Below are positions 1 through 64,000 of a DNA stretch of 64,000 nt, one piece after another. Position 1 is the stretch's first letter. Each line of letters opens with the position of its first letter. The DNA is from Lasiosphaeria ovina. Its lineage: Eukaryota; Ascomycota; Sordariomycetes; Sordariales; Lasiosphaeriaceae. Position numbers and translations under genes: made by a program. The notes below the pieces were generated by a model. It had not been told where the DNA came from. It did no database searches and was given only the letters and a program-made list of their open reading frames with translations. The DNA is taken from assembly GCA_033439765.1 (NCBI GenBank), contig JAULSN010000008.1, positions 2,480,001 through 2,544,000 on the forward strand. The letters run 5' to 3'.

Positions 1-1804
1 ATCCGGGAGGGAGCGGAGTTTCCATTTTCGGGTCATCCTGTGCCCCGGTGTCTTTCGGGAGAGTTGTGTCATCTGGCGACATTTTCTTGAATTTTCTGAG
101 AACTGCTTTTCCAGCGACGAAATTGTTCCCGATCCCGTTCTCTCCTTGCTTCGCTCCGCCGACGACCATGCCAATGACTTGTCCGTCCGTGTCAAAGACA
201 CACGACCCAGAATCACCCGGTTGAGAGAAGGGGGCCTTTAGGTCCATTGAAATGACAAGCCATTCCCAGGTGATCTTTCTATCATTCCCTTTGGTATTAC
301 TGGGTTGACGTACGATAGCCTTAATATCGTTTGTCATTCCATAGGTGAGTTGCGTTTTCTGTCCACACTTTCCAACTATGAACGACGTACGTGGGTGATG
401 ATCGAAAGACCGTGACTTGTGGGCTCGTAGGGTGGCGAAGGTTTGGCCGGCGTCCATAATGTCGGGGGAAAGTACGGCTTCTCCACCAACGTAGACCTTA
501 TTGATAATAGGATTAGGGTATTTTGAAAGGTCGAGGCGGATTAGCGCCCAGTCCCGTAAGAAGCCCTGCTTTGTGACCTCGAATGGCGGCAGAAAGGCAA
601 CGTGCCCAATCGCTGGAATACCGACAAAGCGGTCGCTCGACTCGTCTAGAAAGGGGCGAATTTTCCCAAGGTAGTCCTTGTTCATCTGGAGAGATTCTAA
701 CCTTCTTTGGTCCGCAGACGTCCAGGGGCGACTGTCTGGGTCCATATCGTGTTTCATCTTCCTCCGTTCGACAACTTCCAGGAAGGGATCAAGAGTCTTT
801 TCGAACGAGTCCAGAGAGTCTTGTATGTCCCTGAACTTTCCCCTGTATCCGCGATTTACCAAACGCTGCTGCTTATCCAAGTCCCCATTGTAGGAGTCTT
901 GATCGCTGAGCCAAGCATTGTTGGATGGTACCACAACATGGCGGCAGGTAAGTCCAAAGACTTCGGATGGGCGGCCGTCGAGTTTGATGTAAAGACCCAT
1001 CGTACCGGCCGACGTTGCATGCGAGGGCTGTATCGTGTGGCCGAGAAGTGGCAGAATTGGTATGAGGTCCTTATTGATGACGCCATATTGGGGCGAGGGA
1101 GCCTGGTTCTCCCAGAATTTGCTTTCAATTGCATTCTCGAAGTCGGGTAGATTGCCACCGAAAGGCTCGCGGTGGATCTCTCTCATCTCAACTTCGATAT
1201 CTTGAATCCCTTCATTTCGTAAAAGCGATCGGCAAGCCAGGGCGGCTGGAATGGCGCCCTCCCAGTCAGTTGTGCCCGGCACAACATCGACCATCAAAAC
1301 AAGTTCCCGCCGGGGAATTTCGGCGAACATGGAAGCATATGGGGAGCTGGATCTTTTGGGCGAAACACCAATCCGTATCGGGTAGAATGCTTCCCACTCC
1401 ACATTATTCAAAGCGTCTTGAATGGACCCAACCAGCTTGTTCGACCATATGGACACCAGAGGATGCTTCCCGATTATATTGAACACCTTCGAGTTATCCG
1501 GAACTTCGAAGTCCTCCGTGGCGTTCAAACCGGTAAAATCGGGAAACTCGTATGAGCTGGTTCTCGCCAGCAAGTGCCCCTGAACGCCATCGTAGTAGTG
1601 GGTTCGCTCGTACTCGGAAGGTCGTGCGGGATCCATCACCTTCTTCGGCGAACACGGCGTGCACGAGTCTGTCGGGGAGCTCACTGACTCGAATCGCAAG
1701 CGCTTAGTGGGTGAGCTCGTTGAACGCGATTCGGATGAAGATCCAGAAGAATCGGACGAGCTGGTTGATGGCGCGTTGCGCTTCGATGGGGAACGGCTAG
1801 CCAT
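1..1804 (-). CDS. Trypsin-like serine peptidase-fold protein, 3' end off window
   Basis: An uninterrupted reading frame of about 601 codons starts with ATG at 1804 and runs off the left edge. I checked the frame at several points. It contains the three parts expected of a chymotrypsin-fold peptidase: LTCRHVV (candidate His, about residue 289), DWALIRLDL (candidate Asp, about 418) and GDSGSCVFD (candidate Ser, about 538). The first 56 residues are Ser-rich and low in complexity; the disrupted twin at 9057-10614 begins at the equivalent of residue 57. No signal peptide is evident, so it is probably intracellular. The roughly 280 residues before the His motif match no family I recognise, and the substrate is unknown. 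The peptidase assignment rests on the ordered triad; activity is inferred. Confidence 0.75.
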   Translation of the reverse strand, partial: MASRSPSKRNAPSTSSSDSSGSSSESRSTSSPTKRLRFESVSSPTDSCTPCSPKKVMDPARPSEYERTHYYDGVQGHLLARTSSYEFPDFTGLNATEDFEVPDNSKVFNIIGKHPLVSIWSNKLVGSIQDALNNVEWEAFYPIRIGVSPKRSSSPYASMFAEIPRRELVLMVDVVPGTTDWEGAIPAALACRSLLRNEGIQDIEVEMREIHREPFGGNLPDFENAIESKFWENQAPSPQYGVINKDLIPILPLLGHTIQPSHATSAGTMGLYIKLDGRPSEVFGLTCRHVVVPSNNAWLSDQDSYNGDLDKQQRLVNRGYRGKFRDIQDSLDSFEKTLDPFLEVVERRKMKHDMDPDSRPWTSADQRRLESLQMNKDYLGKIRPFLDESSDRFVGIPAIGHVAFLPPFEVTKQGFLRDWALIRLDLSKYPNPIINKVYVGGEAVLSPDIMDAGQTFATLRAHKSRSFDHHPRTSFIVGKCGQKTQLTYGMTNDIKAIVRQPSNTKGNDRKITWEWLVISMDLKAPFSQPGDSGSCVFDTDGQVIGMVVGGAKQGENGIGNNFVAGKAVLRKFKKMSPDDTTLPKDTGAQDDPKMETPLPPG

Positions 1805-2758
1805 TTTAAGGAGGAAATTCTTTTTTCTCAATCAGCAGCCAGACTACACGGTTTTTCCGTCCCAAGAAACCCAAAAACCTAAAGCCTAGGCCAACAGATT
1901 AGAAAAATATGAAAGGGGAACTTAGCCGAAATTTTTGGTAGACTTCGTCTGTTAGCATAAGTTAAGCGTTTGATCGAAACCGTGATTTTGCGCGATGATG
2001 TTTACAAAAACTTGGGGGGACAATGGCGAATGCGCTCCAGGAGCTTGGGGCAAGAGTGGGGATTGCCGCGTGTCAAGGTTCGAGCTCGAGCCGTCAGACC
2101 GTCTGCTAAACCTTCCACTCGGCACTCCCGTGCTGGCCCGGCCATCTCCGTTCAAGTCGGTTCTTTCCCAGCCAGAGATAAGAATCATGAGCCCCTATTT
2201 CTCCACATAGTCTCTAACCTTAACCAACAACCTTCCATCTACGCTGGTGCCTAACTTTTGCTGACTCTCACAAGCACCACCGCTACCAAGCAAGCAAGTC
2301 TCCAGGCGTTGCCATTAACCTTCCTCCATGTTAGTAAGTCACCTGCTTGACCTTGGTTTACTTTGCACCTACGAGAACCTTCACTACCGCGAATGCGATC
2401 ACGATTTCCACAAGCCGAAGGTATCAGATAGCAGGAAACAATCCCCCATATTCCAACCACAGAGAAGTGCCCGCACTTGCTAAATAGAGAATAAAGTAAA
2501 TTACCTGACCTCCTGGCCTCCTGGCCTCCTGATTTCGTAACGCACCGCGCCCAGGTTGCCCGCTGCCCCTTCTGCCTGAATGTTTTCGCTACCGCGACCG
2601 CTATCGTGTGCCAGTTCAGGAGTAGCGGATGCCCGTGGGCCAATTAATTATCTCGGCCGCGGAACACACCGTCTGTCGCTGAATTTAACTGTGGGGGAGT
2701 GGTGGCAACTGTTTAAACTACGGAGAAAGAACATGCCAAGAGGTGAGGGAGGAGCCAA
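1805..2758. other. Intergenic, no supported gene
   Basis: I see no convincing coding exon here. The 5' flank of the minus-strand peptidase gene lies in it. Several short intron-like signals (for example a GTTAGTAAGT at about 2330) leave open that upstream exons of the multi-exon gene at 3679-5817 start here. Confidence 0.4.
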
Positions 2759-3260
2759 ATGACGCCAAGCAATGGTCACGCGCAAAGTGTCAAGCGCAAA
2801 GCGCCAAGCCATAGTCCTGTTGATATATGGCATTGGGCCGTCAGGATTTGGGAAGGGGCATCTGGAAGCTCAACTAGCACGTTCCCATGTTTGGGGGGTC
2901 GGATTTTGTCTCCCTTCCCTTTGTTTCTTCATCCAGACATTGAGCCTCGTATGCCACCCCTGTCTCCAAACTTCGCTACACAACAATCAGGTGATCTTGG
3001 TCCCCGACTAGATTTGCTAATATATTTCTGTATTATAGTTCATTTTGAACCCCAAACCTCGGCCCTGGCCCCTCAGCTGCACCGCCCGCCGCCCCTGAAA
3101 AGCGCAAGGGTAACAAACGCCTGCGTCATGACGGAAGTCTATTTCGGTACCATTCATCCCCTGGGGGGCTCATTTGACCGATGCCAGTCAGAGTAACCAT
3201 ATAGCACGTCTGGGCTGCCAAAGCCAACAAGGAAGTCGGGGGGGAGGCAGCCCTTGTGGG
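2759..3260 (+). pseudogene. Degenerate partial copy of the 5' half of the micro-exon gene
   Basis: Blocks here align in order with 3460-4660. The GCATCTGGAAG block at 2859 matches about 3489. A branch/acceptor block ending in TATAG at about 3040, followed by TTCATTTTGAACCC, matches the acceptor and first exon at 3679. A stretch reading like GCCCCTGAAAAGCGCAAGGG, then GGAAGTCTATTT, matches the end of the Pro-Ala exon and its donor at 4589. The His/Gln tract, zinc-knuckle exon and Pro-Ala repeat are missing. An open frame of 145 codons across it is probably fortuitous. Confidence 0.5.
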
Positions 3261-3678
3261 CCGCTGGACAAAGTTCAGATCCACAGAGTAATGATATAAT
3301 TACGCCCTCAGGAACTTTGGTACACGCCACCCGTCAATCATCTACAGGGATGTAAATGTGATGCTACAAGCTTTCCTTCTGGTAATGTGACAAGAGAAAG
3401 TGCCTGCGGACGAGCTGGGGTAGGCACCGTGTAGTGACAGCCAAAGGCTCCTGCCTGTAGCATTGAGCCATTGGCATATGGGCAGGAGCATCTGGAAGTG
3501 TCAATGGCAAGCTAGGTACCTAGGTAGTTTATCGACAGAAAACTGGGCGGATTTTCTCCTCTTCTTTCTTCTTTCTTCTTTCTCCAGCCAGCGCCCCAAG
3601 TCTTGTACGGCACCCTGCCTCCCAACTCCAGGTACCCAATGTTCTACTAGATTTGCTAACTCCTTTTCTGTACACTAG

Positions 3679-3854
3679 TCACTTTCGAACCCAGACCGCC
3701 GACGCCGTCCCCCTTGCTTCCACGTAAGGTTCCCTCTCCTTGTGATCAAACGTGGCCTGGCTCGGGGAGAACCAGAGCTTGAGGTGCTAACAACTATTGG
3801 TCTCTCGCGCAGACACACCACCACCACCACCACCACCACCACCACCACCACCAA

Positions 3855-3885
<31 letters not shown>

Positions 3886-3889
3886 AGCG

Positions 3890-3922
<33 letters not shown>

Positions 3923-5817
3923 CCAACAGCAGCAGCAGCACCAACAGCAGCAGCAGCAGCAGCAGCAGCACCAACAGCAGCAGCAGCAGCAGCACCAACA
4001 ACAGCAGCAGTGTGCCGCCGTTAGTTTACAATGCTTCCTCCTCCAGACTAAGCGGTTGTGATTCTAACCTACTGTGTCTTAGATGGTCCGTTGCTTTCAC
4101 TGCGGTGGCTTCGGCCACAAGGTGGCCCAATGCCGCTTCGTAAGCTCCCATCACCCCTCTCCTCACCAAAAACCTTTGTTCTTCGAGTTAGCTAATAGTT
4201 ACTTGCCCTGCCATCTTAGATGCCCATTGCTGTAAGCAATATCCTGAAGCCTACTGTTCTACACTCCGCTTCGTCCCCTTCCAACCGAGCACCCTGCCTC
4301 CCTACATCGTTGTTCTCCAGCAGCTATTACCGTATCAGCTTGATTGAGCCCCATGACTAGCGCTTCGTTACATATTACAATTCGTTCCGCCGTTTCTGAT
4401 AGACATGCTAGGTGCAGAACACCGCCGCGCCCGCGCCCGCACCCGCGCCCGCGCCCGCACCCGCGCCCGCGCCCGCACCCGCGCCCGCGCCCGCACCCGC
4501 GCCCGCGCCCGCACCCGCGCCCGCTGCCGCGCCCGCCGCAGCTGCTGCCGCCCCTGGCAAGGGCAGGGGCAAGCGCCCCTTCAACGGCGTAAGTCTATTT
4601 ATGTTTAATCAGGCCCATTCATCCCCTAGGAGGCTCAGTTGACTGACACCGGCCAAAGAGCAGCAACAATGCCCATCCGGGCAAGAAACCGGTGAGTTCC
4701 ACCTCTCTATAATATTTCCTTGCCACCCAGCTCACATTCGCTCTGCCACAGAAGCAAACCCAAGTCTATCCGGCCTTCTCTCAACTCAACATACACAAGA
4801 TCAATTAGCTGATGAATCACTCAGGCAGCAAGACGACCCTCGCCGACCCCGCCTCCCAAGGCGAAGTATCCGGTAAGTTCAAGTTGTTATCCAGATTCTC
4901 CCTATCATTCAAGTCGTCATGCCATCTCCCGGCCAATTTGCTGACCTCCTTTATAGCCAAACTCTCGTCAAGTTAGTATCGTCCTCCACCGTCCTTCCTC
5001 ATACCAGCTTTCGCATCACTTGCTGGAGTGTGGACGTACATTGGGGTTATATGCTGACATGTCTTTGTGTCTAGGCATTAGAGGAGCATGCCCGGGCTCT
5101 GGGAGCCAAAGCCGAGGTAAGCTTACCTTGTGCTCTTGAGTCTGTAGATACTTGCTAACTTCTTTTAGATCTCCGCCGCAAGATACGAAGTAAGTACCTA
5201 CCCACCCATTTATTGAAGCATTTAATCCAGTTTCGCGATGCTAACATTTGTACAGGAACTTCGTAATGCCGCCGATGTACGTACGCCTACACAACCAAGC
5301 CATCTCACCTTCCAGGTTGCTAATTCAGGTATTTACAAGGCTGAGTATGCGGTGCTCAGCGTATGTGATCCACCCCCTGTTACACAAACTATGACCTAGC
5401 TGACTGTTTTCTCTGTCTTGTGTAGGCCATCATCATCGAGCAAGTGGTAAGCCTTACTCACTTTCTTTACATACCAGTCGGAGATAGCTAATTTATATTT
5501 CAGAAGTACGAGAAGATGGCCGCAGCGGCCAAGCCCATCCTCCCCGCCCCTAGCGGCGCCGTAAGTGTTCCCGACTAAACCTTTTTTATATTTTCTTTCT
5601 GCATTTTATCCTAACTTTATTTGATGTAGAAGGTCGATCTCGTCGCCATGAAGGCGGCAATATTCTCTTCCGAAGTAAGTCTGCCTCTCTCTTCATTTTT
5701 TTTCCCGCCGTTAACTTTAATTAAAACCAGGAGCCTGAAGCACCTGCCGCCGAAGGCGCACCTGCCGCCGAGGACACACCTGCCGCCGAGGACACACCTG
5801 CCGCCGCCGCAACTTAG
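3679..5817 (+). CDS. Micro-exon gene: His/Gln-rich, CCHC knuckle, Pro-Ala repeat, coiled coil
   Basis: I read 17 exons: 3679-3723, 3813-4019, 4083-4139, 4220-4231, 4412-4588, 4659-4691, 4752-4763, 4825-4872, 4957-4971, 5075-5116, 5169-5189, 5256-5276, 5340-5360, 5426-5446, 5504-5560, 5630-5674 and 5731-5817. Every exon is a multiple of 3 and every intron is phase 0, giving 306 residues and a TAG stop. Most introns have GTAAG/GTTAG-type donors, a CTAAC or CTGAC-like branch and an AG acceptor. The order is: basic Arg-rich start; poly-His then poly-Gln; a CCHC knuckle (CFHCGGFGHKVAQC, exon 3); a Pro-Ala repeat ending in GKGRGKRPFNG; an Arg/Pro/Lys segment; a coiled-coil-like stretch from ALEEHAR to KYEKM; and an acidic Pro-Ala tail with EDTPAA repeats. 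Four successive exons are 21 nt, one heptad each. The 5' end is unresolved: no ATG in frame is seen before exon 3, so translation may start upstream or at the Met of exon 3. I do not recognise the family. RNA or nucleic-acid binding is a guess from the knuckle and basic segments. Confidence 0.65.
3813..4019 (+). repeat. CAC/CAG trinucleotide tract coding poly-His/poly-Gln
   Basis: A run of CAC codons passes directly into CAG/CAA codons with scattered CAC and one CGG. It fills almost the whole 69-codon second exon of the micro-exon gene. The other two forward frames are also open here (Thr/Ser and Pro/Ala), so frame choice rests on the neighbouring phase-0 exons and the zinc knuckle. Confidence 0.9.
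4426..4540 (+). repeat. 18-bp GC-rich minisatellite coding Pro-Ala
   Basis: Tandem units of about 18 bp (CCCGCGCCCGCGCCCGCA) encode alternating Pro-Ala inside exon 5 of the micro-exon gene. Unit number is likely to vary between strains. Confidence 0.85.
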
Positions 5818-5988
5818 TCCCTTTTGTCTGTTTATTGTGCGCTTGAGCCCCTTTTTTTTCTTGTTTTTTTTGGGGGTGGAGAAAAGGGTTGGGGGGGAGA
5901 GGGGGGAGGGGGGTTGACACTAATTTGAGACGTTCACTACCTATTTTTATCAACGATACAACTTTTCATTTCAAGATTATACGTCGTT

Positions 5989-6807
5989 GTCTCCTATTGT
6001 GATCTTATGCTTTGCATATTTTTATCAAAAGCTTTTTCTTTCCTTTTATGTTCGGATTCTAATCTCTTTTTCTTCCAGACGCGACGGAAAGACGGGGCAA
6101 TGCTAAAATATACGGTCTGAAGAGGTCGAACATAGCTGCTTTGCTAGCATGATTCGCTCTAACGATCATATCTCAACTTGGTTGAGACTGAGCCACCCTG
6201 ATAGTCTTGGGGCTTCATCGTTAACGAAGCCCCGGACGAAGTCTTGTGATGTTTCAAATTGGCCAGGTTCCCCCTCTTAAATATATTGCATTTTGAAGTT
6301 TTGATGTTAATCCCTATCTTTTCCAGGGACGACGACTCTAAATCTTCTAGAAAGTTTCGATCGGAGCAACGTTCGAGGAGAACGGGCCCCGTTCAGGTCT
6401 GTGTTTTGTTTTACTTCACCACGTTTCCCCCCTCTAGACAGACGACTCCCTATTAATGTTTGGATGCTAATCGCTTTGTTCTCCAGTCCCTTGTAAAATT
6501 AGGATTGCTTGGCAGGGTTAGTTGGGGCTGGTTGAGAGGAGGAAGCCCCCCCAGGTCTGTGTTTCGTTCCGATCGATCATGTTGCCGCCCATTAAATAGA
6601 ATCGGTTTTGACGTTTCGATGCTGATCATCTTCTTCTCCAGGAATCACTACCTGCTTATCATGTTATCGAGCGTCAAATTGGGGCCGCACTGAGAGGAGG
6701 GAGCCCCCCGAGGTCTATGTTCTGGTTCGATTGACCAAGCTGGCGCGCCCATGTATAAAGAAAACACGGAAGTTAGCACCAAAACATCACAGGCGGCTTC
6801 TGTCTAG
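5989..6807 (+). other. Tandem intron-like/exon-like modules with GTCT donors and GC hairpins
   Basis: Intron-like blocks begin with GTCT at 5989, 6241, 6397, 6555 and 6713. The 6397, 6555 and 6713 starts are exactly 158 bp apart. The first four blocks end in a GATGCTAATC-like branch followed by TTCTCCAG/TTCCAG (ends at 6078, 6326, 6486, 6641); a weaker acceptor lies at 6807. The exon-like blocks between them are 162, 70, 68 and 71 bp, so no frame is kept, and they hold stops in the frames tried. Each ends near a stem: 6209-6216 with 6226-6233 (GGGGCTTC/GAAGCCCC), 6380-6394 (GAACGGG C CCCGTTC), 6524-6529 with 6544-6549, and 6681-6685 with 6703-6707. It may be a spliced non-coding transcript, a 3' extension of the gene upstream, or a decayed tandem duplication. 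Confidence 0.55.
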
Positions 6808-7155
6808 GTAACTACTGGGGATGGCGATGATGTATATAGTCTTAAGGAGGTTGCGCTTTGCTTTGGCATCGCGCTCTCTGATGACCAACATCTCAAGTGA
6901 GACCCGAGCCCCCGTAATAATCGAGTCATTTGGCATTCTAGAGACTCTTGGGAATAATTAGATAGCAAACTATCAATTTAGTGGATGCCAGTTATTACCT
7001 AGCCTAGACGATGATTGTAGTGGCTAGTTAAAGGCATTACTTGTTTCGTCCCATCCTGCCTCTATAAATATTAACCATGTCGCCATCCCCATCGTTATCA
7101 TACCAAGCTTGGTTGACTCCAACATTTCCGTGAATCTTTATATAGACATGAGCTT
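6808..7155. other. Intergenic, no gene seen
   Basis: No open frame or RNA gene is supported. It is the 3' flank of the minus-strand secreted-protein gene that ends at 7156. Confidence 0.4.
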
Positions 7156-8334
7156 TCAGCTAAGATATAGAAAACAGAGACCACCCAATGCAGCCGTGCT
7201 GAGGAGTCCCCAGTCCGGACCCCGGCCTCGGGCAGCCGATATAGATCTCGCGCTATACGTCCCCTCGCTATCCGACACCCACGTAAAGTCGGACCCGTTT
7301 CCGAACGTGAACTTGGGCAGTTCATGGTCTGCTGGGTTGGCCAGGGCGATGGCGGAATACTCAAACACAAAGTTGTTCGGCTCCAGGCTAGGGTTGTCGC
7401 CGTCCTGCCGCCTGCCGCTGAAGAGGAGGGTCACGTTTCCGAGAGTCGAGCTGAATGTCAGCTTCGCCGTGGCCGTGGTGTTGGTGAAATTGAGCGCGTA
7501 TGTGAATGCCGTCTTGGAGGACCTGGTATACTGTTAGCGAGGACTGTGGTCGAGGTCAGCGAGCTAGACGGACCAGGAATTCGCGAAGTGTATGTCGTCG
7601 GCGCAATCCTTGCCCTGCGTGGCGTCAGAGTAGTTCCACGGCCGCTGGAAGCTAAAGTCGTTGTAGTCGCTGGTCCCGTTGTAGAGTGCCGTCTGCTCGT
7701 CGCCCTGGACGGCATAGAAAGGCCCGGGGTCGTCCTCGGCTAAGGGAACGCCACTGACGTGTGAGACGGAGGCCGCGGTAATGTTTAGCATGGGCTTCGT
7801 GATGTAGGCCCGCGGAGAGAATATGGAGCTCCCGCACGGCTTGCCGTCCTTGTAACACAGGTAGTACGTGGTGGCGAGATACAGGTTGTAGATGGCGTCG
7901 TGGGTGCATCCGACGGCGCTGGAGCAGATGTTACCCGGACCTCCAAAAGGGCGGACAAAAGCCTGAATGCGGTTTTCAACCGGAGGACTTGATATCGACG
8001 TGCTGCCGTGGCGGTCTAACTGGAAGAAGAAGGGGTTCGTGTCCCACGGCGGGTTGACGCCTATGCGCAGGCCGGCGTTGGCCAGGTCGCTGAAATAATA
8101 GACGCCGCCGTCGCCGCAGACGGTCGCGTTGGGGTGGGAGATGGCGGGTGTGTTGTGGACGAAGGAGCCCGACATGGTCCCGTTGTAGAAGATGAACTGG
8201 GTGCCGCCATCGTCGAGGGTGGGGTTCAGCGAGGCTGATAGGCGACAAAGGGCGCAGAGGAGCAGGCCTATTACGGGCAAGTGGACGGTTGCCGCGGATC
8301 GACCTGTGCCCAGAGCTAGACCCGGCATCGCCAT
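7156..8334 (-). CDS. Secreted, probably GPI-anchored protein of unknown function
   Basis: There are two exons, 8334-7574 and 7522-7156, with a 51-nt intron (donor GTCCGT, branch GCTAAC, acceptor CCAG), giving 375 residues. Without splicing the frame stops at 7564; splicing joins it to a frame that continues the same kind of sequence. The N-terminus is a signal peptide or anchor (hydrophobic around GLLLCALCRL). The body is rich in NxS/T sites and has several Cys (CSSAVGC, CYKDGKPC). The last residues form a small plus hydrophobic segment (GLLSTAALGGLCFLYL) like a GPI-attachment signal. I do not recognise a domain. A cell-wall or surface role is inferred from topology only. Confidence 0.75.
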
Positions 8335-8815
8335 TTCGAACCCGGCCTGGGCGTGGCCGCCTTCTGGCAGCGCTTGAGGCCAGAGGCAACGGATTGATTT
8401 GGCGCAGACTCAAGGGATGGAGCCGAGGAGGAAGGCGCCCAGCTGCCCACGTAATTAACGAGGCTCAGGTATGAATGCCAAGACCCTCGAGCCCGCCACA
8501 CCCATGTTTAGCGCTCAGGCACAGCGAGCAGAGGATGCAGCCCCTGCCAAAGCCAGCCAATTGTATTCCAGCTCTCCCACGCCTCCCGACCACATGTAGC
8601 ATTCTCGGGCCAGTTGCTTTCCTCGTGTGTGGATGCATACAATGGGGGAATTCGAGCCTCAAACAGAAACCCACCGAACAGTGCAGAATAATGCAAATAG
8701 TTAAAAACTACCTAGGTACATATAATGACCAGTCCAATCCATATCATCCACCGCACTAACTATAACCCGTTCAGGGTATAATTACAAACCAACGGCTTCC
8801 CTGCTCCATCTCTAT

Positions 8816-9056
8816 ACAAAGGCGCAACGGGTCATGTAGCCTTCCCCACACGGTGTGACGGGCACACAACCTTGTCATCCTGAGCTGCAACGGGTCATGC
8901 AGTCTTGGGCCCCCCATCCCCAGGTTCAACGGGTCATACAACCTTGGGACCCCCAAAAGGTGTGAAGGGTCACACAGCCTTGTATGTCTCCGCGAAGGTG
9001 TAAGTGGTCATACAGCCTTGCCATCCACAGACAGGTGCAGCGGAGTTCATGCATCC
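8816..9056. repeat. Degenerate minisatellite, about 36-bp units, about 7 copies
   Basis: Units resemble GGTGCAACGGGTCATACAGC followed by CTTGGGACCCCCA. They recur from about 8818 to 9056 with 30-38 bp spacing and many substitutions. The array ends exactly where the broken peptidase copy ends (9057). Confidence 0.7.
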
Positions 9057-10614
9057 TCAGACCAGGCCCGGTCTACACCCTGTCTCCCGTTCAATATCAT
9101 CAAAGATGTATTGTATCGGTGTGACGAAGGAGATGTCGAAACCGTTCCTGTAGCCATAGTACCCTGGGGGGTCTGTAGTCTTTACTCCGCCGACCACCAT
9201 GCCCATGACTTGCCCCTTTATGTCAAAGACACACGACCCAGAGTCGCCCTTCAGACAGAACGATTTATCTTCTGTCAATGGAACGACAAGCCATTCCCAA
9301 GTAGTTTTCCTCTCCTTATTCTCAACGCCACGGGAGTGTCGCACGATGGCCTTGATTTCGTTTGTCATTCCAAATGTTATTTGCCTTTTGTGCCCAAACT
9401 TCGCAACCTTGATCGATTCGCGTGGGTGGTGATCGAAAGCTAGCGACTCTGGGGCTTATAAGGTGGCGAAGTTCTCGGTAGGGTCCATAATATCCGAGAG
9501 AAGTACGAGGGGTATACCGATGAAGACTTTATTGATAACAGGATCAGGGTACTTTGAGAGATCAAGACGGATTAGCGCCCAGTCCCGTAAAAAGCCCTGC
9601 TTTGAGACCTCTAGTGGCGGCATAAAGGCAACATGCCCAATCGCCGAAATGCCGATAAAGCGGTCGTCTGAGTCGTCCAGAAAGGGGCAAATCTTGCTAA
9701 GGTACTCCTTATTCATCTGGAGAGATTCTAATCTCCCTTGGTCCTCAGGTCCCCAAACGCGGGTCCATATCGTATTTCATCCTTTTATATTCAGCCATTC
9801 GCATCAGGGGATCGAGAGTCTGTTCGGACGAGTGTAGGGAGTCTCGGATTTGTTTCAGCAATCCCTTATATCCACGATTTACCAGATGCTGTTGGTTATC
9901 ACCGTTGGACGGCGCCACAACATGGCGGCATGTTAGCCCATAAACTTCGGATGGGCGGCCGTCAAGTTTGATGTAAAGGCCCATCGTACCGGCCGTCGTT
10001 GCATGCGAGGGCTGTATCGTGTGGCCGAGAAGTGGTAGTATAGGTAGGAGCTTCTGGTTGAACGTGTCAGACAACCATGAGGGAGCCTGGTTCTCCCAGA
10101 ATTTGCTTTCCAGCGCATTCTCGAACTCGGCTGTATTGCTGCCGTATGGTTCGCGGTGGATCTCCCTCATCTCAACCTCAATATCGTAGATCCCTTGGTT
10201 CCGTAAAAGCGACCGGCAAGCCAGGGCAATTGGGATAGCGCGCTCCCAGTTAGTTGTATCTGGCACAACATCGACCATCAAAACAAGTTCCCGCTCAGGA
10301 AGTTTGGGGTAGTCGGTAAGGATGTATCTTTTAGGTGAAACACCAATCCGAATCGGGTAGAATGCTTGCCATTCCACATTGCTCAAGGCGTCTTGAATGG
10401 ACCCAGCCAGCCTATCCGACCATATGGCTACCAGAGGATACTTCCCGATTGTATTGAAGACCTTCGAGTAATCCGGACCTCTGTTGTAGGGCCACTCGGA
10501 GCTCATTCCGGAAAAATCGGGAAACTCGTATGAGCTGGTTCTCGCCAGCAAGTGCCCCTGAACGCCATCGTAGTAGCGCGTCCTCTCGTACTCGGAAAGC
10601 CGCGTAGGCTCCAT
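9057..10614 (-). pseudogene. Disrupted twin of the trypsin-like peptidase gene at 1-1804
   Basis: The frame starts at ATG 10614 (MEPTRLSEYE, matching residue 57 of the intact copy) and follows that copy closely through the LTCRHVV motif. Around 9745-9760 a net loss of 8 bp relative to the intact copy shifts the frame and gives a stop after DMDPRLGT. The homologous frame resumes (MNKEYLSKIC...DWALIRLDL) until a TAA at 9456 where the intact copy has an Arg codon. It then reads on through GDSGSCVFD to a stop at 9057. One frameshift and one nonsense codon make a full-length product impossible unless spliced; I see no splice sites that would repair both. The C-terminus differs from copy 1. Confidence 0.8.
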
Positions 10615-10982
10615 GGTTGAAGTCGAAGCGTCAGCGGCAGACTCGGGAGTCCCGTATGTATGGGTTGGTGGACGGGACAGCGAGCTTTGAAGAAAATGGA
10701 AACGCCTGGGCCGTTCCTTTTATGCCTCCCCTATCAGCAATGAGTCAGCAAGTGATGCAGAATTCTCGATGCTAGAACAAAAGGTTAACAGGCCTTCAAC
10801 TGAAAGGCAAACGGATTGGTGAGGTACTGTGCAGGGTTTAGGGTTTGTCTGTTGGCGATTACTTTTTGTTCCGGATGGCTTGGGTAAGGTTGTATTTCCG
10901 AGGCGTAAGGGCGCCTCAAGTCTCAACAGGCTCCGTTAAAGGTTAAAGGCAGATTGAGGCAAGTGGGGGTCAGGGTGTCATG

Positions 10983-11552
10983 TCAAGGTTCGAAATTGAA
11001 TGACCCCACCACGTGCCCACTTACTGGTGACTTGTGAGGCAGGGGCATGGAACTGAGTGTAATTACTTTGTCGGGACGAAAATTGGCTTTTTTCCTCGTG
11101 ATCACCTGCCCTGCATCCACGCCGTCAAGATGGATATACCCGACAGCTTCCCCCAGGGACACGAGAAGACACCAGATGGCAAGCGCGCACGCGCTAGTTT
11201 GCGGTTGGGGCAGGGGAGTTTTCCAGAGCGTGCTGAGCGTGTACGCGGCGGACGGGATGAGGAGCGTACGGAAGAAGCCATCGTGCAGCCTCGACGCCAG
11301 TGCGTGATATGTGGCTGCCGCGCTGGCGGAGATCGCCCAGTACGCGACGTGATGCTTTGTCGACTGCTTTGGGAACGAGGGCCGGGTTGAACAGGATTGG
11401 AAAGAAGCGAAAGAGTGGCGTATATAAGTGAACAAGGAACAGGAGAGTCGGGGTGAAAAGTTAAGATGCTCGGTTGACGTACCCAGGCACTGGGCACAAC
11501 AAACCTTACTGAACAGCTTCCGTGCGGCACATTGAAAGTAAGATGTTGACAA
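10983..11552 (-). CDS. Possible small hydrophobic protein, weakly supported
   Basis: An open frame of about 189 codons lies on the minus strand but begins with TTG, not ATG, so the true start or an upstream exon is unknown. The middle (around KHHVAYWAISASAAATYHA to LAIWCLLVSLGEAVG) contains two or three hydrophobic segments and looks more protein-like than the flanks. I recognise no family. It may be a membrane protein with unrecognised introns or a chance frame. Confidence 0.25.
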   Translation of the reverse strand: MSTSYFQCAARKLFSKVCCAQCLGTSTEHLNFSPRLSCSLFTYIRHSFASFQSCSTRPSFPKQSTKHHVAYWAISASAAATYHALASRLHDGFFRTLLIPSAAYTLSTLWKTPLPQPQTSACALAIWCLLVSLGEAVGYIHLDGVDAGQVITRKKANFRPDKVITLSSMPLPHKSPVSGHVVGSFNFEP

Positions 11553-11855
11553 AGTTTTTACTGTAAATATGATTCCAAAAAGGTCAAAAAAAGAAGATGA
11601 TCAATTAATTTTCAGTACTTAAAAAACATGGCGCAGGAATGCAGTGCCCCCTTTCCAGGATTTCTCAAAGTCATCAGCCTCCTAACCGGGCGACAAGACA
11701 TATCCTATGATACAAGAAGATTGCCCCTCGGAATAAACTACGCAAAGAGAGCCTAAAAAGCTAGCCTGTCTGACCCGCGGGCAGATGCCCGGAAACAAAG
11801 GCCAAAAAGTGTTTGTATGCAGACAAGATGACGAGAAAACCCCCAATTCCACCAT

Positions 11856-13631
11856 TTACAACATAACCATACCCGCGCCAACAGTCATGGCGACAATCAC
11901 GTACAGACCAACAGCCATGTCGCCCAAGGTGAAGAGGTTCTTCATCGGCATGGGTACGGCAACGCTGCTGGTCGAGGTCGAGGCAGCACCACCACCGCCT
12001 CCGTTTCCGGACGTGGCCGTGGCCGCAACGGCGTTGGCAGAGCTAGCGCTGGCGAGGCTAGCACTGCAGGCTCCCTGGGTGATGGCTGCCTTGTTAAGTA
12101 CGGCCTGGCCCTGGAAGGAGCAGGCGTCAGAGGCCTTCTTCTGGTCATTGTAGTACTGGTCAAGCACATAGCCAAGCTGCTGGGTAGAATTGCACATCGA
12201 GTATGCGCCGAAGACACCCGTCGTCGTGTTGGAGTTGATGCCCGCGCATGCCTTGGGATCGGCGCCGCAGATGAAGCCAAAGATGTCGCCGTAGGACTCG
12301 GCCTTCAGATTGCTCGCGGGAACGCACGCAAGAGTCTGGAACATGCAGTCACAGAGATTGGAATCGGGTGTCGGGGGCAAGGCGTCACCCTTGACCCTCC
12401 AGTCGTTGCTGATTACCGGGCAGGCTTGCGGCGTGTTGGTAGGATTGTAGGCGCTCATGGCGGTGGATGATGGGCTGACCGTGGCAATCACGGAGCTCAG
12501 GGTCGCGTAGTTCTTCAAGGCCGACGCAGAGCTGCCGGACACGCTGACGAGACCTGTTGATAGTTAGCCTATGAGCGTCGCATACACGGTTAGATAGACT
12601 TGCCAAAGTTGTTGGTCTCCTGGAAGTACATGTAGACAATGCCGCCGGAAATAACGCCGGTCATGTCACTAGAGTACAGAGCAGAGGTCTCCTGCCAGAT
12701 GCGGCTCTCGGCCTTGTTGGGAAGATCGTTGCAGCCGTACTCGGCGAAGAAGACGGGGACAGAGTAGTTGCTGAAGAATTCAACCTGCTTCGAGTAGCCG
12801 GAGCCCTTGAACGTGTTTTGGCCGCACCACTCGTAGATGTTGTAACCCCAATAGTCGATGGCCTCGGTCTGATTACCGCAGTTGAAGTACCACGCGATTT
12901 CGGCACGGATATCAGGGTCGTCGTTAGCAGCATAGCCGACACCCATCCATCGGTTGACGTTGTTCTTGATGTACGCCTTGGTGTCGCGCACGGCAGCCTT
13001 GACGAAGGCCGAAGCATCCGTGTTGGTAGCGTTGTTGGTGACCTCGTTGCCAGCAAAGAAGCCAATCACGTTGCTATACTTGCTCAGCGAGTCAACGACC
13101 GAGGTGTAGCGCTGGTAGAGGTCCACGTTCCAGCGGGGGTCGTCGCGGTTGATGGAAAGCGACGGCTCGCTCAGATCGCTGATGACGTAAATTCCCGCCG
13201 CGTCCAAGAGCGCCATGCAGGCGTCGTGATTTGCCGTGGGGTCAATCGCGTACGTGCGGATAGTATTCGTCTTCAGCTTCTGGAGGAATGGGACGTCACG
13301 CCTGCAGTTGGCTTCGTTGGCCAGAGGGTCGACGAACTTGGTGTTGGTCGCCGTAGCACCCGCCGCAGCGGTGTCTTGCTGGTAGGCGACACCCTTCATG
13401 AAGAATTGTGTTCCGTTCTGGTAGAAAAACTTGGTACCCTGCATATTTAGAGCGTCAGTAGCTGTCCAAGGCAGAGTCACTGAGCGGTCGCCGAGCCCAC
13501 TGGAAGCCGCGCCCGTCGTCACGATATTTGGCCGTCTTTGGGATGCCCACCTTCATGATGATTGGGTCCAGAGCTGCCGACGCCTGTCCCATTAAGAGGG
13601 ACGAAGCGAGCCAAATGTCTGAGTAACGCAT
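11856..13631 (-). CDS. GH72 1,3-beta-glucanosyltransferase with CBM43/X8 domain, GPI-anchored
   Basis: Three exons (13631-13551, 13438-12604, 12553-11856) give 537 residues. The start MRYSDIWLASSLLMG is a signal peptide. The GH72 domain covers about residues 24-310, with the acid/base Glu in FFAGNEVTNN and the nucleophile Glu in VFFAEYGCN. A Cys-rich X8/CBM43 module follows (about 345-460; CDCMFQTLACV, FGFICG). A Ser/Gly/Ala linker and a C-terminal hydrophobic tail look like a GPI signal. The family (Gas1/Gel) cuts and rejoins beta-1,3-glucan chains to lengthen them in the cell wall, acting at the outer plasma membrane. The first intron is 112 nt. The second (12554-12603, 50 nt) has a GC donor (G|GCAAGT), giving the expected NNFGLVSV junction. 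Confidence 0.93.
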
Positions 13632-16600
13632 CTTGCCGGTCTCCGGTGGCTTTTAGCCTCCTCTAAGCCGAGTTGGTGGGGGGTTGGTCAAGTCGCAGAG
13701 GCTCAAAACACTCGAGGAGCGCGTTGAAGAATGCTCGAGGAGGTTGTCACTCGGATACGGCGGATTTCCTTATCCTGAAACTTTCGGAGCGACCGAAGTA
13801 AAAGTTCGATTAAACGAATTGCAGACCAGTCGAGAATATCCCCTTCCCTGGTATGTTTGGTATTGCTGTCGCGGAGAGTGACAGTGGGACGCGATGTTGA
13901 TTGATGTGACGGCGAAACGACAGACGGCGAAAGGTCGAAAAAAAGTTGGTATCTTGTCAAACGAGAGTAAGAATGGTAGAAGTGTCCGAGGACAAGAAAA
14001 GGTCGCACAGTACAAGCCCTCCGCAAAAGATTACAACGAGGGGAAGAAGTGGTTGAAAGTTGCAAGAAGCAAGTTGGTTTTGGGGGAGGGCAGGCCTGGG
14101 AGGGATAGCTACACGGAAAAAGCTGGAAGGGGCGGAGGTGCCAAGCCTCCGTTAGCTGTCGCACACGCGCTGCCAACCCCTGGGACCACATCCAATTGGG
14201 GCTTAGCTGCCAGGTACGTACCTGGCCAACCGGGGTTTGAGATGATTCTGCGGTCCGGTGGGGTAGCCAATCCGCTACGGGAGCGCCAGAGTGCCATCGT
14301 CATCTCGCCTGGGCGCCCAGTCCCCGTACCGTGTTGGGCAGGTGGCCAGACTGTCACCCCACTTCAGCAAGAATCGTTCGGTTAAGCTTTTACCAAGAAA
14401 GCGCATGCTTGGCCAGCAGATGCTGTTAGGGCAGAAACTCCAGTCAGGCCCAGGCCAGGTACCACGCGTCCGATTTTCTGATACAGCACGGTCGGTGCTC
14501 ATGTTTCCTTCAAAATAGGGGCAAACTCCATTCCTGTTTCAAGATGATGGACTGATCAACAAGCGGACACGTTGGAATGCGCAAACTACTTGTCGCAAAG
14601 ACGGATTTACAGGTGCTCCTGCCACTTGCATTTATTGCGGTTGCACGCTTTTTCTTCCACGGTTCAAGATGGATTTGGGAGGGGCCCAGGTCTCGTATTC
14701 CGGCCGACTGACTCGACACAATGGGCGAAATGTTGGCTGCAACGGGCCAATCACCGGAGCGGAACGGTTGCCGGCCATTCCGAATTTCGAGATGGTAACT
14801 AGACACGGTGAACAGCCCCTTCTCGTCTGCAAATACGTGCCGTCGTATACGGCTTTAACACTGGGATTTACTATGTACAAGATACCTGCGATTAAATAAG
14901 TCGAAAATTTTTAACACCTTGAACGTCGCTTGGCTACTAAATAAGCCTTATTGGAGTGTCTTGGTGCTGTCGGTTGGTTTGAGCGTTGCGGGTTGCCATG
15001 GCTTGGCGATGACAGCACCCCACCCGTCAGCGGCGAGATGAGGCCCTGAGTTGAGGCCTGGAACCTTTTTTGACGACCGGCGGGGTTTGACGTGCCCATT
15101 TAAGGTACGGTTTGACAGCCACGACAGTCCCGCCGACGTGCAGTTGGTTCCAGCAGACAGATGGGAATCGGGTTCCAAGTTTTTTATTATTTATCAGCAC
15201 TTTGGGCGGGCTCTTCTGTTTTGCAGAGATTGGAGTCGAATTCTCCCGTTTATGCACCAAAGCAGGATTGAGGCGCGGATGCCCCTGCCGGATCGAGTCC
15301 TAGTTCCATAACAATGCTCTGCAAATGCTTGCTATCGGTCCGTAACGAACCATCTTGAAGTAAAAAAAGGCAACTCGATTCCTAGCACGCGTATAGAAAA
15401 TTCAAGGAATGACGTGCGGATGTTTTTGCTCTGTCAGCTCGGCCGCCCGTCCTGAGCCTTGTTTTGTGTGCCGCCTTCGGTGCCTGTTGGGCGATGTGCC
15501 CGCGGAGTTCGGATCAACCAGCAACTTGGCATACCACCGCATTTTCCTGATATTCCATCGGACATTCCTGAATTTGTCATTGGCCCACCACACGTCATTC
15601 GGTTGGCAACAGTTGCGGTAACCAGTTACCCAACGGGAAGTGGTTAACAAGGATTTGGCTGCCATTGTGTTCTCTGGGGCACAGCTAGGTTGTCAGGGCA
15701 TCGAACTTGGAACTTGCTTGCGCACTATCACAGTCGCTTGCCAGCATCCAGTATTCCTGCTAGTCACCTAATACCCCTTAACCCCTGGGCAATGCACCAC
15801 CACAAATAAATATCAGCTCATTATTGTTTATTATTTTGACATTTTTTGCTACGGAGAACATTGAGGTCATCACTTTGTCATTGAGACAGCCGCGAAAACA
15901 AACAAGGGCGTGCATGACACTAGCTCCGAGTCTGATGCGGAAAATAATCTCTGATGGAGAAGTAGAGGGTGTCCAAGAAGTGTTGATATATAAGAAACTA
16001 TTCAATTTCTTCGAAGAGCTAGTGCCGGATTGCAGTCCTCCGGGAACGTGTGAATAGACGCGTCCACCGAATGTTTGCCTGTTGTTGTAGGTATCCCAAG
16101 TGACAAGAACCCCCGTGTGGAAAGACATGTCACAGTTGTGGCACTTAACAAGCGGGCGGTGGCGGTCAGAGGCGCCAGGCAAACATGGAAACGTCGGCTC
16201 ACGGTTAACCGTATCCAGGCAAATGGGGTTACATGTTTCCGGCAAACAGAAGGACTGGCATCTGCCTACAGTGTACCACGTCCTAACCCAACTGTTGGTC
16301 AGCGAGACAACTCAAAGCAACACTCATATATAAACTATACAGGCATCTAACTGCCAGCAAGGTCCTGCCCAGAGGTTCGGAACATTATACGCACTTTAGA
16401 CAGTCATCTGATAGCTATCTGCCTGGCAAGGTAATATATCTCTCTACCTTCAATCACAATTAGCCACGACCGGCAGCACACATAAGCAGCAACCATTCCT
16501 GGCAATCTCACCTGCTCCACGCCTCTCTATTTGTGTGAGTGTTTGTTCATGTCTTGGGTATCATTGCAGCCGCCCTCCACTGTTGAAAAGAAACCGAAAA

Positions 16601-16834
16601 AGGAAAAGAAAAACCAGGCCTAGTGGCCCCCTCGCCAGTCTCGCCGTCGCCGTCTTGTCTGCCTGCCTGCATGTATGTATATGTATAGCCCACTGTCAGA
16701 GACAAGAAGTTTGTGTGGTGTAGTCGATTCCCGGAACCGGTCTCGGCGTCGTCGTCGTAGATATTGCCACCGTGTATCGAGCGTCCGGGACGGGACTAGA
16801 ATCCTGCATGGGCGACCCTGCCGCTACAAGCGTC
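13632..16834. other. Long intergenic stretch, no supported gene
   Basis: About 3.2 kb lies between the GH72 promoter side and the 3' end of the small basic gene. Several open frames of 60-160 codons occur on both strands, but none shows domains, splice structure or consistent start context. Part of it must hold the GH72 promoter. A frame at 13703-14191 (minus) sits in that promoter region and is unsupported. Confidence 0.5.
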
Positions 16835-17234
16835 TCATGAGATTTCCATCTGCACAACCGCGTCCTTGGTCTTCTTGCCAGCTGCGGGCGCATCTACCAG
16901 CACAATAGGTCAGTCTCAATCGCAAATCCCCCCCCCCCAAGAAAAAGACAAGAGAAAACAAACCCTTCATCTCAACCTCGCCCTCGGCCTCTTGCTTGCG
17001 CTTCAGCGCCAGCGCCAGGCGCTGCTGCACCTTCTTCGCCTTCTTGCTGCTGAGCGGCTTGCGCGGCCCGCTGGTCGGCATCAGGCCCGGGCGGGCGCCG
17101 TGACGCGTGTCGGCCTTTGCGACTTTGTCGAGGCCGGCCGTGGCCTCGCGGCGCGCGTTCTCCTTGCGCACCTTGCCGGCGCGCGACGCGAGCCGGTTTT
17201 TGGACGGCTGGTTGGGGTTCTTGCGGGACACCAT
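16835..17234 (-). CDS. Small basic Lys/Arg-rich protein, possibly nucleolar
   Basis: Two exons (17234-16964 and 16893-16835) with a 70-nt intron give 109 residues ending in VVQMEIS. The start lies in a good context (ACACCATGG on the plus-strand complement). The protein is Lys/Arg/Ala-rich with a TSGPRKPLSSKKAKK segment, a helix-forming QQRLALALKRKQEAEGEVEM segment and an acidic-to-basic tail. It looks like a conserved small nuclear or ribosome-assembly protein, but I cannot name the family with confidence. The intron's pyrimidine/G-rich tract contains a run of G on the minus strand. Confidence 0.7.
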
Positions 17235-17718
17235 GGTGGACAGTCAGGATGGGGGTTTTTATGCGGGAGCGGGTTTGCTGGTGCGAATTGGTGGTTTTGG
17301 CGGGCGGCGTTTGGTCTTTTTTTTTTGTCCAGCGGTGAACTTTCTTGAGGGGAATTTGCCGTCGCTTTTCCTTGGTGGGATGCTGAACCGAGGGGCGGTG
17401 TCTGGGGCGGTGAGTAGCTTCGACAGCTGACAACCAGCTGACAGCAGCTGGCCAGCCGGCGCCTGTTGACCGTGGCCTGATGCAGGGCGTTCAAAGACTT
17501 GCACGGATCGAGATATACGATATACTTTCATTACTCATTACCAAACTTCAGTAGATATCCTACACCTATTTTGTTTGCAGCCATACCGCCCAAAGAGCGA
17601 TCCGCGCTGAACTCCAGAGTCAAAACAAGCTAAAAAAAAAAAAAAAAAAAACCGTCGCTAACCTGACCGGTCCTAAGACATCAAATTCTTGGACCAAAAA
17701 GCGCACCCATATCCTCCC
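17235..17718. other. Intergenic spacer, poly-A run
   Basis: This stretch lies between the start of the small basic gene and the 3' end of the lipoxygenase gene, both on the minus strand. It contains an A-run at about 17632-17650 and a T-run at about 17320. No gene is seen. Confidence 0.5.
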
Positions 17719-20120
17719 TCAGATCAGGATAGAAACGGCCGTGAAGCCCGGGTCGAGCACCATGTACGGGATGCTGCCCTTGTCCATGCCCGTGCTGTTG
17801 AAGAAGAAAGTCTTGCGCAGGCCCTGGAGGCCGACGTAGAGGGCCTCGCTGGCCTCCTTGACCTTCTGGTCGGCCGGCGCCTTCTTGTACTTGTACACAT
17901 TCCACTGGCTCACGGCGTAGTTCATCAGGCTGCGCTCGTCGTCGACCTTGAAGCTGAGCAGCCAGGGCAGCTGGGCGGCCAGCATCCACTGGCGCTGGCG
18001 GTTGATGGGCAGCGCCGCCACGAGGTCCGACTCCTTTAACGCCTTGAGCTGCTCGAGGCTCGTCGGCGGGGCCTGGCACAGCGCCGGCGGCTTGGCGGCC
18101 ACGAACGCCTGGTAGAAGTTCTGCAGGTAGTTGACGGCCGAGTGGAACGGCGACGCGATGTGGATGCACATGGTGACGGCGTCTACGAGCTGGTCGGCCG
18201 TCTTGATGTCAGGGAAGGACGGCATGAACGCCGACGTCTGCACCTCTTTCGCCCAGTCCTGGAGGTACTTGTCACCGGCCACGCTCTCGTCCGTCGGGTA
18301 CGACAGGAGCAGCATTGACTTGGTGTAGGCGCGGAGCACTCCCCATAGGGCTAGCACGTTCTTGGCAAATGTGTAGTTGCGGTAGCGCGGGTGGTCGAGG
18401 CCGTCGAGGGTGTTGGGGAATCCCCGGCGCTTGAGGTCGTTTGGCACGTAGCTCCCCACAAAGTCGTACGTGTCGTAGGCCTCGCGTATGAAGCTGTACG
18501 CCTGCGCCGGGCTGACGCCCACAATGTCGGTAATGACCTGCGGCACAAGACTGGCGCGAGCCGCAGCATTGAGCGACAGCGTCTTGTACCAGTGCGGCGA
18601 AAGCAGCCGGTACACGGGGTGGTCCATGGGGATGCTGCGGTTCGTCGCCACGATGACGGCCTCCTCGACAAAGTGCGACAGCGTCAAGTGCACCACCAGC
18701 TCGTGCCGCAGCCAGTCTGTCACTTGTGCGGCTGTCTTGGCGTACCTCCAGGGCCAGTCGTCCTTCTCACCGCTGGTCGGGTCGGTCGGCTTCATGCGCG
18801 AGTTGAAGATGGTGACCGACTTGTCGATACTGCCCTTGTGGTCGATGCAGATTGCAACTGGGTGGAGCTTTCCGTCGTCGTAGAGCTGGAACAGGCTGAC
18901 AGCGCCCACAGCCCAGTTGTCGTCGCTCGAGGGTTGCTTGCTGTGCAGCACGGCTGCCGGATCCGACACGCCGGCGGCCCTGCGGAGGTAGCTGCCGTCC
19001 TGAACAAAAAGCGACGCCGGGTCCGCCTTTGCAAGGGCGTCGACCCATTTCTGGTAGCCGCCGGCCTTGGCCGCCTTTGAGAAGTCGGCGATCCATCCTG
19101 GGGAAGCCTTGGTGATGGTGGTCGGGTTGGTGCCGGTGAACTGCTGGTCTGCGTAACGTCGGTCGCTGAACCAGTCGTCGAGCAATCCTATGTTGCCGCC
19201 CCCTGAGATGTCGGTACCGAACTTTCGGTGGAACTTGTTGTAGTCGACAACGTCCTGGATCTTGAGCCCCTTTTCCGGTTCGCCTCCAAAGGCAGCGGCA
19301 CGGGCCTTTTCGAGAAGCCATTGTTTGGTGCGTCCCAGAAAGCCATCCTCGTCGGGGATGAGCTTCGTAACAATGATTTGGGTCTGGACTACGCCGATCT
19401 TGTCGAAGAGGTCAAACTGGCTGAAGGTCTGGTCTGCGGGTATATGCTCAAGATGTGGCGGGTAGTCTGCAAATGTTCCGTCGGCATTGGTAGGATAAGC
19501 CGTGAACCGGTACATCTTCTTCTGCTCCTCTAGACTGATGTAGCGAGGCAGAGTTGACTCGATTCCCAGGACATCGAACAGTGACGCAAAACTGTCCTTA
19601 CGTGTAAGCGGACGCTCGCGGCCGGTTTCAAGGGCAAGTAGAGCCAAGTCTAAGCCACCGCCGGGGCGGCCCAAGGCAACAATGTCACGGGCAATCTTTG
19701 GTGGCCTTTCTGGTCGCACTAAAGTCTCGGGGTAACTCACGTCTGCTCAATTCGAGAATAGGCCTGCGTCAGGGCAACCTGGGTGCCCATATATGACCCC
19801 TCTCTAATATTTCCCTCAGGCTCATTCACAAGCGAGGGGTTCTTGGGATCGACGGTGGCGTAGAGCTTGAGTTTGAGCAACTCATTGTCGAAGACTCCTG
19901 GGTCGAAAGACGGGAGGGGAGCTTGGTCGACGCCTCCTGGAGTTACCTTTGCGAAGTACTCTTTCTTGGACGGATGCTTGAGGATGTCATTTGGGCGTGG
20001 GAGGGACGCGGCCACATCTGGAGGAGGGATGGGCAGGCTGGGATCCAAGGATTTTCGCTGATACTTCAGCAATAAGTTGACTGCCCAGGCGGGCAATAGG
20101 GAGGCAAGGGATCTAGGCAT
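17719..20120 (-). CDS. Lipoxygenase (fungal linoleate lipoxygenase family)
   Basis: Two exons (20120-19741 and 19591-17719) with a 149-nt intron (GTGAGT...GACAG) give 750 residues. The start is the first ATG (MPRSLASLLPAW); upstream in-frame codons begin only with TTG. The second exon carries the metal ligands of the family: HELVVHLTLSHF (two His), HSAVNYLQNF (third His region) and a C-terminal Ile that ends the chain (VSILI). HPVYRLLSPHW and the long C-terminal helical body are also typical. The enzyme adds O2 to polyunsaturated fatty acids to make hydroperoxides. Whether the metal is Fe or Mn cannot be told by eye. No clear signal peptide is seen, so an intracellular location is more likely than secretion. 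The exact intron 3' site is inferred from frame. Confidence 0.9.
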
Positions 20121-20731
20121 GATGAAGCAGCGAGGCGAGTTCAGGTGAGTTAAGGTGAGTTTTGCCAACGTAAAGACCTAGTCTAAGCCTGACGTGAAGG
20201 CGAGCAGCCTGCAACAGTCGAGAGAGACTCTGATGAGAGGCTCTCCACCGACCCGACCCAGCCCGGCGGCGGGACCCAGGGCAATACTTAAACACCATGA
20301 TGCTCGAGGTCTTGGAAGCCAATGACGCGCAATCTGCACGCACTGCAGTCTGCACCGCAGACATGTCTGAGCTGGCAATCATTCCAAGCTTGGATCGGTT
20401 CCAGGGGCAGGGATGGCATGGCATGGCATGGCGGGCATGTTCAGCTCCAGCCACTGGCGCGGCACGCTCTTGGCACCGCTGATTCCAGAAATTCCAGGGC
20501 TGTGGGCGGGGGCCACAAAGTCATGGAACAAATGAGCAGCTTCGGCACCGTCGACTTCGGTAAGGCCCAGGCCAATACAAAGCGGCGCTGAGGTGGAATT
20601 ATGCGACCATTCGGTGCCGTCAAGCCACTTGTGTGCTGGCAACATTGGGTTTTTGCCCGTGTCCACCACCGCATCCGATGGAACGTTGGCTGCCCGTCTG
20701 CGTAAGGCTGGGAGGCTATCCCGTTTAGGAA
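20121..20731. other. Lipoxygenase upstream region and left flank of the MULE
   Basis: The lipoxygenase promoter must lie here. The GGCAT pentamer is repeated at about 20418-20440. The last 8 bases (20724-20731, TTTAGGAA) are the target-site duplication of the MULE. No gene is seen. Confidence 0.5.
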
Positions 20732-20775
20732 GAGCGAGTCTCCTGCAACCGTAAGAACGTCCCCAGTCACCGTAG
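20732..20775 (+). repeat. Left terminal inverted repeat of the MULE
   Basis: The 44 bp starting GAGCGAGTCTCCTGCAACCG are identical to the reverse complement of 23772-23815. Confidence 0.93.
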
Positions 20776-21109
20776 GTACATAGGCGCCAAGACTTTACAG
20801 CTCACCGCCCATAAAAATACCACATTTTACAGCCAAAATTACCACATTCGCTGGCCGCCCCGCTCCAAGCGCTGGCAACGCAGTTGTACCGTAATTGCAC
20901 CTCGCCGCCGTCGCCAACGTCAACATACTTCCAAATACGGTAATTCCAGCTCAGGACCGTAGATTCGCTCAAATCGTTCAAATCTGCAGTAAAAAGCGAA
21001 GCTGACTTCGTTGATTCTGATTACGTAACAGGGCCAAAAATGCAATAAAAAACTGCAGGCCTGCTTACAACTACTCACAACTACATGCAACTGCATGCAA
21101 CTGACAGCC

Positions 21110-23518
21110 TTACTGATCCATGCCTTCCAATGCCCGGGCAGTCGGTTGCGGGACCCTTCCACTACGTGTAGGCCGTACAATACGACCTTCAGCCACTGCA
21201 GAGGCTGCAGGGCCGCGTGAAGCTCGTGATGTTGTGCCGCCCCGGCCAATACGCTGCGTGCCTTGGTGTTGAGTCCTGCCGGCCCGGCTCCCTGTGCCCT
21301 GAGTGCTTGTTGCCCGGCCTCCCCGGCTCCCTGTGCCCCGGTTACCACGGCGAGCCGAGTCAAGGTTGTTGACGGTACGGCGGGCAGGCTACGTAGGTGC
21401 CTGGCTCAGTTCATCGACATCGTCAAGACTAACACCCTCCCACTATAAGGGATTCCGTCTAATAGAAGGCATAAGCTCGGACTGCCTGCCGGGCTGAGTA
21501 GTCGGGACTCGCGGCGCGTTCGGCTCGGCTGCAAATGCGGAAGTGTTGCGCGGCCTGCCCCGAAGATGTTGAACTCTGTCGAAGTCTTGGTACCGTAGGT
21601 ACTCGTCTTCGTTAAGGATTGACCTTTCCAGGTACTAATATGGATGGAAATCAACCTTTTAAAGCCGTAGAGTACCTGCGTAGTGACGTTCGAGAAGCTC
21701 ATGAGAGCAAGGTATGCCATACTACGCCCGGAAGCTGCCGGTATAAGGCTCGAGGGGTCTCGGGCGGTCTTCTAGTACCGGTTATATCTTTTTATACTAT
21801 TGAACAACGCGGTTGAGGGCTTCATAACACACATTAAAGGGAGCCTCGCCTAGCCACTGATTTCCTAGGTAATCGAAGCGAATACGGTTCTGTTGATTGC
21901 GAGTCTCCTCATCACAAGCTTCCTTCATACCCTCCACCATATTGAAGCTCTATTATATAGTCTAATCAACTGAACTATTGCCGGTAATAACGTATAACTT
22001 GAAGAGCCTATTGACAGACTCAACTAGTGATATAGATCGCTGGCCAAAGTTGAGTACCTTATTAGTATAGCAAGTTGCCCACTACTCTTTAAGTGGCATA
22101 TATATTTCCTTTAGATACTTCAGTATAGCCGTTTGGCCGGAAAATACGGCTTTCATCATCTCCCAAGCCCGGTTGAAGCCATCGAGGGTAGGCGAGTACA
22201 TCATGTGCTCCCAAAGGAGGTACATTCCGGCCTTTGTATAGGGGACCTCGACTGGCAAAGCACCAAGCCTAGGCTGTTGGCCATCCTACACTCGTCTTGT
22301 ACGGTAAACAACCTGGTTTTCTTCCTCATCTTCATCGTTATCTTCTTCGCTATTTTCCTCTCTCTATTGCCCGCCTTGTGCCTGTGCCCGGGCAACCTCT
22401 TTTGCAACGGCCGTGTTCCATTTCTTCTTGAAATGAAGGACCACATTCTTGTTGATATGGAAGATGCAAAGTTGAGGGTGAGCGTTAGGGAAAACACGTG
22501 CAATTGCATTCCTCATCGCAGCTTCGAAGTCGGTAATTATAACCTTCGGAGGTGGTACGCCGATTACCTCGCGATGCTCGTTAACCCGGTCCATCACCCA
22601 ATCGAAGCCGTCGTCACGTTCGTTATCGATCAAACCGAAGGCACAACTAACTGCCTTACCCAGGTTGTTCTTAACAACTACCTGGAAGAGAGCCAGGCCC
22701 TTGTTGTTCGTTTTGTATATATTATCATACAACTACACCCAAGGGAAGCGTTTCCACTGCTCCTCACACCACTTGGGAGCCCAAAAAAGCCCGCGTGGTT
22801 TATCGGGATTTTCGGTAGACCAACGAACTTTGTAGTGTATGCCGGCATCGTCAAGCAACTTCTTCGTGACTTGGAATGGCGTGTATCCTTTTCGAGCTAG
22901 CTTTCGGAGACGAAAACGGCACTTTCGTAGCTGACTGCGTATGAAAATGAGGTCCGGGAAGGCCTTGCGCAAGTCCTTTGCAATCTCCCTGTTGGGGATT
23001 GCTGGGCGGTCAGTGTATGTAGCGATGACTGCTTTATGCTCAGGACCGAAGATGACTTTGGACCTCAGGAGGTTGAAGTCGCGGTCGGTCGGGGGGTGAC
23101 CTGTATGCTCTATATGCCCGGGAAGAAGCTCGAAGGTCCATTTCCTATCGTTACAAATGAGGGCTTTGGCTACGGCCTGCCAACCGCAGCCTCTATATTC
23201 GGTGGTGGTGTTGTTGGTTGTGGCCCTGGACTTCGCAACTCTTCCACGTTGGCAGCCAAAATCGACCCTCGTTACGCCGAAGTCCTTGAGATAGTTATTG
23301 CTTCGTAGTTTGGCTATATTGAAGGTCGCAGAAGCGGCGAATTCGCTCAAATCATCGATAAGATCATCGAGGGTGTCATATTTGGTGTTGAAAAGCTTAT
23401 GGCCGGGCGGTGGGTTCGAGAGCGGTGGTGGCGGCGGCGCATCGGGCGCATCGTCATCGGGCGCATCGCTGAGATCGCCAAAGTCGCTCAGATCGCTTAG
23501 ATCTTCAAGGGCGGCCAT
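21110..23518 (-). pseudogene. MULE transposase, one frame with about 14 nonsense codons
   Basis: From ATG 23518 the frame can be followed for about 802 codons to TAA at 21110 without indels, but it is broken by about 14 internal TAG/TAA codons; the first is just before the YDNIYKTNNK motif at about 22733. Recognisable MULE transposase signatures include TNNKGLALFQ, VIITDFEAAMRNAI and LCIFHINKN. The N-terminal 260 residues hold an Asp/Pro-rich start and a region with a C-x-R/W-rich (FAR1/WRKY-GCM1-like) feel. All stops are of the type C-to-T changes produce (CAG/CAA to TAG/TAA, or TGG to TAG), consistent with RIP. Confidence 0.85.
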
Positions 23519-23771
23519 TTCTAATCGCTAATTAGTACTGCGCAGCGAAGTGATCGATGAAGAAATGAAGCTATACCGATGCATCGATTAAATGCAGTGC
23601 CGACGATGTGTTGGTGGTTGTGTAAGGTAGGTAGGTAGGTTGTGGAAGATCGGTTACGTTGTGGCAAAAAAGTGGTAAATTTTGTAAAAAGTGGTAAATT
23701 ACTGGGCGGCAGAATCCTGGATGTACCGGCGGGCGGGGGATGTAGTCAGGGTTAGGGTTATGTGTGGTGGA

Positions 23772-23815
23772 CTACGGTGACTGGGGACGTTCTTACGGTT
23801 GCAGGAGACTCGCTC
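23772..23815 (-). repeat. Right terminal inverted repeat of the MULE
   Basis: It mirrors the left repeat base for base over 44 bp and is followed at once by the TTTAGGAA duplication. Confidence 0.93.
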
Positions 23816-23823
23816 TTTAGGAA

Positions 23824-25446
23824 AGGGCCCCAGAGCCAACCGGGCTGCTTGCCAGCCGGCAACGCCAGTAAGCTCCAGGGTGTGGTGGACCCCCAAATTG
23901 CCAATTCAGAAAGTGAGGTGCCCTGTGCACACAGCCCGGGCAGGCAGACGGGACCGAGTTTGAAGCATTTCCAGGGCCAAGCCTCATCAATTGGGCCGGA
24001 AAGGGGTCAATATTCAGTTATTGAGCAGCTAAGGCCCTACAAATGCCTGGTGGGGAGGGTGCACACTGCACCAAAGAATATGTTTGTTGTCGTGCCCTAG
24101 CTCCGCATGATGCACAAGTTGCGTGAGCCCCAGACTGGCGCTAAATATTTCCAAGCCAGGCGAATTGATTTGTGGGAACGAATGCGAGTCCGTGGGAGGC
24201 AACAAAGCCGAGACAGTGGGGGAGCATTGGCGTAAGCTGGCCCTTCTCGTTGGCTCCAGATCCGAGAAAACGGTGATTGGCTGCCCTCCGTGATAATATT
24301 CTCCTTTCGGTGAGACCGATTTTTTTGAGGTATCATCCCTGGCTGGTTTGGGAGTGAGGCCAAACCGATCGAGGAGATACTTTGTAAGCTACCTTGAGTC
24401 CTTGACGGGTCCGTGGTGCGGGACCATGTTGCGGGACCGTCGGACACCACACCAAGAGACCAGCTGCCCCAAGTTCGAGGAGACAGCTGTTCGAATGCTG
24501 AGACCGAGAAGGTAAATATGACATTTAGGCATCCAGTGCACATGCTTGAGCCAAAGTCACGGTAAACATAATCACCTGACGTCTATGGAGAAAGCCTTGA
24601 GCAATCCGTTCCATCCGCACCTTTGTCCTTGATGGCGGTCGAGAATGGAGTGGTGCAAGGCTGTTTGCTCAGTGCTGCAGGTGAACTGGTGGGGGGCGGT
24701 GAAAGCGTCCGGGAAAGACAAGCCTGGCCATCAGTAAGTAATGAGGGAGGCGTCTTGTGGCGTATCGCGTCGCTACGAGCAGTAACTAGGCGGTGCCGCG
24801 TCAGAGTCCCCCAAATTGCCGTCCCGTCTCTCCAGAAATAAATAATGTCAAACCATTTACTGTTGACGAACTGGGGACTGCGTCTGTACGTGGAATTCGT
24901 CCTTGTCCTTGTGCGATGCACACACATTTCTTGCGCAAGTCTGGAAGGAAGCGGGCCGCAACCGCAGCCCCCTAATTAACTGCCCGGTTCGTGCTGTGGT
25001 ACTGTACATGTACACGTGTACAGTACATACAAAGCCCGTACTCCATCCGTACGCCATCAGAACTCTAATTTGACATCTACACTATGGCGGCCTGGCACGG
25101 TAACTTGTTGCTCCAGACAGCAAACAACACACACACACTGCCGTGATCCTCCTTCCCCCTCTCCTTTGTCCTAGACCTAGTTGGTTGATGACGCAATGTC
25201 CCAAGACATTAGGACCAACTGTCTCTCTCGCTGGAATGCTCCCCCGCACGACCGACAGCAGGGGAGGGGAGGGGAGGGGAGGGGTCAAGCGGTGGACCGA
25301 GGACCCTCGAGTCTCGAGTCGAGCGGAGGCGACTTGGACTTGGGTCTAAATACCTATACCTAGCCGAGATGGAGCTCCCCTCGCTGTCGGGATCACATTC
25401 CCTCTAAGTTTGTGCTGGAATACAAGACTGGATCGCCCTGTTCACC
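23824..25446. other. Intergenic, no supported gene
   Basis: The right flank of the MULE is followed by the upstream region of the paraoxonase-like gene. A GGGGA tandem run lies at about 25260-25285. Open frames up to about 148 codons occur without support. Confidence 0.5.
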
Positions 25447-26875
25447 ATGGTAAACACGTCGCTCAAGCTGTCGCTGGCCGGTGTTTTGGCTGCCTATGTC
25501 TACTACCTAGCCGGGCCGTTGGCCTACCGCACCTTGATGCTCTGGGGGTTCCTGTCGAGTCCGGGTCCGGAAAACGATAGCCTCTTTGTCGCGGCCACGG
25601 TCACCGCCATCGCCGACACGGCATACTGCGAAGACATCCACTACCACGCCCCAAGCGGCACTCTCTTTACCGCATGTGAAGACAACGACGAGACACGGCA
25701 CAAGTGGTTTCCTCCTCTCACAAACTTTGACGACCCCGAGCTGGCCCGGAGGAGCCGGGGTTCCATTCATGTCATTAACCCCAAGGTGAGCACGGGAACG
25801 GGAACCCATTTCATCCCAACGAGGCCCATTGAGCTAACTTCCCCAGACCTTGCAGTCTCGGCGCCTCAAGTTTGAGAACTTCGACGGTCCTTTCATCACT
25901 CACGGCATCGACGTGATATCTGACACGGATCAGCCAGACGGCACTGTAGCTGTCTACGTTTTTGCCGTCAACCATGTCCCTGTCCCAGACTACCGCAAGG
26001 CCGGCCAGACACCGCATGCTCGCTCGCAGATTGAGATTTTCCACCATGTTCTCGGGTCCTCGACCATCAGACATGTTCGCTCCGTCTGGCATCCTCTCAT
26101 CCGGGCCCCCAACGACATTTTCGCCAGCAGTGCCACCTCTTTCTTCGTAACAAACGACCACCGCTATGTTGACCACGGACTGATGCGTGCCATCGAGGAT
26201 CTTTACGCTCGTGCCAAATGGACAGACGTCGTCCATGTTCAGCTCGACTCTCTGGCCGCTCCCGGCGACGACGCAACGGCCGGTGTGCACGCCACAGTTG
26301 CTGTCTCCGACATGCACAATAGCAACGGGCTGGGCCATGGACGCTCGCCGCGAGAAATCCTCATCACGAGCTGCTCTAGCGGGGTGCTGCACATTGGCCA
26401 GGTCTCGCTTGATGCAGTGAGCGGCCACGATAGCAACGTTACCATAGTCGAGTCAATCGAAGTCGATGCCATCTCCGACAACCCCAGCTACTTTTCCGAC
26501 CCGTTTTCCAGCGGCCTGGCCGACGACCGCAGCGGCTTTGTGACTGCCGGCGTCGCACGGCCCATGGAGATGACGCTGAACCAGCGCAAGCGGACAGCCA
26601 AGGACCCCGTCAAGGTTGTCTATGTCAAGCCTAGTCTGACTGCGGCATCTGGCACCGGTTCACGGACGCGCGGGGAGCAACGTGTCCTGTTTGCCGACAG
26701 CGGGAGCAGGATCCGCACGGCGAGCGCTGCCGTGCTCGTGGCAATCGACCCGGCGACCCATGGCTCGGCTCGTGCTGGCGATAGTGATGGCGGTGCCCAG
26801 GGGCCACGAAAGGCCATGTTGTTTGTCACGGGATTCCAGTCCAAGAACATCATTGCGGTTGAAGTTGATCTATAG
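25447..26875 (+). CDS. Paraoxonase/arylesterase (PON) family protein
   Basis: Exons 25447-25785 and 25847-26875 (intron GTGAGC...AGCTAACTTCCCCAG, 61 nt) give 455 residues. ATG 25447 sits in CACCATGG context. An N-terminal hydrophobic segment (LSLAGVLAAYVYYLAG) is an uncleaved signal or membrane anchor, as in PON proteins. Family signatures for the six-bladed propeller with its Ca sites are FITHGIDVISD, FAVNHVPVPD, APNDIFASSATSFFVTNDHRY and ISDNPSYFSDP. Members hydrolyse lactones and aryl esters; the real substrate here is not known. The residues between about 350 and 430 are low-complexity and less conserved. Confidence 0.87.
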
Positions 26876-26950
26876 TTACATTAGATTAAGGAGATGCCGT
26901 TGCAAACTGCTTAGGTACACGTATGCTTTCTCCCTCCCCCGGTGATTTGG

Positions 26951-28487
26951 TCACTTCTTTGCTGTTACCATTCTCTTCATTTCGCCATTATACCACATCT
27001 ACCGACAAACATGTCAGCGAGATTTAAGCACTTCAGAGGCAAACGGGTAAAGGTATCCGTGTGCGGGGGAGGGGGAGGGGGGGTTTTTTGTGCCTGCTGA
27101 CTTACCGACTCGAAACCGGCGCCAATGCCCATGATCCCAAGCTTCTTGGCGAGCCATGGCGGCTCGATCTTCACCGCAAAAAGCGTGGCGTCGGCGTCGC
27201 TGATTTCGGGGTTGAACAGCGTGTTGCTGGGGAGCGCCGGGTTCATGACGGCCGGCCGGGCAATGCCGACCAGCTCGCAGTCGCCGCTCGCCACTGCCGC
27301 TTCGACCCCCGTGCGCGTCCGGAACCCGCCCGTGACCATCAGCGGCGTGTCGGGGAACTCGGACCGGATGGCGCGCGCGAACTCGAGGAAGAAGGCCTCG
27401 CGCGCGACTGTCCGCGCCGACCTTTTCTCCTCCGTCGGCTGCTGTCCGAGGATCATCTAGGGAAAGGGAGTGCAGGTTAGTATCATGTCAGACCAGACAT
27501 GCTCCTCTGGTGCCCCTCGCACGACGAAGTCCAACTGTGGGTATCAACATACCTGAGGATCCTCATAGGTGCCACCGCTAATCTCGATAAAGTCGACACC
27601 GGCCTGCTCGATGAGGCGCAGCTGCTTGACGCAGTCGCTCAGGGCGGCCGCGGATTGGTGGTCGACGCTGTTCAACTTAATTCCGACGCAAAAGCCCTTA
27701 CGGAAGGCCGTGGCCTCGCGCACGGCGCGCACAATATCAACAACAAACTTGGCCCTCGCCTCGGGGCTGCCGCCGTACGCGTCGGTGCGGCGGTTCGCCG
27801 ACTCGGAAAGAAACTGCGCGAGCAAATAACCGTGCGCGCCGTGGATCTCTACACCGGCAAAGCCGGCCTCGGCGCAGATGCGCGCGCCGCGGGCGAACTG
27901 CGCCACCACGGCCGCGATGTCGTCGAGCGTCATGGCCCGCGGCGTCCCGAACACGATGGCCCCGCCCACGCGCGCCACGATCCCCGTCCCGAGCCGCAGC
28001 GGCACCGCCGACGGCGCCACCGTCTTGGCGAACAGCCCCCGCTTGCCCGTCCCCACCGGCGACTGCCGCCCCGGGTGGCTGAGCTGCACCACCGACGCCG
28101 CCGACGTGCCGCACGACTGCGCCCACGCCCCGAAGGCTGCCACCAGCTCCGCGTCGGAGAGCCCCGCGTCCACGCCCACGTCGCCCGGCCCGCCAGAGTG
28201 CATCGTGTCGACTTGCACGTTGCCTGGGCAGGGGGTTCGTCAGTCACCGAGCATCCACGTGCGGGTCTACTTGTGCAATGCAACGTACCTGTCATGATCA
28301 TCCCCCAGCCGCCGTCCGCCCACAGCCGGTACAGGGACAGCAGCTGCTCGTTGGGGAGGAAGTGCGGCGCGCGCGCCAGATTCTCGACCATGGCGGCCTT
28401 GACTATGCGGTTGGGAAGCGTGAGTCCGCATTTCAGCGTGATGGGCTTGGCGGATTCCATGTCTCCTGTTGGTGCTGCAGATGCCAT
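26951..28487 (-). CDS. Old yellow enzyme-type NADH:flavin oxidoreductase
   Basis: Four exons (28487-28289, 28223-27553, 27456-27106, 26998-26951) give 422 residues. The start lies in CACCATGG context. It has the FMN-binding TIM barrel of the family: TLPNRIVKAAM near the N-terminus, VVQLSHPGRQS, the substrate/FMN motif GVEIHGAHGYLLAQFLS with NRRTDAYGG, DFIEISGGTYEDPQ, and LMVTGGFRT with ELVGIARP for the phosphate site. The last exon adds only 15 residues (MWYNGEMKRMVTAKK), a tail typical of the family. The enzyme reduces activated C=C bonds with NAD(P)H; the physiological substrate is unknown. Confidence 0.92.
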
Positions 28488-30614
28488 GGTGTTTAATGGC
28501 GCTTGTGTGCGTGTTAACCTGTGGTAGGTAGGTAGGTATGCGAATAACTGCGCGTGGTGGATAACTGGCGTAGTATCCACAGTGTTGTGGGATAGATGTT
28601 ATCTTATCACGATGCTGCCCGAGGAGTTCCAAATGATATCAAGTGTCTCAGATATTCTAAACTTGGATAAAACGAAGGAAGATCCCGGTGGCGTGGATTG
28701 CGGTTCTTCTATTTAATAAAGACGGATCCGGCGATGTATGTTCTGCTTGCTTGCTTGCCCTTTATATGGATGGACCGATCGACTGCAGCCTGCCAAGCTG
28801 CAACACCAAGACCGGGTTTCAGCTTTTCTATCTATCCGGCTCGTCTCCCCCTTTGCCGTTTTTTTCTTGCCTGGCGCCTGCGCTAGACGCGCAGAGAATA
28901 ACCGTGGACAACGGTATTACTAATGTAGGTGCCTGGCAGTGAGGAGGGACGGTCGACCTTACCCGTAGGGCCGAGGCTCCCCCACTCGCCCGTTCATGTG
29001 TGTGGTGGGTGCATCCCGTCTGCATGTAGATCATTGACGCCATAGTATGTACAGTACATGTGTAGTTACTTGTCTCTGCGGACAAGAATAAGCCCCCGTG
29101 GTTCTACGCTATTCCAAAAGCGCAGCCGACTGCTTGCGTGTGCCGAACAAGAAGGCAAACCCCGATTGAATGGGCAGCGTGTCTGTTGTCGGTCAGGAAA
29201 AGGGGCATCGAGCCCGGCCGTCACCTACCCTACCCTAGCCCCAGCACGAATCCAGCCGGAAAAAAAAAACGGATCGACGGCTGAAGCCGGGATTAACGGG
29301 TGCCGATCGAGAGAGAGAGAGAAGAAATTGGTGTGGGAACTTTTCGAGTGGCTCTCATTAGCTAGCGGACGCTTTTAATGGGTTGCACCCGGCTGGCTGA
29401 GAGCTTAGATGCGGGCCCGGCCCCTCTCTGCCCCCGACGGCACACGACGAATCTCGGCCCGGGGGAATATTCTGTCCGCGCTCCGCCCCCCTCTGCCCGG
29501 ATCTCAACTTCGGACTTGCGAATCATTCCCGCGCTCCGCTCTGGCTGGACTGAATTGTGTGTGGCATCTGTCAGAATGAATTGATCAATTGGTTGCTGGC
29601 CAACACGGAGTTTTGTTTTGTTTTGTTTTGCCAGCCTTAATCACCCCTTCATTTTAACCGACGCCGTGTTTCACCCTGATGCTGAGGTAATATTGAAGCA
29701 TCGTCAAGTTCTAAATGTTTAAGTCAATGGACTAAGTAGTATTGGGGTGTTATCAAGCTGATCCAGTGGCTTTTCTCGAATGAGACACCTGAGGGCTGAT
29801 TATGAGGTGTTGGTCGTAAAACTCTGGACAATGTCTGCCTCTCCACAGCCGGGTAAGCTAGTTGAAACTGTAAATAGAGGAACATGGAGCAACAACTAAC
29901 GGGTTATCAAGTTGAATTTGGCAGCTATTACACGGAGGAAATCTCTTTGTTCGGGGTTAAGAATTGTTGTCAAATCCGTGGCTTGACACTTGACAGTCAG
30001 TGCAACACTGCAACTAGTTACGCCAAGGAGGACAGGACTGCTGAGTAAATACCGAGAGCTAAGCTGCTCTAGTAGAGATGCAGGCTTTGATTATTGATGG
30101 TTTGTAATGGTTTGTTATGACCAAAGGCAGGTCATTTTGTTTCTAAGCCACGGGTTGCATGTAGTTAATTAGATGGCATCCAAATGCAAGTCTTGAAATA
30201 CCACCTTGCCCACCTCTTTCAAGGCTCTAAAATTTGCCGGGACAGTACCAGAAGGGAGATAAGCGTCTTGGAATGGATGGAACTCGAAGCAAGGCAACAT
30301 GTTTCAACGTGACGAGCTTATTGTTCGGTGAAAGCCCGCAGCGACGCTGACAGATAATAGCACTTTTGATGTTCCTAATCGACAGTAACGAGGAGTTATA
30401 ACTCCCGTGATCGCGACCCAGTCGCTCCAATCTCTACTTTTTCTTGATGCAACCCGAAGACTCGCAAGAAAAAAAACACAAGGCAAAAGAGAAATCCAAG
30501 CCGGACCCTACAACGGGAACCCCCACAGCCAAGCCACATGTGTGTTTTTTTTTCCTGATAATATCACTGCAAATCATTTGCCCCAAGACTCAGTCAAAGG
30601 ATGTTGGGAACTTG
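28488..30614. other. Intergenic, no supported gene
   Basis: About 2.1 kb upstream of the old yellow enzyme. A GA run lies at about 29310 and a TTTTG run at about 29613-29630. Nothing resembling a conserved coding exon or RNA gene was found. Confidence 0.5.
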
Positions 30615-31473
30615 TTAAGCTGTCATGGCAAGGTCCAGCGAGTGGCCGTCGATTCCGACACTCAGCTCGGTCAGGGCTCGCTGGTTGGTAGCCAGGCGGA
30701 TCTCCTTAGGTCCGATGTTGGGCAGACCGTTCTTAGCCGTCACCCTGCCTTTGAGGTCAAGCTGGTAGATGATGCCGCTGTTGGCGAAGTAGGCCTCGCT
30801 GTCGCCGATGCCATCAGCGACATCAGTGACGGTGCGGTAACTTTAACATGGGACCGCTGTCCGGCAGTTTGGTCACGTAGACGGTGACCAGGGTTCCGGA
30901 CCGCATGCACACGCCGTAGCCGTTGGTGCCGGCGAACAGCAGCTTGCCCGTGCTGCCCTCCAGCACCAGCCGGACTTCGTTCTCGCCCGTGCGCTGGAGA
31001 GAATGTTCTCGCCGATGACCTCCTTGCCGCTGTTCTCGTTGAGGCGGAACACGCGGCCGCGGCACGCCGCTGCCGCCGACAACAGAGGTGACGTCTTTGT
31101 CTTTGCCGGAGCTGGGGAGTCGCGTCGTCCACTTGGTGACCAGCGACTCCGGGTCCATGCCGTAGGCAGACCCGTGCAAGCCGACTAGCAGCACCGAGGT
31201 TATGCCTAGGCGAGTCTCGAACTTGCCCTCGCCCAGCAGCCCGTTGGTCGTTTGGATGGTGCCGCTGCGGGAGTCGAGGCGGTAGACATACCGGTACTCG
31301 TTGGAGCCTGCGTAGACGGAGCCTTGCGTGCAGAACACCGAGACGGTCTCGTAGCCGGCCTTGGGTAGGCTGGTCGCCCACAGGATCTTCAGCGACTTGG
31401 GGTTGAGCCCGAGCGCGTAGCCGTTGGTGCCGGCGGCCAGCAGCGACGCGTCGCCCGGCGCCGCCAAGTACAT
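30615..31473 (-). pseudogene. Beta-propeller-like repeat protein, three frame changes
   Basis: From ATG 31473 the frame encodes repeats of about 75-80 residues of the pattern GTNGYALGL...LWATSLPKAG...SVYAGSN...VYRLDSRSG. At about 31070 the homologous sequence moves to another frame (RVFRLNENSGKEVIGEN), returns at about 30990 (GENEVRLVLEGSTGKLL), and shifts again at about 30840 to reach a stop at 30615 (RTVTDVADGIGDSEAYF, LDLKGRVTAKNGLPN). Three shifts and no fitting splice sites suggest a pseudogene or assembly errors. The repeats resemble PQQ/tachylectin-like propeller blades; no enzyme function can be claimed. Confidence 0.6.
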
Positions 31474-32362
31474 TGTCCTACGTACCCATCTTGTCGGTAG
31501 TTGGCGATTGTCGAACGTGGATTCGGCAGAGAGATGTTGCGCAATACAATCGCTCGACGGGACGAGAGGGGAAATGTTTTCAGGTTAGTTTGGGGGCGAT
31601 ATCTTCAGTGGGAAGGCGGTGGAGACTGGCGATTAGGGTCCATTTACAGGGGGTGCCCGCTCTCCTGTGGGTCTACAGATACATTCTACTGTAGGTTGGT
31701 TTCTGGCAAGGTTCTCGTCAACCCCAACCCCTGTTCCGATTTCTCGTTTGTTCAACTTCAAGTCTTCAACAGTCTTGGACGGGAGGCTTAGGTCGGTTGC
31801 CGGACTCATCTCAACAGATCTCGTCTCAACTCGAATTCGATTACCATCGGTATGCTCGGGAAACCTCAAGATAATCGCTTTGTTTGGCCAACTAGCGTCA
31901 TTCCCCCCAAGCCGTGTCGTGGACAGCATAAGCGAGGGCGTGATGCTACTGGCCAGAATTACCGACGCCGTTCCAGAGCCTCCTCAACATGACGGGGCTG
32001 AGCTGGCAAGACTGGCGACCCCGCAGCCAAGTGATGCTGGAGTCCGCCTAACGACGCCGAGATCGAGTAGGGCGAGGCGTCCTGTCTGCCGAATACTAAA
32101 CACACGGCGGCTTTAAAATGGGTCGTTACCTGACTTGGGCCTGTCGCTAACGACTGAGACTGAGGAGCAGCGGACACGTTGGTGCCAAGACATCTCGCGG
32201 CCTCACCTCTCTCAAGTCTCATCACGCCACACCCTGCTCCCCGTGCCACTGCGTGCCCGTTTGCTCTTGAATTTCGAGATCCACCTGAAATCGTTGATCC
32301 TCCATCATTGAACCCCATACCCTAGACCTAGACCCGGTTTAGCCCGTCTGCACTTCGGCGCT
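31474..32362. other. Intergenic upstream region of the Zn2Cys6 gene
   Basis: No supported gene. The 149-codon plus frame at 31667-32116 lacks any recognisable feature. Confidence 0.45.
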
Positions 32363-34336
32363 ATGTTGACTCCACCGACAACGGCAGAGCGCGCTCGCCG
32401 GAAGAGGACCAACACAGGTAATGCCTTGTTTACTTGTTTACTTGACACTGCATACCCTTCCGCTCCCCCGAGATTGCACTGCATACCACTTTATACAATG
32501 CTAACTCTGCGTCTAGGTTGCTTGACTTGCCGCGAGCGAAGAGTGAAATGCGACGAGGCGTCTCCCGCTTGCTTCCATTGCGAACGCCTCTCTCTCAAAT
32601 GTGAGCCGGCCGGCGAGTATGTACCGCGAAAGGAGCAGAAAGCCCGGAAGGTCAAGGAAGCCAGGGAACGGCCGCCGAAGATTATCCACGCAAAGACCAC
32701 CACAGATGGTGCTCTGATCTCGGCTCAAGTAGGATTTGGCTCCGTCCACTACAGCACGCCTTCCGTGTTCACTCATGGCCTGGGAGCCGATATCGCGGGC
32801 AACCCCCCTTTCCCGCCACCGCTAGAAGGGGATTTCCTCGAGGCCATGTTTGCCCCCTTTTCATTCTATCACCCTTCGCCCTTGTCTGACATGGCACTCG
32901 AGTCAATCGGACTCCTGGCCAGTCTACCCACTCTTCGCCCCCTCAGTGAGGATGAACACCGAGCACTAGACTACTACCAGAAGGAAATCGCCTTTGGCTT
33001 TGGTAGTAAGTCTCCTGCCTGGTCAACTCATGCAATACTCATGAAGACTGCGCGCCACAGCTCGGCCGTGCTGCACCTCCTCTTGGCAGCGTGCCTTGCC
33101 GAGATGGGATGGCTCAGCGAATTATTTCGTCCCATGCTTGATAGGGCAGGCGAGAACTATAGACTGGGCCGGCAGCTACTGGAAAGCGAGATCACAGATT
33201 CCACGGCCGATCCCCTGGTCATCATGGCGTCTTTCTGGTTCTTGTATCTGCAGCAACGCAGGCGAGCAACCAAATTCCACATGGCGTACGGGGAGCTGAG
33301 CCGGATGATGTCCGACTACTTCCACAAATACCAGCTGCACCAAATCCTGGCTTCGGCGCCCGAAGAAGAAGAAGAAGAAGCGACAACACAGACAGGCTCG
33401 GCCGGCGTCGTCTGCTCCGCCGACCGGAAAGCGCTGCTGGCCCGACTCACAAGCTGGCTTTTCTGGGCCGACGTGCAGTCATGCTTCCAGGGCGATGGTG
33501 GGTCCATGGCGAGGCTTCTGGCGCAGTCGACGTCACCTCAGGGCCTCCTCGATCTTTACGAAACGTCCAGGGCAACGCTGCAGCTGCACTGGGACGGCGA
33601 CTACCCCGACGACGAGCTGACTGACGACCTGCAGAACTCGAGCGCACTGGAGCTGATCCACCACACGTGGGTGCTGGTGCAGGAGATCAACGACGCGACG
33701 ACGACGACGACGACGACGGTGGGCGAGTCCTCCCTGCCCATTGCTATGGAGGCAGCTAGGGCCCGCGACATCAAGACGCGCATGGATGCGCTGCGGCGCA
33801 AGTACCCCATCAGCTCCGTGTTCCGCCTGGCCAGCTCGCCGACGCGCGTCAGGAATAGGCTGATGGCCAATGCCGACTGGGCCGTCGCGAACTACTATGC
33901 CCTGAGGATCTACTACTTCCGATGCAGTCTCGCCAGCGACGAGCTAGGCTTTGCGGCGACGGCGGCTTCTTCCTCCCCTTTGACCACCAACCACGCATCC
34001 TCCCCCAAACCACCCCGGGCTGCTGCTGCCATTGCCGAGACTGTCGACGAAACACTGCTCCTGATACAAAAGACGCTCGAGACGGGCGACCGGGGCCAGA
34101 CGGACCGCATGCAGTGGCCGCTCTTCTGGGTCGGCGTCGAGACCACCGATGGCTTCAAGCAGAGGTGCATTTTGGGCAAGTTGCGAAACAGGGAGCTCCA
34201 TGACGCGCTGCAAATCGTCTTCCTCGAGCAGGTCGGCGGTGCCAGGGCGAGCATCGCGAGGATCCGCCAGATCTGCCAGACCGCCTGCGTCACGGTCCCG
34301 GAGCCAGGTCTGGGCGTGTACGGGATGGAAATGTGA
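32363..34336 (+). CDS. Zn2Cys6 transcription factor
   Basis: Exons 32363-32417 and 32517-34336 give 624 residues. Splicing joins RTNTG to CLTCRERRVKCDE, forming a canonical CX2CX6CX5CX2CX6C binuclear zinc cluster at about residues 19-46, followed by a basic Lys/Arg stretch (about 57-75). The long C-terminal part resembles the fungal-specific regulatory domain (LDYYQKEIAFGFGSKS, LLLAACLAEMGW). A Glu run and a Thr run are encoded by GAA and ACG repeats. The intron (99 nt, GTAATG...GCTAAC...GTCTAG) contains no stop and is a multiple of 3, so unspliced RNA also reads through as 657 residues. Its target genes are unknown; no neighbour forms an obvious regulon. Confidence 0.9.
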   Translation: MLTPPTTAERARRKRTNTGNALFTCLLDTAYPSAPPRLHCIPLYTMLTLRLGCLTCRERRVKCDEASPACFHCERLSLKCEPAGEYVPRKEQKARKVKEARERPPKIIHAKTTTDGALISAQVGFGSVHYSTPSVFTHGLGADIAGNPPFPPPLEGDFLEAMFAPFSFYHPSPLSDMALESIGLLASLPTLRPLSEDEHRALDYYQKEIAFGFGSKSPAWSTHAILMKTARHSSAVLHLLLAACLAEMGWLSELFRPMLDRAGENYRLGRQLLESEITDSTADPLVIMASFWFLYLQQRRRATKFHMAYGELSRMMSDYFHKYQLHQILASAPEEEEEEATTQTGSAGVVCSADRKALLARLTSWLFWADVQSCFQGDGGSMARLLAQSTSPQGLLDLYETSRATLQLHWDGDYPDDELTDDLQNSSALELIHHTWVLVQEINDATTTTTTTVGESSLPIAMEAARARDIKTRMDALRRKYPISSVFRLASSPTRVRNRLMANADWAVANYYALRIYYFRCSLASDELGFAATAASSSPLTTNHASSPKPPRAAAAIAETVDETLLLIQKTLETGDRGQTDRMQWPLFWVGVETTDGFKQRCILGKLRNRELHDALQIVFLEQVGGARASIARIRQICQTACVTVPEPGLGVYGMEM

Positions 34337-35220
34337 GTACTGGGACAATACTGCTTTTGCATGTCTTCCTGTGTTTAGTTTAGGTAGCTCGGTGTTTGGT
34401 TGCCTTGGGTCCTCGGCGTTGCTTGTTTACGTGATAGGGGATGACTTATGACTGGCAATATTTGCCTCCTTTTTTTTTTAGCCTATAGTGACCAGTGACC
34501 GCATAGCCTCCAGCTGCTAGCATAGTGTGTATTAAGCGAACACCGCAGAACTAAACAACCCTTTCATCCCAGCTCCTAATTATGTGCATTTGAAACAGGA
34601 AGGGGGGGCTAAGAGCAAGTCTCCTCGAGTCGGCGACGGAAAAGCCACAGGCTGGGGCAAGCTCCATTTACCGTTGGATGATGCTGCAGAGCTCTACCAT
34701 TGGCCGTTTTACCGACCGCTAAGAGACAAGCCTCTTTACGCCTACTCGCAGTCGGCGAGACGCAGCGGTGGTGGGGTTGCGGGGCAAGCACACGACGATC
34801 AACTGCCAGTTTCCGGTTCACTGTTGCCGACGCCGGCCTCGCACCAACGGTTGAGGGAGGAACTATGTCCTGCTCTCTACGATCTTGGAAGACACACGTA
34901 ACATTCTTAGTACGATATACCTAATCGCTCTCTCACTCAGCCTTGCGAGGTCAAAACGGGACACCCGTCGCTTGCAGGAGCAGAGTCCGATTGGCCAGTC
35001 GAGCCGACGACGACCGAGCTGCTGGTGCACTTATCTCTCGTGTCGCCAGCTATAAAGCCGGCACATCCTCGCGTGGTCTGAAGCACGAGTTGAGGGACCT
35101 ACCTTTCCCACACACATACACACACAAGACTCACCGGCCTCACCCACACCACTTTCACCAGCTATCACCGACCGCATTTCCATTTCCAAGCACAGAGCCA
35201 AACACGGCACGACAGACACC
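34337..35220. other. Intergenic region with the M20 gene's promoter
   Basis: A TATAAA at 35051-35056 and a CA/CT-rich stretch lie before the M20 start. No gene is seen. Confidence 0.5.
35051..35056 (+). promoter_or_regulatory. Likely TATA box of the M20 peptidase gene
   Basis: TATAAA lies 165 bp before the ATG at 35221, with a CA-rich likely leader after it. Confidence 0.45.
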
Positions 35221-36441
35221 ATGGCCGAAGACTGGACCCAGACGATCAACGCCGAGATCAGCGGGAAGAGCGGCGAGATCTCGGCCATCAACAAGCAGAT
35301 CCACTCGCACCCGGAGCTGGCGTACGAGGAGCACCAGGCGCACAACGCCCTCGTGGCAACGCTGCACAGCCTCGGGTTCGACGTGACGGCGCACGCGTAC
35401 GGGCTCGCGACGGCATTCTCTGCCGAATTCGGGTCCGGCGGGCGCCTCGTGATCTACAACGCCGAGTACGACGCGCTGCCGGGGATCGGGCACGCGTGCG
35501 GGCACAACCTGATCGCGTCGTCGTCGCTGGCGTCGTTCCTGGGCGTGGCGGCGGCGCTGAAGGCGTCGGGCCTGCCGGGGCGCGTGCGGCTGTTGGGCAC
35601 GCCGGCCGAGGAGGGCGGCGGCGGCAAGCTCAAGCTGATCACGGCGGGGGCGTACGCCGGCGCGGCGGCCAGCCTGATGGTGCACCCGGGGCCGGGCCAC
35701 GTTCTCGAGGGAGGAGTGCGCGGCGTGGCGTTCGTGCGCATGCTGGCCAACGTCAAGATGCGCGCCTACTTCTCGGGCCGCGAGGCGCACGCGGCCATCG
35801 CGCCGTGGGACGGCGTCAACGCGCTCGACGCCGTCTGCCTCGCCTACAACGCCGTCAGCATGCTGCGCCAGCAGACGCGGCCGTACGAGCGCATCCACGG
35901 CGTGTTCCGTTCGGCAGGGGACCGGCCCAACGTGACGCCCGCCGAGTGCTGCGTCGAGTACTACGTGCGCAGCGCGACGCGCGCCGGCGCCGAGCGCCTG
36001 TGGCAGCGCGTGCTGAAGTGCTTCGAGGGCGCGGCCCTCGCCACGGGCTGCGAGTTGCGCACCGAGCCGCTCAACTCGTACGCCGACGTGCGGCCCAGCC
36101 CCGCGCTGTGCCGGGCGTATGTGGACGCCGCGCGCCCTGCGGGTTCTGTGGCGTATGCCGACCCGCCCGATTTCCTTGCCGGCAGCACCGACATGGGCGA
36201 CGTGTGCTACGAGTGCCCCGGCTTCCACGGCGCGTTCGGCATCGACACGGCTGAGGGCGATGCGAACCACACCAAGGGCTTTGCCGCGGCTGCCGGGACT
36301 GAGGACGCCTACCAGCGCGCCCTCGAGTGCGGCCGCGCCATGGCGCTCGTCGGATGGAAGGTGCTGGTTGATGATGTGTTTGCCGACGAGATGCACCGCG
36401 AGTGGCTCGCCGACATGAAGCTGGCCGCCGAGGGGAAGTGA
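35221..36441 (+). CDS. M20 family metallopeptidase/amidohydrolase (M20D-like)
   Basis: A single exon of 406 residues; the ATG is preceded by ACACC. Family features are IHSHPELAYEEHQAH, the metal-binding EYDALPGIGHACGHN, GTPAEEGGGGK with paired Glu, the dimerisation-domain motif FSGREAHAAIAPWDGVNALD, and a C-terminal HGAFGIDT. It resembles the peptidase M20 domain-containing protein 2/aminoacylase-like group, which cleaves amide bonds of N-acyl amino acids or small dipeptides with a di-metal centre. No signal peptide is seen, so it is probably cytosolic. The gene is very GC-rich in third positions, which opens long shadow frames on the other strand. Confidence 0.92.
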   Translation: MAEDWTQTINAEISGKSGEISAINKQIHSHPELAYEEHQAHNALVATLHSLGFDVTAHAYGLATAFSAEFGSGGRLVIYNAEYDALPGIGHACGHNLIASSSLASFLGVAAALKASGLPGRVRLLGTPAEEGGGGKLKLITAGAYAGAAASLMVHPGPGHVLEGGVRGVAFVRMLANVKMRAYFSGREAHAAIAPWDGVNALDAVCLAYNAVSMLRQQTRPYERIHGVFRSAGDRPNVTPAECCVEYYVRSATRAGAERLWQRVLKCFEGAALATGCELRTEPLNSYADVRPSPALCRAYVDAARPAGSVAYADPPDFLAGSTDMGDVCYECPGFHGAFGIDTAEGDANHTKGFAAAAGTEDAYQRALECGRAMALVGWKVLVDDVFADEMHREWLADMKLAAEGK

Positions 36442-36460
36442 GCAGACGAAAGGGGACAGC

Positions 36461-36496
36461 CGAGTTCGAGTTCGAGTTCGAGTTCGAGTTCGAGTT
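36461..36496 (+). repeat. Hexanucleotide repeat (CGAGTT)6
   Basis: Six units lie about 20 bp after the M20 stop codon, in its 3' untranslated region. Confidence 0.9.
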
Positions 36497-37130
36497 AGCT
36501 TTGTTAGGGATACCTTCGGTACCGAGGCAATGAAACTGTAACAAAAAGAAGGTTGAGAGACCACTTTGAAACGTGCTAGACTTTCCCGGCAAGGATAACG
36601 GCGAACGGGGTTAGGGTTGGTGGCGTATCCCTCGCCGCTGTTGGCCGCCTTCCCGGGCCTGCTCGGGAGTGTAATTGCGGATTGCGGCGAGGTTCCCGTT
36701 GTCAGTGTGGGGTTTAACACGCATGTTGGGAACCTTAACATCTTGCCCATGTGTCCATGTCAACGGCCCGAGGCCCAAAAATGCCAACGCCTGGTGTACG
36801 GATTATTAAGTGTAAGCTCGTCTTCTTTGACAACAAAAGACGAGACGAAGCATGAACTCGCGTCCCTGGAATGGGCAGCTCCATCGCTCCAGGCACCGCC
36901 CAGCAAGCCAGCAGCATGCGGCCACGGCTGCCATTGGCCAATCATGCGGCACGCACGCACCCGCCTCAGGCTGCTGACTGTTGCTGGTGCCCCCAAGAGA
37001 CAAGCCAGGTGGCAGGCAAGGAGGGCCAAGGCAGGCAATCACCGCAACCACTTTTCCTGACTCGACTTCCGAAAAGGCCGGACGGATCGATCGCCATCCC
37101 TGCTGCGCCAACCGCGCACGACCGACGCAC

Positions 37131-37160
37131 TGCACTGCACTGCACTGCACTGCACTGCAC
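37131..37160 (+). repeat. Pentanucleotide repeat (TGCAC)6
   Basis: Perfect units upstream of the YTP1-like gene, probably in its promoter. Confidence 0.9.
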
Positions 37161-37424
37161 GCCATACGCTCATTTTTACTTCATCCATCCCAAGCAGCTC
37201 CGGCGGCAGACATTCGATTGTCTGTCCTGCTGCTGTCCCATCCCACCGTCGCAGTGGCATCAGCCCAGAACCGCGCGTCCTGACACACAACGCCCCCGAC
37301 TCGACTCGACGGCTGCCCCTGAACACGCCACTGCCCTCGAACGCCCGCCCGCCCGCCAGCGGCCTACCCCAGCTGGTCGGCTCGATACGAAACCAACCGA
37401 AAGAGAAAAAAAACACTCGCGACC

Positions 37425-39317
37425 ATGACTCTCCACTCGCCGCGCCAGCCCGGCAGCGGCGGCGGCAGCAGCAGCAGCGTCGCTTTCGCCCCCGCCGCCG
37501 CCCGACACGGCCTCCTCTCTCGACTCCCTTCTCTCCCAGCAGCCGCCGCGACGACGACCGTATTAGCCCTCGCGGCCGCATTCATCCCCATGGCGTCGGC
37601 TCACGAACACGAAGAGGGCGGCATCGAGGAAGGGCATACCATATCGGGAGACCCTATTGTACGTTCTCCTTGGCTGTGAAGGCGGGGCGGGGCGTCCGGG
37701 CGGGCGGGTGGACCAGTGTGGTTGGCTGGACTGGCGCTCGACATTCCTCGTCTTGGTGGCCGGGCAAGGCAGGGCAGGGCCGGAGGGGGGCTTTTTCTGT
37801 GGGATATTGGCTGACTTGCTCTCTGCGACGGACAGGACGCGACACTATGGGCTCACATCTTTATCCAGATGCTGGCGTTTGGCCTGCTCTTCCCGCTGGG
37901 CATGGTCCTCGGGGTGCGTAACCTCCTCTCCTCCGTATCCTGCGCGGCGCCCTCCGAGGGACGATGGTACGTATTGTGGTTGGGCTGGTTGTTGACGGAG
38001 TGCGCAGATCATCAAGAGCCGGTGGCATGTCCCGGTGCAGGTCCTCAGCACGCTCATCGCGCTGCTGGGCTACGCTCTCGGCCATATGCACGGCGGCCGC
38101 AAGTTTGTCTCGTCCAACGTGCACTCCAAGTTCGGCAACACTGTCTACTTTTTCCTCATCGCCCAGATCGTCCTGGGCGTCTACCTCAAGCTGCATCTTG
38201 AAAAGGGCATCCACCGCCGCATCCGCCCTGTCGTCCGCATCCTGCACAGCGTCAACGGCAAGGCGTTCCCCGTCGTGTCGTGGACCCAGATGATCTTTGG
38301 CGGCATCACAGCCCTGGGCTTCTGCCAGGACGACCACCTCGGCCAGTGTCTTGCCCACTTTATCATGGGCAGCGCCTTTATTGCCTATGGCATCCTGCTG
38401 ACCATCCTGCTGCTCGTCGGCCAGTTGTGGCTGCGCCGCACTGGGCGCAGCCAGGAGTTCTTTGACAGCGTTGTCATCTCCGCCTGGGGCTGCGTGAACA
38501 CGTTTACCGAGCACCGGTGGGGAACGGCGTGGGTGCGGAACGACTGGCAGCACACGACCATGGGCATCGTCTGGTGGTGCGCGGGCCTGGCCGGTGTCTG
38601 GCTGAGCAAGGGCAGAGACGGGTCCCCCAAACGCAACTTTATTCCCGGATTCGTCATTCTGATGACCGGCTGGGCCATGTCTGCTCACCCGCAGACCATG
38701 CCCATTAGTGCCATGACGCACAAGATCTTCGGATACACGCTCATGAGCATGGGCTTCACCCGCATCATCGAGATCTCGTTTGTCCTGAAGGACAAGACCG
38801 GCGTCTCGGAGGACGGCACCGAGTTGAACAGCTTCCAATACGTTCCCGTTTTTGTAAGTTTTCCGCCGGAACCTGTGTGGGGCTTGTGTGTGTCAGAGAC
38901 TAATCCATCTCACAGCTTCTCTATGCCTCAGGCTTCCTATTCATGGGGGCGACCGAAGAGCAGATGGCTCTCGTGGCCGAGATCGGCATCGACCACGTCG
39001 CATACATCCTCATCCTGTATAGCTTGGCCTTTGTGGTGTTTCTGTTTGTCAACATCCTCATCTACGTCTACGACCGCTCGGCAAACGCGGCTACGTTCGC
39101 TAAGCCAACCGCAAATGGCCGGGCGCGCGTTAACGAGCGCGTGGAGGAGGGCCGCCTGCGCGACGCCGGCGAGTTCGAGCTCGAGGGTCTGATGAGCGAC
39201 GACGAGGACGAGGAACACGCCGCGCGCAGGAAGCTCCTGAGAGACGACGCGGCGGAAGACGATGCAGTGTTGGGCAGCCCCAGCACCCTGGGCCGGAACA
39301 GCGACCGCGTGGCGTGA
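37425..39317 (+). CDS. YTP1-like multi-pass membrane protein
   Basis: Four exons (37425-37658, 37836-37913, 38008-38853, 38916-39317) give 519 residues. The start is in GACCATG context. A low-complexity N-terminus leads into a hydrophobic signal (TTTVLALAAAFIPMASA) and a His/Glu-rich lumenal segment. Seven or more hydrophobic segments follow with conserved His (HVPVQVLSTLIALLGY, VHSKFGNTVYFFLIAQ, SWTQMIFGGITALGF, CLAHFIMGSAFIAYG). The tail is acidic and charged, probably cytosolic. This matches the DUF2427 plus Ytp1 arrangement, which is related to cytochrome b561/ferric reductase-type membrane domains. Function is unknown in yeast; haem or redox roles are inferred. Confidence 0.87.
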
Positions 39318-40490
39318 GCTCTAAGGGAGAAGGTTTAAAGAGAAATTTTTGGCGGTGATCTAAAGGGGGGAGCGATAGAGAAATCTTGGCACATTTGAGC
39401 GGGTATCTATTATATATAGCGTTGGCATGGCCGGTGTCGCTGCTTAATATGTGTGTGGTGATTACGGAGTTTCCGAGGCGGCTCGGTTTGGATGGGTGTT
39501 TTGCTTTTTTCTTCTTTTTTTACTTACATGCATTCGTATTTTTATATCTCTATGATAACACCGTTACCGCTATCACTAGTAAATATATTCCTATTCTTTG
39601 TTTAACTGTGTTCATTTTAGTGTGTGCGCGGTGATAGATATGCAGCCCAAGCCCCTGAACGCTTGATAGTTTGGTTCTTTAGTGCTTGGCAACATTGGAC
39701 ATCCGTTTCTTGCTGTAATATTCGGTATTTGTGCTAGAACTGCGGTACCCTGAGGTTTCTTTCGAGCGACTCCTCACCAAAATCGATTGGTCGTAATCGT
39801 TAATATTGCAAGGGCCTTGAGGAACCAAAATAACAAACATTCAGGGGCTGGGGTAGGTATATTAAGCTATTTCACATGAGTGATAGATTTAACGATAAAG
39901 CCCCTCCTTGAGCAGACGAAAGAAAAGATGTACTAGACTCTATATATAGTCTTTAAGTATACTCCGCGGCCCGGTGTTGCTGCGCCGTGTTCCGGCCCGA
40001 GAGTGTAGATCTACTATGTAGATGGATGGATAGGAGGTCTTAGCTAACAGCACAGAGTACGGATTCCTGCGGCGCGCACTGCACAGTGCGAGGCGGGCAA
40101 GGGCGCACGTCAGCGGCGTCCGTGCAAGTCGGCCAAGTGCGGGGCCCGGTGTTGCTTAAATCCACTTCATTTGCTGCTTGCCTGCTCGATGATCGTTTGA
40201 ATTCAGATTGAGCAGCGAGGTAGGATTAACGGGATGTTTTGGTAGGCTTGCCGTATTAGGTGATTGATAGGTTTTTGATTGGTTAGGCAGGGGCCAACTT
40301 TGCTCCGTATTACGGGATAACGTCATCACTTATCCCGGCAACGTCTCTCATGCATTTAATCACTTATCTACTCTGCTCGCCTGGCTGCTCATTTCAGTTC
40401 ACAAGTTCACACGCAGTTATTAAGTGAGAGGAAATATAGAGTACGCCAACGACATATATAAAGGATTTCTTGAGACGAAGACATCACATA
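39318..40490. other. Intergenic, no supported gene
   Basis: A 3' flank, then the upstream region of the GFA-domain gene. A TATATAAA at 40455-40462 is only 28 bp before that gene's first ATG. Confidence 0.5.
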
Positions 40491-41942
40491 ATGACCGATT
40501 CAGAAATGGACACCCAACCCAGCGACTCGGTGCAAATCACCGCGCAGTGCCTCTGCCGCACCCACACCTTCTCCGCCGTCGTCCCGCTCGCCAGCCTCCC
40601 CCTCTCGGCGTCGTGCTGCCACTGCGACTCTTGCCGCCGCGTCACGGGCGCCCTGTATTCGTCCGACGCTCTGTGGCCGAGCACCGACACCGCCGCCCTG
40701 CGCGCCCTGCAGCGATACGACTTGTTCCCGCGCAGCGGCGTCGCGGTGCTGTTCTGCGGGACGTGCGGTAGTCCCATGTTCTTTGAGGAGGCGCGCAGCA
40801 CCACCCAAGGGGGCAAGGCAGGCGGGGACTCCGACAAGGCAGGCGGGGACTCGGGGCCGACGTACGACGTGTTCACCGGCGTGCTCGGTGATCCCGTGCG
40901 GTCTGGCGCCGGTGGCCTTGGACGTGCAGAGGGACGTGGTGGGGACGAGAAGGAGGAGGAGAAGGAGGAGGAGCAGAGGGCTGCCGGGGACTTCCCGCCC
41001 CTGGTGCGGTTCAATGGCCACATCTTCGTCGGCGACACGCGCGACGGCGGCGCCGCGTGCTGGCTGCGCCGCATGAACGGGACTGCAGTCGCAGCCGAGG
41101 GCAACATAACGCAGCGCTGGCTTGGCCGCCGCGGCGAGAAGAGCGGCGAGGTCGCGGGCATGGATTACTGGCCGCCCCTGAAAGAATTGCCGGTGCCGGC
41201 CAGCGATGAGGATGGGGTGCCAGAAGACGACGGCGACGTGCCGATCCGGTGCCACTGTGGTGGCGTAAATCTTGTGTGGCGCGCGGGAAGGGCGAGGCGC
41301 GAGTTTGCGGCAGCGGCGGCGGCGGCGGCGGGCGACTTTGAGGGCAAAGTGGAAGGGTCGGGAGCCAGGCCCACCCAGCTGCCGTGGTTCGTCGATCCCG
41401 CCACGTACAAGAGCCTGGGCAGCCTCGACGGTTGCAACTCGTGCCGGCGGGCATCGGGCGCTGATGTTTTCAACTGGACGTTTGCGCTGGTCGAGCATAT
41501 CGACTTTGCTTCTGGCGGTAGCAGCCGGTTTCTGGAAGACAGCATCGCTTTGAAGGTGGCGGTCGGCGCTGCGGCAGGGGCGAGTTTGGGGGATGCCGGG
41601 CTGGGAACCCTGGCTTTCTATGCTAGCTCACCAGATGTGCAACGGTATTTCTGCAGCCGGTGCTCGGCCACTGTCTTCTACGCTGTCGATGAGCGGCCCG
41701 AAATGCTGGACGTGGCAGTGGGTCTTTTGCGCGCCCCAGACGGCGCACGCGCGGAGAACGCTGTGTCCTGGGCGCTGGGCGGGGATATTGGCTGGAGGAA
41801 TGACATGCTAGATGGGAACTGGAGAGAAGAGCTCGTCAAGGCTGTCGAGGATGACGCCGAGGAATGGCGTGTTGCGCGGGGCTACCCCAAGAACTGGCGC
41901 AGGGTAGACAGGGAAGCAGCCGAGAATTATTCTAGAGATTAG
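40491..41942 (+). CDS. Protein with two GFA/CENP-V-type zinc domains
   Basis: A single exon of 483 residues starting at ATG 40491 (MTDSEMDTQ). Two GFA-like modules are seen. The first, about residues 15-190, has CLCRTHTF, SCCHCDSCRRVTGAL and FCGTCGSPMFFE. The second, about 255-470, has CHCGGVNLVW, CNSCRRASGADVFNW and FCSRCSATVFYAVDE. Each has the Cys spacing that holds two zinc ions in the GFA fold. An acidic/Glu linker (KEEEKEEE) and a Gly/Asp-rich insert lie within the first module, encoded by local repeats. Named members include the formaldehyde-activating enzyme, but most fungal ones have no known substrate. I would not assign formaldehyde metabolism. Confidence 0.87.
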   Translation: MTDSEMDTQPSDSVQITAQCLCRTHTFSAVVPLASLPLSASCCHCDSCRRVTGALYSSDALWPSTDTAALRALQRYDLFPRSGVAVLFCGTCGSPMFFEEARSTTQGGKAGGDSDKAGGDSGPTYDVFTGVLGDPVRSGAGGLGRAEGRGGDEKEEEKEEEQRAAGDFPPLVRFNGHIFVGDTRDGGAACWLRRMNGTAVAAEGNITQRWLGRRGEKSGEVAGMDYWPPLKELPVPASDEDGVPEDDGDVPIRCHCGGVNLVWRAGRARREFAAAAAAAAGDFEGKVEGSGARPTQLPWFVDPATYKSLGSLDGCNSCRRASGADVFNWTFALVEHIDFASGGSSRFLEDSIALKVAVGAAAGASLGDAGLGTLAFYASSPDVQRYFCSRCSATVFYAVDERPEMLDVAVGLLRAPDGARAENAVSWALGGDIGWRNDMLDGNWREELVKAVEDDAEEWRVARGYPKNWRRVDREAAENYSRD

Positions 41943-42152
41943 TATTCAATCGTGCACCAGATGATTTGCCAAGGACGACACGTACATGAAACAAGTCGTG
42001 CTTCATTCTGGGGCTTTGAGAAAAAGAAGAAATAAGTTTGGTTGACAGTGGCTCACCCCCTCCCGCCCTCACCACGCCCCTAATTACATTCCAAATAACA
42101 CAAAAGTGAAAGGGAGAAGGGAAAAGAGAAAAGGAAATGTAAAACAATATAC

Positions 42153-42701
42153 TCAAGACCTCGAGAGGCTGACCCTATTCTTCTTAGTAGCGTCCAGGGC
42201 GTTAAGGTACGCTTCCTTCTGCTCTTTATATGCGGCCCAAATTGCTTTCAGTTTCCTAGGCTTTGTTTCGGGGGTATCGAGGTGTGTGATGTCTTTTTGG
42301 CCGTCGTCGTCGGTCAACAAGTCACCTTTGCCGCCGTTCCTTTCCTTCTCAGCTTCCCACAACTCGTCCATTCGGCGATCGTAAGCTGTTGGATCGACTA
42401 TGGCCTCGGGGTCTTCACGATGGGCCCTGTAGTTGATCTTAGAAAACTACTCGTCAATGGGAGTGTTGTAATCGCCGAAGTCGATCAAGAAGCCTAGACC
42501 CTGCCAATTACATGGATTCATGGGTTGGCAACGGCCGAAGCCTATCAGGCTAAAGAAGTCGAGCTGGCGTTTCACAGGATCCATCTCGGTCTTTGCAGCC
42601 GGGATGTACTCGTAAACCAGGGCAAAATGGCCCGTCTCGCAGTGGAAGTCCAAAGAGCCCCTGTGATCGCGGTAGTCCTTGCGGTCCCAGGGGCGGCACA
42701 T
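42153..42701 (-). pseudogene. C-terminal relic of an unrecognised fungal gene, one nonsense codon
   Basis: A minus frame from about 42701 reads CETGHFALVYEYIPAAK and FSLIGFGRCQPMNPCNWQGL, then meets a TAG just after DYNTPIDE (42447). It continues in the same frame as FSKINYRAHREDPEAIVD, WEAEKERNGGKGD and WAAYKEQKEAYLN to a stop at 42153. The TAG is what a C-to-T change of CAG would give. I do not recognise the family. Confidence 0.5.
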
Positions 42702-42704
42702 CCC

Positions 42705-43015
42705 CCGGCGTAGCCGGGCCGTTTGGTACTACAAAGTTCACCAACGACGAGGACAACCGCTGCAGCGTTCTCGAGACACCCTTTTTCGCCAACCAGGGCT
42801 GGTCTGGAGGACCGGCCTTCCACTGGTCCGCAGACGGCAAGGCCATTCTCGGTGCCATAGCCACAATGTGTGCGGGGCCCTTGCACGACTGTGTTGATGC
42901 CACGACCACAGTCCTCGCTGCCGGTATGCGAATTGGCGACTTGGTCACGTACGGCATTCTCAAGTGGGACCTTGGATGGGATGAAGAGTTGGGCTTCAGC
43001 AAGTCGCCAGAGTAA
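42705..43015 (+). pseudogene. C-terminal fragment of a trypsin-like peptidase domain
   Basis: The plus frame ending at 43015 contains FFANQGWSGGPAFHWSADG, which has the GxSGGP signature of serine peptidases and the following beta-strand pattern (KAILGAIATMC). No His or Asp motif precedes it. The sequence to the left belongs to a different relic on the other strand, so this is a truncated piece. It is not a close copy of the peptidase twins at 1-1804 and 9057-10614. Confidence 0.45.
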
Positions 43016-43751
43016 TTTCTTCAGCTTGGTCATAGGACATGTTGCATTTCACATCCGCTTACTAGAAGGCATACTGTGTTGCGGGTGCTTCTTTACCTCG
43101 TCCAAGCAGGGCTTGGCGAAAGATATGGGAGTGGGTGGACAGATTAGAGGGACTTATATTGCGGTCATTTTGAAGTCTATAGGACTCTGGCAGAAATGGC
43201 GTTATATAGGCTACCTCTATAGCCAACCCCCCGCAACATTTTCTGACTAAGTCCGGATTAGTCGCAGAGCCTGAGCCGAATGCTACAGAATCAACCTTTT
43301 ATTACATTAGCACTCTCGTACTTACTCGTCGCAAGCATATGTACAGTAATATTCTGGTAGACGTAAGGTGAGACGATCCCGTTCGCGGATAAACACTGGT
43401 AAGTGGGTGGTTTGGGGCAAGTTCTTTGCAACGCCCAAAAAATTAGGCTCTAAACATATGCCTCCTACCGGCATCCAAGTGAGCCAATCACATCCACGGA
43501 CGTTAAGAATCGCCGAAGCCGCAGCTGTAGCAATGCGCTATTGGTCTTCGCACTTCGTGGCCCCCTGAGGGGGTGCCTGGATTTCCTCAGACAAGCAAAT
43601 ACAACCGTTCCACACCGCCTTAATTGCGCCCAACCCAACACCAGATATCTATGCAAATAACCTACTCGTCACGCACTCACCTCCTACCAATTACTGCCTC
43701 ATCTCAAAAACTCCATCCGGATCGATCGCGGCCAGAAAGAAGAACAAAAGG
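43016..43751. other. Intergenic, no supported gene
   Basis: Upstream region of the HET gene. No conserved exon is seen. Confidence 0.45.
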
Positions 43752-43803
43752 GTAATAAAAAAAATAAAAAATAAAAAATAAAAAAAATAAAAAAATAAAA
43801 AAA
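43752..43803 (+). repeat. A-rich (A5-8 T) repeat before the HET start codon
   Basis: A run of A tracts broken by single T residues ends 6 bp before the ATG at 43810, so it lies in the leader. Confidence 0.85.
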
Positions 43804-43809
43804 GACAAA

Positions 43810-45434
43810 ATGGCAGATCTCTGTGAGCGATGCGTCAAGATCCCCCGACCAATCCATTTTCGGCGATCCTCGCACTTCCCTTCGCGGTCCATCGGAATGA
43901 AGGCCCAGATCGAGGCCAGAAAGGAGGGCTGCCCATTCTGCCGCCTCATCTACAACGCCGTCTTCAACAATCCGATCCAGTATCGCGTAGCGGACGAGTC
44001 GCGCATCGGGGTCATCTGGAACGGCGAGTACTACTATTTCAGCACCGGCCACGGCGAGGAGCTCGGCATCAAGATCGCCGTCATTCAAGAGGAGGATGCA
44101 GCCCCGTCGCCGGCGAATTACGCGCGGCCCGTGACAGGGCGCCAGGTCGATATTGGGCGGGTTCAGTCATGGCTGGATCTCTGTCGAGAACATCACCGAC
44201 AGGGATCGGCGCTGCAGCAGATGCTTGATGTTGAAGCGCCGGGGAGCGGTCGTGGTCCACTGTGGTCGCTGCCGGCCCGCGTCATCGATACCCAGGAGGC
44301 CTGTGTGGTCGTGGCCGACTCGGACACCAGATACGTCACGCTCAGCTATGTCTGGGGCCAGGCGGCGCAGTACAAGCTGCTCTCGGCGAACAAGAGCAAG
44401 CTGATGACCCCTGGGTTCCTGTCGTCCATTCAGGGCCAGCTTCCCCGTACCATCCGCGACGCCATGGACGTGGTCCGCGGCTTGGGCCTCCGCTATCTGT
44501 GGGTGGATGCGCTCTGCATCGTGCAGGATGACGCCGATGACAGAGACAAGGAGATCTCCCGTATGGATGCTATCTACGAAGGCTCCGTCTTCACACTGGT
44601 CGCTGCCTCGGGTACCCATGCCGATGCCGGACTGGCGGCTCTGCATGCTCGCCATGATGGCCCTGACTTTATAGAGACCATATGGCCTGGAGTGCGTATG
44701 ACCGCTCTACACGACGTGCAGGACATCCTCGGCAGCGCCAAATACGGGACGCGGGGCTGGACGTAAGCACAGCCCTCACTATATTCGCTCGGATTCGATT
44801 TTCAAAGGAGCATGGCCTTTGTACTAACAGAGAGGCCTGCCCTGTATATCTGTCTGATCTAGGTTTCAAGAGCAAATTCTCTCTTCCCGGATCCTCGTCT
44901 TCACGGACCGCATGGTCTACTTCCACTGCCACGACTGCACATGGAGCGAGGACAGCAAGGCGGACGAGACGCCCCGACAGAGGACTAAGATCGGCGGTCC
45001 GCGGACAGTGGCGCCTGTGGTCGAACTCGCCGAGAACTCTTGGATGCTGTATTCCACCTACCTAGAGCAGTATTCACAGCGGGAGCTCACGGACGAAGGG
45101 GACAGGGTGAGCGCGATGATGGGCATCCTGCAACGCATCCGACGCAAGCTGCAGTGCCGGCTTGTTCACGGTCTGTTGGATGATGCCTTCGAATGGTCGT
45201 TGCACTTCGATGTGGACAGCTGCCAACGAACCCCCTTGTTTCCGAGCTACTCTTGGGCGGGCTGGAAGGGTCGCGTGTCTATGGAGTGGCCGAATGGCAT
45301 GGAACTCGAGCCGGATGATTGGGACTCGGACGAGACCGGTGATGCTAGCGAGACTTTGGGCTCGCGTGGCGGTTCCGATTCCGCCGTGGTCCCCGAAGGA
45401 GATGATGATGACTGGGAAGACGAAGAAGATGATG

Positions 45435-45478
<44 letters not shown>

Positions 45479-46249
45479 GACGATAACGATGACGATGGCT
45501 CATCTTCAGAATCGGAATATGACTACCATAATTCCGACACTGGCTCCGCTGGCAGTGAGAATGCGGATGACCTGGATTCCGCCTCGGATTCAATCGCGTT
45601 TACCGAAAAGGCGACGGAACTCGTTGCCAAGAGCACGTGGATCGTTTGGTATGAACGTCCTCCGCAGGGGGAACCCGAACTGATCACCGAACGGGACAGC
45701 CTGGGGGAACGACGGAGGCACATTCAGGGATTCAAGAAAGCTCTATTCACCAACAGAGCCCGACTGAAGAATTGTAACCTGCAGCCCACGCAACCCACCC
45801 TCCACCTCGGCCATCTCCAGACGCAGCTCCCGCGCCATTACTCAGTGCTGCAATTCTGGACCATCTCAGTCAAGCTGCGGCTCGCCACATTTGGCGTTGC
45901 GTCTGCGCACCTGGTTAACCTTTTAGACCGCCACGGTAACTGGTGTGGGCAGCTCCGGCTGCCAGACGACCAGAAAATCCAGCCTGGGTCAACGGCCGAG
46001 TTGATCGTCCTGTCAGCCACGCGCGTGAATCACTTCCTGGTGGAGAGCCCTCACATGTTTACTGGGGTTGAGCAGCAGCAAATCGACTGGAAGGATACCG
46101 GCCTTCCCGAGTATTATCGCGTCATGTGGATTCAGAGACATGGCGAGGACAACCTGTCGGAGCGAGTGGCTGTTGGCGAGATCCACCATAGCGCATTGCG
46201 CCGACCGGTCGAAGGTAGAGTGGAATGGAAGGAAATTATTCTAACCTAG
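43810..46249 (+). CDS. HET-domain protein, intact
   Basis: Exons 43810-44762 and 44863-46249 give 779 residues. The HET domain spans about residues 175-330 with its usual blocks: YVTLSYVWG, LPRTIRDAMDVVRGLGLRYLWVDALCI, and RGWTFQEQIL completed across the intron. An N-terminal Cys-rich start (LCERCVKI, GCPFCRLIY) is common in this class. After the HET region lies an acidic insertion at about residues 500-560 with 13 successive Asp from GAC repeats, then a conserved-looking tail. Proteins of this class can trigger heterokaryon-incompatibility cell death; whether this one does is unknown. The 100-nt intron has a good branch (GTACTAACAG is an early candidate; TCTGATC is nearer). Confidence 0.9.
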
Positions 46250-46308
46250 GTAGGTAATTAGGTTACTTCAACCCATTGGCGGAGCAGCCTATCAATCTTT
46301 TACTGGTT

Positions 46309-46951
46309 CTATAAGTTAATTATCCGGCGATATATTCTTAATACCTTATCTGTCGACTTTTTGTGGACTGTAGAGCTGTCTATTCCTCTAGTGTAATTTT
46401 TTGAGCGCTTTACCTTTCCTCGGCGGAAGAACTCTGTAGTGCTCTCCTTTCCCGACATTGTTGATTTAGATGGTATGAAGTAAATTAAAGTCAAAGTAGA
46501 GGTAGAAGGGTAAGAGCCGGTAAGGCGCGGGAGGGTATGAGGGAGGACAGCTGAGGAGTACGGGCACAAGGGATACAAGAGAGAGAGAGAAGAGTCGTGC
46601 GGTAGGCGGTAGCGTGGATCTGAGCCTCTTTATATAGCCGGCGCCTTTCGTGCGGTAGGTAGTAGGACGGATCGAACTGCCTCTTTACGGCTGGGGAAAG
46701 GTCACTTGTGTAGTAGGTAGGCATGACTACCACAACGCAGAACCTCAAAACGGAGAGTGAATACGCTGGATACCAAGGCCATTTCTTTGGGCCGCCGTTT
46801 TCGGGGGACCAGAAATAGGCCACCCCCATCTGGCCCAAAACCTGCCCCTCGTCGCGTAAAGTTGATAATTTTGTAATATGGTGAGCTAGGGGTAAGCAAT
46901 GATGAGCCGAGGGTGAGCCGAGGGTGAAGCGAGCCTGATTTTAGCCTAACC
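46309..46951 (-). mobile_element. Mobile-element fragment with a short ORF start, inverted copy at 52491
   Basis: The minus strand carries a leader of about 490 bp, three ~60-bp tandem units with TGCCTACC/CTACCGCACGA cores, and then an ATG-led frame of 50 codons (MSGKESTTEFF, RSKNYTRGIDSSTVHKKS) that stops at about 46309. The leader matches 52491-53110 in the opposite orientation. The short frame looks like the start of a longer element protein, truncated. I cannot name the class. Confidence 0.5.
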
Positions 46952-47435
46952 ATCTTTGAATGAGGTTCTTTTTTTTTTTAGCGACCGACTACCTAGATAA
47001 TCACAACAATGCTTGGTTTTTCCTGTAGTCTGAAACGATAGGCAAGGTCCTGACCAGCAATGACCATCTCTCCCTCTCTCTCTCAATGTCTCTCCATCCT
47101 ACCAAGGCAAACCCAATTGTTCCCGATCCCAACCGTGTCGATGCGTGCGGGTGGCATGCTGGTCAGTTTAGGGAGAGGTTGGCAAGTGGTGAAGTCTTTT
47201 TTTTTACCTGGGGGTTTCTCTCCTCAAGTCCAGGCAAGGAAGGAGGCTGTCTCGTGATTGATTCCCCCCCTATTTCGTCTCGTCAATCAAGTGTGGTCTT
47301 TAGCCGGCGCAATTCCACCTCGGGATTCTCGAGTAACTGCTCTCCTTGGGTTTCTCACCTCCCATACCTTTTTCTATCGCCATATATCCGAATGGTTGTC
47401 TCTGGGAATCAGGAGCAGGTATTTTGGCTTATTAA
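46952..47435. other. Intergenic, no supported gene
   Basis: 3' flank of the Pro/Ser-rich gene. Short frames only. Confidence 0.4.
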
Positions 47436-48310
47436 TTACCTGCGTCTTTCTCGGTATTCCTTGTCTCTAGCTGCCTGCTCTCTTTGCCTCTCTAAAATCT
47501 CATCGATGACGGGGTCGTTGCTTCTGGGCCGAAGCGGGTCTCTCACATAACCCTGTGGATTTGGTACTGATATGGGATACTGTTTTGGCCTGCGAAGTCT
47601 TTCTTCACTTATTCTCACATTCGCGGCTGAGGCGTAAGTACTGGCCTTTCTCGGGGACGGCGGCACAATTGATTGCTGGTAGTGGACCGAACGACCATGA
47701 TCATCGGAATACCCGTATTCGTAATCGTCGTCCTCAATTTTATAATCAGGTGGGGGAGCCCTGTGCTGGCGGTCAACACCTTGCTGAGGTGATCTGCTAC
47801 TCTGGGCCCGAGGTGATCTGCTCGGGGTGTGAGTCGGTGGTTTGTCTCGTCCAAAGCCTGACGTCACGCCCGGGATGTACAGGGGCGCAGGCGGAGGCAT
47901 TGGTACTGGGGGAGGTCTGTCGTCCCTTTCCAGCGTTGAGCTGGCCGCTGGCCGCCGATCTAGAGGGTCTACTGCTACCGCGTTGCAGTTGTTTATCTCG
48001 TCCGGAATTGGAACTCTCGCCGGCAATGTTACAAGAGTCTCGCAACCCTGTATCTGGTCAGCCTGCCCATGTACCCCCCGGTTTCTTGATCCGTACGAAA
48101 GCTCACAATCGAAAAGCATCAACACTTTGGCCATCACAGTCACAGTCTATGCAAAATACAAGGGACAGAACTTGAAGACGCCGTGAATCTTGTTCGGTCT
48201 GGCCCCATGGTGTCCACAACTAACCTTCCAATGGCGGCGATAAAGATGAAGCTGACCATCATGCCAATCGCGGCGCGCCCACCTCCCTGCACACCGAAGG
48301 TTGAAGTTGC
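47436..48310 (-). CDS. Single-pass membrane protein with Pro/Ser/Arg-rich tail, 5' end unresolved
   Basis: An exon beginning at 48310 encodes GGGRAAIGMMVSFIFIAAIG, a transmembrane segment. An intron joins it to a frame with VMAKVLMLFDCELSYGS. A second intron (about 47968-48048, donor GTTGCG, acceptor CAGTAG) leads to the long last exon, which is rich in Pro, Ser, Arg and Asp/Tyr (PPPVPMPPPAPLYIPG, YEYGYSDD) and ends in a charged helix (IDEILERQREQAARDKEYRE). No start codon is assigned. It lies 188 bp downstream of the CVNH gene on the same strand. The two could be one gene with a CVNH ectodomain, membrane segment and cytosolic tail, but the splice phases I tried do not join them cleanly. Confidence 0.45.
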
Positions 48311-48498
48311 CTGTAATTAACGGAGGACAGAATACATTGTGTCACCCCGCTCATCGTTCGAGCCCAGGAATCAGACGTCGGCCATTCCAGTCATTCATCT
48401 CCATCTTCTTTGACTGCCCATTTGCAGCCGTAATTTATCGTACACCACCCCACAGGCCGAAACGACCCAATCCTCGAGCAATTCCCACCTCCCCACCC

Positions 48499-49128
48499 CT
48501 AACACTGAGTTCCCTTTGTTCGGTAGCACTCAAGCACCCCGTTGTTGTTGTCGACAACCGTGTCTAGGACAAGCCGCGTGTCAGTCTTGTCATTGGCTTA
48601 ACCCTAGTCCAGGTCGCCATTTCCCGCATTCCATCGACCGACCGAGGTTGTGACTCACTCAGGTCAAAGATGGCCGTCGGCCAGCTCGCCTGCGACGCGC
48701 CCGTGCCGGGGTCGCATTGGCAGTGCACCAGGGATGGGTTGTCGCCCAGCAGGATGCCGCCCGACGTCTTGGAGTTGCTGCACTCGACGCACTGGTCTCC
48801 AAAGTGTGGTCTGTCTTGCGTCATCAGCCAGTCTCCTGCTCAACTCTGCAGACCAGACTCGGAAGTGTGATGGGTGTTAAAGCACAGTAAAAACCACTGA
48901 CCCTGTCCCCGCCGGGTCCGCCTGCAGCGACCCGTACGTGTTCTTCAGGCATTGGCCGAGGTCGAGCCTCGAACACCGGAGCGCCCCGAAAATGTTGCGG
49001 CAGCTGGCTGTGAGGATGCGCCCGCTGACCCGGACCGTGCTGGCGTCGCAGGACCCGATGAAGTTTTCGGCAATGCCGGAGCCAGCGGCGGCGAGCCCTG
49101 CGGCGACTACGCGGAGCGGGAATCTCAT
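48499..49128 (-). CDS. Secreted cyanovirin-N homology (CVNH) protein
   Basis: Three exons (49128-48902, 48810-48659, 48563-48499) give 147 residues. A signal peptide (MRFPLRVVAAGLAAAGSGIA) is followed by one CVNH fold: GSCDASTVRVSGRILTASC, SRLDLGQCLKNTYGSL, DQCVECSNSK, LVHCQCDPGTG, and the closing IFDLNTVVDNNNGVLEC whose parts are joined correctly only after splicing. The fold binds carbohydrate in some members; fungal ones occur in surface and secreted proteins. Introns are 91 and 95 nt. See the adjacent membrane-protein entry for a possible longer gene model. Confidence 0.82.
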
Positions 49129-50015
49129 GTTGAGCTGGATTCTTCTGCTTAGGCACTACCGGGTTCCAAGTAGGAGTGCTGTCTAAAAGGTCTGGAAATG
49201 CAATTGACATGCTCCGCGACTCTGCACGCACGCACGCGATATAGATATATGAATCATTTTCTTGTAACAGATGAGTGTGGGTGGATGGACAGCTCTAGGG
49301 CATTCAATCTACGCAATTCCTGTTCTATTCGTGGAGTCGCAGCGCTCGGTTGGAAGATCAACTCATGCTGGGTCGCTCCAATTTGGGCGAGAAAAGGGGG
49401 TTACGGTGTGCCTCGCAAGACAGGTTATGGTGGGATGGTCCGCAGTTATCTATATAGTTCCCGGGTAGCCTTGACGAGTTCGGAAACTGTGCCGAGCGAG
49501 TGTGTGTCTGGTTGCGGCGTTGATTGGTTTAAGCGCTGGTCGAGTCGGCGTGCAAAGGGGGTTGGCTGATACGCTGCCGTGCCAAGACGCTTCCCAAGTC
49601 CCATCGCCAACATGATGCCAAGAACTCTAGAAGCCTTATCGTTGGATGTTCACGTCCAAGCCTACACTAGTTGATCGTGGACCAAGAATCCAGCGGCGTA
49701 GTGTTGCCGGAGGCCGCGGCCGGGTAAATTGCCGCGCAAGCTCGAAGCGGGCGAGCGGCACTATCTCAAGTAGATTACGCCGCTTGCAAATTAGATTAGC
49801 GTTCCCTACAAGAAAAGCCCCTGGATATGGCAGCCTTGGGTAGCATTCTGCTGGCTGTCAGATATCCACTCAAGGAAAAAAGCTGTTGTGACTTTGCAGC
49901 GCGAACATGAAAGTCAAATAAAGGGGTAGCAAGGATGTCAGATGTCGTGCATGCTCTTGTCCAAGAACCGGGATGGGCCCAGCCGAGTAGAGTATTCTCA
50001 GCCTTTTCAATCTTG
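49129..50015. other. Intergenic, no supported gene
   Basis: Upstream of the CVNH gene and 3' of the HET pseudogene. Nothing recognisable. Confidence 0.45.
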
Positions 50016-52034
50016 TCAAACCAGAGTCAACGACACTCGTTTGCCAGCGCGAGGCGATCCCAGGGTCCCCCTCTTTCCTATATATTCCACCATGCCAATA
50101 CGCTTATATGTCTTATTCCCGCTGGAAACACTACAGTCTAGTTCCTCCAAGGCCAAGAACTGGGAGGCGCCAGAAAACTTGAACTTCATCACAAGCAGGA
50201 GCCAGCACTCCAGCCCGCCAGGAAGCGGCGGAATCTCGTAGCTATCATCCAGATCGACCATCAGCCAGGAATCAAACCCGCCGTGGTCGTCATCAAACAA
50301 TCCCGGAGCAGCGCAACAGGGCAAACCGCCCCGATATTGTCGCCGCAGAAAGGCTTTCCAAATCGTGCCTTCGATATCCAGCCTCCCGTTGCGCACTTGG
50401 CCAAACGTACCAGGGTATACCTCCTCCATGCTGGATCCGAGGACGTTTATCATCGAATCAGCATACGGTGAGGCATCACAGAATGCTACGCCGCTCGTTG
50501 ATGTCCAGCTCCACGTAGGCGCCAAGCCCTGCTGAGGTCTGCGTCCCCTAGCCCTTCCCCTCTCTTTAGTTGTCTTCCAGCAAAGTCCCCGCGCTAGATC
50601 CTCCCTCCACAGCCCAGCGACGTAGGTGAATCCAAGGGCCGATGATGCCCACGAAGCTAGTCCCGCGAGCGCCGGCAGACGGTCTTCTTCGAACGTGAGT
50701 TGCTTGGTCGAGAAGTCCTCCACTATGAGGTACCAAACTCGCAACTCGTCGAATAAATCCCGCGGCCCCCGCAGCTGTCGTCCTGGCCAGCCGTGGGCCG
50801 TCCCATTCCAGTCTCGCTTTTTGCTGGCCAGACGAGGACGTGTTTTCCACGCGCCGGGTTCGCCTTTCATCGCGTCGCAGCACTCCCATATCATGCCGAG
50901 GTCGGTAAAGTGGAGCGTTGCAGGAGATACTAGCCGCTCCTGAAAGGCCCAGCCCCTTGTACACAGCGGACCGTTAACGACGAGGCTACTGTCCCGGTGT
51001 CTAGTATTTACGACATATAAATCATCCGGCTCTCCCGCAAGGTAGTGTGCTGTCCAATTCGTGCGCTGAGGGCGCTCAACCTTCTCGGTCTCAGTCCCGA
51101 GTTGCAGTCATGGCCCCCAACAGCTGAAATGTTGAGCACACCATCCTGGTAGATGGCCGTCATCTTGCAGGCCTGTTCGGACCAGTCCTTGCCGCCATCA
51201 CCCTCCTGTATGATGCACAGAGCGTCAATCCAGAGGTAGCGAATGCCTAGTCGCCGTGCCAGTTGTACCGCGTCCCTCGGGGTTTCGGGAAGCGATTCGA
51301 GCCGGATGCCGTCGCAGTGCTCTTGCAAATTGGCTATTGCCGTTCTGAGGGAATTCCCCGATGTTCCCCAACAGTAGCTCAGCGTAGCATACTCCCCAGT
51401 CTCGCCCTCGCTGGAAATGTGCAGAGAAACCGTGTTGCGCTGGAGATCGAGGACTCGTTTCGGAAGTGGACACTCGAGTGACATGGCGCGGCATTCATAG
51501 TGACTGTGGAGACAATCGAAGAGCCATTTCCTTGCGAGGCCGATGGCGTCCCCGGAGAATGGGTATTCGTCTGGCACAACCGCCACCGGTAGGACATGGG
51601 CGTGGCTCTCAGCAGCCGCCTGAGTGCCAATGGACCCCAGGGATTCGAAACTCGCTGAAGTGGGCCCACCGCCACCAGACTTGTGGCGTAGGTTGAAGTC
51701 GAAGTGGCAAGTTCCATAGGCTGAACCCGTCGCTGTCCCGGCCTTGAAGAGTGAAGAAGGTCCCACCCGAGCTTGCCATGTTCTGCGGAGAAGCTTGAAG
51801 GGAGTATTTCCGTGCACTCCCCGCCTCTGAAAATCGGCCTCGCAGCTCTGAGAGAACGAGAGCGCACAAGCGGCAACGGAGCGCTTGGTCTTGAAGGGTC
51901 TGGAGCTGTCCATCATAGAGGTACTCATCCCCATCCTCAATCGATTCATCTGTAATACCAGCCCTAGACAGGCAGAATGAGGCAAGAGCGAAGCACTCGT
52001 CACAGAGAGAATCGTCTCTCTCTACCCGTGGCAT
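50016..52034 (-). pseudogene. HET-domain gene with two compensating frameshifts
   Basis: The first ATG consistent with the frame is at 52034 (MPRVERDDSLCDECF); the open frame extends further up only with a TTG. The sequence leaves its frame at about 51705, where dropping one C would restore it, and enters the frame carrying the HET blocks EYATLSYCWGTSG, LPETPRDAVQLARRLG and IRYLWIDALCIIQEGDGG. At about 51060 it shifts back to the first frame, continuing as TRGWAFQERLVSPATLHF and MIWECCDAMKG down to a stop at 50016 (about 650 residues if whole). The HET core is well preserved, so loss is recent or the shifts are sequence errors. Confidence 0.75.
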
Positions 52035-52490
52035 GGGCTGTCTATACCCAACGCTCCGAAGAACCGGCAGGGCTTTTGTTGAGGTTGGCGACTCGTTTCG
52101 AGGGGGCTTGATAGATGCAGGTTGGGATATTGTGGCTTCATCCCATGACTGGCTCTGCCGGGCAAATGAAGGTCTCAATGGGTATTTCGAGAGGGCAATT
52201 AAATAGGCTTCTAAGAATCTAGGATTCTGAAATAGGGATTTAAATCGCTATTACATCACCCGCTGAAAAGCCTTTACGACGAGTTGTAGAATACTGAGGC
52301 CATTTGCGAATGTTCAGGGATTAGATTCTACAGTGGGGGTCTGTATGCGCAAATAGTATCCGAGTGCGTCTGCCTTGAAGAGAGCAATCATTGGGCAGCC
52401 GTTAGGCAGCCATTGCTTTGTTGAGCTCAGTAGGTATATGTACCGTACCTAGGTAGTCGGTCTCTAAAAAGAATTCTCTTGGCGTTCGAG
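52035..52490. other. Upstream region of the HET pseudogene
   Basis: No gene is seen. It runs up to the inverted mobile-element fragment. Confidence 0.4.
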
Positions 52491-53111
52491 GACGGTTAGC
52501 CCAAAATCAGGTCGCTTCAGCCCCGGCTCACCTTCGGCTCCCCCCGGCTCAGCCTCCGCTCACCATACCACGAAATTGTCAACTTTACGCGACTCTCTAG
52601 GGGACGAGTTTTGGGCCTTACTCTCCTAATGGCCTGAAAGGGGGCCAAGTAAGCGGGACCCATTCTTATCTACCTCGCTAGTAGTAATGACCTTTAAAAC
52701 GGAGGCCCAGAAATGGTCCTAATAGCCTAGCGTATTCACTCTCCGTTTTTAAAAAGTTTTGTAGTCTTATCTTATGCCTATTACCTTCGGGCACTAGCTA
52801 GATAAGGAGGCAATTCCGCTCCGTCTACTGCCTACCGCGCGACTGTTCTTTTTCTAAACTAGATAAAAGACGTAGTTCTGCTCCTACTACCTACCGCACG
52901 ACTATTCTTCTCTAATACGGTAAATAAAGAGGCAGCTCGTTCGGTCCTACTACCTACCGTACGACTATTCTCTCTCGTATCCCTCACCCCTTATATCCTT
53001 ACTCCTTACTACTAGCCAAACCTTTCTTCTCCTATATTTTCTCGTAATACCTTACTACTATTTTCTACTTTTATATTTCACTTTAACCTATATTATACGT
53101 ACTTATATAAT
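52491..53111 (+). mobile_element. RIP'd inverted copy of the fragment at 46309-46951
   Basis: It begins GGTTAGCCCAAAATCAGG and can be aligned over its length with the reverse complement of about 46460-46951, including the block CAACTTTACGCGAC, the GTATTCACTCTCCGTTTT block and three ~60-bp tandem units. It is T/A-enriched. The second MULE starts directly at its right end. Confidence 0.65.
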
Positions 53112-54818
53112 GAGCGAGTCTCCTGCAACTGTTAAATCGTCCCCTGACACTGTAGGTACATAGGCGCCAAGACTTTACAGCTCACCGCCCAGGAAAATAC
53201 CATATTTTACAGCCAAATTTACCATATTCGCTGGCTGCCCGGCTTCAAGCGCTGGCAACGCAGTTGTATCGCAATTGCACCTCGCCGCCGTCGCCAACGT
53301 CAACATACTTCCGAATGCGGTAATTCTCGCTCAGGGCCGTAGATTCGCTCAAATCGTTCAAATCTATAATAAAAAGCGAAGCTGACTTCGTTGAATTCGC
53401 TTACGTAACAGGGCCAAAATGCAATAAAAAACTGCAGGCCCGCCTATACTACTCACAACTGCGTAACTGACGGCATTACTGATCCACACCTTCCAATGCC
53501 CGGGCAGTCAATTGCGGAACCCTTCCACTGCGTATAGGCCGTATAATACGACCTTCAGCCACTACAGAGGCTGTAGGGCCGCGTAAAGCTCGCGATATTA
53601 AGCCGCCCCGGCTAACACGCTACGTACCTTGGTGTTGAGCACTACCTCCCCGGCTCCCTACGCCCCGAGTACTTGATGCCCGGGTTCCTATTGCCCGGCC
53701 TCTACGGCTCCCTATGCCCCGAGTGCTTGATACCCGGGTTCTTGTTGCCCGGCCTCCACGGCTCCCTATGCCCCGAGTGCTTGATGCCCGGGTTCCTATT
53801 GCCCGGCCTCCACGGCTCCCTATGCCCCGGTTACCTCGGCGAGCCGAGTCGAGGTTATTAATAGTACGGCGAGTAGGCTATATATACGCCTGGCTAAGCT
53901 CATCGATATTATCGTCGTTAACATCGTCGTCAACATCGTCGTTATCGTCAAGAGTGATGCCCTCCTATTATAAGGGATCCCGTCGAATAGAAGGCATAAG
54001 CCCGGACTGCCTGCCCGGCTAAGTCGGGACCCGCGGAGTGTTCGGCTCGGCTGCGAACGCCGTAGTATTACGCGGCCTCCCCCGAAGGTGCTGAACTCTA
54101 TCAAAGTCCTGGTACTGTAGGTACTCGTCTTTATCAAGTAATGACCTCTCCAGGTACTAATATGGATGGAAATCAACCTTCTGAAGCTTTAGAGTACCTA
54201 CCCTATGACGTTCAAGAAGCTCGTAAGAGTAAGGAATATTATACTACGCCCGGGTGCTACCGGTATAAGGCTCGAGGGGTCTCGGGCGGTCTTCCAGTGT
54301 AGGTTGCATCTTTTCGTACTATTGAATAACGCGGGTAAGGGCTTTATAATATACGTTATAAGGAGCCTCGCCTAGCCACTACTTTCCTAAGTAATCGAAG
54401 CGAATACGGTTCTATTAGTTACGAGTCTCCTTATTATAGGCTTCCTTCATACCCTCTACCATATTAAGGCTCTATTGTACAGTCTGATTAACTGAACTAT
54501 TACCGGTAACCACGTATAGCTTGAAGAGCCTATTTACCGACTCAACTAGCGATATAGATCGTTGGCCAAAGTTCTTAACCTTATTAGTATAGTAAGTTAC
54601 CCACTAACTCTGAAGTAGTATGTATATTTCCTCAAGATACTTCAGTATAGCCGTCTGGCCGGAAAAAACAGCTTTTATCATCTCCTAAGCTTGGTTAAAG
54701 CCATCGAGGGTAGGCGAGTATATAATATACTCCTAGAGGAGGTACATTCCTACCTTTATATAGGGGACCTCGGCTGGTAGGGCGCCTAGCCTCGGCTATT
54801 AACTATCTTATACTCTTC
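53112..54818 (-). mobile_element. Second MULE copy, RIP'd and truncated
   Basis: It starts with GAGCGAGTCTCCTGCAAC, an altered left inverted repeat of the MULE at 20732, and can be followed against that copy to the position equivalent to about 22305. There the 749-bp repeat takes over, so the N-terminal third of the transposase and the right inverted repeat are missing. It is richer in TA than the first copy. Confidence 0.8.
53661..53823 (+). repeat. 54-bp tandem repeat, 3 units, inside the MULE relic
   Basis: Units contain TTGATGCCCGGGTTC and TTGCCCGGCCTCCACGGCTC. The first MULE has only about one such unit at the same place (about 21290-21345), so the array expanded in this copy. Confidence 0.8.
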
Positions 54819-55567
54819 TGTTGAACTGCGTTCCTGTATAGGCCTGAACTCAGCACCTATACAGGGTGCGCAGGGCAGCAGGCGCAGCGGAAGCAAGGCG
54901 TGTAGCGTATATCGGGAACCAAGTGCAGGGTAGGTCGATCAAGTGCAGGGTAGACTGTAGGGAGCTGTGCCCTACGGTCCGATACAACAGTGCTTCTGCA
55001 AGGCACTGAGGGAAGCAGGCTGACTAACTACAGGTCTGTAGAACTCTGCTACAGGCCTGCCACTCAGACTGTGAGGACTCTGCTCAGCAGTCTACCTCGT
55101 AGGCTGTAGGGGACTCTGCCCTGCAGTCAGGGTCTTCGGGACCAACTATGGGTGCTGAAGAAGACAGAGAGGAGTTGTATTATAGAAGAAGTATAGTACA
55201 AAGAGTGGTGAGTGCAGTGCTTACTTGTTGCTTTCTTTTATACTCATAACAAGAGGCTTGCTTGCTTAGGAAATCTATCTAAGAGAAAGGACAGGTCTAT
55301 ATAGACCTAAGGTAGGCTCTCTAGAAGGTTCTAGAGGCCCACAGGCTCCGTAGACAGCTCTGTATTCTATAGTCTTCTAGTGGGCTTGTCTTACGTGTGC
55401 CAAGACGTATAGGGGTTTCGAGAGGGTGCTGTGGGGCAAAGTAAACAATCTAGGTATAGCGCCCTCAGCACCACACAACAGCCACAACACTCACAACTCC
55501 AACACAGCTACTGCAGTGCCCTGCACTTCAGGACCCTACAACCCTAGTAACTAGCCATACTTTAACA
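54819..55567 (+). repeat. 749-bp LTR-like repeat, copy 1
   Basis: It begins TGTTGAAC and ends TTTAACA, giving TG...CA termini with a short inverted end. It is nearly identical to 56623-57371, differing mostly by transitions. The left flank is the MULE relic and the right flank a copia-like relic. Confidence 0.7.
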
Positions 55568-56351
55568 CCTTTCCTTAATAAACTAGGAGATTAAGGATAT
55601 TATTAAGGTATACGCCGTATTTATCTATATTAGAGAGATATAATAGAAACGGGGTATTTGCCGGGACGACTTAGAAGTTAATTAAGCCGAACGGGGTCTC
55701 TATAGTTACCGTTCCGAGAGATATACTCTCTAGGTTATTACCGAAGCGTACGCGGTACTTTCCGGCCGTTAATATATCGATCTTAGTACCCGGGATCTTC
55801 TTCTATAGTACCTTAATTTAGTTCTTACCGGCTATTAATATACCGGCTACGCCTATATCGGGTATAATACCTTAGAAGATCTCTAAGTTATAGCGGCTTT
55901 TAAAATAAAAGAGTAATACGGGCTCTTCCGGAGGTTATATAAACGGGTTGGCTTCTATTATCGCGTATATCGTCGCCTGGTTATTAAGAAGGTCGGCTAT
56001 CTTCGCGCCGTTAACTAGGCCGTATTCCGTAATAAAGCTCTCTATCTAGGGTATTAATACTTCTATATTCTCTATAGCGACCTAAGCCTTAAATTCTTAT
56101 TCTTTATCTAACTCGTTAGTATCGATACCTTCAAAGTCGATTAAGAATAAGACGAAGTCCTCTCCTTCTCTACCTTATACCTATATATAGCGTCGCTACT
56201 AGTTTTTCTTTAGTTAGCGTTTAGCGATTAGGTACTTCGTAGACTAATAGCCCTATTTTCCGTATATAAAGTACTTCTTAATCTTATTAAATAGATTACG
56301 GGTTCCGTTATTATATAATCTTCTACCTCTCTAGTTCGATATAAAGCTTCC
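55568..56351 (-). mobile_element. Copia-like gag/protease relic, heavily RIP'd
   Basis: Read on the minus strand with stops ignored, it shows a decayed zinc-knuckle-like segment (KKYFIYGK) near 56250. Further on come segments like GVAGILIAG, GTVTIETPFG and TPFLLYLSNIDKYGVYLNN, which match the retroviral-type protease end of Ty1/copia polyproteins in fungi. Stops are numerous and TA-rich. The copia call rests on memory of the family. Confidence 0.45.
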
Positions 56352-56622
56352 TGTAGGAATAACCGATCAATCAGAGTTACGGAGGCTGAGGCGGCTCGGC
56401 GGGCCGCATAGCCCTGATTAGTCAGTCAGGAAGAATAGTGGGCCTGGCCCGGACACACGGGTCATCTGCCCTAGCACGTGACCTTAGTGTGCACGGACCA
56501 TCCACCCTGTGGACAGCCCACTCCCCTAAAACCACCAAGCACCCTATAACCCTAGTGAATAGAACAGAGCAGAATATAACCACATCACCACCCCTACCTT
56601 TCGTAACGGTTACTATAGTAAC
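56352..56622 (+). repeat. Copia-like LTR, plus orientation (inverted partner at 58929-59205)
   Basis: It starts TGTAGGAATAACC and ends in the palindrome GTTACTATAGTAAC. It is the inverse of 58929-59205 over its whole length, with transitions. It is probably an LTR or LTR fragment inserted within gag. Confidence 0.55.
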
Positions 56623-57371
56623 TGTTGAACTACGTTCCTGTATAGGCCTGAACTTAGCACCTATACAGGGTGCGCAGGGCAGCAGGCGCAGCGGAAGCAA
56701 GGCGTGTAGCGTATATCGGGAACCAAGTGCAGGGTAGGTCGATCAAGTGCAGGGTAGACTGTAGGGAGCTGTGCCCTACGGTCCGATACAACAGTGCTTC
56801 TGCAAGGCACTGAGGGAAGCAGGCTGACTAACTACAGGTCTGTAGAACTCTGCTACAGGCCTGCCACTCAGACTGTGAGGACTCTGCTCAGCAGTCTACC
56901 TCGTAGGCTGTAGGGGACTCTGCCCTACAGTCAGGGTCTTCGGGACCAACTGTGGGTGCTGAAGAAGACAGAGAGGAGTTGTATTATAGAAGAAGTATAG
57001 TACAAAGAGTGGTGAGTGCAGTGCTTACTTGTTGCTTTCTTTTATACTCACAACAAGAGGCTTGCTTGCTTAAGGAAATCTATCTAAGAGAAAGGACAGG
57101 TCTATATAGACCTAAGGTGGGCTCTCTAGAAGGTTCTAGAGGCCCACAGGCTTCGTAGACAGCTCTGTATTCTATAGTCTTCTAGTGGGCTTGTCTTACG
57201 TGTGCCAAGACGTATAGGGGTTTCGAGAGGGTGCTGTGGGGCAAAGTAAACAATCTAGGTATAGCGCCCTCAGCACCACACAACAGCCACAACACTCACA
57301 ACTCCAACACAGCTACTGCAGTGCCCTGCACTTCAGGACCTACAACCCTAGTAACTAGCCATACTTTAACA
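56623..57371 (+). repeat. 749-bp LTR-like repeat, copy 2
   Basis: Same length, termini (TGTTGAAC...TTTAACA) and orientation as copy 1. No matching short target duplication was found around either copy or around the pair. Confidence 0.7.
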
Positions 57372-58928
57372 TAAAGTATATATATACGTTAATTACATTC
57401 CTTAATTCAGTAACTACGCTCTCGAATATAGAAGCCGGTTTTATCGATATTAGCTTATATACTTTAATACCCTAATATATATTAAGTAGCTATTCGGCTA
57501 GATCTTCATCTATTCGGTATATACCTACGGGCGTTCTACCTACGAGTCCTTTAAAGATCTTCTATAGCTTATTAACGAGGATATCGAAGTATTATAATAG
57601 GTCTTTATCGGGGTTTTCTTTAATAGTACGAGCGAAGGTTATTAATCGCTATTCTTGGAGGTATATCTAGCGATCCTTAGTAGAGTGGAAAAACGCTCTA
57701 GTACGGTCGATTATCTCGTTAAAGGTAAGGTCTTCTTATATTAATCGGTCGAAGTAGAATTACTTAGCTCTATCCTTTAGTATAACTAAGTATACCCTAT
57801 AATATAGTTACTATAGGATACTAATAATTTAATAATACGCTATAAAGATCTTAATCTTTAAGTTTAGAATATCGTAATATTCGCCTCTAAACTTATCCTC
57901 GTTAGTATATATCTTCGCGAGTTCCGCTAGTATTCGTACCTATAGTAGTTATACTACGTTACTTAGGTATAAAGGTATCTCGAGGGGTTCGTCTTTATTA
58001 GTTAGGTCTACCCGGGGTACGCTCGATCGTTCTAAGAAAGGGGGAGGTATCGAGCCTTCCGTATTCTTAATATTCTTTACTATTAGGGTAAAGGCTCTCT
58101 CGGTAACGGCTTTATTAGTTCCTTTATTAGATGAAGTATTATAGAATAACTAGAACTTATCTCTACGGTTCCTACTATACCGCTCTACCTCCTTTTTAGC
58201 TATTTAGGAGCTTCCTTATACTAAGCTAGTATAACGAGCTATTATAATACCAGTCCATCGTTACTTATATATATACTATAGTCGTGAAGGAACTATTTAA
58301 GGGTAGTACGGAGGGTCTTATTAAGGGCTTTAAAATAGTTCTCTTTCCATTTAATAAAGTCTATTCTGAATATTACGAATAGGGCCTTATCTTATAGTTC
58401 GAAGCTCTCGTATACTTCAATATAGTCGACTAGGTAAGTATTAAGTCTCTTAGGCGTAAGCTGGTCCTCGTCTTCGGGGTCGAAGTCTTGGCCCTACTAG
58501 TCGAGGTCGATAATAGTAGCGATACGGCTATTCGCGCGTAGAGCCGTCATCGTGGTCTTTATCGAGGGATATAGATAGCTAAGTAGGGTTAAGCCTTTCT
58601 TTCTAGCTAATCGGATCCTTCGCGAGGGGTTAGTTACGTAATGGACGTAGGTAGCCAAGTAGGGCGCAAGGCCTTTCTTTCGACTACCCTTAAGGTCTTC
58701 GTCTCGGTTGTCCCGTACGTTGAAGAGCCTCTCTCGCGCTCGTAGTTCTGCGTTCAATTGAGCTTTCTACGTATTTAGTGCTCTCTCGAATATAGTCCTT
58801 CGTGCCGCTTCCTGTCCAGCGATCGTAGGGACCACGATCACTACCGCTATCGGACTCCTTACTATTCTACGGTTAGCCTAGTCGGTCAACCACTAATTAG
58901 TATTAGAATGATAAGGTCATTTATAATA
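57372..58928 (-). mobile_element. Copia-like gag relic, heavily RIP'd
   Basis: The minus strand can be read, with many stops, as a charged helical Gag-like protein. The one long open piece is at 58497-58757 (RARERLFNVRDNRDEDLKG). It lies just after the minus-oriented LTR-like repeat at 58929-59205, where gag is expected. Confidence 0.4.
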
Positions 58929-59205
58929 GTTACTATAGTAACCGTTGTGAAAGGGGTGGTTAGGAGATTAGTGGTATGTTCATTTATCTCTCTTCTATTC
59001 TCTAGGGTTATAGGGTGCTTGGTGGTTTTGGGGGAGTGGGCTGTCTATAGGGTGGATGGCCCGTGCATACTAAGGTCACGTGCTAGGGCAGATGACCCGT
59101 GTTTCCGGGCCAGGCCCACTATTCTTCCTGACTGACCAATTAGGGCTATGCGGCCCGCCGAGCCGCCTCAGCCTCCGTAACTCTAATTAATCGATTATTC
59201 CTACA
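58929..59205 (-). repeat. Copia-like LTR, minus orientation
   Basis: On the minus strand it starts TGTAGGAATAATCG at 59205 and ends with GTTACTATAGTAAC at 58929. It is the likely 5' LTR of the minus-strand gag relic. Confidence 0.55.
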
Positions 59206-59912
59206 CTATATTTGAGTTAGGTTTATCTAAAGATTTAGTAGTAAATAATAATCCTACCTAATTTATAAAGCTCGCTTCGTCTTGGATATATTTATATATA
59301 AGTTAACGGCGATTTAACTATTATAATAGCTTAATAATAGTAGTATATATGACGTATAGTAGTTCGCCCGTTAGAGCGGAGGTAAAGCTTAGCCCGGGTC
59401 GCTATATATATATCTTCCTCGTAGCTAGATAAGATAATTAAGGTATAGCCCCCTCCCTCCCGCCCCTTCAGCCCCCCTTAGTTAGAAAGGTTATACTTAG
59501 GGCGCCTTAATATAGTCCGTAAATAGTTCGTAAAATCTAGAGTTATAAATATATTTAATACTTTAATATCGTACTCTTTAAGCCGTAATCTTACCTATAA
59601 CTCTCCTCTTAATTTACTTTAGTAAGCGTACCCGCCCTATCTCGTACTAATATTAGACTCCGCCTAAATTCCCCTAATAGATATCGATAAGTCTTAGAAC
59701 GGCTGGTTGAGAAAAACGCCACGGCCGTCTAGTCGTATATAAAAGCCTTTAGTCTGCCCTCTATACTACTAGGAGCTATAAGATATCGTTAAGCTCGCAG
59801 GTCTTGAAAAGCATGTCGCAACCAACTACGCTCAGCAGCTCGCCGACAAGGCGTCGGATGGCTCCGGGAGCGGCTGGATCCGGTCTTTATAGAGGACTAT
59901 ATAGCTAGCAGG
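59206..59912. other. AT-rich RIP-like stretch, no gene
   Basis: TA-rich sequence with stops in all frames. It probably belongs to mobile-element relics I cannot name. Confidence 0.45.
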
Positions 59913-60149
59913 TGAAGGGTACTGTAAGAGGGGGTTGGTAGCTCGGGTGACAAGAGTAGTGCACAGTAATCGCAGCGAGGTCGATGATGGTTAGGTGTGA
60001 TGTATTGACAGCACTAATCTCTGGCCTCCGGAATCTCCACAGGCGCACAGCGCTTCCTTTTATGCTCAAACCTCCTTGGCCCGTGCCCTCAGTCTGCACG
60101 TGCCACGCAACCCACCTGTGGCCCCCCGACAACACGGCCCGCCGTGACA
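59913..60149 (-). repeat. Possible 3' LTR with polypurine tract
   Basis: On the minus strand TGTCACGGCGGGCCGTG begins at 60149, directly after the purine-rich GGAGAGGGGGGAATCG, as expected of a 3' LTR after its polypurine tract. The other end (CTTCA at 59913) is a guess from a CA terminus. No second LTR was found in the window. Confidence 0.35.
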
Positions 60150-60337
60150 CGATTCCCCCCTCTCCAAGGCCTCGTCCCGAGGCCGTTGAGATCCCTTAGA
60201 ACGGTGTCGCCGAAGACGATCACGCCCAGCGTCCGCGAAGCCCAGCCGAGCTTCGTAATGCCATTGACACGACGCTCCGTAGGGTCGAGACGGATTCGCA
60301 GTTCGTCCCGTTCAACAACAAGCTCAACTGCATAGAC

Positions 60338-60733
60338 CTAGCAACTCCCCACCTGAGTTACCGCCAGCACACCTCTGCGCGCCTGTCCATCGCAGTCCGT
60401 TGCACATTGGGCTCCTCTGAGCCCGGGCCTTCGCGCCAGTTCTGCGAAGTCGAGGCGCCTACCCTCTACCAGGTAGAGTTCTAGCAACTTGCCCTCTGCT
60501 AAGTCGCCCTCCAGCACGCCTTCTGCGCACCTAACTGCTACCTGTGCCCAAAATCCTGCCAAGTAGAGTTCTAGCAACTTGCCCTCTGTTAAGTCGCCAT
60601 CCAGCACGCCTTCTGCGCACCTAACTGCTGACCTGTCGATAAAATTCTCAGTCTGGAGGGGCTCTTGTAGCCACCCCTCCTCTGCATCTTCATGACCTCG
60701 TAGCTCCTTCTTCTCTAGCTCTCTCCTCCACAT
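60338..60733 (-). other. Open frame with a 90-bp tandem duplication, probably mobile-element derived
   Basis: The minus frame of 131 codons contains two copies of VRCAEGVLDGDLTEGKLLEL-like sequence, from a 90-bp direct repeat at about 60471-60650. It lies upstream of the possible 3' LTR. It has no recognisable domain. Confidence 0.4.
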
Positions 60734-60930
60734 CGTTATCTCCCCCTTAGGAAGGCGCGCCCTCGCAGCTTCAGAATGTTCTAGAATTCCCTTCGCGCAC
60801 GGACCCTCTTAGTCCAGGATATAAGAAACTTTCCCCTTCTTAGTCCTTCGTCACTTAAATAATTTCCTCCTCTCCTATATCTTTAGTCTCGTATTTTCTC
60901 GCACTGACCTATCTTCGAGCTCCATTCGAG

Positions 60931-61685
60931 ATGTCTTCGCCAGCTTCGAAGGGCAAGACGGGTGTTGTCCTGTGCGTGCTTGCCGCTCTACCGCTGTGAG
61001 GTCGAGGCTAACCAGCATATAGAAAGGAGCGACCCCTTGACAAGTGGTGCCTCCCTTGCGTCAAGAAGATGGCATCTGCCATCAATCCTTCAGTCTCATG
61101 TTGCGACCGTCTAGGTAGGTACTAGCTCGATTCGGGCTAGTAGAGACGTCGTTGCTAATTCTAGCAGGATAATCGTCGACCAAGTGCAGTTTCTGTTATG
61201 ACGGCAATCGGGCAGCATCTGTCTGCGTTGGCGTATGTTGTTATCGTCTTGCGGAGAGGTGGTTGCTAAGTTGTTGATAGGTCTCTGGTACCCTGGGAGC
61301 GGCCGCTGATGCCATGATCCAGGCTGCTGGCCTGTGCAACAAAGGTAGCAAGGGCGCAAGGGAGAAGGTGAGTTGAGATCCGCATTTATGCAGTTGCAAG
61401 CTCATTGCTAACTCGATACAGGCTCACACCGAGTTCGCGTCTGCCTGCCAAAACTAGAAGGATTTGGCGGCTAATGATCGTCGCCCAACCGTCGAAGGTC
61501 GCGTCGCTCAGCTCGAGCTCCTGACTAACAATCTCGCTAAGAAGGTACATCCTGCTAGCTGCTAGGTCCCCTTGAGGTCTCCACTAACTTATTGATAGTT
61601 GAATCAGGCTCTGAAGCGCATTGAAGCCCTTGAGGCTGCCAACGAGGATGACGCGTCGATGGAAAGCAACGGGGGCGATGAGTAG
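60931..61685 (+). pseudogene. RIP'd relic of a multi-exon Cys-rich/coiled-coil gene
   Basis: An ATG at 60931 (MSSPASKGKTG) starts a Cys-containing segment that is soon interrupted. Clear later exons are 61281-61367 (GAAADAMIQAAGLCNKGSKG), 61422-61544 (RRPTVEGRVAQLELLTNNLA) and 61608-61685 (ALKRIEALEAANEDDASMES, ending TAG). All three are multiples of 3 with phase-0 introns. Exon 61422 has a TAG where TGG is likely. The C-terminus is coiled-coil-like and acidic. It looks like a small family with a Cys cluster followed by a coiled coil; I cannot name it. Confidence 0.5.
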
Positions 61686-61744
61686 GTGGGTTTTAAAGTC
61701 ATCGCCAATATCTCGCAGCTATATAGTCGGTGCCAATTAATCTA

Positions 61745-63473
61745 CTAACGCATTTTCTTCGTTGTGAGCTTTATGCGTGCCTGAAAAGCCTCGATTGCTT
61801 GTCGACTAACGTTCGCCATCGGCTCCCAAGTATCATCTTCTGGTCCATAGTTTTTCCAACGGATAAGGTACTCGTGAGTCTTGCCATAACCTCTTTGGTC
61901 CCAATATCTTCTCGACATCATAGATATCTTCACCTTCGAGCTCGCTGCCATCTGGCGGCGCTGTCATTTCGCCATAATATGGTTCTAGCAATGAGACCGG
62001 AAATACATTGTGAATCTTTGCCCCAGGCATTTTAAGTGCGTATGCCAGTCCTGCGTTGCCGACTCGTTTCTCAATCTGAAAGGGGCCACAATACTTTGGT
62101 GAGAGCTTCTTGCTAGGTCCAATCTGCTTAATGTTTTTCGTTGACAACATTACCCATTGGTCTTGCTCGAATTGATAGTCCATACGCTTCTGGTTATGCC
62201 ACTTTGCGTACTTTTCGTGGGCAAGCTGCAAAGCCGTAGCGGCATCGTCGCGGTGCTTCTGCAATATTGTAATGCGCTCAATTGCGGTAATGGACATTGA
62301 CGACTTGGGTTGTAAATCGGGGTCGAGCGGGGTCTTCGGCTCGTACCCGTAGAGAAGGAATGCGGGCGATTTCCCGGTTACGGAATGAGGCGCGGTGTTA
62401 TAAACCCATGCTGCAAGGAAGAGGCGATCCAGCCAATCGGTCTGCGCGATGGAGCAATAGATTCTTAGATATTGCTCGAGGGTCTGGTTCTGACGTTCCG
62501 TCTGTCCGTCTGTCTGTGGGTGGTACGCTGTGCTAAGTCGACGCTTCATCTCCAAGAGCACGCAACATGTTTCCCAAAACTTGCTTGTAAAAAGTACTCC
62601 TCGGTCTGAAACAATGCCGTCTGGGATTCCAAACTGTGTAATAATACGTTGGAAAAAGATCGTTGCGAAGCTATCACTTGTTAAGCTCGACGTTGTTGGA
62701 ATATATAATGCGTACTTCGTAAAACGATCAATAATAACCAAAATTGCGTCGTATGCTTTGCCGTGGCGGTTGCGTGTTCGTGGTAGGCTCGTAATAAAGT
62801 CGAGCGAGATCTCTTGCCAAGGCCGAATCGGCGTGGGTAATTCTCCAAGTAAGCCGTACGGTTTGTGGCGACGAGTCTTCGCTTCTTGGCACTTTAAGCA
62901 CCTCTTAACGTAGTCGCTGACATCTCGTGGCATGGAGTCCCAGTAGTAGCAACGAGCTAGGATCTTCAGCGTTTTGTTGCCTCCAAAGTGACCCGCAGTT
63001 GTTGCATCGTGCGCAAGGCATAATATCTCCTTTCTTGCCTCGAGGTTGTCAGGAACGTATATCCGCTTCTTAAAGCAAAGCAGGCCGTTAATGGTTTCCC
63101 AGACCAGACCTTTCTTAATCTTCTTGTTGCGAGCTCGCCACGTGCCTTTTTTAATAAATGGGTCTGCCGCTTGCAATTGGACTAAGTGCTCTGTAAGAGT
63201 TGTTTGTGAGATCGAGCCAATAATTCGTGATTGTTGCGCTTCTTGGAATCGAAGGAGGAGAGATGGTAGAAGCTCTCTCGTCGCGTCCTCGCGATGATCA
63301 TGCCAAAGTTCTGGTCGACGAGATAAACCATCCGCGGGGTTCCTTACACCTGGCTGGTGCCTAATATTGAAGTTGAACGGAGCCAGCTCCTGTACCCAGC
63401 GAATCTCGCGTGCGTTTAGCTTTTTCTTCGTAGCGAGGTATTGGTGGTTCAGATGATCCGTCAAAACGTCCAC
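61745..63473 (-). mobile_element. Ty3/gypsy chromovirus pol fragment: RNase H end, integrase, chromodomain
   Basis: An open minus frame from 63473 has the end of RNase H (FNFNIRHQPGVRNPADGLSRR), the integrase H2C2 zinc finger (HDATTAGHFGG...CLKCQEAK), and the D,D,E core in LDFITSLP, SDRGVLFTSKFWE and HPQTDGQTERQNQTLEQYLR. A GPY-like region (LSPKYCGPFQIEKRVG) follows. A frame change at about 61890 separates it from a chromodomain in another frame ([18 protein letters not shown]), which stops at 61745. Reverse transcriptase and gag are absent; the left part of the RNase H is cut at about 63484. Confidence 0.85.
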
Positions 63474-63483
63474 AATATGACTT

Positions 63484-64000
63484 TAAGTTACTTAGGAACG
63501 ATATATAATACTGACTCAGCTCGGAACTGTTCGCCCTCTAGCGACACATACTCTCTCAATGCGCGTATTACTTCGTTAATGCACAGTCATTCCCGACAAA
63601 CGGTTGGTACTAGGGACTAATCAGGAAGTGCTCTGCCTTGCTTTGTGGGCCCCGAGATAGAGCACTATAGAGCAACTTACTCTAGTATACTCTGTAGTCT
63701 TGGCAATAGAGCACCACAGAGCATCTCACTTATATAAACAAACTAAGGCTGAGCTCTCCTTAAGAGACTCAGCAAGTAAGCAATACACATTGATCTGCTT
63801 TATTACTTATGAAGGCATTCCACCTTTATATATCAAACAATCACCCTTATTTAAGAGACTTACCCTTCTTACGTAATCCAACCCCAACAACTCCAGGCGT
63901 TCGGCCTTGCAATTCAGACACTCTGTGTGTGGATTGTAATAATATCGCGTCGTACAAGTCGGCCGGCGCGTCGGCGATAGAGAGTAGTATAAGGCATAGA
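63484..64000. other. Unassigned repeat-like sequence at the right edge
   Basis: On the minus strand TGTTGGGGTTGGATTACG begins at about 63889, a possible LTR start; duplicated AGAGCACTATAGAGCA/AGAGCACCACAGAGCA words lie at about 63658-63727. It replaces the expected RNase H sequence, suggesting another insertion. No gene. Confidence 0.3.

What the first reader, a model, noticed from the sequence alone, without database searches (positions are those of the whole stretch)
3679..5817. A gene of 17 tiny, all phase-0 exons with a CCHC knuckle and coiled coil
Exons of 45, 207, 57, 12, 177, 33, 12, 48, 15, 42, 21, 21, 21, 21, 57, 45 and 87 nt are all multiples of three and all introns are phase 0. 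Any exon could be skipped or duplicated without breaking the frame. Fungal genes rarely have so many introns in a 300-residue protein. This resembles the logic of micro-exon genes in some parasites, which make variant proteins by exon shuffling or skipping. I know of no named fungal family with this build.
Basis: partly seen in the sequence, partly recalled or inferred. Interest (0 to 1): 0.88.

Follow-up and report, generated by a model that had tools for sequence, protein, structure and literature searches.

The report
Fungal gene split into tiny exons
This gene of a wood-dwelling type of fungus appears to be cut into about fifteen very small coding pieces, all at codon boundaries, and is predicted to encode a small zinc-knuckle protein for which no relative was found; nothing yet shows that pieces are skipped or shuffled.

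Summary
The central observation holds. All 17 exons exist as listed, with GT..AG introns and one open frame of 306 codons ending at the TAG of 5815-5817. Fourteen of 16 introns carry a CTRAY branch site. A splice-chain search free to use any phase finds 13 introns here, all phase 0; 100 dinucleotide shuffles give at most 2, 110 other window segments at most 4 and 240 segments of 53 other loci at most 5. Codon usage over exons 6-16 favours this frame.

Corrections: exons 1-2 have no ATG. The first AUG of the modelled leader is at 4083, so the likelier product is 222 aa from 15 coding exons. The coiled coil is not supported.

No paralogue was found in its genome apart from a decayed fragment just upstream. 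No homologue was found in a protein database that holds a close relative's neighbouring gene, with limits. The introns are not introner copies and the small exons are not visibly duplicated.

Best reading: a lineage-restricted RNA-binding-type gene, mostly constitutively spliced. Frame-safe skipping is possible but unshown.

The parts
3552..3585 (+). 34-nt pyrimidine tract, possible start-site region of the transcript (inferred)
   Evidence: longest of 5 tracts of 14 nt or more in 1801-7000
3632..3678 (+). possible further leader intron (weak donor GTACCC, branch GCTAAC, TAG); if retained it holds an upstream ATG at 3639 followed by a stop three codons on
   Evidence: sequence
3679..3723 (+). 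exon 1 of the finding (45 nt); probably 5' untranslated
   Evidence: no ATG; codon score prefers another frame
3813..4019 (+). exon 2 (207 nt), CAC/CAG repeat; probably 5' untranslated
4083..4139 (+). exon 3, proposed start codon and zinc knuckle C-x2-C-x4-H-x4-C
   Evidence: first AUG of the modelled leader, GCCGCC|ATGG; sub-threshold zf-CCHC_6
4220..4231 (+). exon 4, 12-nt micro-exon (MPIA)
   Evidence: branch GCTAAT, TAG, donor GTAAGC
4412..4588 (+). exon 5, Ala-Pro repeat and start of basic region
4659..4691 (+). exon 6, 33 nt
4752..4763 (+). exon 7, 12 nt; uncertain, weak donor GTCTAT
   Evidence: skipped by the strict search
4825..4872 (+). exon 8, 48 nt, basic/proline
4957..4971 (+). 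exon 9, 15-nt micro-exon (PNSRQ)
5075..5116 (+). exon 10, 42 nt (14 residues)
5169..5189 (+). exon 11, 21 nt (7 residues)
5256..5276 (+). exon 12, 21 nt
5340..5360 (+). exon 13, 21 nt
5426..5446 (+). exon 14, 21 nt
5504..5560 (+). exon 15, 57 nt
5630..5674 (+). exon 16, 45 nt
5731..5817 (+). exon 17, acidic tail and stop codon
2830..3215 (+). decayed partial copy of 3460-4682 lacking about 820 nt (end of exon 1 through most of exon 5); the donor of intron 5 is not conserved
   Evidence: 62% and 65% identity in two pieces

Best explanation
A real single-copy protein gene of a Lasiosphaeria-type fungus (Sordariales). Its pre-mRNA holds about 16 ordinary short fungal introns, each removed by pairing of splice sites across the intron. 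The mature mRNA has a CAC/CAG-rich leader (exons 1-2) and is translated from the AUG at 4083. The 222-residue product is basic: an N-terminal CCHC zinc knuckle, an Ala-Pro spacer, a lysine/arginine-rich stretch, an alanine-rich stretch that looks helical (no predictor run) and an acidic tail. With no evident signal peptide, it probably binds RNA or single-stranded nucleic acid in the nucleus or cytosol. Splicing is most likely mainly constitutive. The all-phase-0 layout is best explained by how the gene grew: new small exons opened inside one or a few old phase-0 introns, where only exons of 3n bases keep the frame. Shown by sequence: exon-intron layout, single open frame, no paralogue found, introns and small exons unlike each other. 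Inferred: start codon, constitutive splicing, nucleic-acid binding, mode of growth.
For: Exon chain and open frame; splice signals; 13-intron all-phase-0 chain against controls of at most 2, 4 and 5; codon score of exons 6-16 +12.3 in frame 0 against -46.6 and -50.9 in the other frames (each stop costs 6) and -7.1 or less on the reverse strand, above all 500 base-shuffled versions, while introns score negative in every frame; first AUG at 4083 in GCCGCC|ATGG; pI 9.3 and charge layout; introns, units and 21-nt blocks not alike beyond shuffles; no second copy; fungal intron definition and low exon skipping (PMC2219887 and PMC6142364, passages).
Against: No transcript or protein evidence. No homologue found, so no test of selection on the frame. 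Codon fit of exons 6-16 (0.11 per codon) is weaker than that of the training ORFs (0.325). Exon by exon, frame 0 is the best frame in only 10 of 17 (10 of the 15 taken as coding); exons 5, 8, 9, 12 and 17 score better in another frame. Pfam knuckle match below cut-off. If the leader intron 3632-3678 is kept, an upstream ATG at 3639 comes first. The exonization origin has no relative with fewer exons to show it.
Confidence: 0.6

Rival explanations
1. Fungal micro-exon gene with regulated exon skipping: the symmetric 12-, 15-, 21- and 33-nt exons are included or left out to make protein variants, and skipping a 21-nt exon shortens the protein by exactly seven residues.
For: 15 of 15 exons taken as coding are multiples of three; four consecutive exons are exactly 21 nt. 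A regulated micro-exon is reported in Trichoderma virens (PMC11121469, abstract and passages). Some exon skipping occurs in fungi (PMC2219887).
Against: Most splice signals are strong and introns short, which favours constitutive splicing; exon skipping is comparatively low in fungi (PMC6142364); heptad pattern not significant; no second copy found.
Confidence: 0.17
2. Highly spliced non-coding RNA: the exons matter little and the open frame is partly an effect of repeats and composition.
For: No homologue found; exon 2 and much of exon 5 are simple repeats; several single exons do not score as coding in frame 0; intron-like tandem units continue downstream of the stop.
Against: 336 nt of exons 6-16 are open in frame 0 and score as coding above 500 of 500 shuffles; exact CCHC motif; every exon is a multiple of three. 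No Rfam family reached its gathering score in 1800-7200; the two sub-threshold matches, to a bacterial sRNA and a CRISPR repeat, look like chance.
Confidence: 0.12
3. Introns recently multiplied as introner-like elements in one gene.
For: High intron density in one locus.
Against: Best intron pair score 21 equals the median best score of 200 shuffles; DNA of 4400-5820 has no other genomic matches than 5 within the exon 5 repeat.
Confidence: 0.03
4. A decaying or never-functional locus whose splice chain is a relic; the copy upstream shows that the family is being lost.
For: Upstream copy is truncated and its intron-5 donor is not conserved; no other copy found.
Against: The main copy has no frameshift or stop over 17 exons and few weak splice sites.
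Confidence: 0.08

Closest known systems
Schistosome micro-exon genes (MEGs)
   Same: Much of the coding sequence in tiny symmetric exons that can be dropped without a frameshift.
   Different: MEGs encode secreted variable proteins in families with shown exon skipping (recalled; the DeMarco 2010 paper was seen only in the reference list of PMC11121469). Here: one copy found, zinc knuckle at the N-terminus, no signal peptide evident by eye, skipping untested.
Aphid bicycle genes
   Same: [quoted passage not shown] 'an average of approximately 17', which I take to mean exons since the passage shown breaks off (PMC9168663, passages).
   Different: Almost all phase 2 there, phase 0 here; bicycle genes are a large putative effector family of aphids.
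Regulated micro-exon of Xlr2 in Trichoderma virens
   Same: Micro-exon in a filamentous ascomycete; the abstract says functional micro-exons had not been described in filamentous fungi before, and a passage says fungal micro-exons had been tested only in Schizosaccharomyces pombe (PMC11121469).
   Different: One micro-exon in a Zn2Cys6 factor, not a gene built mainly of them.
CCHC zinc-knuckle proteins (Pfam zf-CCHC families)
   Same: Exact C-x2-C-x4-H-x4-C motif.
   Different: Single knuckle at the very N-terminus, sub-threshold Pfam score, no family match to the rest.
Fungal introner-like elements
   Same: Many introns; in introner lineages many are gained at once (search listing only).
   Different: No similarity among these introns beyond shuffles or with the rest of the genome.

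Membership tests
Micro-exon gene (schistosome type; definition recalled) | many symmetric exons of 36 nt or less | tested here: met
   8 of 15 exons taken as coding are 36 nt or less; 15 of 15 are multiples of three
Micro-exon gene (schistosome type; definition recalled) | secreted product with signal peptide | tested here: inconclusive
   by eye only: the product from 4083 starts MVRCFHCGGFGH, which does not look like a signal peptide; no predictor was run (sequence)
Micro-exon gene (schistosome type; definition recalled) | protein variants by exon skipping | not testable with these tools
   no RNA data
Bicycle genes | internal exons almost all phase 2 (PMC9168663) | tested here: not met
   phase 0
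Introner-like elements | introns similar to each other and dispersed in the genome | tested here: not met
CCHC zinc knuckle | C-x2-C-x4-H-x4-C | tested here: met
   exon 3 translation, by inspection
CCHC zinc knuckle | score above the curated Pfam cut-off | tested here: not met
   zf-CCHC_6 17.5 bits against 22; of 6 families listed at E 1 none reaches its cut-off, the best by E-value being ANKRD13_C on the Gln repeat; window not among 22 PF00098 places at E 0.001
Coiled-coil protein | significant heptad periodicity | tested here: not met
   52 residues of exons 10-15: p 0.096 for heptads; helical moment p 0.67 at 100 degrees and 0.35 at 102.9

The most novel reading that the evidence does not exclude
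The first fungal gene built mainly of micro-exons: a young lineage-restricted gene whose nucleic-acid-binding protein is assembled from interchangeable phase-0 mini-modules, with exact seven-residue exons included or skipped under regulation to set the length of the C-terminal stretch.
Probability: 0.15. Interest if true: 0.85.

Novelty: new variant of a known kind. Interest (0 to 1): 0.58.

Why it matters
Genes built mainly of micro-exons are known from flatworms (recalled) and aphids (PMC9168663, passages), while fungal micro-exons are described as little studied (PMC11121469, passages). A fungal gene with 14 introns in 222 codons, all phase 0, would be a clean test of two questions: how intron-defined splicing copes with exons of 12-21 nt, and whether such genes grow by exonization inside phase-0 introns. 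It may also point to a class of gene that annotation misses, since no predicted protein matched it in a database that holds the neighbouring protein of a close relative.

Tried and rejected
Introner-like origin: rejected. Tandem exon duplication as the source of the 21-nt exons: no residual similarity; for six exon-intron units 269 of 500 shuffles reach the observed best score, for six 21-nt blocks 331 of 500. Rfam scan of 1800-7200: two sub-threshold matches, isrG on the CAG repeat (40.1 bits, cut-off 100) and a CRISPR repeat model (25.6 bits, cut-off 39), taken as chance. The C6 duplicate covers window 1903-2911 and parts of the gene before it, and stops before the array. A start codon further upstream: of ATGs in 3001-4082, one phase-0 link to exon 1, 2 or 3 was found (ATG 3478, weak donor GTACAC, skipping exon 1), not favoured.

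Papers: searches showed, by title and opening of abstract, no fungal gene of this build. Only an open-licence library was searched. One search listed 20 of 47 papers and one search listed 20 of 22; one search was too loose to be useful (20 of 38,073 listed). One search looked for the L. miniovina genome paper and found none. Four papers were seen in passages only (PMC11121469, PMC9168663, PMC2219887, PMC6142364); none was read whole.

Limits: the protein search tests only proteins of 0.55-1.75 times the query length that share 5-residue words. In one search only the 7997 candidates with most words were scored, many words being simple repeats; there were 35 candidates. Window 3821-4399 was not used as a DNA query against the genome; exon 3 within it was covered by the protein query. 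Only 4 of 7 actin-family intron gaps picked were printed and read.

Full report
Where it lies. The window is C31:2480001-2544000 of a 51.7-Mb genome in 32 contigs. The neighbouring manganese lipoxygenase at 17719-19740 (-) is 97% identical to that of Lasiosphaeria miniovina (609 of 626 residues in the main piece) and at most 78% to the next named species (best 120 of 424 hits listed). The organism is most likely a Lasiosphaeria close to that species (Sordariales; taxonomy). This is inference from one protein.

The splice layout is real. Searching for the stated exon lengths with GT after and AG before each exon gave 6 chains, two of which end at 5817 and one of these is open. Donors are GTAAGT or GTAAGC in 9 of 16 introns. 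CTRAY branch sites lie 15-29 nt before the exon in 14 of 16, and introns are 52-180 nt long. Four actin-family introns of the same genome, read, have donors GTAAGC, GTGCGT, GTGCGT and GTGAGT and branch sites GCTAAC, GCTAAC, GCTGAC and TCTGAC, the same style.

The phase claim was tested without assuming it. A dynamic-programming search took only strict introns (GTRNGY or GTNAGT donor, CTRAY branch, HAG acceptor, 45-200 nt) and maximised the number of introns in a chain that stays open in any phase. It found 13 in 3641-5830, every one phase 0: 11 introns of the finding, intron 2 with another donor, and one intron that takes in exon 7. It found 2 on the other strand, 0 to 2 in 100 shuffles, and 0 to 4 in 110 other window segments. 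Over 240 segments of 53 loci from elsewhere in the genome (7 of 60 dropped because they overlap the array; many of the rest overlap one another) the best was 5. The 12 rows with 5 have mixed phases and belong to two genes, one actin-related and one with zinc knuckles. So the method does see ordinary multi-intron genes.

Coding. Frames 1 and 2 have stops in the last third; frame 0 has none. With codon usage from seven long ORFs of the window (3299 codons), exons 6-16 score +12.3 in frame 0, -46.6 and -50.9 in the others (each stop costs 6), -15.3, -7.1 and -66.3 on the reverse strand, against a best of 4.4 in 500 base shuffles; introns score -0.70 to -0.77 per codon. Against this: the fit is weaker than that of the training ORFs (0.11 against 0.325 per codon), and exon by exon frame 0 is best in 10 of 17 only. 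Exons are tiny, so single scores are noisy.

The start. Exons 1 and 2 and the stretch 3540-3631 hold no ATG. In the modelled leader the first AUG is the first codon of exon 3, with GCCGCC before and G after. That leader assumes that 3632-3678 is spliced out with a weak donor; if not, a three-codon upstream frame starts at 3639. For exons 1 and 2 another frame scores better than the finding's. I take 4083 as the start and 222 residues as the product: pI 9.3, knuckle charge +3, basic stretch +12, tail -8. Exon 7 is doubtful because of its GTCTAT donor.

Uniqueness. DNA of 4400-5820 matches itself and otherwise five short pieces inside the exon 5 repeat; 5800-7150 matches itself only; 1860-3820 matches itself and the C6 duplicate, which ends at 2911. 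A strict 21-nt-exon pattern occurs at 35 places in the genome against 22 for the pattern read backwards. Only here do two distinct ones lie within 300 nt; the other close pair, on C3, is one exon matched twice. A protein search of the genome found four pieces of this gene and three places at E 0.4 to 1.8. Upstream, 2830-3215 is a decayed partial copy of 3460-4682 that lacks about 820 nt and in which the donor of intron 5 is not conserved. So the locus was once tandemly duplicated.

Relatives elsewhere. Two protein searches gave nothing at E 10 or better, although the database holds the L. miniovina lipoxygenase and those of many other Sordariales. This points to an orphan, to a relative annotated at another length, or to missing annotation; the tools cannot tell which.

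How it works. Fungi are thought to pair splice sites across introns (PMC2219887, passage) and have comparatively low exon skipping (PMC6142364), though some is reported in Ustilago and Cryptococcus. Tiny exons between short introns with good signals should then mostly be joined routinely. Uniform phase 0 with no trace of exon duplication fits new exons arising inside a phase-0 intron, where any new exon must be 3n long and open. This is inference.

What is new. PMC11121469 says in its abstract that functional micro-exons had not been described in filamentous fungi before, and in a passage that fungal ones had been tested only in S. pombe. My searches showed no fungal gene made mainly of micro-exons (titles and abstract openings, open-licence library only).

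Noticed in passing
window 6375-6746: Three tandem units spaced exactly 158 nt, each with a GTCTRTG donor-like start; the first two end in GCTRAT...CTCCAG acceptor-like sequence. They lie after the stop codon.
   Followed up: partly
window 154-1636 and 9185-10614 (-): Two copies (75.8% identical DNA) of one stretch with a gene on the minus strand, flanking the array on both sides.
   Followed up: partly
window 682-1398 and 1903-2911; C6:130034-131072 for the second piece (L033): A 92-97% identical duplicate on contig C6 covers these parts and then breaks into unrelated sequence after 2911.
   Followed up: partly
window 5277-5339: Intron 12 is 63 nt long and open in frame, so its retention would add 21 residues without a frameshift.
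   Followed up: no
window 61833-63473 (-): Long ORF that looks like a Ty3/gypsy retrotransposon integrase region (recognised by eye, no family search run).
   Followed up: no
window 17719-19740 (-): Manganese lipoxygenase, 97% identical to that of Lasiosphaeria miniovina; gives the likely genus.
   Followed up: yes
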